Shown: in pieces, positions 1 to 64,000 of the stretch
Position numbering within the stretch: the first letter of the stretch is position 1
Layout of the letters: every line of letters starts with the position of its first letter
Source of the DNA: Pseudochryseolinea flava
GTDB lineage: Bacteria > Bacteroidota > Bacteroidia > Cytophagales > Cyclobacteriaceae
Reading direction: 5' to 3'
Length of the DNA stretch: 64,000 bases
Assembly: GCF_003286915.1 (NCBI RefSeq)
Contig: NZ_QMFY01000011.1
Coordinates: 62,001 to 126,000 of the forward strand
Made by a program: the position numbers and the translations under genes
The notes under the pieces: model-generated
Database searches by the model: none
Told to the model about the DNA's origin: nothing
Seen by the model: the letters and a program-made list of their open reading frames with translations, nothing else

Positions 1-2
1 TT

Positions 3-3000
3 CTCGACAACCCTACCTTGGAAACCGCACAATTGGCGGCTCACACGGTCGAACAAAATGAATTGACATTTTTAATGACGATGGAAAAAACAGTCGCCGT
101 TTATCAATATGAAGCCGAGCAAAAACTGAATCGTATAAAAAACATCGAACTAGGGCTTGGGGTACTCTCAGTACTCATTCTGCTGCTCGAACTAATTTTC
201 ATTTTCCGTCCCATGATCCGGAATTTACAACAGAACAATACAGACCTTTTAAATATTAATGAGGAACTCACCACCGCAAACGAAGAGCTAAAGGCGAACG
301 AAGAACAAATCCAAAGCAACCTAGAACACATCATCCAACTACAAAACTTTTTGGAGGCAAGTGAGAATCAATATCGTGGACTCATAGAAAGTGCCACCGA
401 TATGATTTACGAACTGGACGACATGGGAAAATTTAGCTATGTAAATCCAGTCATGGAAAGCATCACGGAATATTCCAAAGAGGAACTACTGGCCAAGAAC
501 TATTGGGACTTAGTGCATCCTGACCATCGTCACAATACCGTTAATTTTTATAAGACGCAACGCGAAAAGCAAATTGAGTCTACTTACTTGGAATTGCCGA
601 TTATGACGCGTAGTGGATTCGAACTTTGGATCGGGCAAAACGTGCGCATGCTTTATAAAGACGGATGGGTTATTAAGGTTAGTGTTGTAGCACGTGATAT
701 TACGGTGGTTTACCGCGCTAGCGAAGCGCTTCAGTCAAGTGAGCAGTTATTTAGAACGCTCGCCGAAAAAGCTCCTGTCGGCATCTATCAACTTGATGAA
801 GTTGGCAACGTGGTCTTCGTCAACAACCGCTGGTTCGAAATCATCGGACTCGATCGTTCACAGGCTTCGCGCGACAGTCGCTACGGCGCGATACACAATG
901 ATGATCGCAGTTGGGTGTTGAGTTCGTGGAGTCGCGCCATTGAAGACAAAGAAGAAATTACGTTAGAGTTTCGCTACAATACGCTAACCAAAGGATTGAC
1001 GTGGGTTACAAACAGGCTATCGCCGATCAAAACGCCAGAGGGAAATGTTACAGGTTTTATCGGAACGATGGTTGATATTACCTTGATGAAAGAAGCTACG
1101 GCGAAGGTGGAGGATAGTGAACGACAATTTCGATTGCTCTCGGAAAATACATCCGACATGATTGTGCTTACCGATCTTGACACACGGTACAAATACGTAT
1201 CGCCTTCTGTAAAAGATATCTTACAATATGATCCACAAGAACTCATCGGCATGCAAGCTGTGTCACTTTTCCATCCTGACGATTTCCCCGCCGATGGATT
1301 GGAACTCTTGAAACGTGGCTATGAATTCAGCAATGTACAATTACGCATGCGTTCGAAAGATGGAACATATCGATGGTTGGAAACCAATACAAAACCTGTT
1401 CACGACGCGCAAGGAAAACTGGTAGGCATTCAAGCCGTAAACCGCGACATCACAAAACGTAAGCAAGCCGAAGACGCTTTAAAAGCTAGTGAACAACGTT
1501 TCCGATTACTGGCAGAAAAAGCACCCGTTGGAATTTTCCAAACCGACTCAAATGGTCGTTGCACATATATGAACAAACGGTGGCTAGAAATTTCTGGTCT
1601 ACGTGAACAACAAGCACTGGGCGACGGATGGATCAACGGTGTTCACATGGAAGATCGTGACAAAGTAGTTGCTGAATGGATGAAGGCCATCAACGAGAAT
1701 AGAGAGTTCATTCAGGAATATCGATTTCTCAACCCACAGCTAGGCACACGTTGGGTGGTGAGTAATGCGGTTCACATTTTAAGTGAGCATGGTGATATTT
1801 TTGGATTCATCGGTACGACGAATGATATCACCGACCTTAAGATAGCGCAAGAAAAATTGATTGAAAGCGAGAAACTCTACCGACTCATTTCAACAAACTC
1901 CAAAGATCTTATTTCGCTGTTCAATTTTGTCAACGGAAAATCAGTACGCACTTACATTTCACCATCCGTTCGCGACGTACTGGGTTATGAACCTGAAGAA
2001 GTGCTTCATCGAACGTGGCTTGAAATGATCGCACCAGAAGATCAAGAAATGATGGGTGACGTTCTTCAGCAACAAGCGCGCTCGGGCACGTCATCAACGG
2101 CGGAGTATCGCATGTACAAAAAGGATGGAACGCTTATTTGGCTTGAGTCTATCTCCCATCCATTCTTCGATAATGAAGGGAAACTTATCGGCTTTCAAAC
2201 TTCTTCGCGCGACATCACACACAGAAAAGGTTTTGAGGATGCGCTGCGCGTAGCCAAAGAAAAAGCAGAGGAAGCAACGTTGGCGAAAAGCCAATTCTTA
2301 TCAATGATGAGTCATGAGATTCGCACACCAATGAATGCAATTATCGGATTAACCAATCTGTTATTGCAAGAGAAACCTCGTGTCGACCAACACGAGAGCT
2401 TAAAGTTGCTGAAATTCTCAGGCGAAAATCTACTCACCATCATCAATGATATTCTCGACTTCAGCAAAATAGAAGCGGGTAAGATCACCTTGGAAAAAGT
2501 TCCATTCGATTTACAGACGCTCATTGTGAGCACGAAGCAGATGTTGGAACAACGCGCGAAAGAGAAGGGCGTAGGCTTGTACCTCCATTTCGATCCACAA
2601 GTGCCGCGTGTCGTTGTCGGCGACCAAGTTCGGTTGGGTCAAATCATTACCAACATTGTCGGGAATGCAATCAAGTTCACGGAAAGGGGCTACGTTGAAC
2701 TTTCCGTAAAACACCAAGGCATGGCGGGCGATTTGCATAATTTACTCTTTACTATTAAGGACACCGGCATCGGAATCGAGCAAGAAAAAATCAATCTTAT
2801 TTTCGAGAGCTTTTCACAAGCGCGTTCCGACACGACGCGAAAATTCGGAGGCACAGGTCTGGGGCTTTCCATCACCAAGCGGATGCTAAACCTCATGGGG
2901 TCGAACATCAACGTCGACAGTAAGGTGGGTTATGGTTCTACTTTCTTTTTTACATTACTGCTTGAGGAAGGTGAACTCAAGTTAGACACTGCTGACGAAG

Positions 3001-3764
3001 CGAAGGATCACACCAAAGATTTTCAAGAATCGAACATTCGTGTACTTCTTGTTGAAGACAATCGCGTGAACCAGGTTGTGGCTACTAATTTCCTAAGAAA
3101 ATGGGGTATCGAAGTAGACATCGCCAATCATGGCAAAGAGGCGGTTTCAATGATAAAAGAAAAAACGTATCAATTAGTATTGATGGATCTTCAGATGCCT
3201 GAAATGGATGGTTATGAAGCATCGAAGAAGATTCGCGCCATGGATGATGAATACTTCAAGGTTATTCCAATCATCGCACTAACTGCATCGGCGATGATGG
3301 ACATCAAGGATAAGGTGCTTGGAATTGGCATGACCGATTTTTTAAGTAAACCTTTTCAGCCAGAGGAGTTGCAAGCCATCATTGGAAAATATGTTCTGAA
3401 AGGAAATACGCCGACAACAAAGTCGCCTCGGCGCCAAAATAACCTTGAGCTATACTCAGAGGGTGATCCCGAATTCAAGCGAGAGTTGGCGAGTTTGCTG
3501 ATCAAAAATATAGAAGAACTAAAGCAAGCATTAACCGACACGATGGCCCGAAAAGATGTCGAGATTTTTAATCGTGCATCACACAAAGTAAAAACAACGC
3601 TCGGCATGCTGGGCGACGAAGAGTTCTCCGCACTTATAGAGGATGTTAAAACGATCCTGAACGGAAACGTCATGGAGACCCCTACCCTTCGAAAACACAT
3701 CAAACGCTTCGAGGAATTGTGCTTAAGAATCATTGAGGGCCTCCACGAGGAAATGAGCCTATAG
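3..3764 (+). CDS. Hybrid multi-PAS sensor histidine kinase, 5' end outside window
   Basis: The frame is open to the left edge, so the N-terminus is missing; the first in-window candidate start is only a TTG at 18, and residues here are numbered from it. Order of domains: a membrane segment at about 46-65, a coiled coil at 68-115, about five PAS/PAC sensor repeats (118-745), a HisKA dimerisation helix with the SHEIRTP box (His766 is the phosphorylated residue), an HATPase domain, a receiver domain (VLLVEDNRVNQ at about 1009, acceptor Asp1057 in LMDLQMPEMDG) and a C-terminal Hpt-like helical domain with the candidate His1189 in ASHKVKTT. The expected phosphorelay is His766 to Asp1057 to His1189 and then to a separate regulator not seen nearby. 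The signal is unknown. The domain call is strong; the role is open. Confidence 0.9.
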   Translation, partial: LDNPTLETAQLAAHTVEQNELTFLMTMEKTVAVYQYEAEQKLNRIKNIELGLGVLSVLILLLELIFIFRPMIRNLQQNNTDLLNINEELTTANEELKANEEQIQSNLEHIIQLQNFLEASENQYRGLIESATDMIYELDDMGKFSYVNPVMESITEYSKEELLAKNYWDLVHPDHRHNTVNFYKTQREKQIESTYLELPIMTRSGFELWIGQNVRMLYKDGWVIKVSVVARDITVVYRASEALQSSEQLFRTLAEKAPVGIYQLDEVGNVVFVNNRWFEIIGLDRSQASRDSRYGAIHNDDRSWVLSSWSRAIEDKEEITLEFRYNTLTKGLTWVTNRLSPIKTPEGNVTGFIGTMVDITLMKEATAKVEDSERQFRLLSENTSDMIVLTDLDTRYKYVSPSVKDILQYDPQELIGMQAVSLFHPDDFPADGLELLKRGYEFSNVQLRMRSKDGTYRWLETNTKPVHDAQGKLVGIQAVNRDITKRKQAEDALKASEQRFRLLAEKAPVGIFQTDSNGRCTYMNKRWLEISGLREQQALGDGWINGVHMEDRDKVVAEWMKAINENREFIQEYRFLNPQLGTRWVVSNAVHILSEHGDIFGFIGTTNDITDLKIAQEKLIESEKLYRLISTNSKDLISLFNFVNGKSVRTYISPSVRDVLGYEPEEVLHRTWLEMIAPEDQEMMGDVLQQQARSGTSSTAEYRMYKKDGTLIWLESISHPFFDNEGKLIGFQTSSRDITHRKGFEDALRVAKEKAEEATLAKSQFLSMMSHEIRTPMNAIIGLTNLLLQEKPRVDQHESLKLLKFSGENLLTIINDILDFSKIEAGKITLEKVPFDLQTLIVSTKQMLEQRAKEKGVGLYLHFDPQVPRVVVGDQVRLGQIITNIVGNAIKFTERGYVELSVKHQGMAGDLHNLLFTIKDTGIGIEQEKINLIFESFSQARSDTTRKFGGTGLGLSITKRMLNLMGSNINVDSKVGYGSTFFFTLLLEEGELKLDTADEAKDHTKDFQESNIRVLLVEDNRVNQVVATNFLRKWGIEVDIANHGKEAVSMIKEKTYQLVLMDLQMPEMDGYEASKKIRAMDDEYFKVIPIIALTASAMMDIKDKVLGIGMTDFLSKPFQPEELQAIIGKYVLKGNTPTTKSPRRQNNLELYSEGDPEFKRELASLLIKNIEELKQALTDTMARKDVEIFNRASHKVKTTLGMLGDEEFSALIEDVKTILNGNVMETPTLRKHIKRFEELCLRIIEGLHEEMSL

Positions 3765-3818
3765 CCCGCCATCGTAACCAACCATTTCTTTATACGTCGA
3801 AACGACATCAAAACTTTC

Positions 3819-3834
3819 TACGAAAATCTTCGTA
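3819..3834. promoter_or_regulatory. Palindromic operator 1 upstream of blaI-like gene
   Basis: Perfect inverted repeat TACGAA-AATC-TTCGTA. An identical half-site pair recurs at 3875-3890, centre-to-centre 56 bp away. Repressors of the BlaI/MecI family bind dyads at their own promoters, so this is most simply the autoregulatory operator of the downstream gene. Binding is inferred. Confidence 0.65.
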
Positions 3835-3840
3835 TAAAAC

Positions 3841-3871
3841 TTGCACGGAAGCAATCCTTCGTCTAAGATTG
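3841..3871 (+). promoter_or_regulatory. Candidate promoter of the blaI-M56 operon
   Basis: TTG at 3841-3843 and TAAGATTG at 3864-3871 are 20 bp apart. This fits the Bacteroidota pattern TTTG/TAnnTTTG with one mismatch in the -7 box. It sits exactly between the two palindromic operators, so bound repressor would bracket RNA polymerase. Confidence 0.45.
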
Positions 3872-3874
3872 TAT

Positions 3875-3890
3875 TACGAAAACATTCGTA
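3875..3890. promoter_or_regulatory. Palindromic operator 2 abutting the blaI-like start codon
   Basis: Perfect inverted repeat TACGAA-AACA-TTCGTA with the same half-sites as operator 1 and a different 4-bp spacer. It ends one base before the ATG at 3892, in the initially transcribed region. Repressor here would block transcription start or early elongation. Confidence 0.65.
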
Positions 3891-3891
3891 T

Positions 3892-4278
3892 ATGAGTAAA
3901 AAGAGTGTAAAGCCTACTGAAAAGGAGCTTGAGATCTTGCAAATTGTTTGGGAGAAGGGTGCTGCATCTGTTAAAGACGTCCATGAGGCTTTGGGTGGTG
4001 AAAAGGCCAACGGCTACACGACGATTTTAAAGATGATGCAGATCATGCATGAAAAGGGACTAGTGTCCCGTCAAAAGAACGGCAAGCTACATGTATACAA
4101 AGCGCGGCAGACACAGGAGAACACGCGCCAACAAATGGTTGATAAGATCATTGACACTGTGTTTCAGGGATCTGCTGCGCAACTTGTGATGAGCGCATTG
4201 GGAAATAAAAAATCTACGAAAGAAGAACTCGACGAAATCAGACGATATCTAGATAATCTTGAAGGAGGTGAATCATGA
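3892..4278 (+). CDS. BlaI/MecI/CopY-family transcriptional repressor
   Basis: A 128-residue protein of normal length for the family. The N-terminal winged helix begins KPTEKELEILQIVWEKG and continues through the recognition-helix region ANGYTTILKMMQIM; the C-terminal part (about 75-128) is the helical dimerisation region. In known systems the dimer represses until a BlaR1-type membrane protease triggers its cleavage. The start is placed at the ATG at 3892; the frame continues upstream to a TTG at 3841, but that would put operator 2 and the promoter inside the gene. Its stop overlaps the next start in ATGA, so it is translationally coupled to the M56 peptidase. The regulated target beyond its own operon is not visible; nothing here is a beta-lactamase resistance gene next to it. 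Confidence 0.92.
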   Translation: MSKKSVKPTEKELEILQIVWEKGAASVKDVHEALGGEKANGYTTILKMMQIMHEKGLVSRQKNGKLHVYKARQTQENTRQQMVDKIIDTVFQGSAAQLVMSALGNKKSTKEELDEIRRYLDNLEGGES

Positions 4279-6128
4279 AAGCACTAGCAACTGTTATCGA
4301 TACCGCGTGGGCGAACGCATTGGGATGGGCAATTATTCATTCGTTGTGGCAGTCCCTTTTGATCTTCTTACTGTGCCAAGTGATGTTTCGCCTATTCGCC
4401 AGAAATTCCAGCCAGCGATACGTCATTGCAACAGCCAGCTTGATGGCCATGTTTATGGCTGCTATAGGAACGTTCATCTATTTGTTTGCATCACGCGGCA
4501 CCGATTTGTCAATTACGTTGCTGCTGCTTCAAACTACCGCGGCCTACACGGCTCACGACGTGGCAGGGGCGCCGTCGTTGCTTGACAATATTCGCGCAAA
4601 CATTTCTATTCTCACGGTCTTTTGGATTGCGGGAGCAATGGTATTCAGTCTACGCCTCGTCGGAAGTTGGTGGTACGTATCGCGCATTCAGCGTCGTGCC
4701 ACTGTTGTGGGCGCTTCATTGATAGCACACCTCAATGTGCTAATAAAAAAGATGAACATTACACAGCAGGTGTTGTTGGCTTCATCTGCGGATGTACACG
4801 CACCCGTGGTGATCGGATGGATAAAACCAACTATCCTCGTTCCGATTGGATTCCTTTCCGGACTTTCCTCTGAGCAAATTGAAACTATTCTTGTACACGA
4901 ACTGATGCACATCAAGCGCCATGATTATGTCATCAACTTGATTCAATCGTGGGTTGAATGCATTTTATTTTTCAACCCTTTTGTGTGGTTGATATCCTCC
5001 ACAATACGTATCGAACGCGAGCATTGCTGTGATGATGCTGTAGTCGCGACCAGCAACGCCAAAGTATACGCGCTAACCTTAGCCCAGCTTGAACATAGAC
5101 GATCAAGCAGTGCGGGAATGGCTGTCGGGCTCGCCGAAAATAAACATCAACTGTTAAACCGAATCAAAAGAATTATGGAAAAGTCAGTGAGAAATTATTC
5201 AGGGAAGGAAAAAATGATTCCGGTCGTGCTCCTTATCATCGGACTAGCATGTGCCTCATGGGTTACAATACAACCACAAGATAAACCGTCATCAACATCA
5301 TCTGTAATGACGCAGCCCGCGGATACTACAGGAAAGAAAAAAGCACCAACACCCGCAGTGAAACATGTGATCACTGTAAATGCTGAAGGCGAAGTGATCG
5401 AAGAAACAGTAGAAACGACTGATGCCGAAATGGCCATCGACTTGGAGCCGCTACCTCCTATTGCGCCAGTACAACCAGTACCCGACTTTGATTTTGACAT
5501 GCCCTCAATGCCGATGCTGCCGGCCGCTGTTTTTTCTTGGAATGATTCGGTTCCTCCATTTGCATTTGCTGGCGGAAATTGGGAAGAATTCAGTGCAGCA
5601 TTCGAAGGAAAGTTCAAAGAGCAGTTCGGAGACTTCTACGCAAAGCATCAAAAGGATTTTGACAAAATGATGAAAGAGCTTGAGACAAAATTCAAGGCAG
5701 AAGATTGGGAGCACAACATGGCCTTTGCATTTGAGGCCGATAAGCTTCGTGAGCAAGCGAGAGCCGTGGCTGTGCAAGCAGAATCTGCTGCACGTCATCA
5801 AGAAGCGTTGGCGCAACACGCTACAGTCATGGAAGCCCATGGCAAGGAAATGGAGATCCGTAGTCGAGAACATGCGGCGCGTGCACGAGAACTTGAAAAA
5901 GCTGGCAAGGCCATGGAAGCAAAAGCAAAGGAGTTTGAAAAAGAACTTGCTAAAGAACTTGTGAGCGATGGTTACATCGACAAAACAGAAGCAATAAAAA
6001 ATATCCATTGGCACAATGGTGAACTCAAAGTCAACGATATCAAGATTAAAGAAGAGCACAAGAAAAAGTACAACGCCATCCATGATAAATATTTTAAGGA
6101 TGGCGACAACGTGCACTACGTTCATTGA
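4275..6128 (+). CDS. BlaR1-like M56 family membrane metallopeptidase with long helical C-terminus
   Basis: A 617-residue protein. Hydrophobic helices lie at about 10-30, 38-62, 105-125 and 313-330. The zinc site HELMH (His208, Glu209, His212) and the downstream EREHCCDD box (about 247-254) are intact, so it should be an active gluzincin protease cutting at the inner membrane. Classical BlaR1 ends in an extracytoplasmic penicillin-binding sensor; here the region after the last helix is a Pro-rich stretch (about 335-430), then an Ala/Glu/Lys/Met-rich helical segment (about 440-575) and a short end with no transpeptidase motifs. The sensed signal therefore need not be a beta-lactam. Four-base overlap with the repressor gene makes the pair a single signalling unit. 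It ends before a strong terminator at 6142. Confidence 0.88.
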   Translation: MKALATVIDTAWANALGWAIIHSLWQSLLIFLLCQVMFRLFARNSSQRYVIATASLMAMFMAAIGTFIYLFASRGTDLSITLLLLQTTAAYTAHDVAGAPSLLDNIRANISILTVFWIAGAMVFSLRLVGSWWYVSRIQRRATVVGASLIAHLNVLIKKMNITQQVLLASSADVHAPVVIGWIKPTILVPIGFLSGLSSEQIETILVHELMHIKRHDYVINLIQSWVECILFFNPFVWLISSTIRIEREHCCDDAVVATSNAKVYALTLAQLEHRRSSSAGMAVGLAENKHQLLNRIKRIMEKSVRNYSGKEKMIPVVLLIIGLACASWVTIQPQDKPSSTSSVMTQPADTTGKKKAPTPAVKHVITVNAEGEVIEETVETTDAEMAIDLEPLPPIAPVQPVPDFDFDMPSMPMLPAAVFSWNDSVPPFAFAGGNWEEFSAAFEGKFKEQFGDFYAKHQKDFDKMMKELETKFKAEDWEHNMAFAFEADKLREQARAVAVQAESAARHQEALAQHATVMEAHGKEMEIRSREHAARARELEKAGKAMEAKAKEFEKELAKELVSDGYIDKTEAIKNIHWHNGELKVNDIKIKEEHKKKYNAIHDKYFKDGDNVHYVH

Positions 6129-6141
6129 TCTACAATAAATG

Positions 6142-6175
6142 AAAAAGCCGCTTCGTAATATGAGGCGGCTTTTTT
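6142..6175. terminator. Bidirectional intrinsic terminator
   Basis: Stem AAAAAGCCGC / GCGGCTTTTT with a 13-base apex that can pair partly, followed by a T run on both strands. It lies between the convergent M56 peptidase and methyltransferase genes and can serve both. Confidence 0.85.
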
Positions 6176-6196
6176 ACTACCAGATGACGTGATGTA

Positions 6197-6964
6197 TCAC
6201 GCTTCCGCCTTTTTAAAGATGGAAATACGGTCGTCAAATTGCGATACCGAGAATTGACCGTCATGCCATCGATCAAACTGTTGTTGAACGACGAAACCAT
6301 TACTTGTCAACATCGTATTAAAATTTTCCAATATCAGACTACTTCGAAAGCCTCCGTGCGTACCACCTGAAGCACCATGATGAATGATAGCCAATCCATT
6401 CGTTGTGAGAACTCTATTAAACTCGCTCAGATAACCGTCAATATCAGCGGGCGCGATATGAACGAATACATCAAAAGCCCAGATGTAATCAACAGATGAA
6501 TCCTTCAGAAAAGACAAATTGTTGCCTTGGGTTCGATGAAAGCGACAGTGTGGATATTGTGTTAATTTGTTTTTACAATAGTTCAATGCACTTTCGCTGA
6601 TGTCTACCAATATCAATTCCTTGGAGATCGACGCAAGCGTTGTAGACCACTTCGCACCTCCCGGACCAATTTCTAGAATGCACTTTCCAGCGCTAAAATT
6701 AGCCAGGAGTATATCATCCTTAATTGACTTTTCCCAGGCAGGGGAATCACTCCACTCTTTACCTTCTTTCGACCAGTCATATCCATCCCACTCCTTTCGA
6801 TTGTAATACATAGTATTAAATCCCGCGAGCTGATATTTGGCCTCTAATGCAAATCGCTTTCGCGCATATTTCGGTGCAGAAGTTAGTCGTTCAAGCATGT
6901 AGAGAAACATCCATCGTGTTCCGTTATCCCGCCACAACGACACAAGCATTCGAAATTTAGACAT
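6197..6964 (-). CDS. Class I SAM-dependent methyltransferase
   Basis: A 255-residue protein. The SAM-binding motif I is ILEIGPGGAKWS (about 96-107), the acidic strand-2 end follows in LVDIS (about 120), and the post-strand-4 region reads DYIWAFDVFVHI, then a Leu-rich segment typical of Methyltransf_11/25 folds. The substrate cannot be told from sequence. It starts 5 bases after the stop of the dipeptide epimerase and is the last gene of a three-gene operon (DUF1611, epimerase, methyltransferase). Its link to the other two is positional only. Confidence 0.82.
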   Translation of the reverse strand: MSKFRMLVSLWRDNGTRWMFLYMLERLTSAPKYARKRFALEAKYQLAGFNTMYYNRKEWDGYDWSKEGKEWSDSPAWEKSIKDDILLANFSAGKCILEIGPGGAKWSTTLASISKELILVDISESALNYCKNKLTQYPHCRFHRTQGNNLSFLKDSSVDYIWAFDVFVHIAPADIDGYLSEFNRVLTTNGLAIIHHGASGGTHGGFRSSLILENFNTMLTSNGFVVQQQFDRWHDGQFSVSQFDDRISIFKKAEA

Positions 6965-6969
6965 GCAGA

Positions 6970-8040
6970 TTAGATTCTTTCCACGCCTAATCCAGGCTTA
7001 TCAGAGCAATACATATAGCCATCTTTCAGTACAAATCCACCTTTCACGATATCCTTACCAAGATCAAAGGAACCGTCAAGATCGATATACTTCGTATTCG
7101 CGCAAGCGTAGGCCGCATGTAACGCAGCGGTTATGCTCACGATACTTTCGTCGTTACATCCCCAGAAAAGGTCGATGTCTTCGTGCTGTGCGATGTCCGC
7201 AATTTTAAGTGCTTGACTAATACCTCCGCATTTCATCAACTTGATATTATAGATACCGGCTGCGCGCGGTGGTTTAATTAACTCAATCGCGTCAGCTGGC
7301 GTGAGTAAAGATTCATCTGCCGCAATAACGTTCCTCACTTCTTTTGGCAAGCTCTTCATTTCAGCAATGTCATGTGCCGGGAGTGGTTGCTCGAACAATT
7401 CAATATTCAAGTCATATACACGACCATACAATTCGATAGTTTGATGCACATTATATCCCTGGTTCACGTCCACGCGAATAACAATGCCATTGCCAAATTT
7501 CTCACGCAACTTCATCAAGCGCTCAACATCTTCATCGAGGTCCTTTCCAAGTTTAATCTTAATTACTTTGAAGCCGCGTTTGATGTATTCTTCTGCTTCC
7601 TTCAATGTTTCTTCAATCGACTTTATTCCTATAGTATTTGAAGTCGGCAATTTTTTAAACTTTTGTCCCAGATATTTCACCAATGGAATATCCAAGTATT
7701 TTGTAAAGGCATCGTGAAGCGCAATGTCTAATGCAGCACGTGCCGATGGATTCGCTGGGAATTTTTTCCAAATCTCGAAGGTCAATTGATTTAACTCGCG
7801 GATATCTCTTCCGATGAGAAACTCAAGATTTTTTTCTTTCAATGCTGCAAGACATTGGTTGATATCTTCGCCTACGACATACTCGCTTGGATTGCCGGCG
7901 CCGATGCCTGTTGTTCCGTTGTCCAACGTTATCTCTACGAAAGCATTGCGAACTTCATCGATCGTCTTGAAAGCGATGGTATATGGTTTTGTGTTTCCCA
8001 GGTCGGCGCTCCATACCTGTATATCCTTAATTTTTGCCAT
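6970..8040 (-). CDS. Dipeptide epimerase (enolase superfamily, MR/MLE type)
   Basis: A 356-residue protein with the complete active site of the muconate lactonising enzyme subgroup: KIK with Lys161 and Lys163, metal ligands Asp191 (RVDVNQ), Glu217 (ELFEQPL) and Asp242 (ADESL), and the opposite base Lys267 (NIKLMK). It also has the Asp320-Leu-Asp322 pair near the C-terminus; in L-Ala-D/L-Glu epimerases a DxD motif at this place binds the free amino group of a dipeptide. That favours a dipeptide substrate, for example from peptidoglycan, over N-acyl amino acids. The alternative is the N-acetyl-D-glutamate racemase role (DgcA) suggested by the DUF1611 neighbour. It starts 18 bases after the DUF1611 stop, so the two are surely co-transcribed. 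The Cytophaga relatives of this family include an enzyme with other dipeptide preferences, so the exact dipeptide is open. Confidence 0.9.
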   Translation of the reverse strand: MAKIKDIQVWSADLGNTKPYTIAFKTIDEVRNAFVEITLDNGTTGIGAGNPSEYVVGEDINQCLAALKEKNLEFLIGRDIRELNQLTFEIWKKFPANPSARAALDIALHDAFTKYLDIPLVKYLGQKFKKLPTSNTIGIKSIEETLKEAEEYIKRGFKVIKIKLGKDLDEDVERLMKLREKFGNGIVIRVDVNQGYNVHQTIELYGRVYDLNIELFEQPLPAHDIAEMKSLPKEVRNVIAADESLLTPADAIELIKPPRAAGIYNIKLMKCGGISQALKIADIAQHEDIDLFWGCNDESIVSITAALHAAYACANTKYIDLDGSFDLGKDIVKGGFVLKDGYMYCSDKPGLGVERI

Positions 8041-8058
8041 ATGAATATTATTGACGCG

Positions 8059-9123
8059 TTATTTCTTTTTGTTTATCAAGTCTTCAAAAACAGGAATCAG
8101 CCGATCCAATCCATCTTCTAATGGAAGTACGACGGGTATGCCGAGTGTTTGTTCATAGTCTTCGGCGGCTGCGCGTGCTTCGACGGTAGTCATTTTCGCG
8201 GTGTTCAATGTAACCGCCACGGTGTCGGCACCATACATTTTAATAAGCGCAATTTCGTCTTTCGGATTAGCAATATAGGCTGGATAAAATTCCATGTCTT
8301 TGTATTGCTTGCGCTGCGGGTGATGTTGAAGAACAACAGCATCGGCATTAGCGGATACGATCCATTCGGCACCCGCCGGACCACTCGGATTACGGAGTGA
8401 CGATTGCCCTTCAATGAAAATAATATCAGGTTTTTCATTTTCGTAGCAAGAAACAACGGCATGCTCCATCTCACCCGAGATAAAATCATTGAGTGTTGAG
8501 TCGAACACAAAACCGTATTTAGCACCTTGCATCCATCCGGTTTGCCCTGTGTAAATCATCTCTGCCTTGTATCCAGCATTACGCATCGTCTCGACAAGGA
8601 AACGTGTTGTTGTTCTTTTTCCAAGCGCACAATCGGTACCGAGTACGGCCACCTTCGGGCATTTCACCTTCGCTATACTTCCGCTCCAGAAATGCAGATC
8701 CTTAAACTTCTTAGGTTTCCTCACGTCAATCACTTCGAGACCTTTCTCGCGCGCAAGATTAGCAAGCTCCGGTATGTCGGCAATGTATTCGTGCAAGCCA
8801 TTTACAAGATTAAATCTATGTTCAAGCGCATCGCTCAATTCAGCGCGAAGAGATGGCGGGATAACACCACCTTTTGTTGCAACACCCACAATGCAGTAAG
8901 TTGCTTCTACTGAAGATTGACGAAAGGCTTGAATCGTGTCGAAGACAGGAATATTTCTGTGCTTCCCGTCAAGTACAAAACCTGCATCTTTTCCACTGCT
9001 CTTCGCGTCGATCACGCCGATGATTTCAAATCGATCAGAACCTCTGATGAGACCATGTGCTGTTTTCGCGCTGTTCGTGTCGAGATACCCGCCGGTGATT
9101 AGAATTGCTTTTGGCTTAGACAT
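8059..9123 (-). CDS. DUF1611 P-loop protein (DgcN-like)
   Basis: A 354-residue protein. The N-terminal part (1-about 145) is a Rossmann-like domain (AILITGGYLDT). The C-terminal part carries a P-loop-like motif GTDCALGKRTTT (162-173) followed by conserved family segments TGQTGWMQG and EGQSSLRNPSGP. DUF1611 members include DgcN, described as a D-glutamate N-acetyltransferase acting with the enolase-superfamily racemase DgcA; the same pairing of families is seen here. The assignment to that reaction is inference, because the partner gene keeps the dipeptide-binding DxD. It is the first gene of a minus-strand operon. Confidence 0.8.
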   Translation of the reverse strand: MSKPKAILITGGYLDTNSAKTAHGLIRGSDRFEIIGVIDAKSSGKDAGFVLDGKHRNIPVFDTIQAFRQSSVEATYCIVGVATKGGVIPPSLRAELSDALEHRFNLVNGLHEYIADIPELANLAREKGLEVIDVRKPKKFKDLHFWSGSIAKVKCPKVAVLGTDCALGKRTTTRFLVETMRNAGYKAEMIYTGQTGWMQGAKYGFVFDSTLNDFISGEMEHAVVSCYENEKPDIIFIEGQSSLRNPSGPAGAEWIVSANADAVVLQHHPQRKQYKDMEFYPAYIANPKDEIALIKMYGADTVAVTLNTAKMTTVEARAAAEDYEQTLGIPVVLPLEDGLDRLIPVFEDLINKKK

Positions 9124-9227
9124 TGCTACGTGTAGAAGGGCGAAAATTTCGAATAATAAAGTGAGTTTTTCAAATTAGCGTTGCGTTAAAATCGCTTTCT
9201 TTTGAAAGCCATGCATTTAAAATTCAG

Positions 9228-9235
9228 TAAATTTG
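9228..9235 (+). promoter_or_regulatory. -7 element of promoter for the lipocalin-like gene
   Basis: TAAATTTG matches TAnnTTTG exactly and lies 17 bases before the ATG at 9252. A TTTG at 9201-9204 could be the -33 box, but the 23-bp spacing is a little long. Confidence 0.4.
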
Positions 9236-9251
9236 ATATAAACCAGATGTT

Positions 9252-9674
9252 ATGAAACTGCTCATGGTAATGATGTTCTGTGTATTCGCGGTTGGCGTAT
9301 CGGCGCAGTCTATTGTGGGGAAATGGCAACTCGTAAAACAAACGACTTGTGTAGAGGATCAAATCGACATGCCCGACACAGAAGCCGCAGACATGGTTGA
9401 CGAAATGCATAATATGTCGGGTACTACGCCGCAAGTTCTGAACCTGAAAGAAAATAATGTTGCCGAAGAAAGCACAAGAATTATCAATCGAAGGAAAACG
9501 TATAATTCAAAAAGCTTCCTTTATAAATACACTGGCGATGCGATCTATTTCCTCGACAAACGGTCGCGGACAATTATTGAAGGTTTCACCGTAGAACAAA
9601 TTTCCGCCGATTCCCTAATCATCACCAATAGCGCACGCGTATGCGAAACCAGAGTGTTTGTGCGGATTAAATAA
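9252..9674 (+). CDS. Small exported lipocalin-like protein
   Basis: A 140-residue protein with a clear signal peptide (about 1-19, cleaved after GVSA) and then SIVGKWQLV, the opening strand typical of small Bacteroidota lipocalin-like domains. The rest alternates short strands, with two cysteines (in TTCVED and ARVCETR) that could form a disulfide in the periplasm. No catalytic residues are recognisable. It stands alone between the divergent DUF1611 operon and rlmN. Export is well supported; the lipocalin-like label rests on the GKW motif and length only. Confidence 0.7.
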   Translation: MKLLMVMMFCVFAVGVSAQSIVGKWQLVKQTTCVEDQIDMPDTEAADMVDEMHNMSGTTPQVLNLKENNVAEESTRIINRRKTYNSKSFLYKYTGDAIYFLDKRSRTIIEGFTVEQISADSLIITNSARVCETRVFVRIK

Positions 9675-9713
9675 TCGATTGGAATCATTTTCTTCCGTTC
9701 GGGTTGTGTTTTG

Positions 9714-9721
9714 TATTTTTG
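9714..9721 (+). promoter_or_regulatory. -7 element of the rlmN promoter
   Basis: TATTTTTG matches TAnnTTTG exactly and ends 4 bases before the rlmN ATG at 9726, which would give a leaderless or nearly leaderless message. No good TTTG lies at the -33 position. Confidence 0.4.
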
Positions 9722-9725
9722 CACC

Positions 9726-10772
9726 ATGGTAGATACGTCTTCAAAACGCGACATCCGAAAATTAAAACTCGACGAACTAAAGGAGTATTTTGGTCAAATT
9801 GGCGAGAAACCATTTCGCGCACAGCAAGTGTATGAATGGTTATGGAATAAGTCCGCGAAGACGTTCGATCAAATGACCAATCTTTCTGTTGGCCTACGTG
9901 AGAAATTGAAAGAACATTTTGTCATTAACCACATCAAGGTTGACAAAATGCAGCGTAGTGAAGATGGTACAATCAAAAATGCCGTAATGCTGCACGATGG
10001 ACTGATTGTTGAATCGGTTCTTATCCCAACAGAAAAAAGAATTACAGCGTGTGTATCGTCGCAGGTAGGCTGCAGTCTGGCTTGTGCATTCTGTGCTACG
10101 GCAAAACTGAAGCGTCAGCGGAACTTGTCGGCAGATGAAATCTACGACCAAGTGGTGGCCATCAAAGAGCAGGCAGAAATGTTCTTCGGTCGACCGCTAA
10201 CGAACATTGTGTTCATGGGCATGGGCGAGCCGTTGTTGAACTACGCTAACGTCACTACGGCAATCGAAAAGATCACGTCTCAGAAAGGCCTGGGGCTGGC
10301 GACCAAACGCATCACCCTGTCGACCGTAGGCATCACGAAGATGATCATGAAGATGGCAGATGACGGCGTGAGGTTCAACCTTGCTGTTTCCCTTCACTCG
10401 GCAGTCGACAAGACACGTTCGGCGATTATGCCTATCAACGACTCTAATTCACTAGACGAACTTGCGGACGCACTTCGCTATTGGTATCAGAAGACAAAAC
10501 GGAAAGTCACCTACGAGTACGTTGTATGGAAGGGTATCAATGATACGGAGGAGCATGCGAAGGCGCTTCTTAAATTCGCGAAAGTAATTCCATCGAAAGT
10601 TAATCTGATCGAATACAACCCGATCGACGACGGTGAATTTCAACAGGCGTCGGAAGCATCGCTCAACATGTACATGCATCTTTTAGAAAGCAACGGTATC
10701 ACTACACGAATCAGAAAGAGTCGCGGTAAAGACATTGATGCCGCATGTGGACAGCTTGCAAATAAGGGGTAG
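9726..10772 (+). CDS. rlmN: Dual-specificity RNA methyltransferase RlmN
   Basis: A 348-residue radical-SAM enzyme of the usual length. The cluster motif CSLACAFC supplies Cys116, Cys120 and Cys123 for the 4Fe-4S centre; the family signature MGMGEPLLNY, the segment SLHSAVDKTRSAIMP and the C-terminal RKSRGKDIDAACGQL with the second catalytic Cys are all present. It methylates C2 of A2503 in 23S rRNA and A37 of some tRNAs. The start is set at the ATG at 9726 (MVDTSSKR); the frame runs back to a TTG at 9711, but this would cover the -7 box. It is convergent with the rhomboid gene, with 3 bases between stops. Confidence 0.97.
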   Translation: MVDTSSKRDIRKLKLDELKEYFGQIGEKPFRAQQVYEWLWNKSAKTFDQMTNLSVGLREKLKEHFVINHIKVDKMQRSEDGTIKNAVMLHDGLIVESVLIPTEKRITACVSSQVGCSLACAFCATAKLKRQRNLSADEIYDQVVAIKEQAEMFFGRPLTNIVFMGMGEPLLNYANVTTAIEKITSQKGLGLATKRITLSTVGITKMIMKMADDGVRFNLAVSLHSAVDKTRSAIMPINDSNSLDELADALRYWYQKTKRKVTYEYVVWKGINDTEEHAKALLKFAKVIPSKVNLIEYNPIDDGEFQQASEASLNMYMHLLESNGITTRIRKSRGKDIDAACGQLANKG

Positions 10773-10775
10773 TTA

Positions 10776-11714
10776 TTATTTTTTGCTTGCGTGAAAGAGT
10801 TTTTCCTTTTCGTCTTTGGTTAAACTCTCGTAGCCACCAGCAGAGATTTTATCAAGGATTGCATCCAATTCTTCTTGCGATACATTTGAACCTTTCGCCG
10901 CTTTCGTTCCTCTTGATCCAGCGTCCTGATTGCGGTAGGTAACTTTCACTTTCATCCGAGGTTTGAAAAGGTTTCTAAACCAATCAAGAGTAACAGTAAT
11001 CCATTGGCCCCAATTGTTTCCAGATTGAAGCTGTTTGATGTAGATGAATCCAATTAGCGCACCTCCTAAGTGAGCGATGTTACCCCCTGCATTTGTTCCA
11101 ATTGTTCCAAGAAAAGAAATAAACACTACCACTGCCGCGATGTATTTAATTCGCACCGGGCCGATAAAGAACATAAAGAAGGTATAATCAGGAAGAAGCG
11201 TGGCCGCAGCAACAACAATGGCATTGATCGCACCGGAAGCACCCACCATTTGAATACCCATTCCGAAGTCGCCATATTTTTGTACAGAAGCCATTTTTGC
11301 CGCTACGGCATCGGCAACATAAAAAGGGATCGTGTTATAGGCAAGCAAATAAAACAGTCCGCCGAATAAAGCTCCGAGTACATATACCGCGATGAGTTTG
11401 TCACTTCCTAAGTACTCTACAAATAGACGCCCAAACCAATAGAGCGTAAGCATATTGAAGAGAATATGCAAAATACCGGAGAGGTCGTGGACAAATGCAT
11501 AAGTCAAGATAGTCCAAGGGCGCGTGATGAAATCACCGATGACAGCCGGAATAGCAAGATAGTTATGGAACGCACGAAAATATTCCTCTAGTCCGCTCAT
11601 GGTCATAAGAACCGAAGGAATAGCTAACGCGAGAAACACGACAATATTGATGATGATCAACTGAACGTGCGCGTTGTTGTATCGACTAAATGCGTCTTTA
11701 AAATCGTTAAGCAT
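10776..11714 (-). CDS. Rhomboid-family intramembrane serine protease with cytosolic tail
   Basis: A 312-residue protein with about six membrane helices. The catalytic Ser lies in GASGAI and the catalytic His in IAHLGGALIGF, so the dyad is intact. Rhomboids cleave membrane helices within the bilayer. After the last helix there is a basic linker and a short C-terminal helical module (EELDAILDKISAGGYESLTKDEKEKLF) commonly found on Bacteroidota rhomboids. It follows a second rhomboid gene by 3 bases, and both come directly after mutL on the same strand. Confidence 0.92.
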   Translation of the reverse strand: MLNDFKDAFSRYNNAHVQLIIINIVVFLALAIPSVLMTMSGLEEYFRAFHNYLAIPAVIGDFITRPWTILTYAFVHDLSGILHILFNMLTLYWFGRLFVEYLGSDKLIAVYVLGALFGGLFYLLAYNTIPFYVADAVAAKMASVQKYGDFGMGIQMVGASGAINAIVVAAATLLPDYTFFMFFIGPVRIKYIAAVVVFISFLGTIGTNAGGNIAHLGGALIGFIYIKQLQSGNNWGQWITVTLDWFRNLFKPRMKVKVTYRNQDAGSRGTKAAKGSNVSQEELDAILDKISAGGYESLTKDEKEKLFHASKK

Positions 11715-11717
11715 ATT

Positions 11718-12365
11718 CTAATGATAACCTCTACTTCTATCTTGATTGCGCCACACTGTGATCATGATAAACGCAAATATAACGCCTCCCAAATGCGCGT
11801 AGTGCGCTACATTTTGAGGGCCAAACAAAAACGTCATACCACCAAGCAAAAAGACTAAATATTTCGCTTTGATGGGAATTGGAGGAAAGAACAACCTCAC
11901 TTCCATTTCGGGGTACATCATACCAAATCCAGTAAGAATACCATAAATAGCGCCAGACGCTCCCACCAAAATTCCGAATGAAGCGGATGGAAAGAACATA
12001 CTGATGAAGATATTAAATATCGCGGCACCAATACCGGTAACAAGATAAAATAATGTGAAACGCTTTTGCCCCAGCGTGCTTTCCAAAATCGGACCAATGG
12101 AAATCAGACCGAACATATTGAAAAGGATATGCATAAAGTCACCATGCAGAAACATATAGGTGAACAATTGAAATGGCTTAAAACATTCGGTGTTGAGTCC
12201 ATACATCGCCAAGTTTCCAGTAACAATGCCCATTTGACCTCCCGGCGTTCCTTCTGGCGCATCATAACAATAAGAGAAGTCACCTATTGGCGCGATTTGT
12301 TGCGCAATGAAAGCTATGATATTAATGATTAAAATGGCCTTAACAACCGGTGTAAGTCTGATCAT
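11718..12365 (-). CDS. Rhomboid-family intramembrane serine protease
   Basis: A 215-residue compact rhomboid of six predicted helices. The catalytic Ser is in GASGAIYG, the His in AHYAHLGG, and the first-loop region has the expected FxxxFLHGDFMHILFNM motif that binds the His of helix 2. It lacks the cytosolic tail of the next gene. The two are side by side but share little outside the core, which suggests an old duplication or separate recruitment. The substrate is unknown. Confidence 0.92.
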   Translation of the reverse strand: MIRLTPVVKAILIINIIAFIAQQIAPIGDFSYCYDAPEGTPGGQMGIVTGNLAMYGLNTECFKPFQLFTYMFLHGDFMHILFNMFGLISIGPILESTLGQKRFTLFYLVTGIGAAIFNIFISMFFPSASFGILVGASGAIYGILTGFGMMYPEMEVRLFFPPIPIKAKYLVFLLGGMTFLFGPQNVAHYAHLGGVIFAFIMITVWRNQDRSRGYH

Positions 12366-12387
12366 ATGCGTTGATTTCTACTATAGT

Positions 12388-14193
12388 CTATCGGAAGTAT
12401 GTTTCTATTTTACCCAATTCAAAAATAAAAAATGTCGGTTTTCCGTCAGGGGAATAATTTGGCGTATGACAGGCAAATAGGTTGTCAATTAAACTGCTCA
12501 TTTCATCCTTCGAGAGTCGTTGTCCAATCTTGATGCCTGCACGTCTGGCCAGCGATCGCGCCAAATTTTCAGGAATCGGTAGCGATAACTCCGATTGATT
12601 GACTTTAAACTGTTCTATTAACCCCTCAAACAATTCTTTTTCGCGGCGTGCACCAAGATTTGCTGGCATACCGTTGATCAACAATGTATTCTTCCCGAAA
12701 ATTTCGAATCTAAATCCAAGCGCTTCTATCTCCTGCTGCATCTCTAGCACTAAGGCAAAGTCGGCAGCTGAAAAACTAACCGGCTGCGGAAACAAGCTCT
12801 GTTGACTCTGGATACTCTTATGCTTGAACTGCTGCAGGAATTTTTCAAAAAGAATACGCTCGTGCGCAGATTGCTGATCGACCATCATCATGCCCGAACG
12901 AACTTCCTTGACGATATATCGTCCATGAAGTTGAAAGAGAACCTTCTCCACAGCAGCAGGTTCGTCTTGTTTATTCATATCACTTTCGAAACGAAGTGTA
13001 TGAAGTTCTTGCGAAGACGTTTCTGCAGGTCGCGGCTTTAACGATTCATGTCCTTCGAAAAGTTTCTCCCAATCGTCGGTGTTCTTTTTACTATGAAGTG
13101 CCGTGCTAAATCGTTCATCAAAATAAACTTCCTTCGGATGCGCGATGCTGTTGAGTTTGGAGATGATGTTCACGTCGGCGTTAAAGTCCAACGCAGGTGT
13201 GAGGTTATGCGATCCAATAGCTTGTCGTGCAGCGGACCTCACAACGGCATAAACAGCGCGCTCGTCATCGAATTTAATTTCTGTTTTGGTGGGGTGAACA
13301 TTGACGTCGATATGTTTGGGATCGATATCGATGAACAGCACATAAAACGGAAAACTATTTTCAGGCAGTAATCCTTCATAAGCGCTCATGATGGCATGAT
13401 GAAGGTAGTTGCTGCGAATGAAACGTTTGTTTACAAATAAGAATTGTTCGCCTCTTGTTTTGCGCGCGAAATCAGGTTTACCAACATAGCCGGTAACTTT
13501 GATCATATTGGTTTCTTCCTGGCAAGCTGCGAGCTGTTCCTGATAAGCTTTACCAAAAAGATTAATGATTCGTTGACTTAATTTTCCTTCGGGCAGATCG
13601 TAAACAAGTTCATCGCCCTGCACCATAGAAAAAGACAAATCGGGATGCGCCAGACTTAATCGTTGAAATTCATCGATGATATGTTTAAGCTCAACGGGAT
13701 TTGATTTCAAGAAATTGCGTCGTGCGGGAATATTAAAGAATAAATTCTTCACACTAATGCTGGTACCTTTATCGCAGGCAACTGGCTCTTGGCGTTTTAT
13801 ATCGGAACCTTCTACCACAATGCAGGTACCCAGTTCGTCGCTTTCTTTTCGCGTGCGCAGTTCCATTTGTGCTACCGCTGCAATGGAAGCGAGTGCTTCA
13901 CCGCGAAACCCCATCGTGTAGAGTTCAAAAAGATCTTCAGCTTTTCTGATTTTGGAAGTGGCATGGCGCTCAAGACTCATACGCGCATCGGTGGGTGACA
14001 TCCCCATACCATCGTCGATCACTTGCAGAAGCGTTTTACCGGCATCTTTCACAATCAGCCTAATATTTTTTCCGCCCGCATCGATCGAATTTTCCATAAG
14101 CTCCTTTACGGCAGACGCGGGCCTTTGAACAACCTCACCGGCGGCAATCTGATTGGCTATCGAATCTGGTAAAAGCTGAATGATGTCGGACAT
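12388..14193 (-). CDS. mutL: DNA mismatch repair protein MutL
   Basis: A 601-residue protein. The GHKL ATPase domain opens with IANQIAAGEVVQRP and ELMENSIDAG and continues to GFRGEALASI; the C-terminal dimerisation domain spans about 420-600. MutL links mismatch-bound MutS to strand incision. The endonuclease motif DQHA(x)2E(x)4E appears as DQQSAHERILFE (Asp439, Gln441 in place of His, Glu445, Glu450), and the late metal-site motif CPHGRP appears as SPDGKP. Asp and both Glu residues are kept, while the His and Cys ligands are lost, so nicking activity is uncertain. It is the first gene of a probable operon with two rhomboids. Confidence 0.96.
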   Translation of the reverse strand: MSDIIQLLPDSIANQIAAGEVVQRPASAVKELMENSIDAGGKNIRLIVKDAGKTLLQVIDDGMGMSPTDARMSLERHATSKIRKAEDLFELYTMGFRGEALASIAAVAQMELRTRKESDELGTCIVVEGSDIKRQEPVACDKGTSISVKNLFFNIPARRNFLKSNPVELKHIIDEFQRLSLAHPDLSFSMVQGDELVYDLPEGKLSQRIINLFGKAYQEQLAACQEETNMIKVTGYVGKPDFARKTRGEQFLFVNKRFIRSNYLHHAIMSAYEGLLPENSFPFYVLFIDIDPKHIDVNVHPTKTEIKFDDERAVYAVVRSAARQAIGSHNLTPALDFNADVNIISKLNSIAHPKEVYFDERFSTALHSKKNTDDWEKLFEGHESLKPRPAETSSQELHTLRFESDMNKQDEPAAVEKVLFQLHGRYIVKEVRSGMMMVDQQSAHERILFEKFLQQFKHKSIQSQQSLFPQPVSFSAADFALVLEMQQEIEALGFRFEIFGKNTLLINGMPANLGARREKELFEGLIEQFKVNQSELSLPIPENLARSLARRAGIKIGQRLSKDEMSSLIDNLFACHTPNYSPDGKPTFFIFELGKIETYFR

Positions 14194-14405
14194 TATTCGA
14201 AAATAGACGATTTCACTACCTACAAAGTTGCAAATTAAATACGTAATCGTTTCATTTTATTTAACGGATCGTGTAAATCCTGTATGATCACAAGAAGTTT
14301 CCATTCGGCATCTTTTTTTAGGCATTTCCATCGTTATAACGGTATTAATATTCAAGACAAGATTGATAACTTGCTTCACTTTTTAATCATAATCATTCAG
14401 GCACG

Positions 14406-17297
14406 ATGAGGAAATTTTTAGGATGCTTGGTGTTAACGGTGAGTATTGCCCAGGTTGCATGGGCGCAAGCCGAGAAAGACCGATGGGTCGACAGTGTTCT
14501 CGCTACGATGAACATGTCCGACAAAATTGGGCAACTCATGATGATTCGCATCGATGACAAGCCTGCTAGTTTAGAATTTGCAACCGCTCGCATCAAGAAT
14601 AATAAAGTTGGCGGAATTTATTTCACAGCCGGTCACCCTGTGGCCATCACAGAAGCCGTGAATAAACTACAAGAAATCTCCGATGTACCACTCTTCATTG
14701 GGGTAGACACACGCTTTGGACTTGTACTCGACAGTACCATTCACTATCCTACCCCAACTGCGCTAGGTGCAATACGAAACGATTCGATGCTCCATGCGCT
14801 GGGAGAAGATATTGGTAGACAGGTTAAAATCATTGGTGGCAATCTCGTGTTTTCGCCTATTGCAAATGTGCTGCAAGCAGGTGATTCAGCAAGCATCATC
14901 TCGTTTGGTGAAAATAGATTTCGCGTCAGTCATAAAGCAAATGCATTTTTTAACGGACTAAACAAACGACGTGTTATTGTTTGCGCTACCGATTTTCCCA
15001 TTCAGTCGGTGAACATACAAGACATCGCGCGGGGTGGAATTCCGCAATCGCGTTTTCGCATCGACACGTTACAAACTTTTGCATTCAAAAAACTTTTTGA
15101 ACGCAATGTTGATGGCGTCATGATCAATCCACATGAAATGCCGCTGTTCTATTCCAATGTTTCGCTCGCGAAGAAAAATCGATTTACGTCGAAAGCAATC
15201 ACGTCGGTGTTGTCTGGCGATTGGTTGAAGAATGATCAGAACTTTAAAGGACTAGTCTTCTCGAACGTACCTGAACAATCGAACTTCGGACCGAAAGCAA
15301 AGGAAGGCGAAGCCGAAATGTTTGCTTTTGTTGGCCATAACGACATCCTTATTACTTCCGAAGATGTTAGTCCGGGCATTCGCCGTATCCGCAAACTGAT
15401 TCGCAAAGAAGAGGTATACGAAAAGCAACTCGATGAGTCTGTCCGAAAAATTCTGTCCGCAAAATTTGATGCAGGCCTTACGGAAAAGCAGCCCGTAGCG
15501 ACACATGATATTTTAGCGCGTCTTAATCAACCGGGTTTAGATCTCAACGAAGACCTTTATCAAGCGTCTATCACGGTAGCACGCGATATCGCAAAAACAC
15601 TACCCATTCAACAGCTCGATAATCGGCGATTCGCCTACATCAGCCTCGGTGAAAATTCAAGCAGCAGGATTTTCTTCGACTATCTTTCGAAATATGTTCA
15701 CGTTTCAAAGTTTGTATTGGGAGAAAAAACTGAAATCAATGCGCTGGCCGCATCAGTAAAAGAGCACGAAGTGATTTTCGTGAGTGTGTTTCCAGAAACT
15801 AACGACGTACTGATTGAACGCTTAAAGAGACTTGTTGCTTTGGTATCACCTGATCATCGACTGGTGTTATGCGACTTCGGTAACGCGTCGATGATGCGTG
15901 CTGCTGATTTTTTTCCAACGATCATTACAGCATACCACAACAGCGATGAAATGGCGAAGGTTGTTCCTGAGATCATTTTCGGAGCGTTAAAAGCTGACGG
16001 CATCCTACCGTACACGGCTTCGAAAGAAGTTGCTGAGGGAAATGGAATTGAAACAAAAGTGTTGAAGCGCCTGAGCTACTCCATTCCTGAAGATGCAGGT
16101 ATGGATTCGAAAATGCTTTCAAAGATCGACAAAATTGCTTTGGAAGCTGTTCGAAGTGGAGCAACACCGGGATGTCAAGTTTTGGTTGCGCGAAAAGGAA
16201 AAGTCGTTTACGAAAAATCTTTCGGCTACTTGCGTTACGACAGTGCAACGAGCGTTTCTTCCGAAACCATTTATGATTTGGCTTCGCTCACCAAAGTATC
16301 GGCGACGTTACAGGCTGTGATGTTTATGCAGGAGAAGGGATTGATTGATGTCAATAAAAAGCTTTCTTACTATTTGCCAGAGCTGAAGAAAACAAATAAA
16401 AAAGATCTCACATTGGTAGACCTGCTCACCCACCAAGGAGGGCTTGTGCCTTTCATTCCATTGTGGAATCAAACCGTTAAAGACACGAGCTATCTTCCAT
16501 TATTTTATAGTCGCGCGAAAAGTACGGAGTATCCATTGCAGGTAGCGCCTAATCTTTTCGCATCTCCCACGATACGCGACTCTGTGTGGACGTGGATCAT
16601 TCATTCAAAAATGGCAGAGAAACCACCGCGCACGCCATACTCTTATAAGTACAGCGATCTCGGTTTTATGATGATGCAATTTTTGTCAGAGCGATTGTTA
16701 AATCAGCCGATGGATGAATTTCTACGACAGAATTTTTATGAACCATTGGGCGCGTATACTATGGGTTACACGCCGCTTTTGCAATTTCCAGCGCAAACCA
16801 TTGCTCCAACAGAAGACGATAAGATTTACCGCAAAACGTTGGTACTGGGAACGGTTCATGATGAGCGCGCAGCGATGATGGGAGGAATTGCCGGGCATGC
16901 GGGGCTCTTCAGCAACGCCAGTGACTTGGCTAAGCTGGGCCAAATGCTCTTGCAAGAAGGATATTATGGTGGGGTTCGCTATTACAAACCCGAAACGGTA
17001 AGGCTATTCACCCACAAACAATTTGAAAAAAGTAGACGCGGCTTGGGCTGGGATAAACCGATTCAGAGCGATGTTTCTAGTCCTACGTCGATGTATGCCT
17101 CCACCAGAACATTTGGTCATACGGGCTTTACGGGAACGTGTTTATGGGTTGATCCAGAATTTGAATTGGTATACATTTTCCTTTCCAATCGCGTTTATCC
17201 CGATCGGAGTAACAAGCTTGTCAACAATAATATCCGCTCACGTATTCAGGATGTTGTTTACCAATCGATCTTTAAATATTGTGCTTATTCCCCTTAA
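14406..17297 (+). CDS. GH3-like domain fused to class C beta-lactamase-type serine hydrolase
   Basis: A 963-residue exported protein with a signal peptide (about 1-20). Residues about 25-400 align in layout with family 3 glycoside hydrolases of the NagZ type (MSDKIGQLMMIRID at the start; FSPIANVLQ in the barrel). Residues about 590-955 are a serine hydrolase of the beta-lactamase/esterase class with the SxxK pair Ser627 and Lys630 (SLTK) and a YSD motif in SYKYSDLGF. The GH3 part looks inactive: the KHFPGHG loop is replaced by ATDFPIQ (194-200), and the nucleophile Asp of the SD motif is Asn287 in FSNVPE. The hydrolase part looks intact. The active half probably acts on cell-wall peptides or D-amino acid esters in the periplasm; this is inferred from the family. 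Confidence 0.88.
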   Translation: MRKFLGCLVLTVSIAQVAWAQAEKDRWVDSVLATMNMSDKIGQLMMIRIDDKPASLEFATARIKNNKVGGIYFTAGHPVAITEAVNKLQEISDVPLFIGVDTRFGLVLDSTIHYPTPTALGAIRNDSMLHALGEDIGRQVKIIGGNLVFSPIANVLQAGDSASIISFGENRFRVSHKANAFFNGLNKRRVIVCATDFPIQSVNIQDIARGGIPQSRFRIDTLQTFAFKKLFERNVDGVMINPHEMPLFYSNVSLAKKNRFTSKAITSVLSGDWLKNDQNFKGLVFSNVPEQSNFGPKAKEGEAEMFAFVGHNDILITSEDVSPGIRRIRKLIRKEEVYEKQLDESVRKILSAKFDAGLTEKQPVATHDILARLNQPGLDLNEDLYQASITVARDIAKTLPIQQLDNRRFAYISLGENSSSRIFFDYLSKYVHVSKFVLGEKTEINALAASVKEHEVIFVSVFPETNDVLIERLKRLVALVSPDHRLVLCDFGNASMMRAADFFPTIITAYHNSDEMAKVVPEIIFGALKADGILPYTASKEVAEGNGIETKVLKRLSYSIPEDAGMDSKMLSKIDKIALEAVRSGATPGCQVLVARKGKVVYEKSFGYLRYDSATSVSSETIYDLASLTKVSATLQAVMFMQEKGLIDVNKKLSYYLPELKKTNKKDLTLVDLLTHQGGLVPFIPLWNQTVKDTSYLPLFYSRAKSTEYPLQVAPNLFASPTIRDSVWTWIIHSKMAEKPPRTPYSYKYSDLGFMMMQFLSERLLNQPMDEFLRQNFYEPLGAYTMGYTPLLQFPAQTIAPTEDDKIYRKTLVLGTVHDERAAMMGGIAGHAGLFSNASDLAKLGQMLLQEGYYGGVRYYKPETVRLFTHKQFEKSRRGLGWDKPIQSDVSSPTSMYASTRTFGHTGFTGTCLWVDPEFELVYIFLSNRVYPDRSNKLVNNNIRSRIQDVVYQSIFKYCAYSP

Positions 17298-17357
17298 TTT
17301 TAATCCCCATAAGAACTTCCGGGAGCGTTAATCGGTTTAACCGTAAAATATATTCTT

Positions 17358-18509
17358 GTGGAACAAATCAAAATTGGAATTGTGTGTTACCCGACCTTCG
17401 GTGGTAGCGGGGTCGTTGCAACCGAGTTAGGCAAAGCATTGGCTAAAGAAGGGCATAAAGTGCACTTCATTACTTATTCCCAGCCGAGTCGATTGGATTT
17501 CTTGAATGAAAATCTCTTTTATCATGAAGTTGATTTCCATTCGTATCCCCTTTTTGAATTCCCCCCCTACGAACTTGCCCTTGCCAGCAAGATGGTAAGC
17601 GTTGTAAAAAACGAGAAGCTAGATTTACTCCACGTACACTACGCCATTCCACATGCTTCAGCAGCCTACATGGCCAAGCAGATTTTGAAATCACAAGGTA
17701 TTACAATCCCTGTCGTTACTACCCTTCACGGTACAGATATCACCTTGGTCGGAAAAGATCCTTCGTATGAACCTGTTGTTACATTCAGTATTAATGAATC
17801 TGACGGTGTTACCGCTGTATCGCACGACCTGAAGAAAGAGACTTTCCAACACTTTAACATCACCAATGAAGTTGAGGTGATTCCAAACTTCATCGATCTT
17901 GAAAAATTCAAGAAGCAAAAGAAAGATCACTTCAAGAAAGCGATTTGTCCTAACGGCGAAGTATTGATTGTGCACACATCAAACTTCCGTCCAGTAAAAC
18001 GGATTCCGGATGTGATAAATGTGTTCGCCAATATCCGAAAAGAAATCCCCGCTAAATTATTGATGATTGGTGACGGTCCTGAGCGTTCGCCGGCTGAAAA
18101 AATGTGTCGGGAGTTAGGGATCTGCGACGACATTCGTTTCTTAGGAAAATTGGAAGCTGTTGAGGAAGTGTTATCGGTGGCAGATCTTTTTATAATGCCT
18201 TCAGAGAAGGAAAGCTTTGGACTGGCGGCGCTTGAGGCGATGGCATGTGAAGTTCCTGTGATTTCTACCAATACAGGGGGACTTCCTGAGTTAAATGTCC
18301 AAGGGGTTACCGGATTTCTCAGCAATATTGGCGATATCGAGGATATGACGCGAAACGCACTGTTTATATTGGACAAAGACAACCTTTCGGGATTTAAACA
18401 GAACGCATTAAGTAGAGCACAAGAGTTCGACATATCTCGGATCTTGCCCGTTTATGAAGCTTATTATCAGAAAATAATGGAAAGAATTGAAGCCAAAGCA
18501 TCGGTTTAG
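17358..18509 (+). CDS. bshA: N-acetyl-alpha-D-glucosaminyl L-malate synthase BshA
   Basis: A 383-residue GT-B glycosyltransferase. The BshA opening IGIVCYPTFGGSGVVATELG is present, along with HVHYAIPHA, TTLHGTDITLVG, the donor-site segment SNFRPVKR and the acid motif EKESFGLAALEAMACE. It joins UDP-GlcNAc to L-malate in the first step of bacillithiol synthesis. bshB and bshC are not in this window. The start is a GTG at 17358, the only one that keeps the first beta-strand. It has its own upstream gap of 60 bases. Confidence 0.95.
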   Translation: MEQIKIGIVCYPTFGGSGVVATELGKALAKEGHKVHFITYSQPSRLDFLNENLFYHEVDFHSYPLFEFPPYELALASKMVSVVKNEKLDLLHVHYAIPHASAAYMAKQILKSQGITIPVVTTLHGTDITLVGKDPSYEPVVTFSINESDGVTAVSHDLKKETFQHFNITNEVEVIPNFIDLEKFKKQKKDHFKKAICPNGEVLIVHTSNFRPVKRIPDVINVFANIRKEIPAKLLMIGDGPERSPAEKMCRELGICDDIRFLGKLEAVEEVLSVADLFIMPSEKESFGLAALEAMACEVPVISTNTGGLPELNVQGVTGFLSNIGDIEDMTRNALFILDKDNLSGFKQNALSRAQEFDISRILPVYEAYYQKIMERIEAKASV

Positions 18510-18566
18510 ACGTAAACACTTGCATAGACTTCAATTTGGTTTTTATTTCGAATTCAAACCCTCGCT

Positions 18567-19193
18567 ATGAACGACGACGTTATACCAAAAAACAAAGGCA
18601 CAAAACAACTCTTTAAAAATCCGGTACTTGAAAAACTCACGCGCACTCATATTTCGGTACCGCTTATAATCTTTTTTCTATACGCGTCAGCACTGTTGTA
18701 TTGGAGTATTACCCATACGTCTCTTACACCGTGGACAACGATTGGCATGTTTGCCATTGGATTTGTGTCGTTCACTTGGGTTGAATACAATATGCATCGC
18801 TATGTTTTTCACATGAAGACTTATACGGCGTTACGCGCGAAGTTACAGTATACGATCCACGGCGTGCATCACGAATTTCCTAAGGACAAAGACAGACTCG
18901 CGATGCCGCCAGTGCTTAGTGTAACCATCGCGACGGTTCTACTGTTATTATTCCGCGTGATCTTGGGCGACTTCGTATTCTCTTTTCTTCCAGGTTTTTT
19001 GGTGGGCTATGCTTACTACCTTGCCGTTCATTACATGGTGCATGCATTTCAGCCACCGAAGAATTTGTTTAAAAGTTTATGGGTGAACCATAGTATGCAT
19101 CACTATCGTGACGGAGAATCGATCTTTGGTGTTTCTTCGCCGCTTTGGGATTACATCTATGGCACAATGAGTGACAAGAAACGAGCAGCGTAG
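18567..19193 (+). CDS. Membrane fatty acid hydroxylase / sterol desaturase family protein
   Basis: A 208-residue integral membrane protein with four helices and the di-iron histidine pattern of the family: HRYVFH (His77, His82), HGVHH (His98, His101, His102), His155/His159 in HYMVH, and HSMHH (His175, His178, His179). The motif spacing resembles fatty acid 2-hydroxylases, which would fit 2-hydroxylation of sphingolipid or other lipid acyl chains, lipids that occur in Bacteroidota. The exact substrate cannot be read from sequence. It ends before a strong bidirectional terminator. Confidence 0.9.
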   Translation: MNDDVIPKNKGTKQLFKNPVLEKLTRTHISVPLIIFFLYASALLYWSITHTSLTPWTTIGMFAIGFVSFTWVEYNMHRYVFHMKTYTALRAKLQYTIHGVHHEFPKDKDRLAMPPVLSVTIATVLLLLFRVILGDFVFSFLPGFLVGYAYYLAVHYMVHAFQPPKNLFKSLWVNHSMHHYRDGESIFGVSSPLWDYIYGTMSDKKRAA

Positions 19194-19210
19194 CGTCAGC
19201 ATCCGGTTTA

Positions 19211-19252
19211 AAACAAAACAGCCACCTTCTTTCGAAAGTGGCTGTTTTGTTT
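19211..19252. terminator. Bidirectional intrinsic terminator
   Basis: A 15-bp perfect stem (AAACAAAACAGCCAC and its complement) around a 12-base apex, with T-rich outer ends on both strands. It separates the convergent hydroxylase gene and the small lipoprotein gene. Confidence 0.9.
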
Positions 19253-19276
19253 AGGTTAATGAGTTTCGTTTAAAAA

Positions 19277-19414
19277 TCAGATGCGGCGACCTGCCTTGCT
19301 GATTTCCTTAATTTCTTTAGTGTCCTTCTTTGAATAGGTTGGACAAGTAGTGGTAAAGGCGCATGAACTCATGATCATACCAACTAAGATTAAAGCTGCT
19401 GCAGACTTTTTCAT
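19277..19414 (-). CDS. 45-residue predicted lipoprotein
   Basis: An ATG at 19414 opens a frame of 45 codons ending in TGA. The product begins MKKSAAALILVG, has a lipobox MSSC with Cys18 as the lipidation site, and ends in a short basic tail (SKKDTKEIKEISKAGRRI) of about 27 residues with one further Cys. It has a perfect -7 box (TAGCTTTG) 23 bases upstream and a terminator just downstream, so the unit is a complete gene. Function unknown; size and form match small outer- or inner-membrane lipoproteins. The rest of the 386-base gap between the hydroxylase and VWA genes shows nothing else that I can support. Confidence 0.75.
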   Translation of the reverse strand: MKKSAAALILVGMIMSSCAFTTTCPTYSKKDTKEIKEISKAGRRI

Positions 19415-19437
19415 GTGTCTAATGGATTTATTTACGA

Positions 19438-19445
19438 CAAAGCTA
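19438..19445 (-). promoter_or_regulatory. -7 element for the small lipoprotein gene
   Basis: On the minus strand TAGCTTTG matches TAnnTTTG exactly, placing the transcription start about 17 bases before the ATG. There is no TTTG at the -33 position. Confidence 0.45.
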
Positions 19446-19579
19446 CTTTTAGGACGATGAATGGATATTTAATTTATCTGCGCTTTCTTACATAGGTTCC
19501 CAAAGAATAGATAAATTAAGATTATCCCTGCGAAACAGAATTTTGGAATTCGTGGTTTAAGGGTAAATACTTAGGTAAA

Positions 19580-20677
19580 ATGCTAGGCTATCGCTTCACA
19601 AAATATATTCCTCCGCCAGAACAGGCGAAAAGCGATTTTGAGAAATTACTCAAAATTTTCATGCAATTGGTGCTAATGACCTCCGGCGACGTAAGCGAAG
19701 CATTGCAGTGGCTTACGGAAGTGGATCGGCAATACGGCTTGACAAACGACAAGTATGGTATTGGTGATTTTATTGAGGATCTTAAAAAAAACGGCTACAT
19801 CACCGATAAAGGTCCTAATGGTGAGTTTAAACTCAACGCAAAGAGCGAGCAAAACTTAAGAAGGTCAGCATTAGAGGAGATTTTTGGAAAGCTGAAGAAA
19901 AGCAAACAAGGGGAACATAATACCCAACAAAGCGGGCGTGGTGACGAACAAACCACCGAGCGCAGGGATTATCAGTTTGGGGATACTTTGGAACAAATTT
20001 CAATGACCGATTCCCTTAAAAATGCGCAAATCAATCACGGTGTCGATAATTTTCTGATGACCGAGGAAGATCTGGAAGTGATGGAAAGCGAGTTTAAAAC
20101 GCAGACCTCAACTGTTCTCATGATCGACATCTCTCATTCGATGATTCTTTACGGCGAAGATCGCATCACGCCTGCTAAAAAAGTGGCGATGGCTCTGGCA
20201 GAGCTCATCACAAAAAAATATCCTAAAGACACATTAGATATTCTTGTGTTCGGTGATGACGCCTGGCAAATCGAAATTAAAGACCTCCCCTACCTGCAGG
20301 TTGGCCCTTACCATACCAACACCGTCGCTGGATTAGAACTCGCGATGGACATTTTACGCCGGCGGAAAAATTCTAATAAGCAGATCTTTATGATCACCGA
20401 CGGCAAACCTACTTGCATTAAACAAGGTATCAAATATTACAAAAATGCATTTGGGCTAGATCCAAAAATTTTAAGCAAGACTTTAACGTTGGCTACACAA
20501 CTTCGAAAAATAAAAATTCCTGTCACTACATTCATGATTGCTACAGATCCATATCTTAAATCATTTGTGCGTGACTTCACGAAAGCCAATAATGGTAACG
20601 CATACTACAGCAGTCTGCAAGGTCTGGGGAATTTAATCTTTGAAGACTTCCGCAAAAACAGAAGAAAAAACCTTTAA
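19580..20677 (+). CDS. VWA domain-containing protein
   Basis: A 365-residue cytosolic protein. The N-terminal half is helical and of unknown fold; the C-terminal half is a von Willebrand A domain with the metal-binding MIDAS motif DISHS (Asp183, Ser185, Ser187). A charged linker rich in Gln and Glu lies at about 115-135. Such proteins work with a MoxR-like AAA+ ATPase, and the next gene encodes one, starting 34 bases on. By analogy the pair would be a metal-insertion or protein-remodelling machine; the client is unknown. Confidence 0.85.
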   Translation: MLGYRFTKYIPPPEQAKSDFEKLLKIFMQLVLMTSGDVSEALQWLTEVDRQYGLTNDKYGIGDFIEDLKKNGYITDKGPNGEFKLNAKSEQNLRRSALEEIFGKLKKSKQGEHNTQQSGRGDEQTTERRDYQFGDTLEQISMTDSLKNAQINHGVDNFLMTEEDLEVMESEFKTQTSTVLMIDISHSMILYGEDRITPAKKVAMALAELITKKYPKDTLDILVFGDDAWQIEIKDLPYLQVGPYHTNTVAGLELAMDILRRRKNSNKQIFMITDGKPTCIKQGIKYYKNAFGLDPKILSKTLTLATQLRKIKIPVTTFMIATDPYLKSFVRDFTKANNGNAYYSSLQGLGNLIFEDFRKNRRKNL

Positions 20678-20711
20678 GTATAACCAGTACGTTGGTACTG
20701 AACTACAGCGC

Positions 20712-22223
20712 ATGCAAAACAATATTACGACACTAGGCGAACTCAAACGATCAGGATACACATCCAGACCTATCAAAACTGAGCTTCGCGAAAACTTAAT
20801 TCAAAAATTAAAAAGCAAAGAGAATGTATTTGCTGGTATTTGGGGATATGAAGAGACGGTTATTCCAGATATAGAACGTGCTATTCTCGCAGGTCACGAC
20901 ATCAATCTTTTAGGATTACGCGGTCAAGCGAAAACAAGAATCGCGAGGCTGATGGTAAATCTGCTAGACGAATATATTCCTGTGATCGCTGGATCAGAAC
21001 TGAACGATGATCCTCTTGCACCACTCTCAAGATTTGGAAAGGATGTTGTTGCCGCGCAAGGCGACCTTACCCCTATTGCATGGCTTCATCGTGATGAACG
21101 TTATACCGAGAAGTTAGCAACACCCGATGTTTCGATCGCCGATCTTATCGGTGATGTAGATCCGATCAAGGCTGCGTCTTTAAAACTTCCATACTCAGAT
21201 GAGCGCGTCATTCACTTTGGACTAATTCCGCGATCGAATCGTTGTATTTTTGTGATCAACGAATTACCCGACCTCCAAGCGCGCATACAGGTAGCGTTGT
21301 TTAACATACTACAAGAAGGTGATATTCAAATTCGCGGATTTAAACTCAGGCTTCCGCTAGATCTCCAATTTGTATTTACAGCTAATCCAGAAGATTACAC
21401 CAATCGCGGTAGCATCGTAACGCCATTGAAAGATCGGATCGACAGTCAAATTATTACACACTATCCAAAAACGTTGGATATCGGAAAACGCATCACACAA
21501 CAAGAAGCAAGACTTCGCGACGAGCAACGGAAAAATATCGTTGTGAATGAAATCGCGAAAGACCTTGTTGAGCAAGTTGCTTTCGAAGCACGGAAGAGTG
21601 AATATGTCGACGCCAAAAGTGGTGTATCTGCACGTCTTACCATTTCGGCATTTGAAAACCTGGTTGCTGCTGCGGAAAGAAGAAGTTTGATCAATGGCGA
21701 GCGCAGTACAACAATAAGGGTTGTAGATTTCATCGGCGTTGTGCCTGCTATTACCGGTAAGGTAGAGCTCGTATACGAAGGTGAACAGGAAGGTCCTGGT
21801 ATTGTAGCTCAAAACTTGATAGGAAAAGCGATTAGAACGCAGTTCCTGAATTACTTTCCTGACCCCGATAAATTCCGAAAGCAAAAAGAACAAAGTCCAT
21901 ATAAAAAAATCACCAACTGGTTTAGCGATGGTAACACCATTGACCTGCTCCACAACATGACAGGTACTGAATATGAAAAAACGTTGAAGGGTGTTCCGGG
22001 CTTGTCAGATCTTGTTGATGGACTTCACAAGGCCCAAGACACGGCAACAAAAACCTTTTTGATGGAATTTGCCCTTCACGGTTTAGCTGAACATAGTCAG
22101 ATAAGCAAACACTACCTTACTTCAGGATTACAATTTAAAGATCTCCTGAGTAGTATGTTTACTTTGCCACGCCCAGGGCAAGACGAGGATGAAGATGATG
22201 AAGCGATGGGCGGAAAGTTTTAA
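20712..22223 (+). CDS. MoxR/magnesium-chelatase-like AAA+ ATPase
   Basis: A 503-residue protein. The Walker A motif is GLRGQAKT (68-75), the Walker B-like and sensor region lies around FVINELPDLQARIQ, and AAA+ arginine-finger segments follow (LKDRIDSQI). The start is set at the ATG at 20712; the frame runs back to a TTG at 20640 inside the VWA gene, with no support. The acidic tail (EDEDDE) is at the extreme end. It forms a two-gene unit with the VWA gene. Despite resemblance to chelatase subunits there is no sign of chlorophyll or cobalamin genes here. Confidence 0.87.
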   Translation: MQNNITTLGELKRSGYTSRPIKTELRENLIQKLKSKENVFAGIWGYEETVIPDIERAILAGHDINLLGLRGQAKTRIARLMVNLLDEYIPVIAGSELNDDPLAPLSRFGKDVVAAQGDLTPIAWLHRDERYTEKLATPDVSIADLIGDVDPIKAASLKLPYSDERVIHFGLIPRSNRCIFVINELPDLQARIQVALFNILQEGDIQIRGFKLRLPLDLQFVFTANPEDYTNRGSIVTPLKDRIDSQIITHYPKTLDIGKRITQQEARLRDEQRKNIVVNEIAKDLVEQVAFEARKSEYVDAKSGVSARLTISAFENLVAAAERRSLINGERSTTIRVVDFIGVVPAITGKVELVYEGEQEGPGIVAQNLIGKAIRTQFLNYFPDPDKFRKQKEQSPYKKITNWFSDGNTIDLLHNMTGTEYEKTLKGVPGLSDLVDGLHKAQDTATKTFLMEFALHGLAEHSQISKHYLTSGLQFKDLLSSMFTLPRPGQDEDEDDEAMGGKF

Positions 22224-22280
22224 GAACGATGCATAACCATTTTCATTTCCATTCAATTCATTTTTACAAAAAATGGCTTC

Positions 22281-22967
22281 ATGCATTTTCGCAAACCACA
22301 AGAGTCAGCACCGTTCAATCCACAGCAAGTTCAACAACTTAAAAAACTTGTTTCGCAGGGTGAAAGCTTAACGTTGGAGTTTAAACGAAAAGCAGCGTTT
22401 CCGGAAAAAATTGTTCGTGAGATTATTGCATTGGCCAATACCAAGGGCGGCATTCTTTTAATCGGAATTGGCGATGATAAATCTATTCCTGGATTAAAGC
22501 ATCCTGAAGATGATAGTCATGTACTACAAAAAGCGCTCAGGCAATGTCGTCCAGCAATTGTGCTTCATGAGACGTTCATTCCTATCGGCGATGCGCGAAC
22601 AGTAATTCAATACGAGATTCCAGAAAGCCAAAAGAAGCCGCATTACTTCGTCGATCAAGAAAAACAATTCTCATACGTACGTGTCGACGACAAAAGCATT
22701 CAAGCGAGTCGCGAGATGCGTGAAATCACAAAACGTTCACAGCACAAAAAAGATATTCGATTTCACTATGGTGATCATGAACGTCTCTTGATGCAGTACC
22801 TCGATGAACATGCCAGCATAACACTCGAACGATTCAGGCAAATTAGTGGGTTAAAAAAATTCTATGCATCGAAGAAATTAGTGATCCTGGTATTGGCTGA
22901 TGTTTTGAGAATTACACCGACGGAGCGCGGTGATGTGTATTCGTTGGCATTTAAAGCGAAGACCTAA
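22281..22967 (+). CDS. AlbA_2 (Schlafen-like) ATP-binding domain protein
   Basis: A 228-residue protein. The AlbA_2 domain covers about 25-140 with the signature LTLEFKRKA and ALANTKGGILLIGIGDD. The C-terminal part (about 155-225) looks like a small winged helix. The family is found in DNA- or RNA-associated regulators; its members are often stand-alone transcriptional regulators. It follows the AAA+ gene by 57 bases, so may be co-transcribed. No partner or target is visible. Confidence 0.8.
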   Translation: MHFRKPQESAPFNPQQVQQLKKLVSQGESLTLEFKRKAAFPEKIVREIIALANTKGGILLIGIGDDKSIPGLKHPEDDSHVLQKALRQCRPAIVLHETFIPIGDARTVIQYEIPESQKKPHYFVDQEKQFSYVRVDDKSIQASREMREITKRSQHKKDIRFHYGDHERLLMQYLDEHASITLERFRQISGLKKFYASKKLVILVLADVLRITPTERGDVYSLAFKAKT

Positions 22968-23098
22968 GAAGGAGTGTTGAAGTGAACGGGGCTGTAAAGG
23001 TAACAAAAAGATTCTCACATTTTCGCATTGTTTGTTTCACAAGCTTTTACTTACATTTCAGATGTAAGCACATTTTCAAACTAAGTTTTTTGTGAAGC

Positions 23099-24436
23099 AT
23101 GGCTAAAACCAAGAAGGAGAAAAAAATCTTTGTACTCGACACCTCTGTCATCATTTACGAGCACAACTCCATCCTTAACTTCGACGAGCATGATGTGGGC
23201 ATTCCCATCACCGTATTAGAAGAGCTCGATAACTTCAAGAAAGGAAACGACACTAAAAACTTTGAAGCACGCGAATTCATTCGGTTGCTAGACAAATTGG
23301 CTAAAGGTCAGATGCTGCATCAGTGGAATCCCATCAACGGAAAAGGGAAAGGTGTGTTTAAGGTATTGATGGACACGCACAGCGCCGTCGATGCGAACAA
23401 GGTCTTCAATGAAGCAAAGGCCGACCATAGAATTCTCAATGCCGCGCTTCAACTTCAAAAAGAGGAGAAGGGGAAGAAGGTTATTCTCGTTTCAAAAGAT
23501 GTGAACCTGCGCTTAAAAGCAAAAGCACTGGGCTTACAATCAGAAGATTACACAACGGGTAAAGTTCAAAATATATCTTCCTTGTATACGGGAAGTACCG
23601 TGATCGAGAATGTCGACGCGAACATGATCAACCTGTTGTATGAAAAAGGTTATTGTCCACCGGGCGATCTGTTAGGTAAATTAGAAGCGCAAAAAAATCA
23701 TTACTACATCTTGAAGAGTGGTAAGAAGTCCGCGCTTGCCTATTACAATCCTTTCAATCAAATGATTGAACATGTGGAAAAGCGCGCTGTGTATGGTGTA
23801 AAACCCAGAAACGCTGAACAGACCTTTGCCATTCACGCAGCATTGAAACCAGAAATTAAACTGGTATCGATTCAGGGAGTTGCCGGAACTGGAAAAACAC
23901 TTCTGGCATTGGCTGCCGCACTTGAACAAAAGCGTGAGTATAAGCAGATTTACCTTGCGCGTCCGATTGTTCCCCTTAGCAATAAAGACATTGGGTATCT
24001 GCCGGGCGATATCAAATCAAAAGTGAACCCTTACATGGAACCGCTTTGGGATAATCTAAAATTTATCCAGAACCAGTATAGCGAAACAGACAAAGAGTTT
24101 GCTAAAATCACCGAGATGGTGAGCCAAGAAAAATTGGTGATCACGCCATTAGCCTACATCCGCGGAAGAAGCTTGTCGAACATCTGCTTTATTGTTGATG
24201 AGGCACAAAACCTAACGCCTCACGAAGTAAAAACGATCATCACACGGGCCGGTGAAAATACCAAAATCATTTTCACGGGTGATGTTTACCAGATCGATAC
24301 ACCATACCTTGATTCACAAAGTAATGGATTATCAACTTTGATTGATCGTTTAAAAGACCACGAGCTATATGCGCACGTTACACTTGAAAAAGGTGAACGT
24401 TCGGAGTTGGCTAATTTGGCAAACGAACTTCTGTAG
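23099..24436 (+). CDS. PIN domain-PhoH family ATPase (PhoH2-like)
   Basis: A 445-residue fusion. The N-terminal PIN nuclease domain (1-about 155) has the expected first acidic residue in VLDTSVIIYE (Asp14) and further acids in DHRILNAALQL. The C-terminal PhoH domain has Walker A GVAGTGKT (260-267) and Walker B FIVDEAQNL. PIN-PhoH2 proteins are described as RNA helicase/RNases. The ATG at 23099 is preceded by a 131-base gap holding a small hairpin. It is convergent with the OmpA-family gene. Confidence 0.93.
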   Translation: MAKTKKEKKIFVLDTSVIIYEHNSILNFDEHDVGIPITVLEELDNFKKGNDTKNFEAREFIRLLDKLAKGQMLHQWNPINGKGKGVFKVLMDTHSAVDANKVFNEAKADHRILNAALQLQKEEKGKKVILVSKDVNLRLKAKALGLQSEDYTTGKVQNISSLYTGSTVIENVDANMINLLYEKGYCPPGDLLGKLEAQKNHYYILKSGKKSALAYYNPFNQMIEHVEKRAVYGVKPRNAEQTFAIHAALKPEIKLVSIQGVAGTGKTLLALAAALEQKREYKQIYLARPIVPLSNKDIGYLPGDIKSKVNPYMEPLWDNLKFIQNQYSETDKEFAKITEMVSQEKLVITPLAYIRGRSLSNICFIVDEAQNLTPHEVKTIITRAGENTKIIFTGDVYQIDTPYLDSQSNGLSTLIDRLKDHELYAHVTLEKGERSELANLANELL

Positions 24437-24448
24437 CGTGCAGTAAGG

Positions 24449-25756
24449 TTACTTGTCTTCTACGATCTCGATTTCTACACGCACGTTTTCCTGAGCGCGA
24501 CTGTGGTGTTTATCATGGATTGGTTTCTTTCCACCCCACGCTTTTACTTGCATACGAGCAGGGTCAATGCCTTGCGCTACCATGTAATTACGAATAATCT
24601 CGGCGCGTTCTGAGGATAACTTTTTAGCGGAACCATAGCCTTCATTGGTATTGGTGAGCGAGAAAAAATGGTCGCTGTCTTTTCCTTTAGAAATAATCTT
24701 ACCAGCAGCCCCACCGTTGGTATGACCGTGAATTCTGATCCGGTATTTGGGATTTTCATTCAACATTTCTAAAAGACTGTTCACTTCATAGCGTGATTCT
24801 GGACGCATTACTGCGGCGTCTTTGAAGAAGTATACATTATACATCACCGCGATGTCTCCTTTTTGTAGGCGAACGAGCTCAAATGGTACCACTACGTTGC
24901 CATTTTCATCCGTTTGAATATCATCCGCAACAGGTGCGTCATAGTTCACTTCCCGTTGTACTTTTCGATAACCAAAAACTTCACACGCGAGGGAAAGCGT
25001 TCCTGTTTTACTCGCCGGCGAAGGGATTCGCACTTGTGCGTTACCTTTGTACGACGCAATTTTTCGTGATCGCTCTGCGTCAATCGCATCGACATCTCCT
25101 TCAACAGGCTCGCTGTCTGTAGCACGATACAGTTTAAATAAGAAATTCTTTCCTTCTACACCGTCGTCTAAATTATTCTTCGCTTGCGTTGACGATTGAT
25201 GTTCTTGCGCCGGTTGTTTTTCTGGTGTGGCCGCCGTTGTTGGCGATGATGTTGTTGCATTATCCGCTAATGTTTGTTTTGGCAATTGTTGCTGTGGATT
25301 TTCATTTGTTTCAGTCACATCAGGTTGTCCCGCCTTTTGTTCATTAGATGAAATCCGCTCCATCTTTTGCTCGGTCATGGGATTGATATCTTCGCCACGT
25401 TGATGATTGGGAGACACAACGTCGCCAAGATCGCCGCTGTAAACCCACGTATCTCTAAATTCGGATTCGTTCCGGAGTCGTTTAGCAATGGATATGGCTT
25501 GACTTTTATCTGCCGTACTCATCACATAGACGTAGTACAGATTTCTGTCTGTATTTAGCTCAAAACGCGCAGGCATATTGAGATCATTATGTGCATGCGA
25601 GACAAAACGGGTTGCGTTGTTGTGAATAGAGAATGCTCCAATTACAACATAGTTCGGATGCCCCAAAGCGTTGATTTGCGCTTGGGCGTTGGTAGGCTTC
25701 AAAGTATACAGCACTAAAAAAATACCTACCAGTGCAAAAAGTCTGATTGTCCTCAT
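24449..25756 (-). CDS. OmpA-family outer membrane protein with SPOR-like N-terminus
   Basis: A 435-residue exported protein with a signal peptide (about 1-26). Residues about 30-110 resemble a SPOR-like repeat (YVVIGAFSIHNNA, VYVMSTADKSQAISIAKRL). A Gln/Thr/Asn-rich linker spans about 130-195, a beta-rich domain 200-290, and a C-terminal OmpA domain about 315-432 with the peptidoglycan-binding region IRIHGHTN and LSSERAEIIRNYMVAQGI. It probably anchors the outer membrane to the wall; OmpA proteins of this build accompany gliding and type 9 secretion in this phylum, but no such gene is next to it. Confidence 0.85.
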   Translation of the reverse strand: MRTIRLFALVGIFLVLYTLKPTNAQAQINALGHPNYVVIGAFSIHNNATRFVSHAHNDLNMPARFELNTDRNLYYVYVMSTADKSQAISIAKRLRNESEFRDTWVYSGDLGDVVSPNHQRGEDINPMTEQKMERISSNEQKAGQPDVTETNENPQQQLPKQTLADNATTSSPTTAATPEKQPAQEHQSSTQAKNNLDDGVEGKNFLFKLYRATDSEPVEGDVDAIDAERSRKIASYKGNAQVRIPSPASKTGTLSLACEVFGYRKVQREVNYDAPVADDIQTDENGNVVVPFELVRLQKGDIAVMYNVYFFKDAAVMRPESRYEVNSLLEMLNENPKYRIRIHGHTNGGAAGKIISKGKDSDHFFSLTNTNEGYGSAKKLSSERAEIIRNYMVAQGIDPARMQVKAWGGKKPIHDKHHSRAQENVRVEIEIVEDK

Positions 25757-25854
25757 GACACACTGGGTTAATTAACAACAACTAAAACCGATACGAATTT
25801 AGTAAAGAATTAACAATAAGCAAGTAAAATGCTACCTGTCAGCATCTTAACATG

Positions 25855-28236
25855 TCACATTTTTGATAAAATTTCAAATTTTTGCTCTAAAACTTCGCCT
25901 TTTTCATCGATTAGCGTGAGTGTATGAGAACCTTCGGCCGGATTGACCGCCATGTGATGACTCTTTAATGTTTTGCCGATAAATGTTCCGTCGAGATGCC
26001 AGAACACGGTGACGGCCGGATTTCTATGCGCCAGATGAAATACAGCTTGGCCGGGTTCACCGTTGAGATCTCTCGGAATATACATGCGTGCATGTGGCTT
26101 TGGGTAGATAAGGTCCATCGCAGAGAGCGTCGTTTGGCTAGCGCAATCTGTCCGAAACGGCGGCAATGTTTTATAAGTAGGGTCATGTGGCCGATAATAA
26201 TACTCGGTAATCGGCGGAAGCACGAACCAACTCATCGTTTCAGTTTTGCTCAATGCCTCACACGCACTGTGCACTCGAAACTTGTGGTCTTTGGTTAACT
26301 GTACGCGTTGATGATAAGGGCACGGAGAACTTTGCAAACCTTTTTCGGTAACATAAATTGTATCCACATCATCGCACCGATCTGTTGTTCGATAACCACT
26401 CTTAGCGCATACGGGAATGGCGAACAATTCTTGTTGAGGTTTTGTAAACCACCGGTCTCCTGGAAGTTGAGAAAAAATATCGAAGAGAATAGGTGCTGCT
26501 GCGTCTGTTCCTGTTAAACCCGGCCGGCCTTCTCCATCAGCGTTGCCTACCCAAATTCCTATTACGTAATCGGGTGTAACACCAACGGCCCAACCATCAC
26601 GAAAGCCGAAGCTCGTTCCGGTTTTCCACGCGATTTTCTTAGCGCTAAAAAAATTCTTCCAGCCAGATTCCTCTCCCGGCCGCGACAGCTCAACCAGTGC
26701 ATCGAATGTTTGATAAATTGCCCCTGCATTTAGCACACCTTTTTCTGAGAGCTCACTGTTTCGAAATGCTGTTGAATCTTGTAACAAATAAGTCAAAGGA
26801 TGAAAGTCAGCTTTCGCATACTTATTCTTACCGGGATGCTCATCAAAGTTATTTAAGGTACGCGCCATCGATGCATACATACCTGTGATTTCCCAAAGGG
26901 TTCCCTCTGCACCGCCCAATATCAGTGCGAGACCATAGTGATCGGGCGGTCTTGTGAGCGTGCTCATCCCCAACGACGTTAACAGATGATGAAAGCGCTC
27001 GTATTTATACTGCTTCAATTGATACACGGCCGGAATATTTAACGATCGTATCAATGCCTGATCCGCAGCAACCGCACCGTCGTATTGCTTGGAAAAATTT
27101 TTCGGAGTGAATCCATTGATGTACGTTGGAATGTCTGGCAATATGGTTCGCGACAATATTTTTCCTTCATCCAACATCGCTGCGAATAAGAACGGCTTCA
27201 AAATACTGCCGGTGCTACGAGGCGACTGAATAATATCGACGTCATCGCCATGATAGCTTCCTGGATTGACAACGTTACCGACATACGCAAGAACATTCCC
27301 TGTTTTAACATCTGCTACAATAGCAGCAGCATTATGAATTTCATTACCCGATAAGATACGATGACGATCGGCGAGAATTTGCTCTACTCTTAATTGTAAG
27401 TCATAGTCGATTGTTGAAACTACTTTAGAACCGTTGGGATTTTGTGTCGCCGTTCGCGCAAGCAAATGACGTGCGTATTGTGGCAGTGGAAATGGTTTAT
27501 CTGGTAGTGGTTCTTCCTTTGCAAGCGTGGCCGCAAGTTCATCGAGCATCTCGGCTTGATAAAGTCTATCGATCAACGCATTTCTTTTCTTAAGAAGATG
27601 ATCACGATTTTTTCCCGGATGAATGAGCGATGGTGAATTTGGAAGTACGGCCAGCAACGCAGCTTCTCCCCAAGAAAGATCTTTTGCACTACGACCGAAA
27701 TATCGCCAACACGCCGCATCGACGCCGACAACGTTCCCTCCAAAGGGGGCGTGGGCAGCATAAAGACGAAGTATTTCCTCTTTGGAACAACGAAGTTCAA
27801 GGCGTGTAGCCAATACCATTTCGATCGCCTTCTCAAAAATATTTCGGGACTTCCCCTTCCTTGACAGGCGAATCACCTGCATGGTAATGGTACTTGCACC
27901 ACTTACTACTTCACCACGCGAAACGTTTTGTTTCACTGCCCGCGCAAAAGAAAGCGGATCAACACCAGGATGATGATAAAAACGTTTGTCTTCAAAAGTG
28001 ATTAAAGCCTTGTAGAACTTGTCGGAGACTAAGTCCGTCTCTGGAAATCGCCATTGACCGTCCTTAGCAATTGATGCACTCATCAGTTTTCCATTCGACG
28101 CCTCTAGTACGGTTGAGTATGGCTCATGGAAGAGTTGTTGGGGAAGACAATAGTAAAAAAGCATGGAGCACACCAGAAAGATTCCGATATAATATTTCTT
28201 TCGCGAAATCCATCGGTAAATCTTCGGGTACTCCAT
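25855..28236 (-). CDS. pbpC: Penicillin-binding protein 1C
   Basis: A 793-residue class A PBP. Membrane anchor at about 15-35; GT51 glycosyltransferase domain with EDKRFYHHPG and GASTITMQ (about 70-240); transpeptidase domain with the active-site motif SILK, SLN and KTGTS (about 300-590); C-terminal BiPBP_C domain (about 700-793). It polymerises and crosslinks peptidoglycan on the periplasmic side of the inner membrane. The gene starts 15 bases after the alpha-2-macroglobulin stop, the same linkage known for yfhM-pbpC in E. coli. Confidence 0.95.
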   Translation of the reverse strand: MEYPKIYRWISRKKYYIGIFLVCSMLFYYCLPQQLFHEPYSTVLEASNGKLMSASIAKDGQWRFPETDLVSDKFYKALITFEDKRFYHHPGVDPLSFARAVKQNVSRGEVVSGASTITMQVIRLSRKGKSRNIFEKAIEMVLATRLELRCSKEEILRLYAAHAPFGGNVVGVDAACWRYFGRSAKDLSWGEAALLAVLPNSPSLIHPGKNRDHLLKKRNALIDRLYQAEMLDELAATLAKEEPLPDKPFPLPQYARHLLARTATQNPNGSKVVSTIDYDLQLRVEQILADRHRILSGNEIHNAAAIVADVKTGNVLAYVGNVVNPGSYHGDDVDIIQSPRSTGSILKPFLFAAMLDEGKILSRTILPDIPTYINGFTPKNFSKQYDGAVAADQALIRSLNIPAVYQLKQYKYERFHHLLTSLGMSTLTRPPDHYGLALILGGAEGTLWEITGMYASMARTLNNFDEHPGKNKYAKADFHPLTYLLQDSTAFRNSELSEKGVLNAGAIYQTFDALVELSRPGEESGWKNFFSAKKIAWKTGTSFGFRDGWAVGVTPDYVIGIWVGNADGEGRPGLTGTDAAAPILFDIFSQLPGDRWFTKPQQELFAIPVCAKSGYRTTDRCDDVDTIYVTEKGLQSSPCPYHQRVQLTKDHKFRVHSACEALSKTETMSWFVLPPITEYYYRPHDPTYKTLPPFRTDCASQTTLSAMDLIYPKPHARMYIPRDLNGEPGQAVFHLAHRNPAVTVFWHLDGTFIGKTLKSHHMAVNPAEGSHTLTLIDEKGEVLEQKFEILSKM

Positions 28237-28251
28237 GCTGGTGATATCTGG

Positions 28252-31200
28252 TTACTGTGTTACAGGTTTTACAACCTCAACGATCATGCCTTTCTTACGA
28301 GCATAGATCGTGTTGTCATACATTGCTTCACACGATGTAGCGGGCAAATAGAATTTACCGGCGTATGCAGCGGTGAGCATAACACGATACACGCGTTCCT
28401 CATTTACAGAAAGTCCGAAGTAAGTGTAAACGCGATCATCGCGAATATCTTGATAATCGAAGTAGCTGTTCTTCAAGAACTCTTCGTCGCCCGTCAATCT
28501 TAAATTGCTAATCTCCCACCCAGATGGGAATACTTGCGACAGCGCCATGTTTTCATACCATGACCGAATGCCCGTATGACGAACACTCACTTCGGCAACG
28601 AACTCTGTGCCTTGCTCAAGTCGTGTTACATCAACCGCGTTGCCTTTGGTATCGGTATAACGAATAGAAACACTAAGATCTTTCTGAGCATCGTCTTCCT
28701 TTCCTTGTGCTGGTGTTCCTTCTGCAATAAGACGAACGAAAAGATTCCCTTTACTCTCATTTGTAATAGATACATTTTCCTTTTTCGTTCCACTAATCGG
28801 TACAGGAATTTGTGTGACTGATTTTGCACTCATCGCATCATTCTCTTTACCCCTGAGTGTGTAAGAGAATTTAATTTCGCCACGTTGATTCAATCCGGCA
28901 AAACCAGTTACAGCTTTGAGGCAGAATGCAGTTTCTTGCGTACTCATCCAGTAATTGTAATTGCTGAGGTATTTCGATAGATCCGTGAGCACTTCAAAAC
29001 CTTTCGTTTTATCGCCGAGCAAAGTGAGCGTTTCGAGGATCAACGCTTTATCGCGTACATGTGAACCATAGCTGTATCCAAGCTCGCGGTAAGTTTGAAC
29101 AAGTGTAGATAGATTGGCTACCATCTTCTTAGCAGCTTCCGGTTGACCAGCTTTCGCGTACGACGCAGCGAGCATCCACACTGCTGTTGTCGACAGGTTA
29201 GGCTGTTCGCGAAGACGGTTCATTGCCCCAAGTTCTGCAGCGCCAGACAACGCCAACGTATATAGTCGATACGCTTGCATCAAGGTGGTGTTGTAATATT
29301 TGGCATCTTGCCTCCACTCAAGTGCTTTATTCTTCTGATACTTCTTCCACCGTTTCATCATGTCCTCAGGTACAAAGTATCCTTTTGCTTGCGCTTCAAT
29401 TAAGAAATGACCAGCATAGCTTGTTCCCCACGCATCCGATCCTTCACTTGTACCTGGCCAATATCCGAATCCGCCATCGCGTTGTATGAAAGAACGAAGG
29501 CGTTCAATTCCCATTGTGACATTCCGCTGTATATTCATCTTCTCAGTCTCCGTAAGTTCTTTAACTTGATCAAGGTAGAGCTGCGGGAATACCGATGACG
29601 TAGTTTGCTCGATGCATCCGTATGGATATTGTATCAGATACCGTAGACGATGTCCCATGTTAATGGCTGGCATGTTCGAAACCTCGAGTATGGCCGTGTT
29701 CGTTCCGGCTATACCGATCGGCACAACTGCGCTGCTCCAGCTTTTACCTGCCTCGATCATGGTTTCACTTACCGTAGTCACTGGTAAGTTAGGATTGCGT
29801 ACTTCAATTTCGATTACATCTGTCGCTTTGAAATTACCGGAAGATGCAATTACCTCAACTTTGGCGATACCGGTTTCGCTCTTTACAGCAATGTCGAAAT
29901 CAACCGTGAGATCTCCTGAAGCAGGCATACTCACCGCGCGCACAGTTTCTCCTGTGACAGATAGGGGTCCCGTTGTACGCACTTCGATCTTTACATTCTT
30001 AATGCTCTTTTGTTGTGTAAAGAGGGTGATCGGAAGTTTCAATGTCTCTTCCGGCCCAAGTACGCGTGGTAATGTAGCAAGCACCATCAATGGCTTTCTC
30101 ACTGGTGTTACTTTCTCTGCTTTGCCATATGCACCTTCGTAACCCGCAACAAGCATCGATTTAACAGAGCCGATATATTGTGGCATCGTGAATTTGAGTT
30201 CCTGCGACCCGCCATCGATCGTATATGGGCCAAAGAATTTTACCACGGGCTTGAATCTATTGGCACGAGCGTCATCTCCCTTCGCAGCGCCTTCACCATC
30301 ACCACCAATCGAGAGCATACGTTCGAGCTGTGCACCAAAAGCGCCCATCACGTCGTCATACAAATCCCACGTGCGAACGCCAAGGGCCTCACGCGCATAA
30401 AATCTATTCCAAGCATCGGGCGTTTTGAATTTTGTAAGATCAAGAAGACCCTCATCAACAATCGCCAAAGTATATGTCATCTTTCGATTCGTTTTCTCTG
30501 ATATCTTGATTTTAACTTCCTGTCCTGGTTCCAGCTCATCTGGCATCGTGATGATCGGTTCTAAATGCGAACTTGGATCTTCTACTCTGAAATATGAAAC
30601 GCCATACAAACGGATTGGTCTGTCGTTCTTCGTTTGCGCGTGCGGCTGAAGGAACGATACATTCACGTAAGCATTGGGTGACATCTCCGCCGTTGTCTCA
30701 AAGCTGTATTTCGTATCACCTGAAGTTTCTACCCACTCTGTACGAACAACCTTGCTACCATTTTCAATACTTACCAATGCACGGCCACCTGCGCTTCCAG
30801 GTATAGTGATATTTACTTTTTCACCAATCTTATAAACTTGCTTGTCGGTTTTAAAAGAAAGTAAGTTAGCGGCTCCTGTTGCGCCTTGATTCTGCGCGCG
30901 GCTATACCAGCCCGGTTCGTCAACATATAAAGTGTTGCCGGTAGTATGTCCTGATGCTTCATCTACAATTCGGACAAAATATCTACCATAGTCGTCTTTG
31001 CCGGCTTTCATTTGGAAAGACCATGCACCTTTTCCATTGATCGTCTTCACTTCACCTTTGCGAACAACATACGACGCGTGGCCTGTCACGTAACTTGCTA
31101 GATCGCCGTAAGAGTTATCCCACCACCAGCGCGAATCAATTTTGTACATGGTTATCGAAAGATTGCGCGAAGTTGGTCTTCCTTCGGCGTCGAGTGTAGC

Positions 31201-33825
31201 GATGTCAATCGTGTGTGATTTATCGAAATACAGAATATTGCTGTATTGTTCACCTTCCGGAAGTTTTAGTCCGACATACGATTCGTAGGGCGAATACGGT
31301 AGACTGATACGATCGATGCTAAAGTTACCGCTTTCTTCGAAAACTTTTCCGCGGAACACAGCGGTCATTAATCCCGGTGCACCAGACGCAAGTTCGCCGA
31401 GGTTAACGTTCACGTCGAGTTTCCCTTCCTCGTTAGTAGATTGATCAATCACCGTTTGAGGTGTACTTGAATAATTGCGTGACGGATCTTCGAAAGTATA
31501 TTCTTCAAATTTTTTAAATGACGTATAGGAAGGAGACAGCAACACATCGAATTCCGCTTTAAGATTTCGACCTGGGGCACCGTGAAGCCATTTCACATCA
31601 AGCGTACCGGTTGCAACATCACCTTTCAGTTTATCCGTACCAAAATCCAAATTGATTTTTAGACGATTCGGTTTGATGGTTTCTATTTTCAAGTTCTGCG
31701 AAAATTCTGTTCCGCCAACCTTGATGCGCCCTGTCCAATTACCCGTAGGTGCATCTGCTGCCGTCGCCGTCGCAAAAGAATAAAATCCATTCTCCGATGT
31801 CGATTTGACGAGCCTATTTACGATTTGTCCCTGTGGGTTCTGCAATTCGAATACAACGGGGTGGGTAGGCGGCAGGACCTTATTTTTGTCTTCGAGAATG
31901 AACGTGAGGTAGAGAGAATCACCAGGACGCCATACGCCACGATCGCCATAAATGAATCCTTTGAGTCCTTCCTGGAGAACTTCGCCAGAAACATCAAAGT
32001 TGCTTAAAGAAAGAGACTCGCCATCCTGCAACTTCAAGTAGCCTCGCTGTAATCCACTTTTCGCAATCAGTGCAAAAGGTTGTTCTTTAGATTTTAGTTC
32101 AGCTTTTCCTTCTGCGTTGGTTGTTGCTGTTCCAATCAATTGTTGATAGTAGTCATACAAATCGACTTGAACATCGGCAATGGGCTTTGCTGATTTGAGA
32201 TCCGTAACAAATACAATTGTCTTTCCATCGTTGCCGCGCTTGGATGTAATGCCGAGGTCTGATGCAAGAATGTTTTTCTTAATAGCACGACCACCGTAGT
32301 AGTACGATGAATGACATGGGTTATCGCGTTCTTCCCAATCATAGTCATCGTAATAATAATAATCGTCTTCATAGTATCCGCCTTCATATCCATAGTCTGC
32401 TGACTCATCTTCAAAGTATGTCTGATTGTCTTCCTCCGTTTCTTCACCGTCGCAGTTGTACACAGAATATGCTTTCTTGAAATTCAATTTAACTTGATAA
32501 ATGGCGCCAGGTTCTGCATTGATCAAGGTGGTGAGGTCAAGGGTGAAGCGATTCCATCTACCTAGGTCTGCAACGCCGGAATTCTCAAGCGAAATAGTTT
32601 TCTTCAGGACCTTCTTACCAACGCGATAGAGCTCTTGATCGGAGCCCAAATTGTTTACTTGGAAAAACTGGAGAATATTGTTTTCAAAAACACGCGTGAT
32701 GGTCACATCTACGGATTTAAGATTGACGGCTTCAAATGGAAGTACTAGGCCGTCAGTACTCGGAAGAATTGAACCGTCGCCGGTAAATTTCACCAGTGGT
32801 GCAAGCTGTTCGAATACAACTTCTGCGGTGGTTGTATTCTTCATTTTATAGTCAAGAATATTTCTGACACCAGATTCTATCGTAACAGTCTTCGTTCCAG
32901 ATTGCCGTGTATCTGGGTAGACCCATATCTCATTATCATGAACGTCGAAGTCTAGTCCGCCCAACCCGGCGATGGTGATCAATCCGTTCAGGTCTTGTTT
33001 CTCCTTGAGTGGGTCTGTGAATTGCAACACAACGTACTGGGTAGGGTTTTGAACAACCTTTGCTGTTACTAATTTGAAATCACTAAGCGAAGGAATTTCA
33101 ATTTCTTGATCTTGATTTCTTTCGACACCTACCGGATTACCCTTAATAGCAAGGGAGACTTTCGATGCTTCATCTTTACGTGAAACATCTTCCACAATGA
33201 AGTTGTGTTGTTTTCCTTCTGCGCCGTGTGTCCAGCTTACTTTAAGGTTTTTTCCTTCTTGAAATGAAGAGATCATTTGTTCTACGGCAGTGCCCTCAGC
33301 AAAATCGGCCGTTAACAAGGTGCCTTCAATTTTCTGACGTTTTAGTTCCGTTTTAACATAAGGTTTGATATTGTCGATGGAGACCTCAAAGTTCTGCGCC
33401 ATTACCTGGAAAGAGTACTCAAAAGTCTTTAAGTCGGCGGGAACTTCTTGAAGTTTGGACAAATGAAACTTAGCTTCATAGGCTTGCCCAGATTTCAACC
33501 GCTGTGAGGGTTTGAATTCGACGGTGTTTTTATCTAGCCATACCGTTGTACCGCTAATGGTCGGTTGAAATGAGAATAAGTCGACGGACGTTTCTTTACC
33601 GATAAGGGTTGAATCGACGGCGTCTTTGGTCAAGATAATTCGGATTGATGATCCTGATGAAATAACGCCAGCGGTGTAGGATGAAATGTATTCACCGAAT
33701 GCGGGGTTAATGTAACTGGGGGCGGGCTTACTACTTTGGATTTTTGTGTAAAAGAAAAACGCGAGTGCGATGATTCCGATGGCGCCGGTACCGATCGCAA
33801 TTTTCTTCCAAGGCATGCTTTTCAT
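28252..33825 (-). CDS. Bacterial alpha-2-macroglobulin family protein
   Basis: A 1857-residue protein with an N-terminal anchor helix (about 8-26) and successive MG domains, including the bait region and thioester domain. The thioester motif CIEQ is intact (Cys1404 to Gln1407), so it should trap attacking proteases covalently, guarding the periplasm. In the middle of the MG region (about 459-512) there is an unusual stretch dominated by Asp, Glu and Tyr. The terminal segment (about 1700-1850) is the receptor-binding-like domain. It lies directly upstream of pbpC, a coupling known from other phyla in which PBP1C would repair the wall while the macroglobulin blocks proteases. Confidence 0.94.
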   Translation of the reverse strand: MKSMPWKKIAIGTGAIGIIALAFFFYTKIQSSKPAPSYINPAFGEYISSYTAGVISSGSSIRIILTKDAVDSTLIGKETSVDLFSFQPTISGTTVWLDKNTVEFKPSQRLKSGQAYEAKFHLSKLQEVPADLKTFEYSFQVMAQNFEVSIDNIKPYVKTELKRQKIEGTLLTADFAEGTAVEQMISSFQEGKNLKVSWTHGAEGKQHNFIVEDVSRKDEASKVSLAIKGNPVGVERNQDQEIEIPSLSDFKLVTAKVVQNPTQYVVLQFTDPLKEKQDLNGLITIAGLGGLDFDVHDNEIWVYPDTRQSGTKTVTIESGVRNILDYKMKNTTTAEVVFEQLAPLVKFTGDGSILPSTDGLVLPFEAVNLKSVDVTITRVFENNILQFFQVNNLGSDQELYRVGKKVLKKTISLENSGVADLGRWNRFTLDLTTLINAEPGAIYQVKLNFKKAYSVYNCDGEETEEDNQTYFEDESADYGYEGGYYEDDYYYYDDYDWEERDNPCHSSYYYGGRAIKKNILASDLGITSKRGNDGKTIVFVTDLKSAKPIADVQVDLYDYYQQLIGTATTNAEGKAELKSKEQPFALIAKSGLQRGYLKLQDGESLSLSNFDVSGEVLQEGLKGFIYGDRGVWRPGDSLYLTFILEDKNKVLPPTHPVVFELQNPQGQIVNRLVKSTSENGFYSFATATAADAPTGNWTGRIKVGGTEFSQNLKIETIKPNRLKINLDFGTDKLKGDVATGTLDVKWLHGAPGRNLKAEFDVLLSPSYTSFKKFEEYTFEDPSRNYSSTPQTVIDQSTNEEGKLDVNVNLGELASGAPGLMTAVFRGKVFEESGNFSIDRISLPYSPYESYVGLKLPEGEQYSNILYFDKSHTIDIATLDAEGRPTSRNLSITMYKIDSRWWWDNSYGDLASYVTGHASYVVRKGEVKTINGKGAWSFQMKAGKDDYGRYFVRIVDEASGHTTGNTLYVDEPGWYSRAQNQGATGAANLLSFKTDKQVYKIGEKVNITIPGSAGGRALVSIENGSKVVRTEWVETSGDTKYSFETTAEMSPNAYVNVSFLQPHAQTKNDRPIRLYGVSYFRVEDPSSHLEPIITMPDELEPGQEVKIKISEKTNRKMTYTLAIVDEGLLDLTKFKTPDAWNRFYAREALGVRTWDLYDDVMGAFGAQLERMLSIGGDGEGAAKGDDARANRFKPVVKFFGPYTIDGGSQELKFTMPQYIGSVKSMLVAGYEGAYGKAEKVTPVRKPLMVLATLPRVLGPEETLKLPITLFTQQKSIKNVKIEVRTTGPLSVTGETVRAVSMPASGDLTVDFDIAVKSETGIAKVEVIASSGNFKATDVIEIEVRNPNLPVTTVSETMIEAGKSWSSAVVPIGIAGTNTAILEVSNMPAINMGHRLRYLIQYPYGCIEQTTSSVFPQLYLDQVKELTETEKMNIQRNVTMGIERLRSFIQRDGGFGYWPGTSEGSDAWGTSYAGHFLIEAQAKGYFVPEDMMKRWKKYQKNKALEWRQDAKYYNTTLMQAYRLYTLALSGAAELGAMNRLREQPNLSTTAVWMLAASYAKAGQPEAAKKMVANLSTLVQTYRELGYSYGSHVRDKALILETLTLLGDKTKGFEVLTDLSKYLSNYNYWMSTQETAFCLKAVTGFAGLNQRGEIKFSYTLRGKENDAMSAKSVTQIPVPISGTKKENVSITNESKGNLFVRLIAEGTPAQGKEDDAQKDLSVSIRYTDTKGNAVDVTRLEQGTEFVAEVSVRHTGIRSWYENMALSQVFPSGWEISNLRLTGDEEFLKNSYFDYQDIRDDRVYTYFGLSVNEERVYRVMLTAAYAGKFYLPATSCEAMYDNTIYARKKGMIVEVVKPVTQ

Positions 33826-33872
33826 GGGTGTAACTGTTAGGGAGGTGTAATTTGTGACAATATAACGGATTG

Positions 33873-33880
33873 CAAATGTA
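33873..33880 (-). promoter_or_regulatory. -7 element for the alpha-2-macroglobulin/pbpC operon
   Basis: On the minus strand TACATTTG matches TAnnTTTG exactly and lies 48 bases before the ATG. The -33 position holds only a T-rich stretch. Confidence 0.45.
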
Positions 33881-33958
33881 AAAAATGATACAAATAGCCG
33901 GAAAAATCAGGTCTGGATTTGCCTTAGTTTTAAGGTTAACTTAGAGGGAAATTTTATC

Positions 33959-34597
33959 ATGGAAATGAAACCGATATCGCTACTTCTGGTCGATGATCAG
34001 CAGTTGTTCCGCGAAGGGCTGGCACTCATCCTGAAGCAACACTACCCAATGTCAAAATTACACCATGCTGGAAGCGGACCCGAGGCATTGAAGATGTTAA
34101 AACTCCATAAGATTGACATTATCTTACTCGATATCGGCATGCCTGAAATGAATGGCGTGGAAGCAGCGCAACAAATTCTGAAAGATTTTCCGGAGACAAA
34201 GATATTGGTATTGACTCAGTACCACGGCGAAGCCATGATCATGCACCTCGTGCAAATCGGTGTACACGGATTCTTATTCAAGAATAGCGGCTCGAGTGAA
34301 ATCTGCCTAGCAATTGAGAAAATACTTGCCGGCGAACAGTTCTTCCCAGCCACCATTTCGCCTGCGTTGATTAAAAAGACACCTGTGAAGCTTAATCCAA
34401 CGATAACCTTCAACAAGCGCGAAGCAGAAATATTACTTTTCTTGAAAATGGGACGCTCAAGTAAAGAAATCGCAGAGCGAATGAACCTGAAAGAAAACAC
34501 GGTGAACAGCTATCGCGAAGACATGCTTCAAAAAACGAAGACGCGTAACGTGGCCGAGCTGATCAGCTACGCTTATCAAAATGGTGTACTGGGTTAA
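33959..34597 (+). CDS. NarL/LuxR-type response regulator
   Basis: A 212-residue two-domain regulator. The receiver domain has the acidic pair Asp12-Asp13, acceptor Asp58 in LLDIGMPEMNG, and the switch Thr/Lys region (LVLTQYH, GFLFKNSG). The C-terminal LuxR helix-turn-helix spans about 150-205 (FNKREAEILLFLKMGRSSKEIAERM). It should bind DNA as a phosphorylated dimer. Its stop codon is immediately followed by that of a sensor kinase read from the other strand, the probable partner. Confidence 0.93.
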   Translation: MEMKPISLLLVDDQQLFREGLALILKQHYPMSKLHHAGSGPEALKMLKLHKIDIILLDIGMPEMNGVEAAQQILKDFPETKILVLTQYHGEAMIMHLVQIGVHGFLFKNSGSSEICLAIEKILAGEQFFPATISPALIKKTPVKLNPTITFNKREAEILLFLKMGRSSKEIAERMNLKENTVNSYREDMLQKTKTRNVAELISYAYQNGVLG

Positions 34598-35407
34598 TCA
34601 GGCGTTGTAAACTTCTTTTGTAGTTTCCGCTGCGCCAAGTTTTAGCTCGATTATCGTACGTAGACCACGCGAAAGCTCTTCCTTTTTCAGTTTCGCGCCA
34701 ATCACATTGGCACGCTTGATCATGTTGATAGAACCCTGTCCAGAAGTTTGCTGTTCGTAGTCCTGGCGTTTGTATCCTGAGCCGTCATCTTCAACGGTAA
34801 CCGTAAGTTTTTCATCGTCCCAATGAAGTTGGACTGAAATGTTCCATGCACCAGAGTGTTTAATCGAGTTTGTCAGTAACTCTTGAACGATGCGGAATAT
34901 GTTGAGCTTCTGCTTTTGTGTAATCGGCGATGGGGTGCCACTCTGCACAAAATGCATGTGAGTACCTTTCAATGCATCCAACTTATTACACAACTCGCGA
35001 ATGGCAAACGTAAGATTGACCTTTTCAAGAAAATTGGGCGAAAGATTCCAAACCGTATTGCGAATGGTCTCAATCGTAACATTCAAATTCTTCTTAACGG
35101 TAAGCAATTTTGCTTCAATATGCGGCGGAAGTACCTCAGCTTCACGCGTAACGAGTTCAAGGTCTAGGTGAATAACGCTTAATAGTGTGCCCAATTCATC
35201 ATGGAGATCGCTAGCAATACGTTGTCTGTCATGTTCGATGAGTTCATTAACTTTCGACCAGGGCACGAGATCGATGGTAAGAAGCGTCTTCGCATCATAC
35301 ATTCTCTTTAGTGTTAGATATTTATGCTTTCCTTGCCAATAGATAATCAATGCTACAACAAGGGATGTACCGAGTGCAATTAGAATGCAATTAATATATG
35401 AAACCAT
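34598..35407 (-). CDS. NarL-type sensor histidine kinase
   Basis: A 269-residue protein. One membrane helix (about 5-24), no periplasmic sensor, then the HisKA_3 dimerisation helix with DLHDELGTLLS (His69 is the phosphorylated residue) and an HATPase domain (about 160-265, N-box VQELLTNSIKHS, G-box VEDDGSG). HisKA_3 kinases pair with NarL-type regulators, and the one at 33959-34597 touches it tail to tail with no base between stop codons. The signal must be sensed through the membrane helix or an unseen partner. Confidence 0.92.
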   Translation of the reverse strand: MVSYINCILIALGTSLVVALIIYWQGKHKYLTLKRMYDAKTLLTIDLVPWSKVNELIEHDRQRIASDLHDELGTLLSVIHLDLELVTREAEVLPPHIEAKLLTVKKNLNVTIETIRNTVWNLSPNFLEKVNLTFAIRELCNKLDALKGTHMHFVQSGTPSPITQKQKLNIFRIVQELLTNSIKHSGAWNISVQLHWDDEKLTVTVEDDGSGYKRQDYEQQTSGQGSINMIKRANVIGAKLKKEELSRGLRTIIELKLGAAETTKEVYNA

Positions 35408-35466
35408 AATGCCAACTGATAAAGCAATTGTAATTTAATACGGAGTTTCGCTAAAAGTAACATGCC

Positions 35467-36183
35467 ATGCGAATAATTTGGATTATCACCTTCACTATGT
35501 TGCAAAGTGCATCTTTCAAAAGTACACAACTACTTCATCAACGTGTAAAAAGCGCCTACGCCGAAAAGGAGGATGTTGTGAAAAAATATTTCGAAGAGAA
35601 AAAACTTGCACCACAAGGCTACAGCATCTTTATGCGCGCGTTCAAGCAAGAAGAAAAGTTAGAGGTTTGGGTAAAGTATAATAACACGGCTTACACTTTA
35701 TTGCATACGTACGAAATTTGTTCGAGCTCTGGTGTGCTCGGTCCAAAACGAAAGGAAGGAGATGCACAAGTTCCCGAAGGCGTATATCAGATTAATCATT
35801 TCAATCCGCAAAGCAATTTTCACCTTTCGCTGGGATTAGACTACCCGAATGCCTCGGATAAAATACTGTCGGACCGGAAAAGTCCAGGTAGCGCCATTTA
35901 TATTCACGGAAACTGTGTTACGATTGGATGCATTCCAATAACAGACGACAAGATCAAAGAGTTGTACATTCTTGCCGTTGAAGCGCGGAACAATGGACAG
36001 AAAAAAATCCCAGTACATATCTTCCCCAGACAGCTCAGTGATACCAATCTTGCCCAACTTACCAGTGCTAATGCCAGTCATGCATCGTTCTGGAAAAACC
36101 TTCAAATGATCTATCGCGATTTTGAAACAACGAAAAAACTGAAATCAATTAAGGTAAATGAAAAGGGAGAATACTATTTCTAG
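35467..36183 (+). CDS. L,D-transpeptidase family protein (YkuD fold)
   Basis: A 238-residue protein with a short hydrophobic N-terminus that may be a signal peptide (about 1-16). The active site follows the HGxxxxxGC form: His147 in IYIHGNC and catalytic Cys155 in TIGCIP. L,D-transpeptidases make 3-3 crosslinks in peptidoglycan or attach proteins to it. It has only the catalytic domain, no LysM or wall-binding module. It is divergent from the sensor kinase with 59 bases between them. Confidence 0.87.
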   Translation: MRIIWIITFTMLQSASFKSTQLLHQRVKSAYAEKEDVVKKYFEEKKLAPQGYSIFMRAFKQEEKLEVWVKYNNTAYTLLHTYEICSSSGVLGPKRKEGDAQVPEGVYQINHFNPQSNFHLSLGLDYPNASDKILSDRKSPGSAIYIHGNCVTIGCIPITDDKIKELYILAVEARNNGQKKIPVHIFPRQLSDTNLAQLTSANASHASFWKNLQMIYRDFETTKKLKSIKVNEKGEYYF

Positions 36184-36213
36184 CATCCTCCCTTCATCGA
36201 TATTTACTAAGCG

Positions 36214-38172
36214 CTACTTTACTTTCTCTAACACGAGTGTCACTTTGTTAAAATCTGCAGCGGCATTAATCACTTTGCGGTAGTCTTCATATCTCGCGAG
36301 CGGCGCATAAATCTGTTTGTAATATTCGTCGATTTTTATCTCAAGCGCATTTCCATTGAGTGAATACGATGAATGAAATAAAAACGGCTTTTCGTTTTTA
36401 TCTAGATATGCCACGTCGAAATTTAGGTCATTCAAATTCTTGAATGAATAGCCATCCGGAATTTTCACTTTAATAACACGAGCGTATCCACGGTTGTAAT
36501 CATTTTCGATATCGGTGACACGCTCATCATCGCGATACATTTCCGATTGTGGACCTATCAGTTGCCCTACCTTAAACAAAAATCTTGGACCTGCTTTCTC
36601 AATAAAATGCGTCGAGTGATAGGTTGTTGTGATATCAAAACTCAATACATCTTTTCCGTCATCCACCTTTGCTTTCCACGTTTTTATAGTGGCATCAGGC
36701 GCGATGCCTTTTGTTAATTCGTCGATCAATTTAGTGCGCTGTTCTTCTGTCATCACATTGTAATAAGGTGCGATGTAAATGGCATTATAGCCGCTGAAAG
36801 AACGCGTGTGGTCGACGATAACAGTAGAAAAATCATCGCTGAAACTTGCATTGATGTCCATGTTATCCACATTCAACTGATAATCGGCAGCTGGAATGTC
36901 TTGCACAGAACCGAGGGCGGACTTCAAATCACCCATTACAAAAGGCTCGATAAACAAACCTTTTTGCGAAGTAAATTGTGACGGTACCAACGGATAACGC
37001 GATTCAAAAGAATATGGCGCTAGAAATCCCTTCGTATCTGGAAAATATAAGATATAATCATCGAGATATCCCCAGCTATCAAACCCTGCATCAAACTTTG
37101 CATTTTCGCGGCTACAAGTAACTACTGGGTAGCAATTGATTTTAAGTTTTGTAAACAAAGTCATGAATAGCTTGGTGACGCCTTCACGGGATGCAATTTT
37201 GTATTTCAGTATCGACTCAATCTTCGACAGATTCTCGTCCCCTCTCTCCGTGTTGACTTGAATCGTTGTTTTAATTTTCGATTCAATTTTCCGGATGCGC
37301 ACTTCCGTCTTATCCGAAGGATTATCGCCTAACGTTTTGATAAATTTCTCTAGGGCCTTCTCGTCGTCCTTGCTGTTCTCAGAGAGTACGTTATAAAATT
37401 TCTTCGCGGCGTCATCCCAGGTGTACAACCGCGCTTGCGAACGCGCCGTATTATAGGCCAACTTAAATTCTATTCTTTTACGATTAGCATCGTAATTCGA
37501 GTAGGATTCTTCTTTCATTGGCGAAACGTTCGTCATCGATACACGGTATACATTCTTTTCCTCATCTTCTTTTTCCTGCTCTTTAACTGATTCATACCCG
37601 TTGTACGACTTAAAATCAAACTTCAAATGCTTTGGACAACTTAACATAAACGAGCTATTCTTGATCACAACATCGGATTGCATGTACGCGCGTTCAAAAA
37701 GCCCAGGATACATTTTGCGCGTATAATAATATTCGATTTCGCTGCCCATCTCAACGCCTTCAATCGCAAATATGCGATACGCGTTTCCGCTCTCTTCTTC
37801 CTTCAACTCTTTCAAATTACTTTTATCGAAGTATACTGACTTGCCGTCTTTGTTAATGGCACGCGCCTTTAAGTCCACTAGCTCCAACGCATTGTTCATC
37901 GAAATTACAATACGATTATGTTTCTGAATTGCTTCATTGCTGTTGACGTAGATTATACGATGCGTTGTCGAATACATGAGAAATGCCTCGTCGATGAAAA
38001 CATATTCATACTGCACGTGCTGCTTCAAGATTAACTCCGTCAGCGATTCTTCCTTTGGCGTCAGTGTAAATCGCGCCCGCGTTTTTTCCCACTCGTATGT
38101 TGGATTGTTCGCCAACGCTATCGCCGACACCAAACACAATGCAAAAGCAGATACTATACTCTTCACGCTCAT
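36214..38172 (-). CDS. DUF3857 protein with degenerate transglutaminase domain
   Basis: A 652-residue exported protein (signal about 1-21). The N-terminal DUF3857 domain covers about 45-240, the transglutaminase-like core about 255-400, and a C-terminal beta-rich domain the remainder. It aligns along its length with the next gene upstream, but the GDC box with the catalytic Cys there reads ASREGV here (Arg329 in its place), and the catalytic His region NHM is replaced by DSW. The triad is therefore gone. It is the last gene of a three-gene operon and overlaps the active-looking paralogue by 4 bases (ATGA). Probably a non-enzymatic partner or carbohydrate/peptide-binding relative. Confidence 0.85.
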   Translation of the reverse strand: MSVKSIVSAFALCLVSAIALANNPTYEWEKTRARFTLTPKEESLTELILKQHVQYEYVFIDEAFLMYSTTHRIIYVNSNEAIQKHNRIVISMNNALELVDLKARAINKDGKSVYFDKSNLKELKEEESGNAYRIFAIEGVEMGSEIEYYYTRKMYPGLFERAYMQSDVVIKNSSFMLSCPKHLKFDFKSYNGYESVKEQEKEDEEKNVYRVSMTNVSPMKEESYSNYDANRKRIEFKLAYNTARSQARLYTWDDAAKKFYNVLSENSKDDEKALEKFIKTLGDNPSDKTEVRIRKIESKIKTTIQVNTERGDENLSKIESILKYKIASREGVTKLFMTLFTKLKINCYPVVTCSRENAKFDAGFDSWGYLDDYILYFPDTKGFLAPYSFESRYPLVPSQFTSQKGLFIEPFVMGDLKSALGSVQDIPAADYQLNVDNMDINASFSDDFSTVIVDHTRSFSGYNAIYIAPYYNVMTEEQRTKLIDELTKGIAPDATIKTWKAKVDDGKDVLSFDITTTYHSTHFIEKAGPRFLFKVGQLIGPQSEMYRDDERVTDIENDYNRGYARVIKVKIPDGYSFKNLNDLNFDVAYLDKNEKPFLFHSSYSLNGNALEIKIDEYYKQIYAPLARYEDYRKVINAAADFNKVTLVLEKVK

Positions 38173-40094
38173 TTCTTTTTCAGGATAATAGATTCTCGAT
38201 AAGCTTCACTTACTTTCTTCACGGCATCGTTCCATTCTTGAAACGAAGAAGGATTCATCATCAGATAGTTTACATAAAACTTCTTTGTGAATAATATTTT
38301 TCCAGGCAAACTCTGGTACGTCATATCGTATCCAACCAAGTCTGCATGATGGGTAGCATTTGGTGGTAGATAGTCAATCACATAATCATCAGGAATGGCG
38401 AGCTCAACGACTTCATATTTCACGTATTGATACTCGTTATCCTTCGGCGCTTTACGCGTTTCAACGTTGATGTATGTATTATAAAAGTCTTTGTTGAGAT
38501 TTAGATTGATGTACATCTCTTCGCCCAACTTTTGAAAATAGTCAGCCACGCGGAAGGTGTAGTTGATCTTCGTTGTTTTATCGCGGTCCTCTAGATCGCC
38601 CAGTGAATATGTATCTAGGTAAAATTTATTACTTCCCTTCCCTAACAACCTGGTAACATAACGTTTTACATGGTCTTGTTCAGCGCGGTCTAGTTCGTAG
38701 CCACCAAATACTTTTGAGTATCCCGACAGCTCACTTCGTCCAGTTCCCACCAGTTGGGTGCCTTCAATTTTGATGGACATCGAATCTGTCATCACACTTC
38801 GATCCATACTCATCACAGGAACTTCTTTGACTTCAAATTTATTTTCATCAATAGAAATGAGTGCTTCTTTTCCTTGAATCATTGATGACGGGAGACCGAA
38901 TGCTGTGTGATCACTTGTTGCATCGAGAAAATAATATTTACCGTCAGCGGCAACGTAAGTCGCGATCATGTGATTATCAACCAATGGTGTCGGTACCTTT
39001 GTATATCGATACGGAAGGTCACGCGTGCCGATCCACGTGTGGTATGCTTTAACATTTGCGAGCTTAAGCATATTCACAATAAGGTTGGCCATGTCCTTGC
39101 AATCGCCATATCTTTTTTCACAGATGTACGATCCATTGTGCGGAATAAGTCCTCTCATACCTTGTTCAAAAGCAATGTATTGGATATTGGTTTGAACCCA
39201 ATAAAATACATTCTTCACGAGATCCAATTCATTCTTACTGCTGGCTTTTATCTTTTCAACAATAGATGTTAGCTCTGGAGATGATTCTTTGTTGAGGTCT
39301 TTGATGAAAGTATAATACCACCTATAGAGATCATTCAAATCAGATAACACATTGACCTTTCCCTTTTTTGTCTCGAATGATTTCACGTAACAAACGACAT
39401 GAGGCACATAATACCTCGCCGATGGACTATTGTCTTCACTCTTCGACGCAGGCATATTTTCCGCAAACCACTCGTAGGTGACGATGCCTCCTTTTTCAGA
39501 TTTCTTGAATTGAACGAGCTTATTCGGGTCGTTCATTACCTCATAGAAAAGCGTGACATCTTTTGAAGCCTTTACGATGAAAGACGACTTCACCTGTGGT
39601 AAATAACTTTGAAAAACATAACCTGACAGAAATTTAGGGTCGCGAATATTTTCCGTGTATTCCAGTTGCGTTCTATTGCGCAATGCGACAGATGGAAAAT
39701 CGAACGAATAGTAATATGAGTCATCATAAAAAATACCACGATCACGATCACTATTTTTCTTGAAGCTCGTCACATCCATTTCTTTGTAACGATTTTTATC
39801 CCAAACCAAAGTCCTTGCTTTAAGATTATTCACTTGCGTGAAATGTGAACCGTAAACCCTTCTTCCTGATAAAAATTCCGTTTGATCTTTAAGGTGCAAA
39901 ACATCTTCTTTCACGTCAGAAAATACTTGAAGTGAATCTGCTTTGATAACGATGTTCTGTATCTCTGATCGATTCACAAATATGGCGGCTTCATCTGGAA
40001 ATTTACTTTTGAATTCCTGCCATACATCACTCGATTGTCCAAAGGTGGACATCACAACCATCACAAACGACAGTGACAAAAACGTTTTTTTCAT
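38169..40094 (-). CDS. DUF3857/transglutaminase-like exported protein
   Basis: A 641-residue protein with a signal peptide (MKKTFLSLSFVMVVMST; about 1-19). DUF3857 domain at about 40-225, then a transglutaminase-like core with Cys332 (RYGDCKDMA), His375 (DNHMIATY) and Asp391 (FLDATS) as a complete papain-like triad, and a C-terminal beta domain. The longer frame reaches back to an ATG at 40142, but only the ATG at 40094 gives a signal peptide. It sits 31 bases after the MORN-repeat gene and overlaps the degenerate paralogue. Function of this family is not established; location is periplasmic. Confidence 0.88.
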   Translation of the reverse strand: MKKTFLSLSFVMVVMSTFGQSSDVWQEFKSKFPDEAAIFVNRSEIQNIVIKADSLQVFSDVKEDVLHLKDQTEFLSGRRVYGSHFTQVNNLKARTLVWDKNRYKEMDVTSFKKNSDRDRGIFYDDSYYYSFDFPSVALRNRTQLEYTENIRDPKFLSGYVFQSYLPQVKSSFIVKASKDVTLFYEVMNDPNKLVQFKKSEKGGIVTYEWFAENMPASKSEDNSPSARYYVPHVVCYVKSFETKKGKVNVLSDLNDLYRWYYTFIKDLNKESSPELTSIVEKIKASSKNELDLVKNVFYWVQTNIQYIAFEQGMRGLIPHNGSYICEKRYGDCKDMANLIVNMLKLANVKAYHTWIGTRDLPYRYTKVPTPLVDNHMIATYVAADGKYYFLDATSDHTAFGLPSSMIQGKEALISIDENKFEVKEVPVMSMDRSVMTDSMSIKIEGTQLVGTGRSELSGYSKVFGGYELDRAEQDHVKRYVTRLLGKGSNKFYLDTYSLGDLEDRDKTTKINYTFRVADYFQKLGEEMYINLNLNKDFYNTYINVETRKAPKDNEYQYVKYEVVELAIPDDYVIDYLPPNATHHADLVGYDMTYQSLPGKILFTKKFYVNYLMMNPSSFQEWNDAVKKVSEAYRESIILKKK

Positions 40095-40125
40095 AATTCC
40101 CTCCTTGCCTGCGGACACAAGCGCT

Positions 40126-43100
40126 TTATTTTGACATTCCATTCCAAAGATTATACTCCTTCGCCTTTACGCCTTTGTTGTACAAGATTGTCTTTCCATT
40201 CTTGATGCCTTCCTTGTAAGTAATCGTTTTAAGCAGCGTGCCATCTTCGTTAAAATATGTAACCACGCCATCCAATTCATCCAACTTATACGCCCCCTTT
40301 ACGCGAGGCTTCCCATTTTCATAATAGAAAACGAATGGACCATCATACTCGCCTTCGTTAAATAAATATTCCTGATAAGTATTACCCGTAGGGTAGTAAT
40401 ATTTGCGTGGACCTTGCAGCATTCCGTTAACATACTTCTCTTCAAAAGCCTTTTTTCCAGACGGATAATAAAACGTTATCAAATCGTTTCCAGTATACTT
40501 CTTCCACTCTCCGAATTCATTATTAGTACCTAATCCACGATAGGCAATAAGGTCACCATCTTGGTAGTTTTTTTGATACAATGGATTTCCATCGGGGCCG
40601 TAGTAAGTCGTTATGCCATGTCGATCGTCATCAACGAAATTCCCTGATGATGATACCTTTCCGTTAAAATGGTAGTATAGCCACGTGCTGTCCATCGAGT
40701 CGTTGTAATAGCGACCTTCTGAATCACGCTCCCCCATTTCTCCTTTGTACTGCCAAATTCCATGTTGATTTCCGTTGAGGTATGGACCGGTCGCCATGAG
40801 AACACCATCAACACTTTGAGATTTATATAGCCCATGACGATTGCTGCCTAGTAATGGATATTGAAAAGCTAATTTTCCATCATCGAAAGTGAACTCTACT
40901 TTGTCTGAGTATGCACCACCGACGAGAATAGCGCGCGTCTTTAATTTTCCATTCGAATAAAACGCTTCATAGCGTTGCTTATCACCATCATTACTTTTTT
41001 TGGTGATATTATTTTGTTGTTCATCAAACCAATTGATATCAACTATTTTATCTTCTTGGTAAGTTAATTTTCGAACAGGCTTTCCGTCGACGTTATAATC
41101 AACATAGTCGCCACGATAATCATCGTTCAAATAATAGCCTTCCCACTTAGGCGCGCCATCTCTAAAGTAACCTCGCCATTGCTGTTGGCGCTTATCATGT
41201 TGAAACCAACCCTCCTCCATTACGCGACCATCCTGATAAAAAAGCTGATAATAACCGTCGAGGTCATTGGCTACATAATTCGCAACAGACTTAATTTTTC
41301 CATTCTTAAAATAGGTGGTTTCTTTTCCGCTTTTGTCACCCGCCGAAAGGTTCACCTCGCGTTGTAGTTGGCCTGTTTGATAGTAGAATTTCCACAGCCC
41401 TTCACCTTTACCATTCTTGAAGGCGCCTTCACCTTGAAGTGCTCCTGAGAAATAAAACGACTTGGCTTTAAAATTTCCTTTATCATTCGCGAACGTGCCT
41501 AACGTTTTTCCGTCTTGATCGAAATACGCGATGCCCACAAGCACATCGCTTTTAAATGTATTGACATTATGCTTTTTCTCGTTTACGTATGTTGTTTGAT
41601 CGCCCTGAACCTTTCCTTCCTGATCGTAATTTCCTTCCTCCTTCAAGCTTCCGTCAATATTGTAGAACTTCCAACTACCAACGCGCTTACTATTTTTATA
41701 TGTGCCAACTTTGTCAAGCTTTCCATTCATGAAATAATACTTCCACTCGCCATCATCGTTGTCATTCAAATAGCCTCCCGTTGCACGCAATTTCCCATTG
41801 GCGCTATACTGAACATAAGGACCGCTTCGCTCACCATTTTTATAGATAATCTTGCTGAACAACACACCGTTTTGAAAATAACTCAGTGACTCCCCTTCTA
41901 ACTTTCCATCGACATAGTTGAAAGTCTCATCGATTACGCCTCCTGGGAAAAATATTTCTACTTTACCATGACGCTTTCCATTTTTGTATGTTGCCTTTTC
42001 TTTGAGTTCACCTGTAGGAAAATAAATTTCCACTGCTCCATCTACTAAATCATTTTTCAGAAAATAATGTTTTTCCTTTTTACCTGATTCGAAGTAATAA
42101 GTACGCTCGCCAGACTTCATATCAACAACAGATGACAGCTTCCCGGAATCATGATAGTAATTCCAGATACCGATTTTTTCACCATTTGTGTTGTAAGATC
42201 CTTCCGCCGATTTCTCACTATTGCTGTAAAAATACACCCAACGGCCTACACGCTTGTCGCCACTTTCATCACCAAGTGCTTCGACAGATCCATCGTCGTA
42301 GAACCATGCTTGTACCGGTTTATCAAATCCAAGCTGCGGAACCACCAAACGTTTTCGACTCTCTTTCAAAGCATCGGACGCAAAGTTGATGTACGCATCG
42401 ATTGTCTTGCTGTTTTTCTTTCGCCACTTTTTAACATCGTCGTTGTTCGCGGAGATGAGGATGGTATATAGAAATGGTTCTTCGTATTTACGTTCAACAA
42501 TACCTTTATAAGTTTTCAAATAATGATTCAACCACCGATCGTCTCCCTTGTCTTGAATCATCGATAGCTGCTGTAGGAACAATTCATACTGCTGTACAAC
42601 AGGTACTCTTAGTGGCATCTTCGTTTTAAAATCTGATTCGGTGGCAATTTTTGCACGAATCACCTGGTCTAATTTTTCGCAGTTGTTTACATCAAAACCC
42701 GGTATAGTGCCTTCGTCTTGCGTAAGTTGGTTGGATAGAAATTTATCCATTAACACAAGGCGCTCGTTGTCGTTTGTGTAAATACTGAGATATATACCCA
42801 TGGCCATCATCGCGTGCACTTTCCTGCCTTGGCTAATGGCCATGCGTGCTAAATTTAAATGACTGCCACCATGAAAAGGTTTAATTGCCAACGTTTTGAA
42901 AAAGCAGTCCATCGCTTTCTCGTATTCCTTGTGATTGTAGTAGGTGATGCCAAGATTAAAGATGAAGCTATGATCGAGTGGGTATTCTAGTTGCGCTTTT
43001 TTAAAGGCCTCGACAGATTTTTCATATTGTCCTGCGTGATCAAGAGCAATTGCGTTTGACCTCACCAAATGATTTCTGTAGTGTTCAAGCGTAGGTTGTT

Positions 43101-43368
43101 TCAGTGCAAGCTCACAGGTCTCGATAGCTTTCTCAGGCTTCTTTAGTGCGATGTACGTGAGCGCCAATTCGCTAAGCATCTTCACGTAGTTTGTGTCTCG
43201 TGCAGGGATCGTCTGATACAGTTTTACAGCCTCGTCAAACTTACCAGAATCGTAGAGCGTTTTTCCTTTTTCGATGACTTCACCCGAGTGAATAAGGGGG
43301 ATTGTTGTTTGGGCGTGGGAAAAAGGCGTAAAAAAAATGGCCATTGCCAGCAACAGGAGGATACGCAT
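40126..43368 (-). CDS. Large exported TPR plus MORN-repeat protein
   Basis: A 1080-residue protein. Signal peptide (MRILLLLAMAIFFTPFSHA), TPR repeats at about 25-210, a linker to about 370, and then roughly 25-30 MORN-type repeats of about 23 residues (units such as YKNGKRHGKVEIFF) to the C-terminus. The start is set at the ATG at 43368, where the signal peptide begins; the frame extends upstream to a non-ATG start at 43428 with no support. MORN repeats of this kind form extended beta-hairpin sheets; the role is unknown. It heads the operon with two DUF3857 proteins and has a candidate promoter directly upstream. Confidence 0.88.
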   Translation of the reverse strand: MRILLLLAMAIFFTPFSHAQTTIPLIHSGEVIEKGKTLYDSGKFDEAVKLYQTIPARDTNYVKMLSELALTYIALKKPEKAIETCELALKQPTLEHYRNHLVRSNAIALDHAGQYEKSVEAFKKAQLEYPLDHSFIFNLGITYYNHKEYEKAMDCFFKTLAIKPFHGGSHLNLARMAISQGRKVHAMMAMGIYLSIYTNDNERLVLMDKFLSNQLTQDEGTIPGFDVNNCEKLDQVIRAKIATESDFKTKMPLRVPVVQQYELFLQQLSMIQDKGDDRWLNHYLKTYKGIVERKYEEPFLYTILISANNDDVKKWRKKNSKTIDAYINFASDALKESRKRLVVPQLGFDKPVQAWFYDDGSVEALGDESGDKRVGRWVYFYSNSEKSAEGSYNTNGEKIGIWNYYHDSGKLSSVVDMKSGERTYYFESGKKEKHYFLKNDLVDGAVEIYFPTGELKEKATYKNGKRHGKVEIFFPGGVIDETFNYVDGKLEGESLSYFQNGVLFSKIIYKNGERSGPYVQYSANGKLRATGGYLNDNDDGEWKYYFMNGKLDKVGTYKNSKRVGSWKFYNIDGSLKEEGNYDQEGKVQGDQTTYVNEKKHNVNTFKSDVLVGIAYFDQDGKTLGTFANDKGNFKAKSFYFSGALQGEGAFKNGKGEGLWKFYYQTGQLQREVNLSAGDKSGKETTYFKNGKIKSVANYVANDLDGYYQLFYQDGRVMEEGWFQHDKRQQQWRGYFRDGAPKWEGYYLNDDYRGDYVDYNVDGKPVRKLTYQEDKIVDINWFDEQQNNITKKSNDGDKQRYEAFYSNGKLKTRAILVGGAYSDKVEFTFDDGKLAFQYPLLGSNRHGLYKSQSVDGVLMATGPYLNGNQHGIWQYKGEMGERDSEGRYYNDSMDSTWLYYHFNGKVSSSGNFVDDDRHGITTYYGPDGNPLYQKNYQDGDLIAYRGLGTNNEFGEWKKYTGNDLITFYYPSGKKAFEEKYVNGMLQGPRKYYYPTGNTYQEYLFNEGEYDGPFVFYYENGKPRVKGAYKLDELDGVVTYFNEDGTLLKTITYKEGIKNGKTILYNKGVKAKEYNLWNGMSK

Positions 43369-43388
43369 AGGGGTAAAAAATTGTCTAT

Positions 43389-43418
43389 CAAAATAAGAAA
43401 ATATTCCCCTTACGCAAA
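43389..43418 (-). promoter_or_regulatory. Candidate promoter of the MORN/DUF3857 operon
   Basis: On the minus strand TTTG (43418-43415) and TTATTTTG (43396-43389) are 18 bp apart, matching the Bacteroidota pattern with one mismatch in the -7 box. The -33 box overlaps the terminator stem of the aromatic operon. Confidence 0.4.
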
Positions 43419-43448
43419 TGAGCCACAACGCAAATGTTGTGGCTCATT
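43417..43448 (-). terminator. Terminator hairpin after the aromatic operon
   Basis: A perfect 13-bp stem (AATGAGCCACAAC and its complement) around a 6-base loop, 16 bases beyond the stop of the DAHP synthase gene. There is no strong U run in the minus direction, so termination may be partial. Confidence 0.55.
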
Positions 43449-43464
43449 CTAACTGGTGTAAGAA

Positions 43465-44568
43465 CTAGACGCGTTCAGCAACTTTATTCATCACCGTCGT
43501 CTGAATTTGAATTGACTCTTGGTGGATAAGCTTTAGCAACTCGGCCGTAAACTCTTCGTTGAGACCCATCGCTTTTCCAAGCTTAATGCGTGTTTGAATG
43601 ATTTCTTCCCAACGTGACACTTGGAGGATCGTCACATTGTTTTCTTTCTTGTATTGTCCGATCTTCTCGGAGATCTTCATACGTGACGCAAGTTTTTGCA
43701 TGATTTCGTCATCTAACTGGTCAATTTGATCACGAAGGATGCTCAGCGTGTCTTTGAACGTCTTGTTATCAGAAGAAACACTACGAACGACGAGGCTATC
43801 AACAATTTTACCGAGGACCGCTGGCGTTACTTGTTGTTTCGCATCGCTCCACGCAGCATCTGGGTTGATGTGACTTTCGATCATCACACCGGCCATATCA
43901 AGGTCAAGTGCTTTTTGTGAAATCATAGCGATCAATTCGCGATTACCAGCGATGTGGCTTGGATCGCAGATGATATCAAGATCGGGAATACGCGTTTTTA
44001 GTTCGATGCCCAGATCCCACATTGGTGCATTTCTGAAAGGGCCTTTTTCGAATGACGAGAATCCACGGTGAATCGCGGCCAGCTTCGTGATACCCGCTTT
44101 GTTAAGACGCTCCAAACCGCCAATCCATAACTCTAGATCCGGGTTGATTGGATTTTTAACCATCACCGGAATGTCAACACCTTTCAAAGCATCGGCAATT
44201 TCTTGCACCGAGAAAGGGTTCACCGTTGTACGTGCACCGATCCAAAGAATATCGACACCCGCTTTCAAACATGCATTTACGTGAGCCGCGTTTGCAACTT
44301 CAGTTGTGATTGGCAAACCTGTTTCTTTCTTTGCTTGCGCGAGCCACTTCAGACCTTCTTCACCGGCACCTTCATACTGACCTGGTCTTGTGCGCGGTTT
44401 CCAAATACCAGCGCGAAGTGCATGAACCTTTCCGGTTGCAGCAAGTTGTTTCGCAGTGGTGATCATTTGATCTTCTGTCTCTGCGCTGCATGGTCCGCTG
44501 ATGATGACAGGCTTACTGGCTGTTGGTAGCCAGGTCGAAATTGATTGAAGTTGAAGTACGTTTTTCAT
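43465..44568 (-). CDS. Bifunctional DAHP synthase / chorismate mutase
   Basis: A 367-residue fusion. Residues 1-about 265 are a type I-beta 3-deoxy-7-phosphoheptulonate synthase (ISGPCSAETEDQ, RAGIWKPRTRPGQYEG, ICDPSHIAGNR); residues about 275-360 are an AroQ chorismate mutase (LRDQIDQLDDEIMQKLASRM). In this phylum the mutase at the C-terminus also senses prephenate and shuts down the synthase. It catalyses the first step of the shikimate route and the first step of the Phe/Tyr branch. It is the last of four genes, 46 bases after tyrA. Confidence 0.96.
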   Translation of the reverse strand: MKNVLQLQSISTWLPTASKPVIISGPCSAETEDQMITTAKQLAATGKVHALRAGIWKPRTRPGQYEGAGEEGLKWLAQAKKETGLPITTEVANAAHVNACLKAGVDILWIGARTTVNPFSVQEIADALKGVDIPVMVKNPINPDLELWIGGLERLNKAGITKLAAIHRGFSSFEKGPFRNAPMWDLGIELKTRIPDLDIICDPSHIAGNRELIAMISQKALDLDMAGVMIESHINPDAAWSDAKQQVTPAVLGKIVDSLVVRSVSSDNKTFKDTLSILRDQIDQLDDEIMQKLASRMKISEKIGQYKKENNVTILQVSRWEEIIQTRIKLGKAMGLNEEFTAELLKLIHQESIQIQTTVMNKVAERV

Positions 44569-44614
44569 GACGGCGATTATTTAATTTTTTCAGTTGCTTA
44601 TTTGATTACCAGTA

Positions 44615-45505
44615 TTACCCAGCTGGTTGTGTCTGGTGTTGATTTTTTGTTTTCAATTCGATTCCTTCAAGTACCCTCCGAATTTCATTTGCTTTTGACA
44701 TGATTCGATGTAACTCGGTGGTATCACGTTTCAACAGGTGATAGTGGAAACGTTGAAGGTGCATAATGTATTCTTGCAGCGCTTGGCTGAGATAATCTAA
44801 ATTTTGTTCGAAGATTGGCGCCCACATCTCAGGTGAACTTTTCGCCAATCGAACTGTCGATGCAAAACCACTTCCGGCGAGTGCAAAAATGTTCTTTTCA
44901 TCTTTCTCAATATCGAGCACCGTTTGACCCAATAAAAATGAGCTCACGTGCGACAAGTGTGATACATAGGCAACGTGTTTATCATGTTCGTCAGACTCCA
45001 TGAAGATGGTATTCATTCCAAGCGCCTCGAACACTTTCAATGTCAACGCCAAAGCTTGTGGCGCGGATTTTTCACGTTCACATACGATGTTTGTCTTACC
45101 ACGGAACAATCCTGAAAATGCTGCGGTCGGGCCAGAGTTTTCTGTACCTGCGATGGGATGTGCAGCGACAAATTGATCTCGCTTAGCATGCGTTGCCACA
45201 GCTTTACAGATCAGATTTTTCGTAGAACCTGCGTCAATCACAACAGCATCTGCTTTGATTTGATCAAGAATCGATGGCAATAATTGACACATTGCATTCA
45301 CAGGAATAGCAACGATAATCAAGTCTGCCGTTTGAAGGGCGTTGTCGGTCAAATCTATTTCATCGACTATCCCGAGTTCTATTGCCTTTGCTGCATGATC
45401 CGAATTGCGATCAACACCAACCAAACTCGTAGCAATCCCCGCCTTTCTTAAGTCGATGGCAATCGATCCGCCAATAAGTCCCAAACCAATAACTGTGGTT
45501 TTCAT
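44615..45505 (-). CDS. tyrA: Prephenate dehydrogenase
   Basis: A 296-residue protein. NAD-binding motif GLGLIGGS at 7-14, catalytic-region segments AHPIAGTENSGP and HVAYVSHLSHVSSF, and the helical dimerisation half with SGFASTVRLAKSSPEMW. It oxidises prephenate to 4-hydroxyphenylpyruvate. There is no C-terminal ACT domain, so feedback by Tyr is probably absent at this enzyme. It lies 5 bases after the aminotransferase gene, so all four genes are one operon. Confidence 0.94.
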   Translation of the reverse strand: MKTTVIGLGLIGGSIAIDLRKAGIATSLVGVDRNSDHAAKAIELGIVDEIDLTDNALQTADLIIVAIPVNAMCQLLPSILDQIKADAVVIDAGSTKNLICKAVATHAKRDQFVAAHPIAGTENSGPTAAFSGLFRGKTNIVCEREKSAPQALALTLKVFEALGMNTIFMESDEHDKHVAYVSHLSHVSSFLLGQTVLDIEKDEKNIFALAGSGFASTVRLAKSSPEMWAPIFEQNLDYLSQALQEYIMHLQRFHYHLLKRDTTELHRIMSKANEIRRVLEGIELKTKNQHQTQPAG

Positions 45506-45510
45506 ATTAC

Positions 45511-46701
45511 TTACTTTACGACTATTTGTTCAGTGTGCTTCGCTTCGAGGTGTTTTTGAATTCTTGTCAATGCTTCATTGAGCGACTCAACGGTACAGCA
45601 AAGTGAAATTCTGATATAACGTCTTCCGGCTTCACCAAAAATAAATCCGGGTGTGATAAACACTTTTGTTCCATAGAGAATCTCATCAATCCATTTCTCT
45701 ACATCGGTAACATGCGCTGGTGCTTTTGCCCAAACAAAAAGACCAGATTGTTTTTCTGCATACGTGCAACCTAATAGATCGAGTAGCTTTTTGCCAACGG
45801 CTTTACGTTCAGCATAGACTTTGTTCAACGCCGTAAACCACTCTTCACCATTCTTCAACGCTTCCGTCGCAGCATCTTGCAATCCTAGAAACATCCCTGA
45901 ATCCATATTGCTTTTAACTTTTAAAACAGCGTCGATATATTCTTTCTTTCCAGCAACCCACCCGAGACGCCATCCTGCCATGTTATGCGATTTGGATAAC
46001 GAATTTAACTCGAGTGCTACCTCTTCAGCACCTTCGATACTTAAGATGCTCATTGGAGAATCGTTAAGAATCAAACTGTAGGGATTGTCATTCACAATCA
46101 AGAACTGATGTTTCCGTGCAAGGTCGACGAGTTCCTTCAACTCTTCGCGTGAGGCCGTGCGACCTGTTGGCATGTGCGGAAAATTCACCCACATCAATTT
46201 CACCTTCGAAAGATCACTCTTCTTGAGCGCATCGATGTCGATTCCCCAATTGAGGTCTTCGCGAAGATTATACGGTCTTAATTTCGCGCCTACCAAATTT
46301 GCAACCGACGAATAGGTTGGATACCCCGGATTAGGAATAAGCACTTCTTCGCCATCGTTAAGGAAAGCCATCGCGATATGCATGATACCTTCTTTCGATC
46401 CCATGAGCGGAAGAATATCTGTTTCGGTATTTAACGCAACGTTGTAAGTGTTTGCATAAAAATCAGCAATAGCTTTTCTAAATGCAGGAATACCTTTGTA
46501 GCTCTGATATCCGTGGTGCGCTGGATTCTTCGCCGATGCAATCAACGCGTCGATCACCGGCGATGACGGCGCTTGATCAGGGCTACCGATACCAAGGTTG
46601 ATCACCCGTAACTCCGGCGTATCGAGTGTGCGGACTTCAGCAAGTTTTCTACTGAAGTAGTACTCTTCTACGTTGGCAATTCTATTGGCTGTTTTAATCA
46701 T
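45511..46701 (-). CDS. Class I/II PLP aminotransferase of the aromatic operon
   Basis: A 396-residue fold-type I aminotransferase. PLP-binding Lys is in SLSKSHNMAGWRLGW; other marks are NLGIGSPDQAP, NPGYPTYSS, NDNPYSLIL and the C-terminal RRYIRISLC. Its place between pheA and tyrA makes it the likely transaminase for phenylpyruvate and 4-hydroxyphenylpyruvate. It could instead act on prephenate; the sequence does not decide. It begins 59 bases after pheA. Confidence 0.9.
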   Translation of the reverse strand: MIKTANRIANVEEYYFSRKLAEVRTLDTPELRVINLGIGSPDQAPSSPVIDALIASAKNPAHHGYQSYKGIPAFRKAIADFYANTYNVALNTETDILPLMGSKEGIMHIAMAFLNDGEEVLIPNPGYPTYSSVANLVGAKLRPYNLREDLNWGIDIDALKKSDLSKVKLMWVNFPHMPTGRTASREELKELVDLARKHQFLIVNDNPYSLILNDSPMSILSIEGAEEVALELNSLSKSHNMAGWRLGWVAGKKEYIDAVLKVKSNMDSGMFLGLQDAATEALKNGEEWFTALNKVYAERKAVGKKLLDLLGCTYAEKQSGLFVWAKAPAHVTDVEKWIDEILYGTKVFITPGFIFGEAGRRYIRISLCCTVESLNEALTRIQKHLEAKHTEQIVVK

Positions 46702-46760
46702 ATCTTTCTTGTATGCGTGTCGTTCAAAAAGCGACTTATTCTTATTTCTTGTAGTTCAAA

Positions 46761-47603
46761 TTACTTGTACTCGATCTTCGCCTTCTTATACTCACCAAGC
46801 ACATTCAAATTCTTCACCTGTCGCAGCACTTGTTTTAGTGCGTCATCATAATTCTTTCGTTTCTTCCACTCAACATCGACGTGAATGGAGTATTCACTTG
46901 GCTTGCCGATGATTGGAATAGATTGAATCTTGGTAAGGTTGATGCTATTATTTTTAAAAGTCATCAGTGCATCGGCAAGGCTTCCTACTTCATTGGCAAC
47001 TTCGAAATACATCGAAGCTTTATTTGACGTAGCATTGTCACTACTCCGTTTTGTTAAAATCAAAAAGCGTGTAAAGTTCTTCTTATGCGTTTCGATTCTT
47101 TTCTCGAGTATCTGCAGTCCAAACTTTTTAGCGGCAAACTCATTCGCGATGGCAGCTGTGTCTTTTAGCTTCAGTTCCTTCACGCGCTTTGCTGAAAGTG
47201 CAGTATCATCGCTTTCTCGAATTTCAACACCTTTCAATGCATGTAAAAATTCAGTACACTGGCGAATTGCCATTGGATGAGATTCTATGCACTTAAGATT
47301 TTCAATCTTAACACCTGGCAATGCCATCAAGTGCATATGAATGGGAAGATAAAGCTCACCGATGATGCTAAAGTGATAGCTCTGCAACAAGAAGTAGTTG
47401 GGCAAAATGCTTCCTGCAATAGAATTCTCAATCGCCATAACGGCATAGTCAGACTCACCGTTCTTCAGACTTTCACACAGTTGATGAAACGTAAGACACT
47501 CTACCGTTTCGACTGATTCACCGAAGTATGTAAACGCGGCTACTTCGTGAAAGCTCGCTGTGATTCCCTGAATTGCTACTCTTGTTTTTTTCTTCTTTGC
47601 CAT
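46761..47603 (-). CDS. pheA: Prephenate dehydratase
   Basis: A 280-residue protein. The periplasmic-binding-like catalytic domain covers about 1-180 (AIQGITASFHEVAA, AIENSIAGSI, ESHPMAIRQC, DTAAIANEFAAKKFG) and the C-terminal ACT domain about 195-270, where phenylalanine would bind as feedback inhibitor. The ESRP motif of most family members reads QSIPIIGKPSEY here. It converts prephenate to phenylpyruvate. It is the first structural gene after the attenuator; 88 bases separate it from the end of the terminator's U run. That stretch holds a weak hairpin around 47656-47681 and otherwise nothing I recognise. Confidence 0.95.
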   Translation of the reverse strand: MAKKKKTRVAIQGITASFHEVAAFTYFGESVETVECLTFHQLCESLKNGESDYAVMAIENSIAGSILPNYFLLQSYHFSIIGELYLPIHMHLMALPGVKIENLKCIESHPMAIRQCTEFLHALKGVEIRESDDTALSAKRVKELKLKDTAAIANEFAAKKFGLQILEKRIETHKKNFTRFLILTKRSSDNATSNKASMYFEVANEVGSLADALMTFKNNSINLTKIQSIPIIGKPSEYSIHVDVEWKKRKNYDDALKQVLRQVKNLNVLGEYKKAKIEYK

Positions 47604-47691
47604 TTCTTTACTGTGTCTTCCGTAATCAATCGCCCCATTTAAGAGCCGATCGTCAAACTATCTTTTGATCGTGTATTCGTACATCGTGGTC

Positions 47692-47718
47692 AAAAAAAAA
47701 GTCCCGGCTGCCCGGGAC
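47692..47718 (-). terminator. Attenuator terminator (segments 3:4)
   Basis: On the minus strand GTCCCGG-GCAG-CCGGGAC is a 7-bp GC-rich stem with a 4-base loop, followed at once by nine T (47700-47692). It stands between the leader peptide and pheA, with no complete gene before it, so its purpose is regulation rather than ending an operon. Confidence 0.9.
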
Positions 47719-47783
47719 CTTTTTGAGTTTCTTTGTTATTTATCTTTAACAACGCATCCTCTCTAAAGTCCCGTTCGGGTACT
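47712..47783 (-). promoter_or_regulatory. Attenuator: alternative RNA hairpins of the aromatic leader
   Basis: Segment 1 (AGUaCCC, 47783-47777) pairs with segment 2 (GGGACU, 47772-47767) as a 6-bp hairpin with a bulged A. Segment 2 in the slightly shifted form CGGGACUUU (47773-47765) also pairs over 9 bp, one of them G-U, with segment 3 AAGGUCCCG (47721-47713), and this blocks the 3:4 terminator. Segment 1 starts directly after the ninth aromatic codon, so a ribosome waiting for charged tRNA-Phe or tRNA-Tyr would mask it and free segment 2 for antitermination. A ribosome that reaches the stop codon (47765-47763) masks segment 2 and lets the terminator form. The pairing is read from sequence; the mechanism is inferred. 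Confidence 0.82.
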
Positions 47784-47825
47784 AAAGAAGTAGTAATAAA
47801 AATAAAAGAATGTGTTGCTTTTCAT
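47763..47825 (-). CDS. Phe/Tyr-rich leader peptide of the aromatic operon
   Basis: A 20-codon frame from ATG at 47825 to TAG. After four residues (MKSN) and a Thr comes FFYFYYYFF, nine aromatic codons in a row (five Phe, four Tyr), then a short tail STRTGL. Such density is not expected by chance in a 20-codon frame. The ATG is about 12 bases downstream of the predicted transcription start, and the stop codon lies at the end of RNA segment 2. The peptide itself probably has no function; its translation is the sensor for Phe and Tyr supply for pheA, the aminotransferase, tyrA and the DAHP synthase downstream. Confidence 0.88.
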   Translation of the reverse strand: MKSNTFFYFYYYFFSTRTGL

Positions 47826-47838
47826 ATCAAATTGATAT
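47824..47838. promoter_or_regulatory. Palindrome at the start of the aromatic leader
   Basis: ATATCAA-A-TTGATAT is a perfect 7-1-7 inverted repeat. It covers the predicted transcription start and reaches the leader ATG. It could be an operator for a repressor, or chance in AT-rich DNA. Confidence 0.35.
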
Positions 47839-47842
47839 AAGT

Positions 47843-47875
47843 CAAAGATAAGTGCAATTTGTCAGGAGTTCCAAA
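47843..47875 (-). promoter_or_regulatory. Promoter of the aromatic operon
   Basis: On the minus strand TTTG (47875-47872), 21 bases, then TATCTTTG (47850-47843): an exact match to the Bacteroidota -33/-7 consensus. Transcription would begin at about 47836, about 12 bases before the leader ATG. The 431-base gap between pheA and the next gene on the plus strand is otherwise explained by the leader and attenuator; beyond 47875 I see nothing except AT-rich DNA. Confidence 0.75.
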
Positions 47876-48034
47876 CAGGCTTTAATCTTTTTACAAATTT
47901 TTGCAAATTTTTTAATAGAACTAATGCTTGTTAGCGATTTAATAGTCGAAATTTTCAACAGTTAACCGCCGCTTATGTGAAGTTACTGTTATGTATCGTG
48001 CTGTGCTTGTACCTTGTTTCCAAAATCAAAAAAC

Positions 48035-48466
48035 ATGAAAGCAGTTATCAAAGCCTTCTTATTTATAAGCATCATTGCGCTATTAAGTTGTGGTAACAAA
48101 CCGCAAGAAGCCGCGGGTGACCCAGTCCAAGAAGAAAGTGCGAATGCAGTTTTAGAACGTGAGATCGACAAGATTCACATGGACGCGATGGAGAAAATGG
48201 AAGAAATTCAAAAAATTCGCCGTCAGCTTAAAACGACGCTTTCGGATTCTGTGATGACTGAAACAGGCAAGGCTGCTATTGAAAAATCAATTGCTACTTT
48301 GGACTCGGCTGATAAGCTGATGATGGATTGGATGCATAAATACAATCCCCTCAACGATAGTATTGACGGCGTAGAGAAAGCGCGCGAGTATCTCGAAAAC
48401 GAAATGGTGAAGGTGAAGAAGCTAGACGCGGAAATGCAAGAGGCAATTGAAAAAGCGAAAATCTAA
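48035..48466 (+). CDS. Predicted helical lipoprotein
   Basis: A 143-residue protein. Signal sequence with lipobox LLSC (Cys20 or nearby) at about 1-20, a short acidic linker, and then long amphipathic helices to the end (EREIDKIHMDAMEKMEEIQKI and the like) with no catalytic motifs. The start is the ATG at 48035; the frame runs back 7 codons to 48014, outside the signal sequence. It is divergent from the aromatic operon, separated by about 160 bases from its promoter. Function unknown. Confidence 0.78.
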   Translation: MKAVIKAFLFISIIALLSCGNKPQEAAGDPVQEESANAVLEREIDKIHMDAMEKMEEIQKIRRQLKTTLSDSVMTETGKAAIEKSIATLDSADKLMMDWMHKYNPLNDSIDGVEKAREYLENEMVKVKKLDAEMQEAIEKAKI

Positions 48467-48573
48467 ATTCGTATTGATACAAATGGCCTAAATGGTCAAC
48501 CTCAAAGCCGGTGATCATTCAATTGCGGCATTTAAAAACTAGGCTTTCCGCTTTACCCTTTAAGCTTAAAGCT

Positions 48574-48581
48574 TATTTTTG
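48574..48581 (+). promoter_or_regulatory. -7 element of the gcvT promoter
   Basis: TATTTTTG matches TAnnTTTG exactly, 17 bases before the gcvT ATG. No clear TTTG lies at -33. Confidence 0.45.
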
Positions 48582-48598
48582 CCGCACAAACGATCGCT

Positions 48599-49687
48599 AT
48601 GGAAGACATAAAACAAGTACCGCTGAATGATCTCCACGTGAACCTTGGAGCGAAAATGGTTCCTTTTGCTGGGTATAACATGCCTGTGCGCTATTCATCC
48701 GACATTGAAGAGCATATGACGGTGCGCAATGGCGTCGGCGTGTTCGATGTTTCGCACATGGGTGAATTTACGTTGAAGGGCCCGGATGCCTTGGATCTCA
48801 TTCAACGCGTGACGAGCAACGATGCTTCAAAACTCATTGACGGCCAAGCACAATATTCATGTCTGCCGAATGAAACGGGGGGCATTGTTGATGACCTGAT
48901 CGTTTATAAAATAAAAGACAACGACTACCTCCTCGTGGTCAATGCCTCCAATATTGACAAAGACTGGAATTGGATCAGCAGGTTCAACACAAAAGGTGTA
49001 GACATGAAAAATATCTCTTCGGATATATGTCTTTTCGCCGTGCAAGGTCCTAAAGCGGTAGCGACATTACAGAAACTCACCGCCGCAGACTTAAGCGCTA
49101 TTAAATATTATCACTTCGCAATCGGTGATTTTAGTGGCGTGAAAGACGTGGTCATGTCTAATACAGGGTACACCGGTGCTGGCGGTTTTGAAATTTATGT
49201 TGATAAAGCGCACGCGGAAAAAATCTGGAAAGCAATTTTCGAAGCCGGAAAAGAATTCGACATCAAACCAATCGGGCTTGGTGCAAGGGATACACTTCGT
49301 CTCGAGATGGGTTTCTGTCTTTATGGAAATGATATCGATGACAGCACATCACCCATCGAAGGTGGCTTAGGTTGGATAACAAAGTTCACCAAAGAGTTTA
49401 CGAATTCAGCTGCGATTAAAAATCAAAAGGAAGCCGGCGTAAAACGTAAGCTTGTTGGATTTAAGATGATCGACAAAGGCATTCCGCGTCATGACTACCA
49501 AATTAAAGATGCCAGTGGAGCAGTCATTGGAAAAGTAACGTCCGGAACACAATCACCAATGCTATCGATTGGTATTGGACTTGGCTATGTTACCACAGAA
49601 AATTCATCGGTAGGAAGCGAAATCTTCATTGACGTTCGCGGCCGCGCATTAAAAGCTGTGGTGAGCAAACTCCCTTTAATAGCATAG
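48599..49687 (+). CDS. gcvT: Aminomethyltransferase (glycine cleavage T protein)
   Basis: A 362-residue protein of standard length. Family segments present: [58 protein letters not shown] and [20 protein letters not shown]. It transfers the methylene group from the aminomethyl-lipoyl H protein to tetrahydrofolate. The H and P protein genes are not in the window. A 10-bp inverted repeat lies just after its stop. Confidence 0.96.
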
Positions 49688-49697
49688 ACTCTTCCTT

Positions 49698-49733
49698 GTT
49701 GAATGCATATATATGTTTTTATGTGCATTCAAC
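49698..49733. repeat. 10-bp inverted repeat between gcvT and comB-like gene
   Basis: GTTGAATGCA and its exact complement lie around a 16-base AT-rich loop. No U run follows on either strand, so a terminator is doubtful. An operator or an mRNA hairpin before the comB-like gene are possible. Confidence 0.45.
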
Positions 49734-49769
49734 GTTAACACATCAACACTGCAACACGTCAACGCACCT

Positions 49770-50471
49770 ATGAAAACCATCGACGTATGTCTAAGTCCTG
49801 ACTTGATGCACCTTTACAAAGTGCATGACAGAACCGTTGTTGTTGTCGATATATTTCGCGCTACATCGTGCATGACCACCGCGTTTGCACATGGCATTGG
49901 CAGCATCACACCATTTGCCAAGCTAGAAGAATGTCTGGCCATGAAAAGTAAGGGCTATTTCACTTCAGGTGAGCGTGACGGAAAAAAAGTAGATGGTTTT
50001 GACCTTGGCAATTCTCCATTCGAATACATGGCTGAAGAATTGAAAGGAAAACATATTGCCTTCACCACCACGAATGGAACACAGGCGATCGCAAAATCGA
50101 TCGGTGCCAGAGAGATTGTCGTCGGTTCATTTTTGAATTTATCCGCCGTCGTAAACTATTTACGTCAGAGCCCTAATAACATTCTTGTGGTTTGCGCTGG
50201 ATGGAAAGGCAAAGTCAATTTAGAGGACACATTATTTGCAGGCGCCATTGTTGAATTGCTGAAGGATATTTACATGCCAGAGTGTGATGCTCCAACGGCA
50301 GCACAGCATCTGTACAATCAGGCAAAGCACGATATGGTAGACTTCCTGAAAGATTCAAGCCACGTTCAGCGTCTGGCAAAATTGAACATCTACAAAGACA
50401 TTGAATTCTGCCTGACACCAGATCAATATGACGTGGTTCCGCGGTTAAAAGACGGCGTGCTTTTAGTCTAA
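49770..50471 (+). CDS. ComB-like 2-phosphosulfolactate phosphatase
   Basis: A 233-residue protein of the ComB fold: VVVVDIFRATSCMTTAFAHG near the start, SGERDGKKVDGFDLGNSPFEY, TTTNGTQAIAKS and CAGWKGKVNLEDTLFAG. Mg-dependent phosphatase of 2-phosphosulfolactate in organisms making coenzyme M; Bacteroidota make no coenzyme M, so the physiological substrate here, perhaps sulfolactate or sulfonolipid precursors, is uncertain. The start is set at the ATG at 49770; the frame extends back to an upstream ATG at 49713 that lies inside the inverted-repeat loop. It is convergent with the acyltransferase gene. Confidence 0.85.
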   Translation: MKTIDVCLSPDLMHLYKVHDRTVVVVDIFRATSCMTTAFAHGIGSITPFAKLEECLAMKSKGYFTSGERDGKKVDGFDLGNSPFEYMAEELKGKHIAFTTTNGTQAIAKSIGAREIVVGSFLNLSAVVNYLRQSPNNILVVCAGWKGKVNLEDTLFAGAIVELLKDIYMPECDAPTAAQHLYNQAKHDMVDFLKDSSHVQRLAKLNIYKDIEFCLTPDQYDVVPRLKDGVLLV

Positions 50472-50473
50472 GA

Positions 50474-51589
50474 TTATACGCGTACGTATATTTTCTTTTT
50501 ATCCATCACATATCCTATCGCCCAGTTGATCAGCATAAACGTGAGCGCGAAGGCTAGCGATGCGTTGATTGGACTCATCACGCTACCATAAAAGTCTTCA
50601 AAAAGCCAGCCGCCAAACGTTTTATCTCCCACCGGAATAATATAGAACAAAGTGATCAGTACATCAGCGAGGATGTATATGAACAAAGGATTTCGCCCGA
50701 ACACAACAAAGAAGTTTGTCCATTTTACTTTCTTGAGAATTTCGATCACGTAGATTAATGTTCCGATAAACATCATGTCGATGCCGACGGTAACAAGGAC
50801 GAATGAACTTGTCCAAAGTTTTTTATTGATTGGAAACGCCATGTGCCAGGTAAGGGCAAGCACTACTGCACCCGCACCGTACAACATCAACTTGGCAATC
50901 GTCTCAAAATTATTTCCATTTTTTCTAATGAAGTCGCCAGCGAGGTATCCGAATGTAACATTGACAATCGCAGGTAACGTGCTGAGAATTCCTTCAGGAT
51001 CGAAAGCAACACCCTCACCATGATAAAGATGATTATCACCTAACAGCAATTTATCCATGTCGTTTCCAATAAATCCTGAGAGGCTGTACGGATCATTGGG
51101 ATCTCCAAACGCATATACGACGATCCAGTACCCCAACAATAACAGTCCACTGATAATGACGATAAGATTTTTCGAGCAATAGTGAATAATAATAGAAGCG
51201 AAGAAATAACACAACGCGATTCGTTGAAGCACGCCTGGTATACGCGTATGTCCAATCGCTTTAAACTCACCTGTTCCAAAATTGTAAAACGGGAACCATG
51301 ACAAGAGGTAGCCGATCAAAAAGATGATACACAGACGTTTTATAGTTCGCGTCCAAAAGATACTTTCCCCTTGTCCTTCATACTTATACATCACGAAAGC
51401 CAACGCATTGCCGACTGCAAATAAGAAAGATGGAAATACCAGATCAGTAGGTGTGAATCCATGCCATGGCGCGTGTTCTAGCGGTGCATAGATGTGGCCC
51501 CAACTACCTGGGGAGTTTACAATGATCATAAAGCACACGGTCATGCCTCTGAAAACATCGAGTGCGAGATAGCGCTGATTTTCTGCCAT
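50474..51589 (-). CDS. Multi-pass membrane acyltransferase family protein (DUF5009/HGSNAT type)
   Basis: A 371-residue protein with about ten membrane helices. The opening YLALDVFRGMTVCFMIIVNSPG with WGHIYAPLEHAPWHGFTPTDLVFPSFLF is the signature of bacterial relatives of heparan-alpha-glucosaminide N-acetyltransferase; the His in WHGFT region is a candidate for acetyl transfer. It would acetylate an exported sugar across the membrane; the acceptor is unknown. The start is at the ATG at 51589 (MAENQRY); the longer frame begins at a GTG at 51649 with an atypical leader. Confidence 0.85.
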   Translation of the reverse strand: MAENQRYLALDVFRGMTVCFMIIVNSPGSWGHIYAPLEHAPWHGFTPTDLVFPSFLFAVGNALAFVMYKYEGQGESIFWTRTIKRLCIIFLIGYLLSWFPFYNFGTGEFKAIGHTRIPGVLQRIALCYFFASIIIHYCSKNLIVIISGLLLLGYWIVVYAFGDPNDPYSLSGFIGNDMDKLLLGDNHLYHGEGVAFDPEGILSTLPAIVNVTFGYLAGDFIRKNGNNFETIAKLMLYGAGAVVLALTWHMAFPINKKLWTSSFVLVTVGIDMMFIGTLIYVIEILKKVKWTNFFVVFGRNPLFIYILADVLITLFYIIPVGDKTFGGWLFEDFYGSVMSPINASLAFALTFMLINWAIGYVMDKKKIYVRV

Positions 51590-51719
51590 AGGTGTCGGAA
51601 TAAAGTTCTCTACTAAACTGTGGCAAATTTCCCATAGGCGCAAGAGCACATGGACACACTTTTATTATTCGAATGCGACAGATATTGAATTGCGTGATTT
51701 AGCGCATTAAGTAAACTGC

Positions 51720-52046
51720 TTACTGAAGCTTGGGGTTATCGCGGTGGCGGTCTTTATCACGTATTGTCTTCTTCTCAAGGTTTCGTTTGAAAGATTCTTC
51801 GAGGTTAACACCGGTTTGATTTGCCAGACAAATAACCACCCACAACACATCGGCAAGTTCATCGCCTAGATCCTTGCCCTTATCAGATTCTTTTTCTGAC
51901 TGCTCTCCGTAACGACGTGCAATAATCCGCGCAACTTCGCCTACCTCCTCCGTTAGGACAGCCATGTTCGTGAGCTCGCTAAAATATCGAACCCCAATTG
52001 TTTTTATCCATTCATCAACTTGTTGCTGTGCTTGTTCTATGGTCAT
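51720..52046 (-). CDS. MazG-like nucleotide pyrophosphohydrolase
   Basis: A 108-residue protein of the single-domain MazG type. The metal site is EEVGEVAR followed by DLGDELADVLWVV, giving the ExxE...ExxD pattern. It would hydrolyse (d)NTPs to monophosphates, in nucleotide-pool cleaning. It follows the VanX-like gene by about 20 bases on the same strand. Confidence 0.9.
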   Translation of the reverse strand: MTIEQAQQQVDEWIKTIGVRYFSELTNMAVLTEEVGEVARIIARRYGEQSEKESDKGKDLGDELADVLWVVICLANQTGVNLEESFKRNLEKKTIRDKDRHRDNPKLQ

Positions 52047-52066
52047 GTAGTGTGTGTTGGAAGGGT

Positions 52067-52741
52067 TTATGGTAATTCTTCAAAATCGATATCGAGCACT
52101 TCATATTGTCGATATCCTATAAAGTCAAAATGCCACCATTCGGAACTGTTCACTTTAAACCCGTGCTTTTGCATGGCATCAATAATGAGTTTCCTGTTCT
52201 TACGGGCTTCCGGATCGCTGATAGGTGTAGAAGGCCAGGCTTCTTTTTTAAACGAATCATATGGCGTCGGCATTTTTAATTCTTCGCCAGTCTTTAGGTA
52301 GATCAACGTCATGTCGATAGCACATCCACGATTGTGACGCGAGCCGCGATAAGGTGACGCAACATAAGTTGTATCTTTATACACTTCATAAAATTTCACC
52401 GTCGCTTTATAGGGTCGGTAAGCATCGAAGATTTTTATTCCCAACCCTTGCGTCTCTAGATCCGCCTGGACTTTTTTCAACGCATCGGCTACCGGTTTTC
52501 GCGCATACGCTTTGGAGAGATTGTAAATTTGTTCACCTGTAAAATTATTCGTTGTCGCATACCGTATGTCTAGCACAATACCAGGAATGTGCTTCTCTAA
52601 GTCGATCAACGTTTTCTTCGGATCGAGTTTTATCGCTCTCAAATAGTCTGCCTTGTTCGAAACCTTTAAGCCATACTTATTTTGGGCCACAACAAGCGAC
52701 GTAATACAAAGGCAAAACAATGCAGCGACAATATTTTTCAT
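52067..52741 (-). CDS. VanX-like D-alanyl-D-alanine dipeptidase
   Basis: A 224-residue exported M15D peptidase (signal about 1-19). Zinc ligands His136 and Asp143 in SRHNRGCAID and His204 in EWWHFDF, with Glu201 as base and Arg109 in FDAYRP for the transition state: the set is complete. It hydrolyses D-Ala-D-Ala or similar dipeptides in the periplasm, where it would recover amino acids from wall turnover rather than confer vancomycin resistance; no vanHA genes are near. It lies 4 bases after the macro-domain gene. Confidence 0.93.
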   Translation of the reverse strand: MKNIVAALFCLCITSLVVAQNKYGLKVSNKADYLRAIKLDPKKTLIDLEKHIPGIVLDIRYATTNNFTGEQIYNLSKAYARKPVADALKKVQADLETQGLGIKIFDAYRPYKATVKFYEVYKDTTYVASPYRGSRHNRGCAIDMTLIYLKTGEELKMPTPYDSFKKEAWPSTPISDPEARKNRKLIIDAMQKHGFKVNSSEWWHFDFIGYRQYEVLDIDFEELP

Positions 52742-52745
52742 AGTA

Positions 52746-53258
52746 CTACTTCAAAAGATTTTGATACAACTTATAATTTTCTTCATCAAAACAGCAGAAG
52801 ATCACTTCCTCGATATACATCGCTGATGCGTCGAAACGCGTTACTGTGTCGATCGCAATTCGCGCAGCTTTTTCCTTCGGAAAATGATAAATGCCTGTGC
52901 TGATGTTTGGAAACGCAATAGTACGAACCGCATACGATGTGGCTAATTTCAAGCTATTGTGATAGGCACTCGTCAATAATTTTTCTTCATTATGATGGCC
53001 ACCATTCCATACCGGCCCTACCGTATGAATCACAAATCGCGCTTTCAGATTTCCCGCCGACGTGATCACCGCTTCACCTGTTTCGCATCCTCCTTGTTTA
53101 TTTCTGATGAGCATACATTCGGCTAAAATTTTCGGTCCGCCAGCACGATGAATCGCGCTATCAACACCGCCACCTCCCAGCAAACTTGTATTGGCGGCGT
53201 TTACAATCGCGTCGACCGAAAGCTTTGTGATGTCTCCCTGTTGCAATATGATTTTCAT
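52746..53258 (-). CDS. Macro-domain O-acetyl-ADP-ribose deacetylase
   Basis: A 170-residue single macro domain (YmdB type). The ADP-ribose binding loops are [25 protein letters not shown] near the start and [17 protein letters not shown] at about 110-126. Such enzymes hydrolyse O-acetyl-ADP-ribose or remove ADP-ribose from acidic residues. Its start overlaps the dtd stop by 4 bases, so the two are coupled. Confidence 0.94.
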
Positions 53259-53707
53259 ACCTTGTTCTTGGTATCGATAACAATGGTTACGGGGCCATCG
53301 TTCAGCAATGAAACTTTCATGTCGGCACCGAATTCGCCAGTTTGAACCGACCTTTCTAGCTGCAGTTCCACCGTGGCTACAAATTTCTCATACATCGGTA
53401 TGGCGACGTCAGGCTTTGATGCTTTTAAATACGAAGGACGATTACCCTTCTTTGTACTTGCATGCAATGTAAATTGGCTTACAACAATCACGTCGCCGGC
53501 AATATCTTTGACACTAAGGTTCATCACACCAGCATCATCGTTAAAGATTCTCAGGTTGATGATTTTCGCAGAAAGCCATTCGATATCTTCTGCGTTGTCG
53601 GCGTCCTCAATTCCTACTAAAACCAAGAGTCCTTTTTTTATAGAAGACTTCACCACGCCATCAATCGTTACAGAAGCTTGTGAAACCCGTTGAACAACTG
53701 CGATCAT
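53255..53707 (-). CDS. dtd: D-aminoacyl-tRNA deacylase
   Basis: A 150-residue protein of exact family length. Opening [17 protein letters not shown], the catalytic-region motif VSQFTLHA with GNRPSY, and the chirality-gate motif NDGPVT near the C-terminus are all there. It frees tRNA from D-amino acids. It is linked to the macro-domain and VanX-like genes. Confidence 0.97.
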
Positions 53708-53719
53708 TCTTGCTGTTAA

Positions 53720-54358
53720 TTAAAACTGTTGCAAATCTTTCGATTCATGAATAAATAATCCAGGCTGTTCTTTGGATGCAAATGAAAGCATTGCCCGCGC
53801 CACTTTCGCCGACTCTATTGCTTTGAAGCGTTTCGGAATTAAAAATCCAAAGTACTTATAGATGAACTTAGCGGAATCTTCACCGGCACGTTTTTCATCA
53901 CGTGATCCAAGCAACAGCGATGGTCTAAAAACATGAACGGTAGGAAAGCCAACATCTTCAATCGCTTCTTCAATTTCGCCCTTTACCTGATTATAATAAA
54001 TAGAAGACTTTTTATCAGCGCCCAACGCAGACACTAGCAGATATTGTTTTGCTCCTTCAGCTTTGCAAAGTTTTGCTAAGAGTAATGGATAATAAAAGTC
54101 AACTTGATAAAATTGTTCCTTCGAGCCAGCTTTCGCCATGGTTGTACCCAAACAACAAAAGACATCATCGGCAATCAAGTGTGTTGATCTTTCGCCGATT
54201 GCGCCGAACTCCGTTTTGATTTGAGTAAGCTTCGGATGTTGTGGTAAATCTGTTCTCGTTACGGCGATAACTTTTGAATATCGTTCGCTAGCCAAGAGCA
54301 ACTGAAGTAGTTGCTTTCCGATTAGCCCCGTGCTGCCTGCGATTAGCGCTGTCTTCAT
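53720..54358 (-). CDS. NAD(P)-binding oxidoreductase (SDR, NmrA/HTATIP2-like)
   Basis: A 212-residue Rossmann protein. Nucleotide motif AGSTGLIG at 7-14; the central YYNQVKGEIEEAI supplies a Tyr-xxx-Lys pair; FRPSLLLGSRDEKR follows. Length and the order of motifs match small NAD(P)H-binding epimerase-like proteins. Substrate unknown. It overlaps the preceding YkvA-family gene by 4 bases and lies 12 bases before dtd. Confidence 0.85.
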   Translation of the reverse strand: MKTALIAGSTGLIGKQLLQLLLASERYSKVIAVTRTDLPQHPKLTQIKTEFGAIGERSTHLIADDVFCCLGTTMAKAGSKEQFYQVDFYYPLLLAKLCKAEGAKQYLLVSALGADKKSSIYYNQVKGEIEEAIEDVGFPTVHVFRPSLLLGSRDEKRAGEDSAKFIYKYFGFLIPKRFKAIESAKVARAMLSFASKEQPGLFIHESKDLQQF

Positions 54359-54768
54359 AGCGCTTCAATTGAGATTTGATTTGCTTTCTCCCACGCTACG
54401 AATTTTTGTACTTCGTCGGAAACACTTTTGTAAACGGTTGTTAAAATACCCAGATCATCCGTGATGCCGAGTCCTGGTATCCAATCCGGAATAAGATCGA
54501 TGGGATTTACAAAGTATATTACAGCGGCAGCGATCAACAGCAAAGCTTTCCAAGGTACCTCTCGATACTTTCCCGTAGCATAAGCTTTCAACATGCGGCC
54601 CATCGTGAAGAACATTTCTTTTAGTTCACCACCTTTTACCTCTTTCCAATTAACGCTTCGAATTTTCTGTGAAAGGTCTACAACAAGTTTTAAAACACGC
54701 CCAGGTTTCCCCAACCATTTTGAAGCTTTGTTAAGGGCTATCTTAAAAAAAGGATTGTTGCTGCCCAT
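54355..54768 (-). CDS. YkvA/DUF1232 family protein
   Basis: A 137-residue protein. The DUF1232 signature (YFVNPIDLIPDWIPGLG, with DDLGILTTVYKS after it) lies at about 85-115 and includes a short membrane-binding helix; the first 75 residues are basic and helical. Its function is not known in any organism that I can name. Confidence 0.85.
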   Translation of the reverse strand: MGSNNPFFKIALNKASKWLGKPGRVLKLVVDLSQKIRSVNWKEVKGGELKEMFFTMGRMLKAYATGKYREVPWKALLLIAAAVIYFVNPIDLIPDWIPGLGITDDLGILTTVYKSVSDEVQKFVAWEKANQISIEAL

Positions 54769-54780
54769 GTTTGATATAAT

Positions 54781-55302
54781 TTAGAAAGTTTGCTGAATTT
54801 CTTTCTTGAGCTCCGACAACGCGTGTGCGATAGGGTCGACGCTTTTATTAACTGACTTCTCAAATATTTTCTTTGACAAATCAAGACTCGTGGCTTCCGG
54901 CTTCATTTCCCCTGCTGCATCGTTTATGCTTACGATCAAATCTTCCTTGGCGTTCTTCACGATATTCCAAACGTGCTCACTCATGTAGACTTGCTGCGAT
55001 ACATTATGATTATATTCATTACGAATCTCTGTCAATAGCAGTTGGTGAAATTCTCGTGCCGCGATACCTGGGGTATTTAGACGCACCAGCAGATTCTGCG
55101 GCGAAATACGCTCCAGGAATAATGTGATACGTTCATATGCCTGAAGGCGGCTTGGCAAGATCGTTTCGATGCTGCGACCGCGAACCTCAAGCTTACGCAT
55201 TTCAATTTCTTTATGTAAAAACGATCTTACAATGAGATAAGCTGCATACAAGAAAACGAAGGTGGGAACAAGAAATTTTGCAAACTCAACAAGTGCGTCC
55301 AT
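54781..55302 (-). CDS. Conserved Bacteroidota membrane-anchored protein of unknown function
   Basis: A 173-residue protein with one N-terminal helix (about 8-27) and a long helical cytosolic part (LPSRLQAYERITLFLERISP, then ITLFLERI and LRTLTEIRNEYNH-like segments). The pattern, of an anchor followed by a conserved helical domain with ERISP and NEYNHN, is typical of a Bacteroidota-specific family. No enzyme motif. It is the first gene of a minus-strand run ending at the MazG-like gene. Confidence 0.75.
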   Translation of the reverse strand: MDALVEFAKFLVPTFVFLYAAYLIVRSFLHKEIEMRKLEVRGRSIETILPSRLQAYERITLFLERISPQNLLVRLNTPGIAAREFHQLLLTEIRNEYNHNVSQQVYMSEHVWNIVKNAKEDLIVSINDAAGEMKPEATSLDLSKKIFEKSVNKSVDPIAHALSELKKEIQQTF

Positions 55303-55315
55303 AGGTAAACTAAAC

Positions 55316-55346
55316 TTTATTTAAGATTTGAAAGTTAATACTTTTG
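55316..55346 (+). promoter_or_regulatory. Promoter of the IscA-like gene
   Basis: TTTA (55316-55319), 19 bases, then TACTTTTG (55339-55346): one mismatch from the consensus overall. Transcription would begin near 55353, downstream of the TTG at 55328, which supports the ATG at 55424 as start. Confidence 0.5.
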
Positions 55347-55423
55347 CGGGAAATACTGTTGACCGATCTGGCAACACCACCAACGGTTCACGGTATATTT
55401 CTGGCGGCAAACCAATAACGAAC

Positions 55424-55747
55424 ATGTTCGATCAACTTCAACCAGTTACAATTTCCCAACGGGCAGCCGAAGAAATCCGGAAAATTATGACGTCAAAAAA
55501 TATTCCGGCCGATTATGGACTGCGTGTGGGCGTTCGTGGTGGTGGCTGCGGGGTTACGTTAATTATCGGTTTCGATAAGAAAACGGAAAAAGATCTCGCC
55601 TACATCATCGACGGTATCCCTGTATATCTTGACAAGCGACATACGATGTACATCATCGGCAAGGAAGTAGACTTCTACGAAGGGGCTGACTCACGCGGAT
55701 TTATGTTCGTTGACAGCGCCACTAAGAACGAAACCGTGTCTTCCTAG
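55424..55747 (+). CDS. HesB/IscA-family iron-sulfur protein lacking the C-terminal CxC
   Basis: A 107-residue protein of normal IscA length. The fold-marking segments are ISQRAAEEIRKIM, LRVGVRGGGCGVT (Cys42) and ADSRGFMFVD near the end. A-type carriers bind Fe-S through three Cys, one at this central place and two in a C-terminal CGCG motif. Here the C-terminus ends DSATKNETVSS with no Cys, so the usual cluster or iron site is incomplete. Start chosen at ATG 55424. Its stop and that of folB share the bases CTAG. Confidence 0.85.
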   Translation: MFDQLQPVTISQRAAEEIRKIMTSKNIPADYGLRVGVRGGGCGVTLIIGFDKKTEKDLAYIIDGIPVYLDKRHTMYIIGKEVDFYEGADSRGFMFVDSATKNETVSS

Positions 55748-56103
55748 CGACGTCGCGTCAAGAGGATCGTAGCTTTTTTGCACTTCCCTCCAATCGGCGG
55801 ATTTAATTTCGAAATCTTAAGCTCGACAATGGCCACGGGTGGAAGCATTTCCAAAACATCCGACACTATCTTTTCTGCCACCGTCTCTAATAATTTCGAG
55901 GGCTTTTCCATTTCATCTTTTACGATTTTGAAAAGCGTCTCGTAGTTCACTGTACCGCGCAGATCGTCATGCGCTGCGCCTTGCGTAAAGTCAGTCTCTA
56001 CCGCGATATCTATTTCAAAAAAATTTCCAGATTCACGTTCGTGCGGATACACACCGTGATAAGCATGAAACTCTAATCCCTCGAGGGCAATACGTCCGTT
56101 CAT
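55744..56103 (-). CDS. folB: Dihydroneopterin aldolase
   Basis: A 119-residue protein of family length. Opening LEGLEFHAYHGVYPHERESG, the pocket region VNYETLFKIVKDEM, LLETVAEKIV and the C-terminal KLNPPI. It cleaves dihydroneopterin in folate synthesis. It starts 4 bases before the end of the DivIVA-domain gene. Confidence 0.94.
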   Translation of the reverse strand: MNGRIALEGLEFHAYHGVYPHERESGNFFEIDIAVETDFTQGAAHDDLRGTVNYETLFKIVKDEMEKPSKLLETVAEKIVSDVLEMLPPVAIVELKISKLNPPIGGKCKKATILLTRRR

Positions 56104-56825
56104 CCTATCTCGTCAAAAAAAGATTTTTGTACTTTCCGCGGCTGAGGTACATCAACAGGTGGTAGTGTAACGTGTTGCAGCACGATTTCTTTTTCAACAA
56201 CCGGAACTGGTTCGGGTTTGAGCTTACGATCGAAATCAATATTCGGGAACGCTAATTTTTTGGCTTCACGTTTAGCCATCGCCAAATGCTGATCCGGATT
56301 AAAATCCTTAGACATGTTTTTAGCTCTTTCAACTCTTTCCATCGTTTCGTTGGCCATGCGTTTAAGATCAGCCAATAAATCCTCTCGCGAAGATTCTAGC
56401 TTTTTGTAGCTCTCAACCAAAATACGAAGGCGGTCTTCCATTTCGTCAACAATCTGACGAGCGCGTTCATCTGATTCCTCGATTGTGTCTTTTGCTTTGC
56501 TCTTGGCTTCATTCAACATGGCCTCAGCTTTAAGCTGCGATTCCTTCAGGTGAAGTTCTGCAGCCGTGCGTGCCTGTTCTATTACACTGGCGCCAGTGTC
56601 TTCCGCCGTCTTCAAGGTTTTATAGAGTGACGTTTCCACTTCGCGAAGTTTTGTGACTTCACGTTCCGTGGCTTCCAACTTGATGCGTAGTTCTTTGTTA
56701 TCGTCCGACATGCGCTCCCATTCCTGAGAAAGGGTTTGTAAGAAGGCGTGAACTTCTTCAGTCTGATAACCTCGAAAATTCCTTTCGAAGGTCTTCTGAC
56801 GGATTTCAAGTGGTGTTACTCTCAT
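56100..56825 (-). CDS. DivIVA domain-containing protein
   Basis: A 241-residue protein. The N-terminal DivIVA membrane-curvature helix region reads TPLEIRQKTFERNFRGYQTEEVHAFL (short forms of the motif), followed by a long coiled coil (about 25-180) and a Pro/Val-rich tail ending FFDEIG. In Gram-positives DivIVA marks poles and septa. In this phylum the role is unknown. It lies between the WD40 gene and folB on the same strand. Confidence 0.9.
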   Translation of the reverse strand: MRVTPLEIRQKTFERNFRGYQTEEVHAFLQTLSQEWERMSDDNKELRIKLEATEREVTKLREVETSLYKTLKTAEDTGASVIEQARTAAELHLKESQLKAEAMLNEAKSKAKDTIEESDERARQIVDEMEDRLRILVESYKKLESSREDLLADLKRMANETMERVERAKNMSKDFNPDQHLAMAKREAKKLAFPNIDFDRKLKPEPVPVVEKEIVLQHVTLPPVDVPQPRKVQKSFFDEIG

Positions 56826-56838
56826 AGATATTTATAGT

Positions 56839-57750
56839 TTAAAAAATGATGTTCCAAACGGAAATGGTGCGGTCATCGCCAGCACTCAGCAGTTGATCAT
56901 TGTAGGGTGTCCAAAGCAGTTTATTGACGGAGTTTCCATGTCCGGCGTGCCTTGCGCGATCAATCACTTTCAAGAGTTTAAAGGTCGCGGCATCCCACAC
57001 CTTAATGGACTTATCCATGCTACAAGTTACAAAATGTTTACTATCCGGGCTAAAATCCAGGTGATTTATCGCAAACAGGTGCGCTACCACCTCTGTTGAG
57101 AGCGTATATCCACCGTTAGAATCCCATGATTTTAGCCGGGCATCGCGTGAACCACTCACCAATAAGGTGCCATCGGGCGAATATCGGACCACAAAAACCG
57201 AATTTGTATGCGCCTCCCACTCTTGTTTTAACGCCATCGTTTCCAAATCCAGAATCCGTATTCTGTTGTCGCTGTAACCGACGGCTATCTCCGATCGTTC
57301 AGCGCTAATCGTCATGCACCTAGCACTGCGTTCACTGTATTTTACCTTCGCCTCGATCGTAAGCTCACGCAGATTCACTTTGATCACCTCGCCGTCGCCC
57401 GTTGCTATCCAAACCCAATTTCCCAACGACTGAATATCAAAAATGGACCCCTTCGTTAATTGTAACGACCCGATTTCCTTTTTATTCTGATAGTCGATCA
57501 CATGAATACCATCGTAATTATGACCCACTATCAGCGTGTTGCTGAACTGATGGTAGTGCAAGGCATACACCGAGTTCGGAAGTTTAGCGACGACCTCACC
57601 ATTTTCCGGATTGCGTAAATCCCATAAAACAACCATGCCATCGCCAGATCCTGAAAAAAAAACTGAGCTTTCAGCAGAAGGCTGGAGTGTATAAACACAG
57701 TCGCGATGACCGGTAAGTGTATTGCGTTTTAAAACTTCTATTTTCGACAT
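56839..57750 (-). CDS. WD40-repeat protein
   Basis: A 303-residue protein made of about seven WD40 repeats (VYTLQPSAESSVFFSGSGDGMVVLWDL, then LVSGSRDARLKSWD and HFVTCSMDKSIKVWD in short form). It forms a single beta-propeller with no signal peptide, so it works in the cytosol as a scaffold. It starts 13 bases upstream of the DivIVA-domain gene, so a shared role in cell shape or division is possible but not shown. Confidence 0.93.
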   Translation of the reverse strand: MSKIEVLKRNTLTGHRDCVYTLQPSAESSVFFSGSGDGMVVLWDLRNPENGEVVAKLPNSVYALHYHQFSNTLIVGHNYDGIHVIDYQNKKEIGSLQLTKGSIFDIQSLGNWVWIATGDGEVIKVNLRELTIEAKVKYSERSARCMTISAERSEIAVGYSDNRIRILDLETMALKQEWEAHTNSVFVVRYSPDGTLLVSGSRDARLKSWDSNGGYTLSTEVVAHLFAINHLDFSPDSKHFVTCSMDKSIKVWDAATFKLLKVIDRARHAGHGNSVNKLLWTPYNDQLLSAGDDRTISVWNIIF

Positions 57751-57764
57751 TATGCGCTAAAGAA

Positions 57765-57786
57765 GCCGAAAGTTCTAACTTTCGGC
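57765..57786. promoter_or_regulatory. 22-bp palindrome between WD40 and PPTase genes
   Basis: GCCGAAAGTT-CT-AACTTTCGGC is a perfect 10-2-10 inverted repeat in a 59-base divergent intergenic region. It contains TAACTTTC, close to a -7 box for the plus-strand gene. Its small centre suits a dimeric DNA-binding protein better than an RNA hairpin. Confidence 0.55.
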
Positions 57787-57809
57787 AGGTTTTGAAAAGA
57801 ACTTTACAC

Positions 57810-58442
57810 ATGCCCTTAGAAAAAATCGTACTGGAACAAGACCGTGCCTTAGGACTGTGGCTCATCAACGAAGACGAAAACGCACTAGTTCCGCATCTTT
57901 CCGAAGAAAAAATTCCAGAATCTTTTACGAATCCCAACAAACGCCTTGAATGGCTGAGCGCAAGACTATTGGTTAAGGTGCTTCTTGAAAGCTGGGGACT
58001 TCCCTACCATGGTATTGCCAAAGACGATCATGGCAAGCCTTCCGTCGCGGTTCATGGCTATCATCTGTCCTTAAGCCATTCCTACCCTTACGTTGCCGCA
58101 CTTATCGACAAACATCAGCCGGTCGGTATTGACCTGGAGCAGCCCAAAGCTAAATTATTGCGGGTAGGTCCGCGTGTATTACATCCCGATGAACTTTCGG
58201 ACGCCGGCAGTGACCTTGTTAAACATTGTATTTATTGGTGCAGTAAAGAGGCGCTGATCAAGTTCTATGGCAAAAAAGACCTTACACTAGCGGAAAACCT
58301 CATCATTAGTCCCTTTTTGAAGGAAGATGCGGGGGAGATTACTGGTAAGATTATTGTAACAAGTGACGTTACAGTAGTACCTTTATATTATTCGGTACAT
58401 CCGAATTTTGTAATGGTATTCAATAAAAGAATAGCAACATGA
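57810..58442 (+). CDS. 4'-phosphopantetheinyl transferase superfamily protein
   Basis: A 210-residue Sfp-type enzyme. Magnesium-binding residues are in VGIDLE (Asp108, Glu110) and WCSKEALIKFYG (Glu147, with Lys151). It loads the phosphopantetheine arm on acyl carrier proteins. The start is the ATG at 57810; the frame goes back to an ATG at 57717 within the WD40 gene. Overlaps the redoxin gene by 4 bases. Confidence 0.92.
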   Translation: MPLEKIVLEQDRALGLWLINEDENALVPHLSEEKIPESFTNPNKRLEWLSARLLVKVLLESWGLPYHGIAKDDHGKPSVAVHGYHLSLSHSYPYVAALIDKHQPVGIDLEQPKAKLLRVGPRVLHPDELSDAGSDLVKHCIYWCSKEALIKFYGKKDLTLAENLIISPFLKEDAGEITGKIIVTSDVTVVPLYYSVHPNFVMVFNKRIAT

Positions 58443-59008
58443 AACGAATTGTGCTTTTGTATTTATTAGCGATTTCATTTCAACTCAGCGCGCAGAAAGT
58501 CGTTGAAAATTTCACGCTAACCAATGCGCTTACCGGCGAAAAAATTTCGTTGAGTACCTATCCTTCCTGTGCAGGAATGGTGATCATTTTCACAAGTAAC
58601 AGCTGCCCTTACGACGAATATTACCGCGCGCGAATTCAGAAACTCGTGAGCGATTATCATGACAACGTTCCTGTGCTGCTCGTCAATTCACTCGTTGATG
58701 GCAATGAATCAGTTGAGCAAATGAAAAAGAAAGCTCAGCAATCCGGCATCAGCACACCTTACCTTGCCGATAAAGATCAAACACTAATGCAACAACTTGG
58801 CGCGACAAAAACGCCACATGCCTTCTTATTAAAAAATAGTGGCGGAAAATTTACCGTAATTTACAGTGGATCGATAGATGACAACGCTCAAGTAGAAGGT
58901 GATGTACACCACACCTATCTTAAAAATGCAATCACCGCGATGCTCGCCAATCAAAGTATAGACGCGGCTGATGTGAGACCTGTGGGCTGCACCATTCGAA
59001 AAAAATAA
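58439..59008 (+). CDS. Exported redoxin/AhpC-TSA-like protein
   Basis: A 189-residue protein with a signal peptide (about 1-18). The thioredoxin fold has the active-site region FTSNSCPYDEYY with one Cys, plus cis-Pro region TKTPHAFLL, and ends RPVGCTIRKK with a second Cys. It may reduce peroxides or thiols in the periplasm. It is translationally coupled to the phosphopantetheinyl transferase and ends before a terminator shared with the next gene. Confidence 0.85.
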   Translation: MKRIVLLYLLAISFQLSAQKVVENFTLTNALTGEKISLSTYPSCAGMVIIFTSNSCPYDEYYRARIQKLVSDYHDNVPVLLVNSLVDGNESVEQMKKKAQQSGISTPYLADKDQTLMQQLGATKTPHAFLLKNSGGKFTVIYSGSIDDNAQVEGDVHHTYLKNAITAMLANQSIDAADVRPVGCTIRKK

Positions 59009-59032
59009 GAGCCGTAAGTTAACGTATTAATG

Positions 59033-59067
59033 AAAAGGCCTGCGATGATTAGCGCAGGCCTTTTTTT
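59033..59067. terminator. Bidirectional intrinsic terminator
   Basis: Stem AAAAGGCCTGCG and its complement, a short loop, and a T run on the plus side. It serves the redoxin gene on plus and the Dabb gene on minus. Confidence 0.88.
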
Positions 59068-59068
59068 A

Positions 59069-59491
59069 TTAGATATCAATCGAATCGTATACGATCACTT
59101 TCTCCCACAGATGAGAATAGTTCTCTACGAACTTTTTATGAATCGGATGTACTTGATAAATATCTTGACCTGCGACATCATCGAAGAAGATTAGTTCTGA
59201 TGCGCTGTAGGTAGCATCAACCACAGGACGGATTTCGGTGCTTGCTGGAACACCAATGTGAATGCTTCTTACACTTTCAATTTTCTCCAGTGTACGAAGT
59301 CCTTCAATAAGTTTATTAAGATCTTCTTTTGAGTCACGGTTTTTCAACCAGAAGAATACATGGTGCGCGAGCATTTTCTTATTTTTTGATTCCATAGATT
59401 TTGGTTCTTGTGCCGACAGTGAAAACCCGGAAGCCGTCGCCGTAAGTGCTGCGGCAGTTGCCAGAAAAGTCCGTCTTGTTTGTTTCTCCAT
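59069..59491 (-). CDS. Exported Dabb (stress-responsive) domain protein
   Basis: A 140-residue protein with an N-terminal twin-arginine-like signal (TRRTFLATAAAL; about 1-27) and a Dabb alpha/beta barrel dimer domain (about 42-138), starting AHHVFFWLKN. Dabb proteins have no fixed activity. The Tat-type signal suggests export folded. Its gene stands alone. Confidence 0.85.
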   Translation of the reverse strand: MEKQTRRTFLATAAALTATASGFSLSAQEPKSMESKNKKMLAHHVFFWLKNRDSKEDLNKLIEGLRTLEKIESVRSIHIGVPASTEIRPVVDATYSASELIFFDDVAGQDIYQVHPIHKKFVENYSHLWEKVIVYDSIDI

Positions 59492-59563
59492 ACTGATTTA
59501 CAATAATTGTCGCCTTGAAAATAAATCAAAAAAACTGTCTCTGCTAACAAAAAGTCAAAACGA

Positions 59564-60112
59564 CTATTTTAAACCATAATAAGCAATAAGCTCGTCGAAT
59601 GTGATGTCGACCCAGCTATTAACCTGCGGCGCTTTTTTAGGATCAAAAAATATAATACTCCATTCCGGCGCACCTTTCTGTCGAATGTCTAAAACCCAGG
59701 TTTCAGATTCACCCACAAATCTGATATATCGTTTTTCAGCTTCGATTGTCTTAATTCCAAAAGAGTCGAGCGTTAGTGTCCCTTCTGACTGATAAAAAGA
59801 AGCATCGTCGGCAATGGTAGAAAAATCTTCCTCTCCATTTTCTTCGATCATCGATTTGATCTGTTCATCGGTAGGGCTGACAACGACCGCGCAAACTGAG
59901 TTTACTTCTTGTATATCTTCAACTGCGACGTTTCCCGTGACCAGGTAATTTCTAAAATCACGGAAGCGCTCATACGTTGAGTCGTTTGGAATACTTTTAA
60001 CAACCGCCGCATCTCTTTCTACGGCCATCGTGTCAACATTTGCATCCTTAGCTTTCTCACGGTTACAAGCAAACGTTAATGTAACCAATACAACTACCAA
60101 TATTTTTTTCAT
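59564..60112 (-). CDS. Predicted lipoprotein of unknown function
   Basis: A 182-residue protein. Signal MKKILVVVLVTLTFAC with Cys16 as the lipid site. The rest is a mixed alpha/beta domain, with acidic regions (EENGEEDFS) and no motif that I recognise. The start is the ATG at 60112; two codons upstream is only a TTG. It follows the acetyltransferase gene by 18 bases on the same strand. Confidence 0.78.
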   Translation of the reverse strand: MKKILVVVLVTLTFACNREKAKDANVDTMAVERDAAVVKSIPNDSTYERFRDFRNYLVTGNVAVEDIQEVNSVCAVVVSPTDEQIKSMIEENGEEDFSTIADDASFYQSEGTLTLDSFGIKTIEAEKRYIRFVGESETWVLDIRQKGAPEWSIIFFDPKKAPQVNSWVDITFDELIAYYGLK

Positions 60113-60130
60113 ACGCAATGAGAACTAATC

Positions 60131-60583
60131 CTATAAAACCGGGGCGCTATACACGTTCGGTCTATGCAATTCCATAAATCGATCAGCCACTGCCAATGCC
60201 TTAAACCCATGACGACTGTAGAGTGTGTGCGCATCGCTGGTGACCAAAACCATTCTTCTTAATCCTTTTAATTCTTCGAGTCCGAAAACAAACTCCATCA
60301 GCGATTTCGATAAACCCTTTCCACGGTAACCTTCATCTATAAAAACATCCGCCAGGTAACCAAACGTTGCATAGTCAGTAACGACTCTGGCAAACCCAAC
60401 TTGTTTCTGATGATGGTAAACCCCAAACGAAAGCGAATTTTCGATACTTCGAACAACAACTTCTTTTGGAATTCCCTTCGCCCAATACGAACGCTGCGAT
60501 AAAAAAGCGTGAATATAATCTACATCAAGTAGCGATTTGTCGGTACTATAGGTGAACTCTCCCGATTCAAAATTCTTCATCAT
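60131..60583 (-). CDS. GNAT-family N-acetyltransferase
   Basis: A 150-residue acetyltransferase. The acetyl-CoA motif A is YLADVFIDEGYRGKGLSKSL (V then RxxGxG/S at about 86-95), with YSRHGF as the C-terminal motif. The acceptor is unknown. It comes 6 bases after the oxidoreductase gene. Confidence 0.92.
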   Translation of the reverse strand: MMKNFESGEFTYSTDKSLLDVDYIHAFLSQRSYWAKGIPKEVVVRSIENSLSFGVYHHQKQVGFARVVTDYATFGYLADVFIDEGYRGKGLSKSLMEFVFGLEELKGLRRMVLVTSDAHTLYSRHGFKALAVADRFMELHRPNVYSAPVL

Positions 60584-60589
60584 ATTCTG

Positions 60590-61588
60590 TCAGCTAATTT
60601 TTAATACAATCTTTCCAAACTGATTACCCGTTTCCATTCGTTGAAAAGCTTCTTTCACTTGATCGAGAGGATATACTTTATCGATCACTGGTTTGAGATT
60701 TCTGCTTTCAAGGAAGTCGAGCATCGACAAAAACTCATCTCTGGTTCCCATTGTTGATCCGAGAACAGAAAGTTGCTTCCAATAGAGCAGCCGCGTCGAT
60801 AGCTCGGAAATATTCCCTGCCGTTCTACCAAAGTTTACGATGCGTCCGCCCGGTGCTGCAATCTCTATGAGCTTATTAAAATCATTACCCCCTGCGCTAT
60901 CGATAATGATGTCAAATCCGGCGCTATCCTTTTCCGCTTTCGCTGCCCACTCGGGGTCTTTGTAGTTGTAGCCACCCAACGCACCCAACGATTTTGCTTG
61001 CGCTAGTTTTTCATCCGAGCCCGATGTGACGAAAACCTTTGCTTGATAAGCAACTGCAAATTGTAAAGCCCACAGTGCGGCGCCACCACCAATACCTGTG
61101 ATGAGCACACGTTCTTTCGAACGGAGACGCGCCTTCGAAAACAAAGCACGATAAGCAGTCAACGCCGACAATGGTACCGCGGCAGCTTGTTCCGACGTCA
61201 GGTGCTCAGGTTTTTCGAAGATATATTTTTTTGAAACGACAATGTATTCCGCGAATGTACCATGATCAGGAAACCCAAGGATTCGAAATTTGTCACCTTG
61301 AACAATTGGATTTTCTCCCCAGTCAAGACTCGGATTGATCACTACTTCACTACCAATCCACAAGTCGTCTACATCCTCCCCTACGTCTTCAATCACGCCA
61401 CAGCCGTCGGAGCCAAGAACAATACCCTCCGACAACACTTGTGTTTGTTCTTTCATAATCCACAAATCACGATGATTAAGCGCTGCATATTTAAGCTTGA
61501 TCAATACCTGATCTTTTGTTGCCTTCGGTTTTTTAATGTCTTCAACCACCAACGGCGATGTTGGACTTTTAAAAAGTATTGCTTTCAC
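60590..61588 (-). CDS. Medium-chain dehydrogenase (zinc-type ADH/quinone oxidoreductase family)
   Basis: A 332-residue protein with the MDR domain pair: catalytic half (GSDGCGVIEDVGEDVDDLWIGSEV) and NAD(P)-binding half (ITGIGGGAALWALQFA at about 160). The structural zinc cysteines of alcohol dehydrogenases are absent, which points to a quinone oxidoreductase-like or synaptic vesicle VAT-1-type enzyme. Start is a GTG at 61588. Substrate not known. Confidence 0.9.
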   Translation of the reverse strand: MKAILFKSPTSPLVVEDIKKPKATKDQVLIKLKYAALNHRDLWIMKEQTQVLSEGIVLGSDGCGVIEDVGEDVDDLWIGSEVVINPSLDWGENPIVQGDKFRILGFPDHGTFAEYIVVSKKYIFEKPEHLTSEQAAAVPLSALTAYRALFSKARLRSKERVLITGIGGGAALWALQFAVAYQAKVFVTSGSDEKLAQAKSLGALGGYNYKDPEWAAKAEKDSAGFDIIIDSAGGNDFNKLIEIAAPGGRIVNFGRTAGNISELSTRLLYWKQLSVLGSTMGTRDEFLSMLDFLESRNLKPVIDKVYPLDQVKEAFQRMETGNQFGKIVLKIS

Positions 61589-61654
61589 AAATAATATTTT
61601 TAAAGAATAGAACGATCGGGAAAAGAACTTGGCCGATGTTAAAAGAAGAAGTTC

Positions 61655-61689
61655 AAAAAAAAGTTGCCTGACCGTAGAGATCAGGCAAC
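61655..61689 (-). terminator. Intrinsic terminator after ilvE
   Basis: A 9-bp stem GTTGCCTGA and its complement, a 9-base loop, and a run of T on the minus strand, 5 bases beyond the ilvE stop. Confidence 0.88.
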
Positions 61690-61693
61690 CAAA

Positions 61694-62770
61694 TTATTTT
61701 ACGCGAATGATATGATTCCAACCATGAATGTCTGGCTCTAGTCCCATGCGGATGTTATGCAACTTCGCTTTCACTTTTGATTGGAAGCTATCAGCACCCG
61801 CTACTGGTATTTGATGATCGTATCCATTAATATGAATCACGGCGATAGGCGCTACAACGGCAGCGGTACCTGCACCGAATGCTTCTGTAATTTCGCCACT
61901 CTTCAAGCCTTTTTCAATTTCCTCAACGCTCACACGGCGCTCTTCGATCTGAACACCCATATCTTTCGCCAGCGTTAATATCGTGTCGCGCGTCACACCT
62001 TCGAGAATAGCTGATGTCAGCTGAGGTGTAACCAATTTTCCATTGATGACGAACATAACGTTCATCATCCCTACCTCATCGATATACTTGTGCTCCTTAT
62101 GATCGGTCCATAGCACTTGATCAAATCCTTCCTCACGTGCAATTTGTGTGGGATAGAAAGCGCCACCGTAGTTACCGGCACATTTTGCAAAACCAGTTCC
62201 ACCTTCTGCCGTGCGTGTAAATTTTGTCTCAACCTTCAAGCGGTAAGGTTTAGGTTGGTACGCTGCCACTGGGCTGTTCATGATAATGAACTTAAAGTGA
62301 TCAGCAACTTTTACCCCGAGGCGCGCTTCAAAAGCAAACACCAACGGGCGGATATAAAGGGAAGATCCTTCTGACTTTGGTATCCATTCTTTATCAGTTT
62401 CTACCAAAGCGTGAAGCGATTGGATAAACATCTCTTCAGTGATGATCGGCATACACATGCGATCAAGTGAACGATTCAAGCGCGCACTATGCTTGTGCGG
62501 ACGGAAAATATTGATGTTGCCATCAGCCATCCAGAAAGCTTTCATGCCTTCAAAGATCGATTGTCCATAGTGCAGTGAAAGCATCGCAGGGCTCACAGAA
62601 ATATCTGCAAACGGAACGATGGTAGGTTCATGCCACTTACCGTCTTTGAAATCAGAGACGAGCATATGATCGGCAATGTATTTACCGAATTCCAGGTTAT
62701 TAAAATCTGTTTCTTGGATTCTGGATTTTGCAACCCGTTGTACGGGAATCGTGGTCGTGATGGTAGTCAT
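61694..62770 (-). CDS. ilvE: Branched-chain amino acid aminotransferase
   Basis: A 358-residue fold-type IV PLP enzyme. The catalytic Lys is in FAKCAGNYGG, with EVGMMNVMFV, TSAILEGVTRDTIL and FGAGTAAVVAPI as family segments. It exchanges amino groups of Leu, Ile and Val with their keto acids. It is a single gene with its own terminator; its upstream 94 bases to the decarboxylase stop hold no clear consensus promoter. Confidence 0.96.
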   Translation of the reverse strand: MTTITTTIPVQRVAKSRIQETDFNNLEFGKYIADHMLVSDFKDGKWHEPTIVPFADISVSPAMLSLHYGQSIFEGMKAFWMADGNINIFRPHKHSARLNRSLDRMCMPIITEEMFIQSLHALVETDKEWIPKSEGSSLYIRPLVFAFEARLGVKVADHFKFIIMNSPVAAYQPKPYRLKVETKFTRTAEGGTGFAKCAGNYGGAFYPTQIAREEGFDQVLWTDHKEHKYIDEVGMMNVMFVINGKLVTPQLTSAILEGVTRDTILTLAKDMGVQIEERRVSVEEIEKGLKSGEITEAFGAGTAAVVAPIAVIHINGYDHQIPVAGADSFQSKVKAKLHNIRMGLEPDIHGWNHIIRVK

Positions 62771-62864
62771 ATATCGTTAAATTATCGCGTCGACAATTTC
62801 TTAATAATCTTCTATAATTCTCACAAATTTCTTCAAAAAAGCCCTCGAGTCGATTTAGACCCGC

Positions 62865-64000
62865 CTACGTAGTGTGCAAAATCGCCTGATGAACCTGGTT
62901 TAGCGCCGTCACCGCGATGGCAATATCTTCGGGTTGTGTCTTCCAATTGGAGATTGCCGCCCGAATTCCTGGTTTCCCTTTGTACATTGTGGGCGTAAAG
63001 AACACTCTGCCGTCGTCGCGTATAGCGGCCAAAAATGTTTTGATCTCATCCATCGTAATGACACCTGTGAGGGTAAAGCAAACAACATTCATTCTCACCG
63101 GCGCCAAAAGTTGAAAACGATTGGAAGATGCCTCAAGCGCATCGGCCAATAACTTCGCTGCATCACAGTTGCGTTCAATCATCTCGCGATATCCCTCCCA
63201 TCCATAAGCGAGTAAAGTAAACCAAGCTGGTAACGCGCGAAAGCGCCGTGAGTTTTCAGGTGTGTAGTGAAAGTAATCGGGGCTTGCCAACGGATCGCCA
63301 AGGTAAGCCGCACTATTTTGAAATACCTTCAGTTGCAGTGCCTGGTGACGCGTGAATTGCATCGCCGCATCGTAAGGCACATTCAACCATTTATGCGCGT
63401 CAACGGTGATGCTATCTGCATGATTCACACCGTTCATCAAATGATCGTACTTATCAGAACATGCCGCGAAAGCACCAAAAGCTCCGTCAACATGTAGCCA
63501 AAAGTTGTACTTCTTCTTCAGCTTACCAATAGCGATCATGTTATCAAAATCAACCGTATTCACTGTTCCAGCATTGGCAACGACAATCACGGGATGATTG
63601 ATTTCTTTCAGCACATCTTCCAGCGCATTTACGTCAATCGCTTCCCTTCCGTCCATGGTTGGAACATGAATCATCGATTTTCTACCTATGCCGAGCATGG
63701 ACATCGCTTTGAATATACTGGAGTGAGGTGTCGCACTTACAACCTTAATTGGTGCTTTATCTGATATTCCATCTTGGCTAAAGTCTATACCAAATTGCTC
63801 GCCCACCCATTGCCGACCGATGGCGAGCCCCACGAAATTTGACATCGTAGCGCCCGTGACGAATGATCCAAAGTATTCCTCATCGATGCCCAAGAGTTGT
63901 TTTAGAAAATGAAGTGTTTGTCGTTCCATCTGTGGCGCAATGGAGTCATTACTTCCACAAGCATTTTGATCGTATGCACTCACAAGCCAATCACCTGCAA
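62865..64000 (-). CDS. PLP-dependent group II decarboxylase, 5' end outside window
   Basis: The frame is open to the right edge (last full codon at 63998), so the N-terminus is missing; a GTG at 63983 is not a likely start. About 378 residues are visible. The PLP Lys is in DAHKWLNVPYDAAM, with HVDGAFGAFAA holding the PLP-stacking His/Asp and FVTGATMSNFVGLAIGRQ at the phosphate site. Family members decarboxylate aromatic amino acids, glutamate or diaminobutyrate; the visible part does not decide. It is read toward ilvE, with 94 bases between. Confidence 0.9.
   Translation of the reverse strand, partial: AGDWLVSAYDQNACGSNDSIAPQMERQTLHFLKQLLGIDEEYFGSFVTGATMSNFVGLAIGRQWVGEQFGIDFSQDGISDKAPIKVVSATPHSSIFKAMSMLGIGRKSMIHVPTMDGREAIDVNALEDVLKEINHPVIVVANAGTVNTVDFDNMIAIGKLKKKYNFWLHVDGAFGAFAACSDKYDHLMNGVNHADSITVDAHKWLNVPYDAAMQFTRHQALQLKVFQNSAAYLGDPLASPDYFHYTPENSRRFRALPAWFTLLAYGWEGYREMIERNCDAAKLLADALEASSNRFQLLAPVRMNVVCFTLTGVITMDEIKTFLAAIRDDGRVFFTPTMYKGKPGIRAAISNWKTQPEDIAIAVTALNQVHQAILHTT

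Follow-up and report, generated by a model that had tools for sequence, protein, structure and literature searches.

A candidate ribosome-mediated attenuator with Phe and Tyr codons ahead of pheA in Pseudochryseolinea flava and related Bacteroidota

Background

Ribosome-mediated attenuation is a textbook kind of regulation; what is notable about the locus described here is the breadth of its occurrence and its dual sensing of Phe and Tyr. The enterobacterial pheL-pheA attenuator (RF01859) resembles it in having an aromatic-codon leader ORF ahead of pheA and a GC-rich terminator; to our knowledge, the pheL leader contains Phe codons and no Tyr codons, and no tyrA is present in the operon behind it. 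Sensing of more than one amino acid by a single leader is found, as here, in the thr and ilv leaders of enterobacteria, for other amino acids and in another lineage. Bacteroid-trp RNA (RF01692), which we take to be a leader of trp genes, is a candidate structured RNA of Bacteroidetes too, but by its name it belongs to another operon. A 2004 comparative study by Vitreschak and colleagues reportedly mentions Bacteroidetes.

Bacteroid-trp is listed among the candidate structured RNAs of Bacteroidetes in PMC2864571, and leaders with short ORFs are noted for B. thetaiotaomicron in PMC7366714. For Flavobacterium psychrophilum, PMC9723704 describes a structured 5' element of pheA that is conserved in other Flavobacteriaceae and gave no Rfam hits, as well as strong clues for leader-peptide attenuation ahead of amino-acid operons. 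This element, like the present one, lies 5' of pheA, and the two are probably the same; the description considered gives no codon run, antiterminator or covariation for pheA. Among the matches listed in a literature search that took in a minority of subscription journals, no description of a Phe/Tyr attenuator in Bacteroidota came nearer than PMC9723704.

The operon and its leader

The window, meaning the whole stretch of 64,000 nucleotides of P. flava DNA that was analysed (contig NZ_QMFY01000011.1), contains the following operon.

46761..47603, minus strand: pheA, prephenate dehydratase (PF00800, E 4.1e-56)
45511..46701, minus strand: class I/II aminotransferase (PF00155)
44615..45505, minus strand: tyrA, prephenate dehydrogenase (NF006307 above cut-off; PF02153)
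43465..44568, minus strand: DAHP synthase fused to chorismate mutase (PF00793 and PF01817)

The original prediction, made from the letters of the window, held that this operon makes Phe and Tyr and nothing else. "Nothing else" is too strong, because the DAHP synthase at the end of the operon also supplies Trp and other chorismate products.

Other gene orders are found behind leaders of the same kind. In Solitalea (L096) and in a same-class family (f4, L112-L122) such a leader is present ahead of pheA. DAHP synthase/chorismate mutase comes after pheA in each of five loci inspected, and none of the twelve loci showed an aminotransferase or tyrA within 1.5 kb. In another genome (L124, positions 1489-3504), pheA is apparently fused in frame with DAHP synthase in a 671-codon ORF, again with a leader of the same kind ahead of it.

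The region upstream of pheA has the following features.

47763..47825, minus strand: leader ORF MKSNTFFYFYYYFFSTRTGL, 20 codons, stop TAG at 47765-47763, kept in relatives
47784..47810, minus strand: putative sensing run FFYFYYYFF, codons 6-14, nine Phe/Tyr codons with no break
47806..47819, minus strand: segment 1, predicted partner of 1' (MFE fold; swap test)
47748..47761, minus strand: segment 1', predicted partner of segment 1 (MFE fold; swap test)
47767..47783, minus strand: small predicted hairpin 2':2 (CCC-loop-GGG), able to hold segment 2 (MFE fold; 71 relatives)
47765..47773, minus strand: segment 2 (CGGGACTTT), predicted 5' arm of the antiterminator, with the stop codon at its end (pairing tests; mask model)
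47712..47724, minus strand: segment 3, predicted to form the terminator's 5' arm and, alternatively, to pair as 3' partner with segment 2 (fold; alignment)
47695..47707, minus strand: segment 4, predicted 3' arm of the terminator (fold; alignment)
47692..47700, minus strand: U tract of nine T (sequence)

The 20-codon frame with nine unbroken aromatic codons was confirmed (47825-47763), as was the GC-rich hairpin (47724-47695), which has 13 bp and a loop at 47711-47708 and runs into the nine T (47700-47692), with a spacing of 88 nt from terminator and U tract to pheA. Segment 3 is common to the terminator (3:4) and the antiterminator (2:3), which bears out the mutually exclusive pairing that had been claimed. 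The 3' edge of segment 2 meets the stop codon TAG, the final two bases of which are paired in the MFE fold. The upstream neighbour is a long ORF on the plus strand (48014-48466) that points in the opposite direction, and therefore the hairpin belongs to the pheA leader.

Two further items were noted nearby. An 8-pair hairpin (47822-47840, minus strand; mostly A-U, with one C-G, one U-G and a loop of 3) covers the leader start codon, and is by eye absent upstream in the closest relatives. Past the terminator, a second 20-codon ORF (MGRLITEDTVKKWQRRKKQE, 47576-47638, minus strand) begins ahead of pheA and extends over the start of that gene in a different frame.

No Rfam family, T-box (RF00230) and RF01692 included, reached its gathering threshold in a scan of the 64-kb window; T-boxes, riboswitches and other Rfam families were accordingly set aside, the best match being a sub-threshold one to Phe_leader (RF01859; 37.7 bits against a gathering threshold of 55, over the full length of the model, positions 1-125, with many broken pairs). 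When 11 relatives were searched at E values up to 0.5, RF01859 matched only L081 (37.0), L128 (34.2) and L145 (31.3). Thr_leader (RF00506) scored 22.6 bits against a gathering threshold of 55 on the P. flava leader region, and Bacteroid-trp had no match in the region at E values up to 5. With a model built from the leaders, that of P. flava included, no second convincing copy was found in the P. flava genome; the next match (L219, E 0.14) covers an ORF end and a plain hairpin, has no aromatic leader and was rejected.

Promoter

A candidate promoter pair lies upstream of the leader ORF.

47872..47875, minus strand: TTTG, putative -33 element (sequence; consensus)
47843..47850, minus strand: TATCTTTG, putative -7 element of the form TAnnTTTG (sequence; motif present in other leaders)

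The consensus promoter of the original prediction survives in part. A sigma-70 scan at the leader found no promoter, and that reading was dropped; TTTG (47875-47872) and TATCTTTG (47850-47843), with 21 nt between them, form a putative pair that presumably matches the consensus of Bacteroidota promoters. Of 74 leaders, 16 have TAnnTTTG no more than 60 nt from the leader ATG, as against about 3 in shuffled sequences, and 12 of these have it at -25 to -28; the other 58 leaders lack the exact motif in this interval.

Predicted mechanism

Comparison of leader sequences and modelling of the fold indicate that the locus is very probably a ribosome-mediated transcription attenuator that gauges charged Phe- and Tyr-tRNA. 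The promoter just upstream would start a short leader transcript, and a ribosome would enter the 20-codon ORF. With ample Phe and Tyr, the ribosome would translate the whole aromatic run, arrive at the stop codon and cover segment 2, upon which 3:4 would form and RNA polymerase would halt in the U tract, the exclusion of 2:3 at this step being computed. With Phe or Tyr scarce, the ribosome would stall within the aromatic run, short of segment 2, leaving segment 2 free to take segment 3 once the latter is made, so that no terminator would form and the operon would be transcribed.

Each leader was cut at the 3' end of segment 3 and folded with a stretch the size of a ribosome kept out of pairing. 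In this mask model, the P. flava leader gave a P(2:3) of 0.86-0.98 for a ribosome on any of the aromatic codons and of 0 for one on the stop codon, values that match the logic of an attenuator. As for the first hairpin of the original prediction, its pairing is found (segment 1 with 1', downstream of segment 2, plus the small 2':2 hairpin); its action as a hard lock is unsupported at equilibrium, since P(2:3) without a ribosome was 0.94, and the hairpin is thus not predicted to beat the antiterminator unaided. An untranslated leader is therefore predicted to read through at equilibrium.

In 51 of the 70 core leaders, the GGG of segment 2 begins 11 nt past the last aromatic codon. A ribosome footprint extends about 16 nt past the first base of the P site, and with this spacing a ribosome on the last aromatic codon would therefore reach just the edge of segment 2.

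The aromatic codon run

The runs of the 70 core leaders comprise 570 codons, of which 556 specify Phe, Tyr or Trp. The run codons show T/C changes at third positions, and differences in run length amount to whole codons for 68 of the 71 aligned leaders. Three leaders (L068, L070 and L082) have a one-base deletion within the aromatic run, after which the frame shifts; their hairpins are kept.

A fold scan modelled both an aromatic ORF and a terminator in 140 of 192 upstream regions; L054, L074 and L156 are outside this set despite having a leader and hairpin in other scans. A Trp codon lies inside the Phe/Tyr run in 48 of the 140 leaders, a hint that there may be partial sensing of Trp in some lineages. 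Attenuation could thus be real and yet respond mainly to slow translation in general, or to Trp as well, instead of to Phe and Tyr specifically, as these codons and the DAHP synthase of the operon, which serves Trp too, might suggest. We regard this as unlikely, because Phe and Tyr codons are both present in 140 of 140 leaders, with totals of 642 Phe and 481 Tyr codons against 48 Trp codons, although only the joint presence of Phe and Tyr is informative here because the leaders were chosen by Phe/Tyr density.

Pairing tests and chance controls

The alignment comprised 71 of 76 distinct leaders, with L109, L110, L096 and L097 omitted as divergent or weak and L023 as a near-duplicate. Across these 71 close leaders, 97% of terminator cells are paired, with changes on both sides in 7 of 12 pairs. 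For the 2':2 hairpin the figure is 82%, mostly through conservation, so that this helix says little. For the antiterminator 2:3 it is 91%; 0 of 500 shuffles equalled the native helix in paired cells or in covariation score, and its double-change pairs and pair types were not above shuffles in this close-relative alignment (reached by 442 and 321 of 500, respectively).

Swap tests compared native arms with arms exchanged between leaders; this alignment-free test was used for 1:1' because its register differs between subtypes. The first swap test covered 70 leaders, the frame-shifted L082 also being omitted, and L077, L080 and L098 were left out of the final one on account of a 1' stretch that is too short. 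In 68 leaders from outside the close clade, 2:3 folded at -15.2 kcal/mol native and -9.7 kcal/mol swapped. With 26 mutually dissimilar leaders, the native and swapped energies were -15.6 and -9.8 kcal/mol for 2:3, -17.2 and -8.9 kcal/mol for 3:4, and -9.3 and -6.3 kcal/mol for 1:1', and each of the three native values was equalled by 0 of 5000 permutations. The control pair 1:3 (-4.2 versus -3.6 kcal/mol) was equalled by 269 of 5000 permutations in the same leaders and by 163 of 5000 in 70 non-core leaders, a low frequency and a sign that relatedness still inflates the swap tests and is not fully removed. The swap tests support the predicted 1:1', 2:3 and 3:4 pairings. Segment 2 occurs as CGGGACU, AGGAUUG, ACGAGGC, GCGGGGCC and other variants, and segment 3 alters in step.

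The 156-nt leader folds at -45.5 kcal/mol, compared with -24.8 kcal/mol (sd 3.3) in 200 shuffles (z -6.25). The leader ORF is the sole short ORF with at least 6 Phe/Tyr per 10 residues on either strand of the 64-kb window. Twenty Markov-1 random windows averaged 1.4 such ORFs, without a single case of 9 aromatic residues in 10 or of a terminator behind the ORF, and the flanks of close relatives (452,452 nt, both strands counted) contained 12, of which 0 had a terminator. The combination of aromatic ORF and terminator is not due to chance.

The hairpin could instead be a constitutive terminator, the aromatic ORF being a by-product of a T-rich stretch with no part in sensing. The sequence is indeed T-rich, the direct facts are facts of sequence only, and such a terminator would need no translation; we consider this explanation very improbable in view of the retention of aromatic codons despite third-position changes, the whole-codon changes in length, the covariation of segment 2 with segment 3, and the failure of the combination to appear in random sequence of like composition or in the flanks of relatives. 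Least probable of all is control by a factor acting in trans, a protein or small molecule that would bind the leader (in the manner of TRAP or a riboswitch) while the small ORF only tunes the response, and for which the conserved 2':2 hairpin and the 1:1' stem could serve as a binding site, given that no Rfam family reached gathering in the window, that no riboswitch or T-box was among six matches at E values up to 5 in the region, and that conservation falls on the codons and alternative arms, with the 1:1' stem and the loops differing from one subtype to another.

Distribution among genomes

Attenuation by a translating ribosome also fits the comparison of relatives that the original prediction had proposed, in which an aromatic run and terminator were found in 66 of 66 close relatives with upstream sequence and in 75 of 75 same-class genomes examined, with co-varying pairings. 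The 66 close relatives (L032-L095, L098 and L111; L104 has no upstream sequence) were drawn from the best 80 of 148 relatives. The carriers in the close clade include Chryseolinea, a member of Cytophagales, as well as Ohtaekwangia, Dawidia and Parachryseolinea.

PheA was present in 185 of 196 genomes in a family-wide search, and the family sample consisted of 27 close and 59 divergent genomes of the 185 with a PheA match (one more, G056, ends at a contig edge). Every one of the 27 family genomes whose PheA is at least 69% identical, that of P. flava included, has the aromatic leader ORF and terminator; the 66 close relatives are partly the same genomes. Where PheA is divergent, the leader was found in 19 of 59 family genomes (10 of 40, 9 of 16 and 0 of 3) and was not found in 40 (30, 7 and 3); it was absent from all three genomes examined with PheA 49-50% identical. 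In 12 of 30 leaderless family members, a same-strand ORF ends within 50 nt of the PheA match, and pheA is therefore probably not the first gene in the transcript.

Conserved pheA synteny without the leader, which the original prediction had named as evidence against it, was found among more distant loci: five whose PheA is 53-57% identical (L099-L102 and L105) keep the order pheA-aminotransferase-tyrA and had no leader in the scan, and the element is therefore not universal.

In the same order, the leader was found in 3 of 3 genomes examined from another family, of 6 genomes. The 75 same-class genomes (52 and 23) were taken from 83 with a PheA match, the other 8 belonging to family f6, with very divergent PheA and no coordinates listed; all 75 have the aromatic ORF, and the terminator hairpin and T-run were detected in 74 by the fold scan and in the last one (L156) by a stem scan. 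Solitalea, of Sphingobacteriales, has a divergent form of the leader (L096 and L097). Outside the class, the leader was found in 4 of 31 genomes (4 of 11 and 0 of 20) and not in the other 27, the 31 having been picked from 240 among those with listed coordinates, not at random. A single aromatic ORF in the set of 20 outside-class genomes was followed by a weak hairpin (-4.4 kcal/mol) and was not counted.

Two layouts of the leader

The stop codon lies beyond segment 2 in 45 of the 70 core leaders, and at least 25 nt past the start of segment 2 in 39 of the 70; in these far-stop leaders the peptide often ends in GLERESVC. In the mask model, a ribosome at the stop codon fails to block 2:3 in 33 of the 45 far-stop core leaders. 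Such leaders may rely on a putative protector stem after release of the ribosome.

We tentatively propose, while holding the opposite to be slightly more probable, that a dual Phe/Tyr attenuator is ancestral to a large part of Bacteroidota, a phylum in which ribosomes fail to recognise Shine-Dalgarno sequences, and exists in two layouts: one with the stop codon at segment 2, as in P. flava, and the other with the stop codon at least 25 nt past the start of segment 2, in which termination would depend on a protector stem conserved in its own right (1:1' with 2':2) and not on a ribosome parked at the stop codon. The element would constitute its own RNA family, not yet in Rfam.

Implications

A comparative survey confined to four Rfam leader motifs (His, Leu, Thr and Trp) suggested that amino-acid attenuators may stem from gammaproteobacteria with very few transfers (PMC3766115). 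That the attenuator is predicted in every one of the 75 same-class genomes examined is an argument for Bacteroidota having a set of their own, or a much older one. A covariance model of the leader could be used in annotation, and the leader itself as a Phe/Tyr-responsive control element.

If an attenuator with two layouts is indeed ancestral, close timing between ribosome and RNA polymerase would be implied in Bacteroidota. Bacteria whose ribosomes fail to recognise Shine-Dalgarno sequences are described in PMC9976891, and the leader may provide a natural reporter of whether RNA polymerase outruns the leading ribosome in non-Shine-Dalgarno bacteria.
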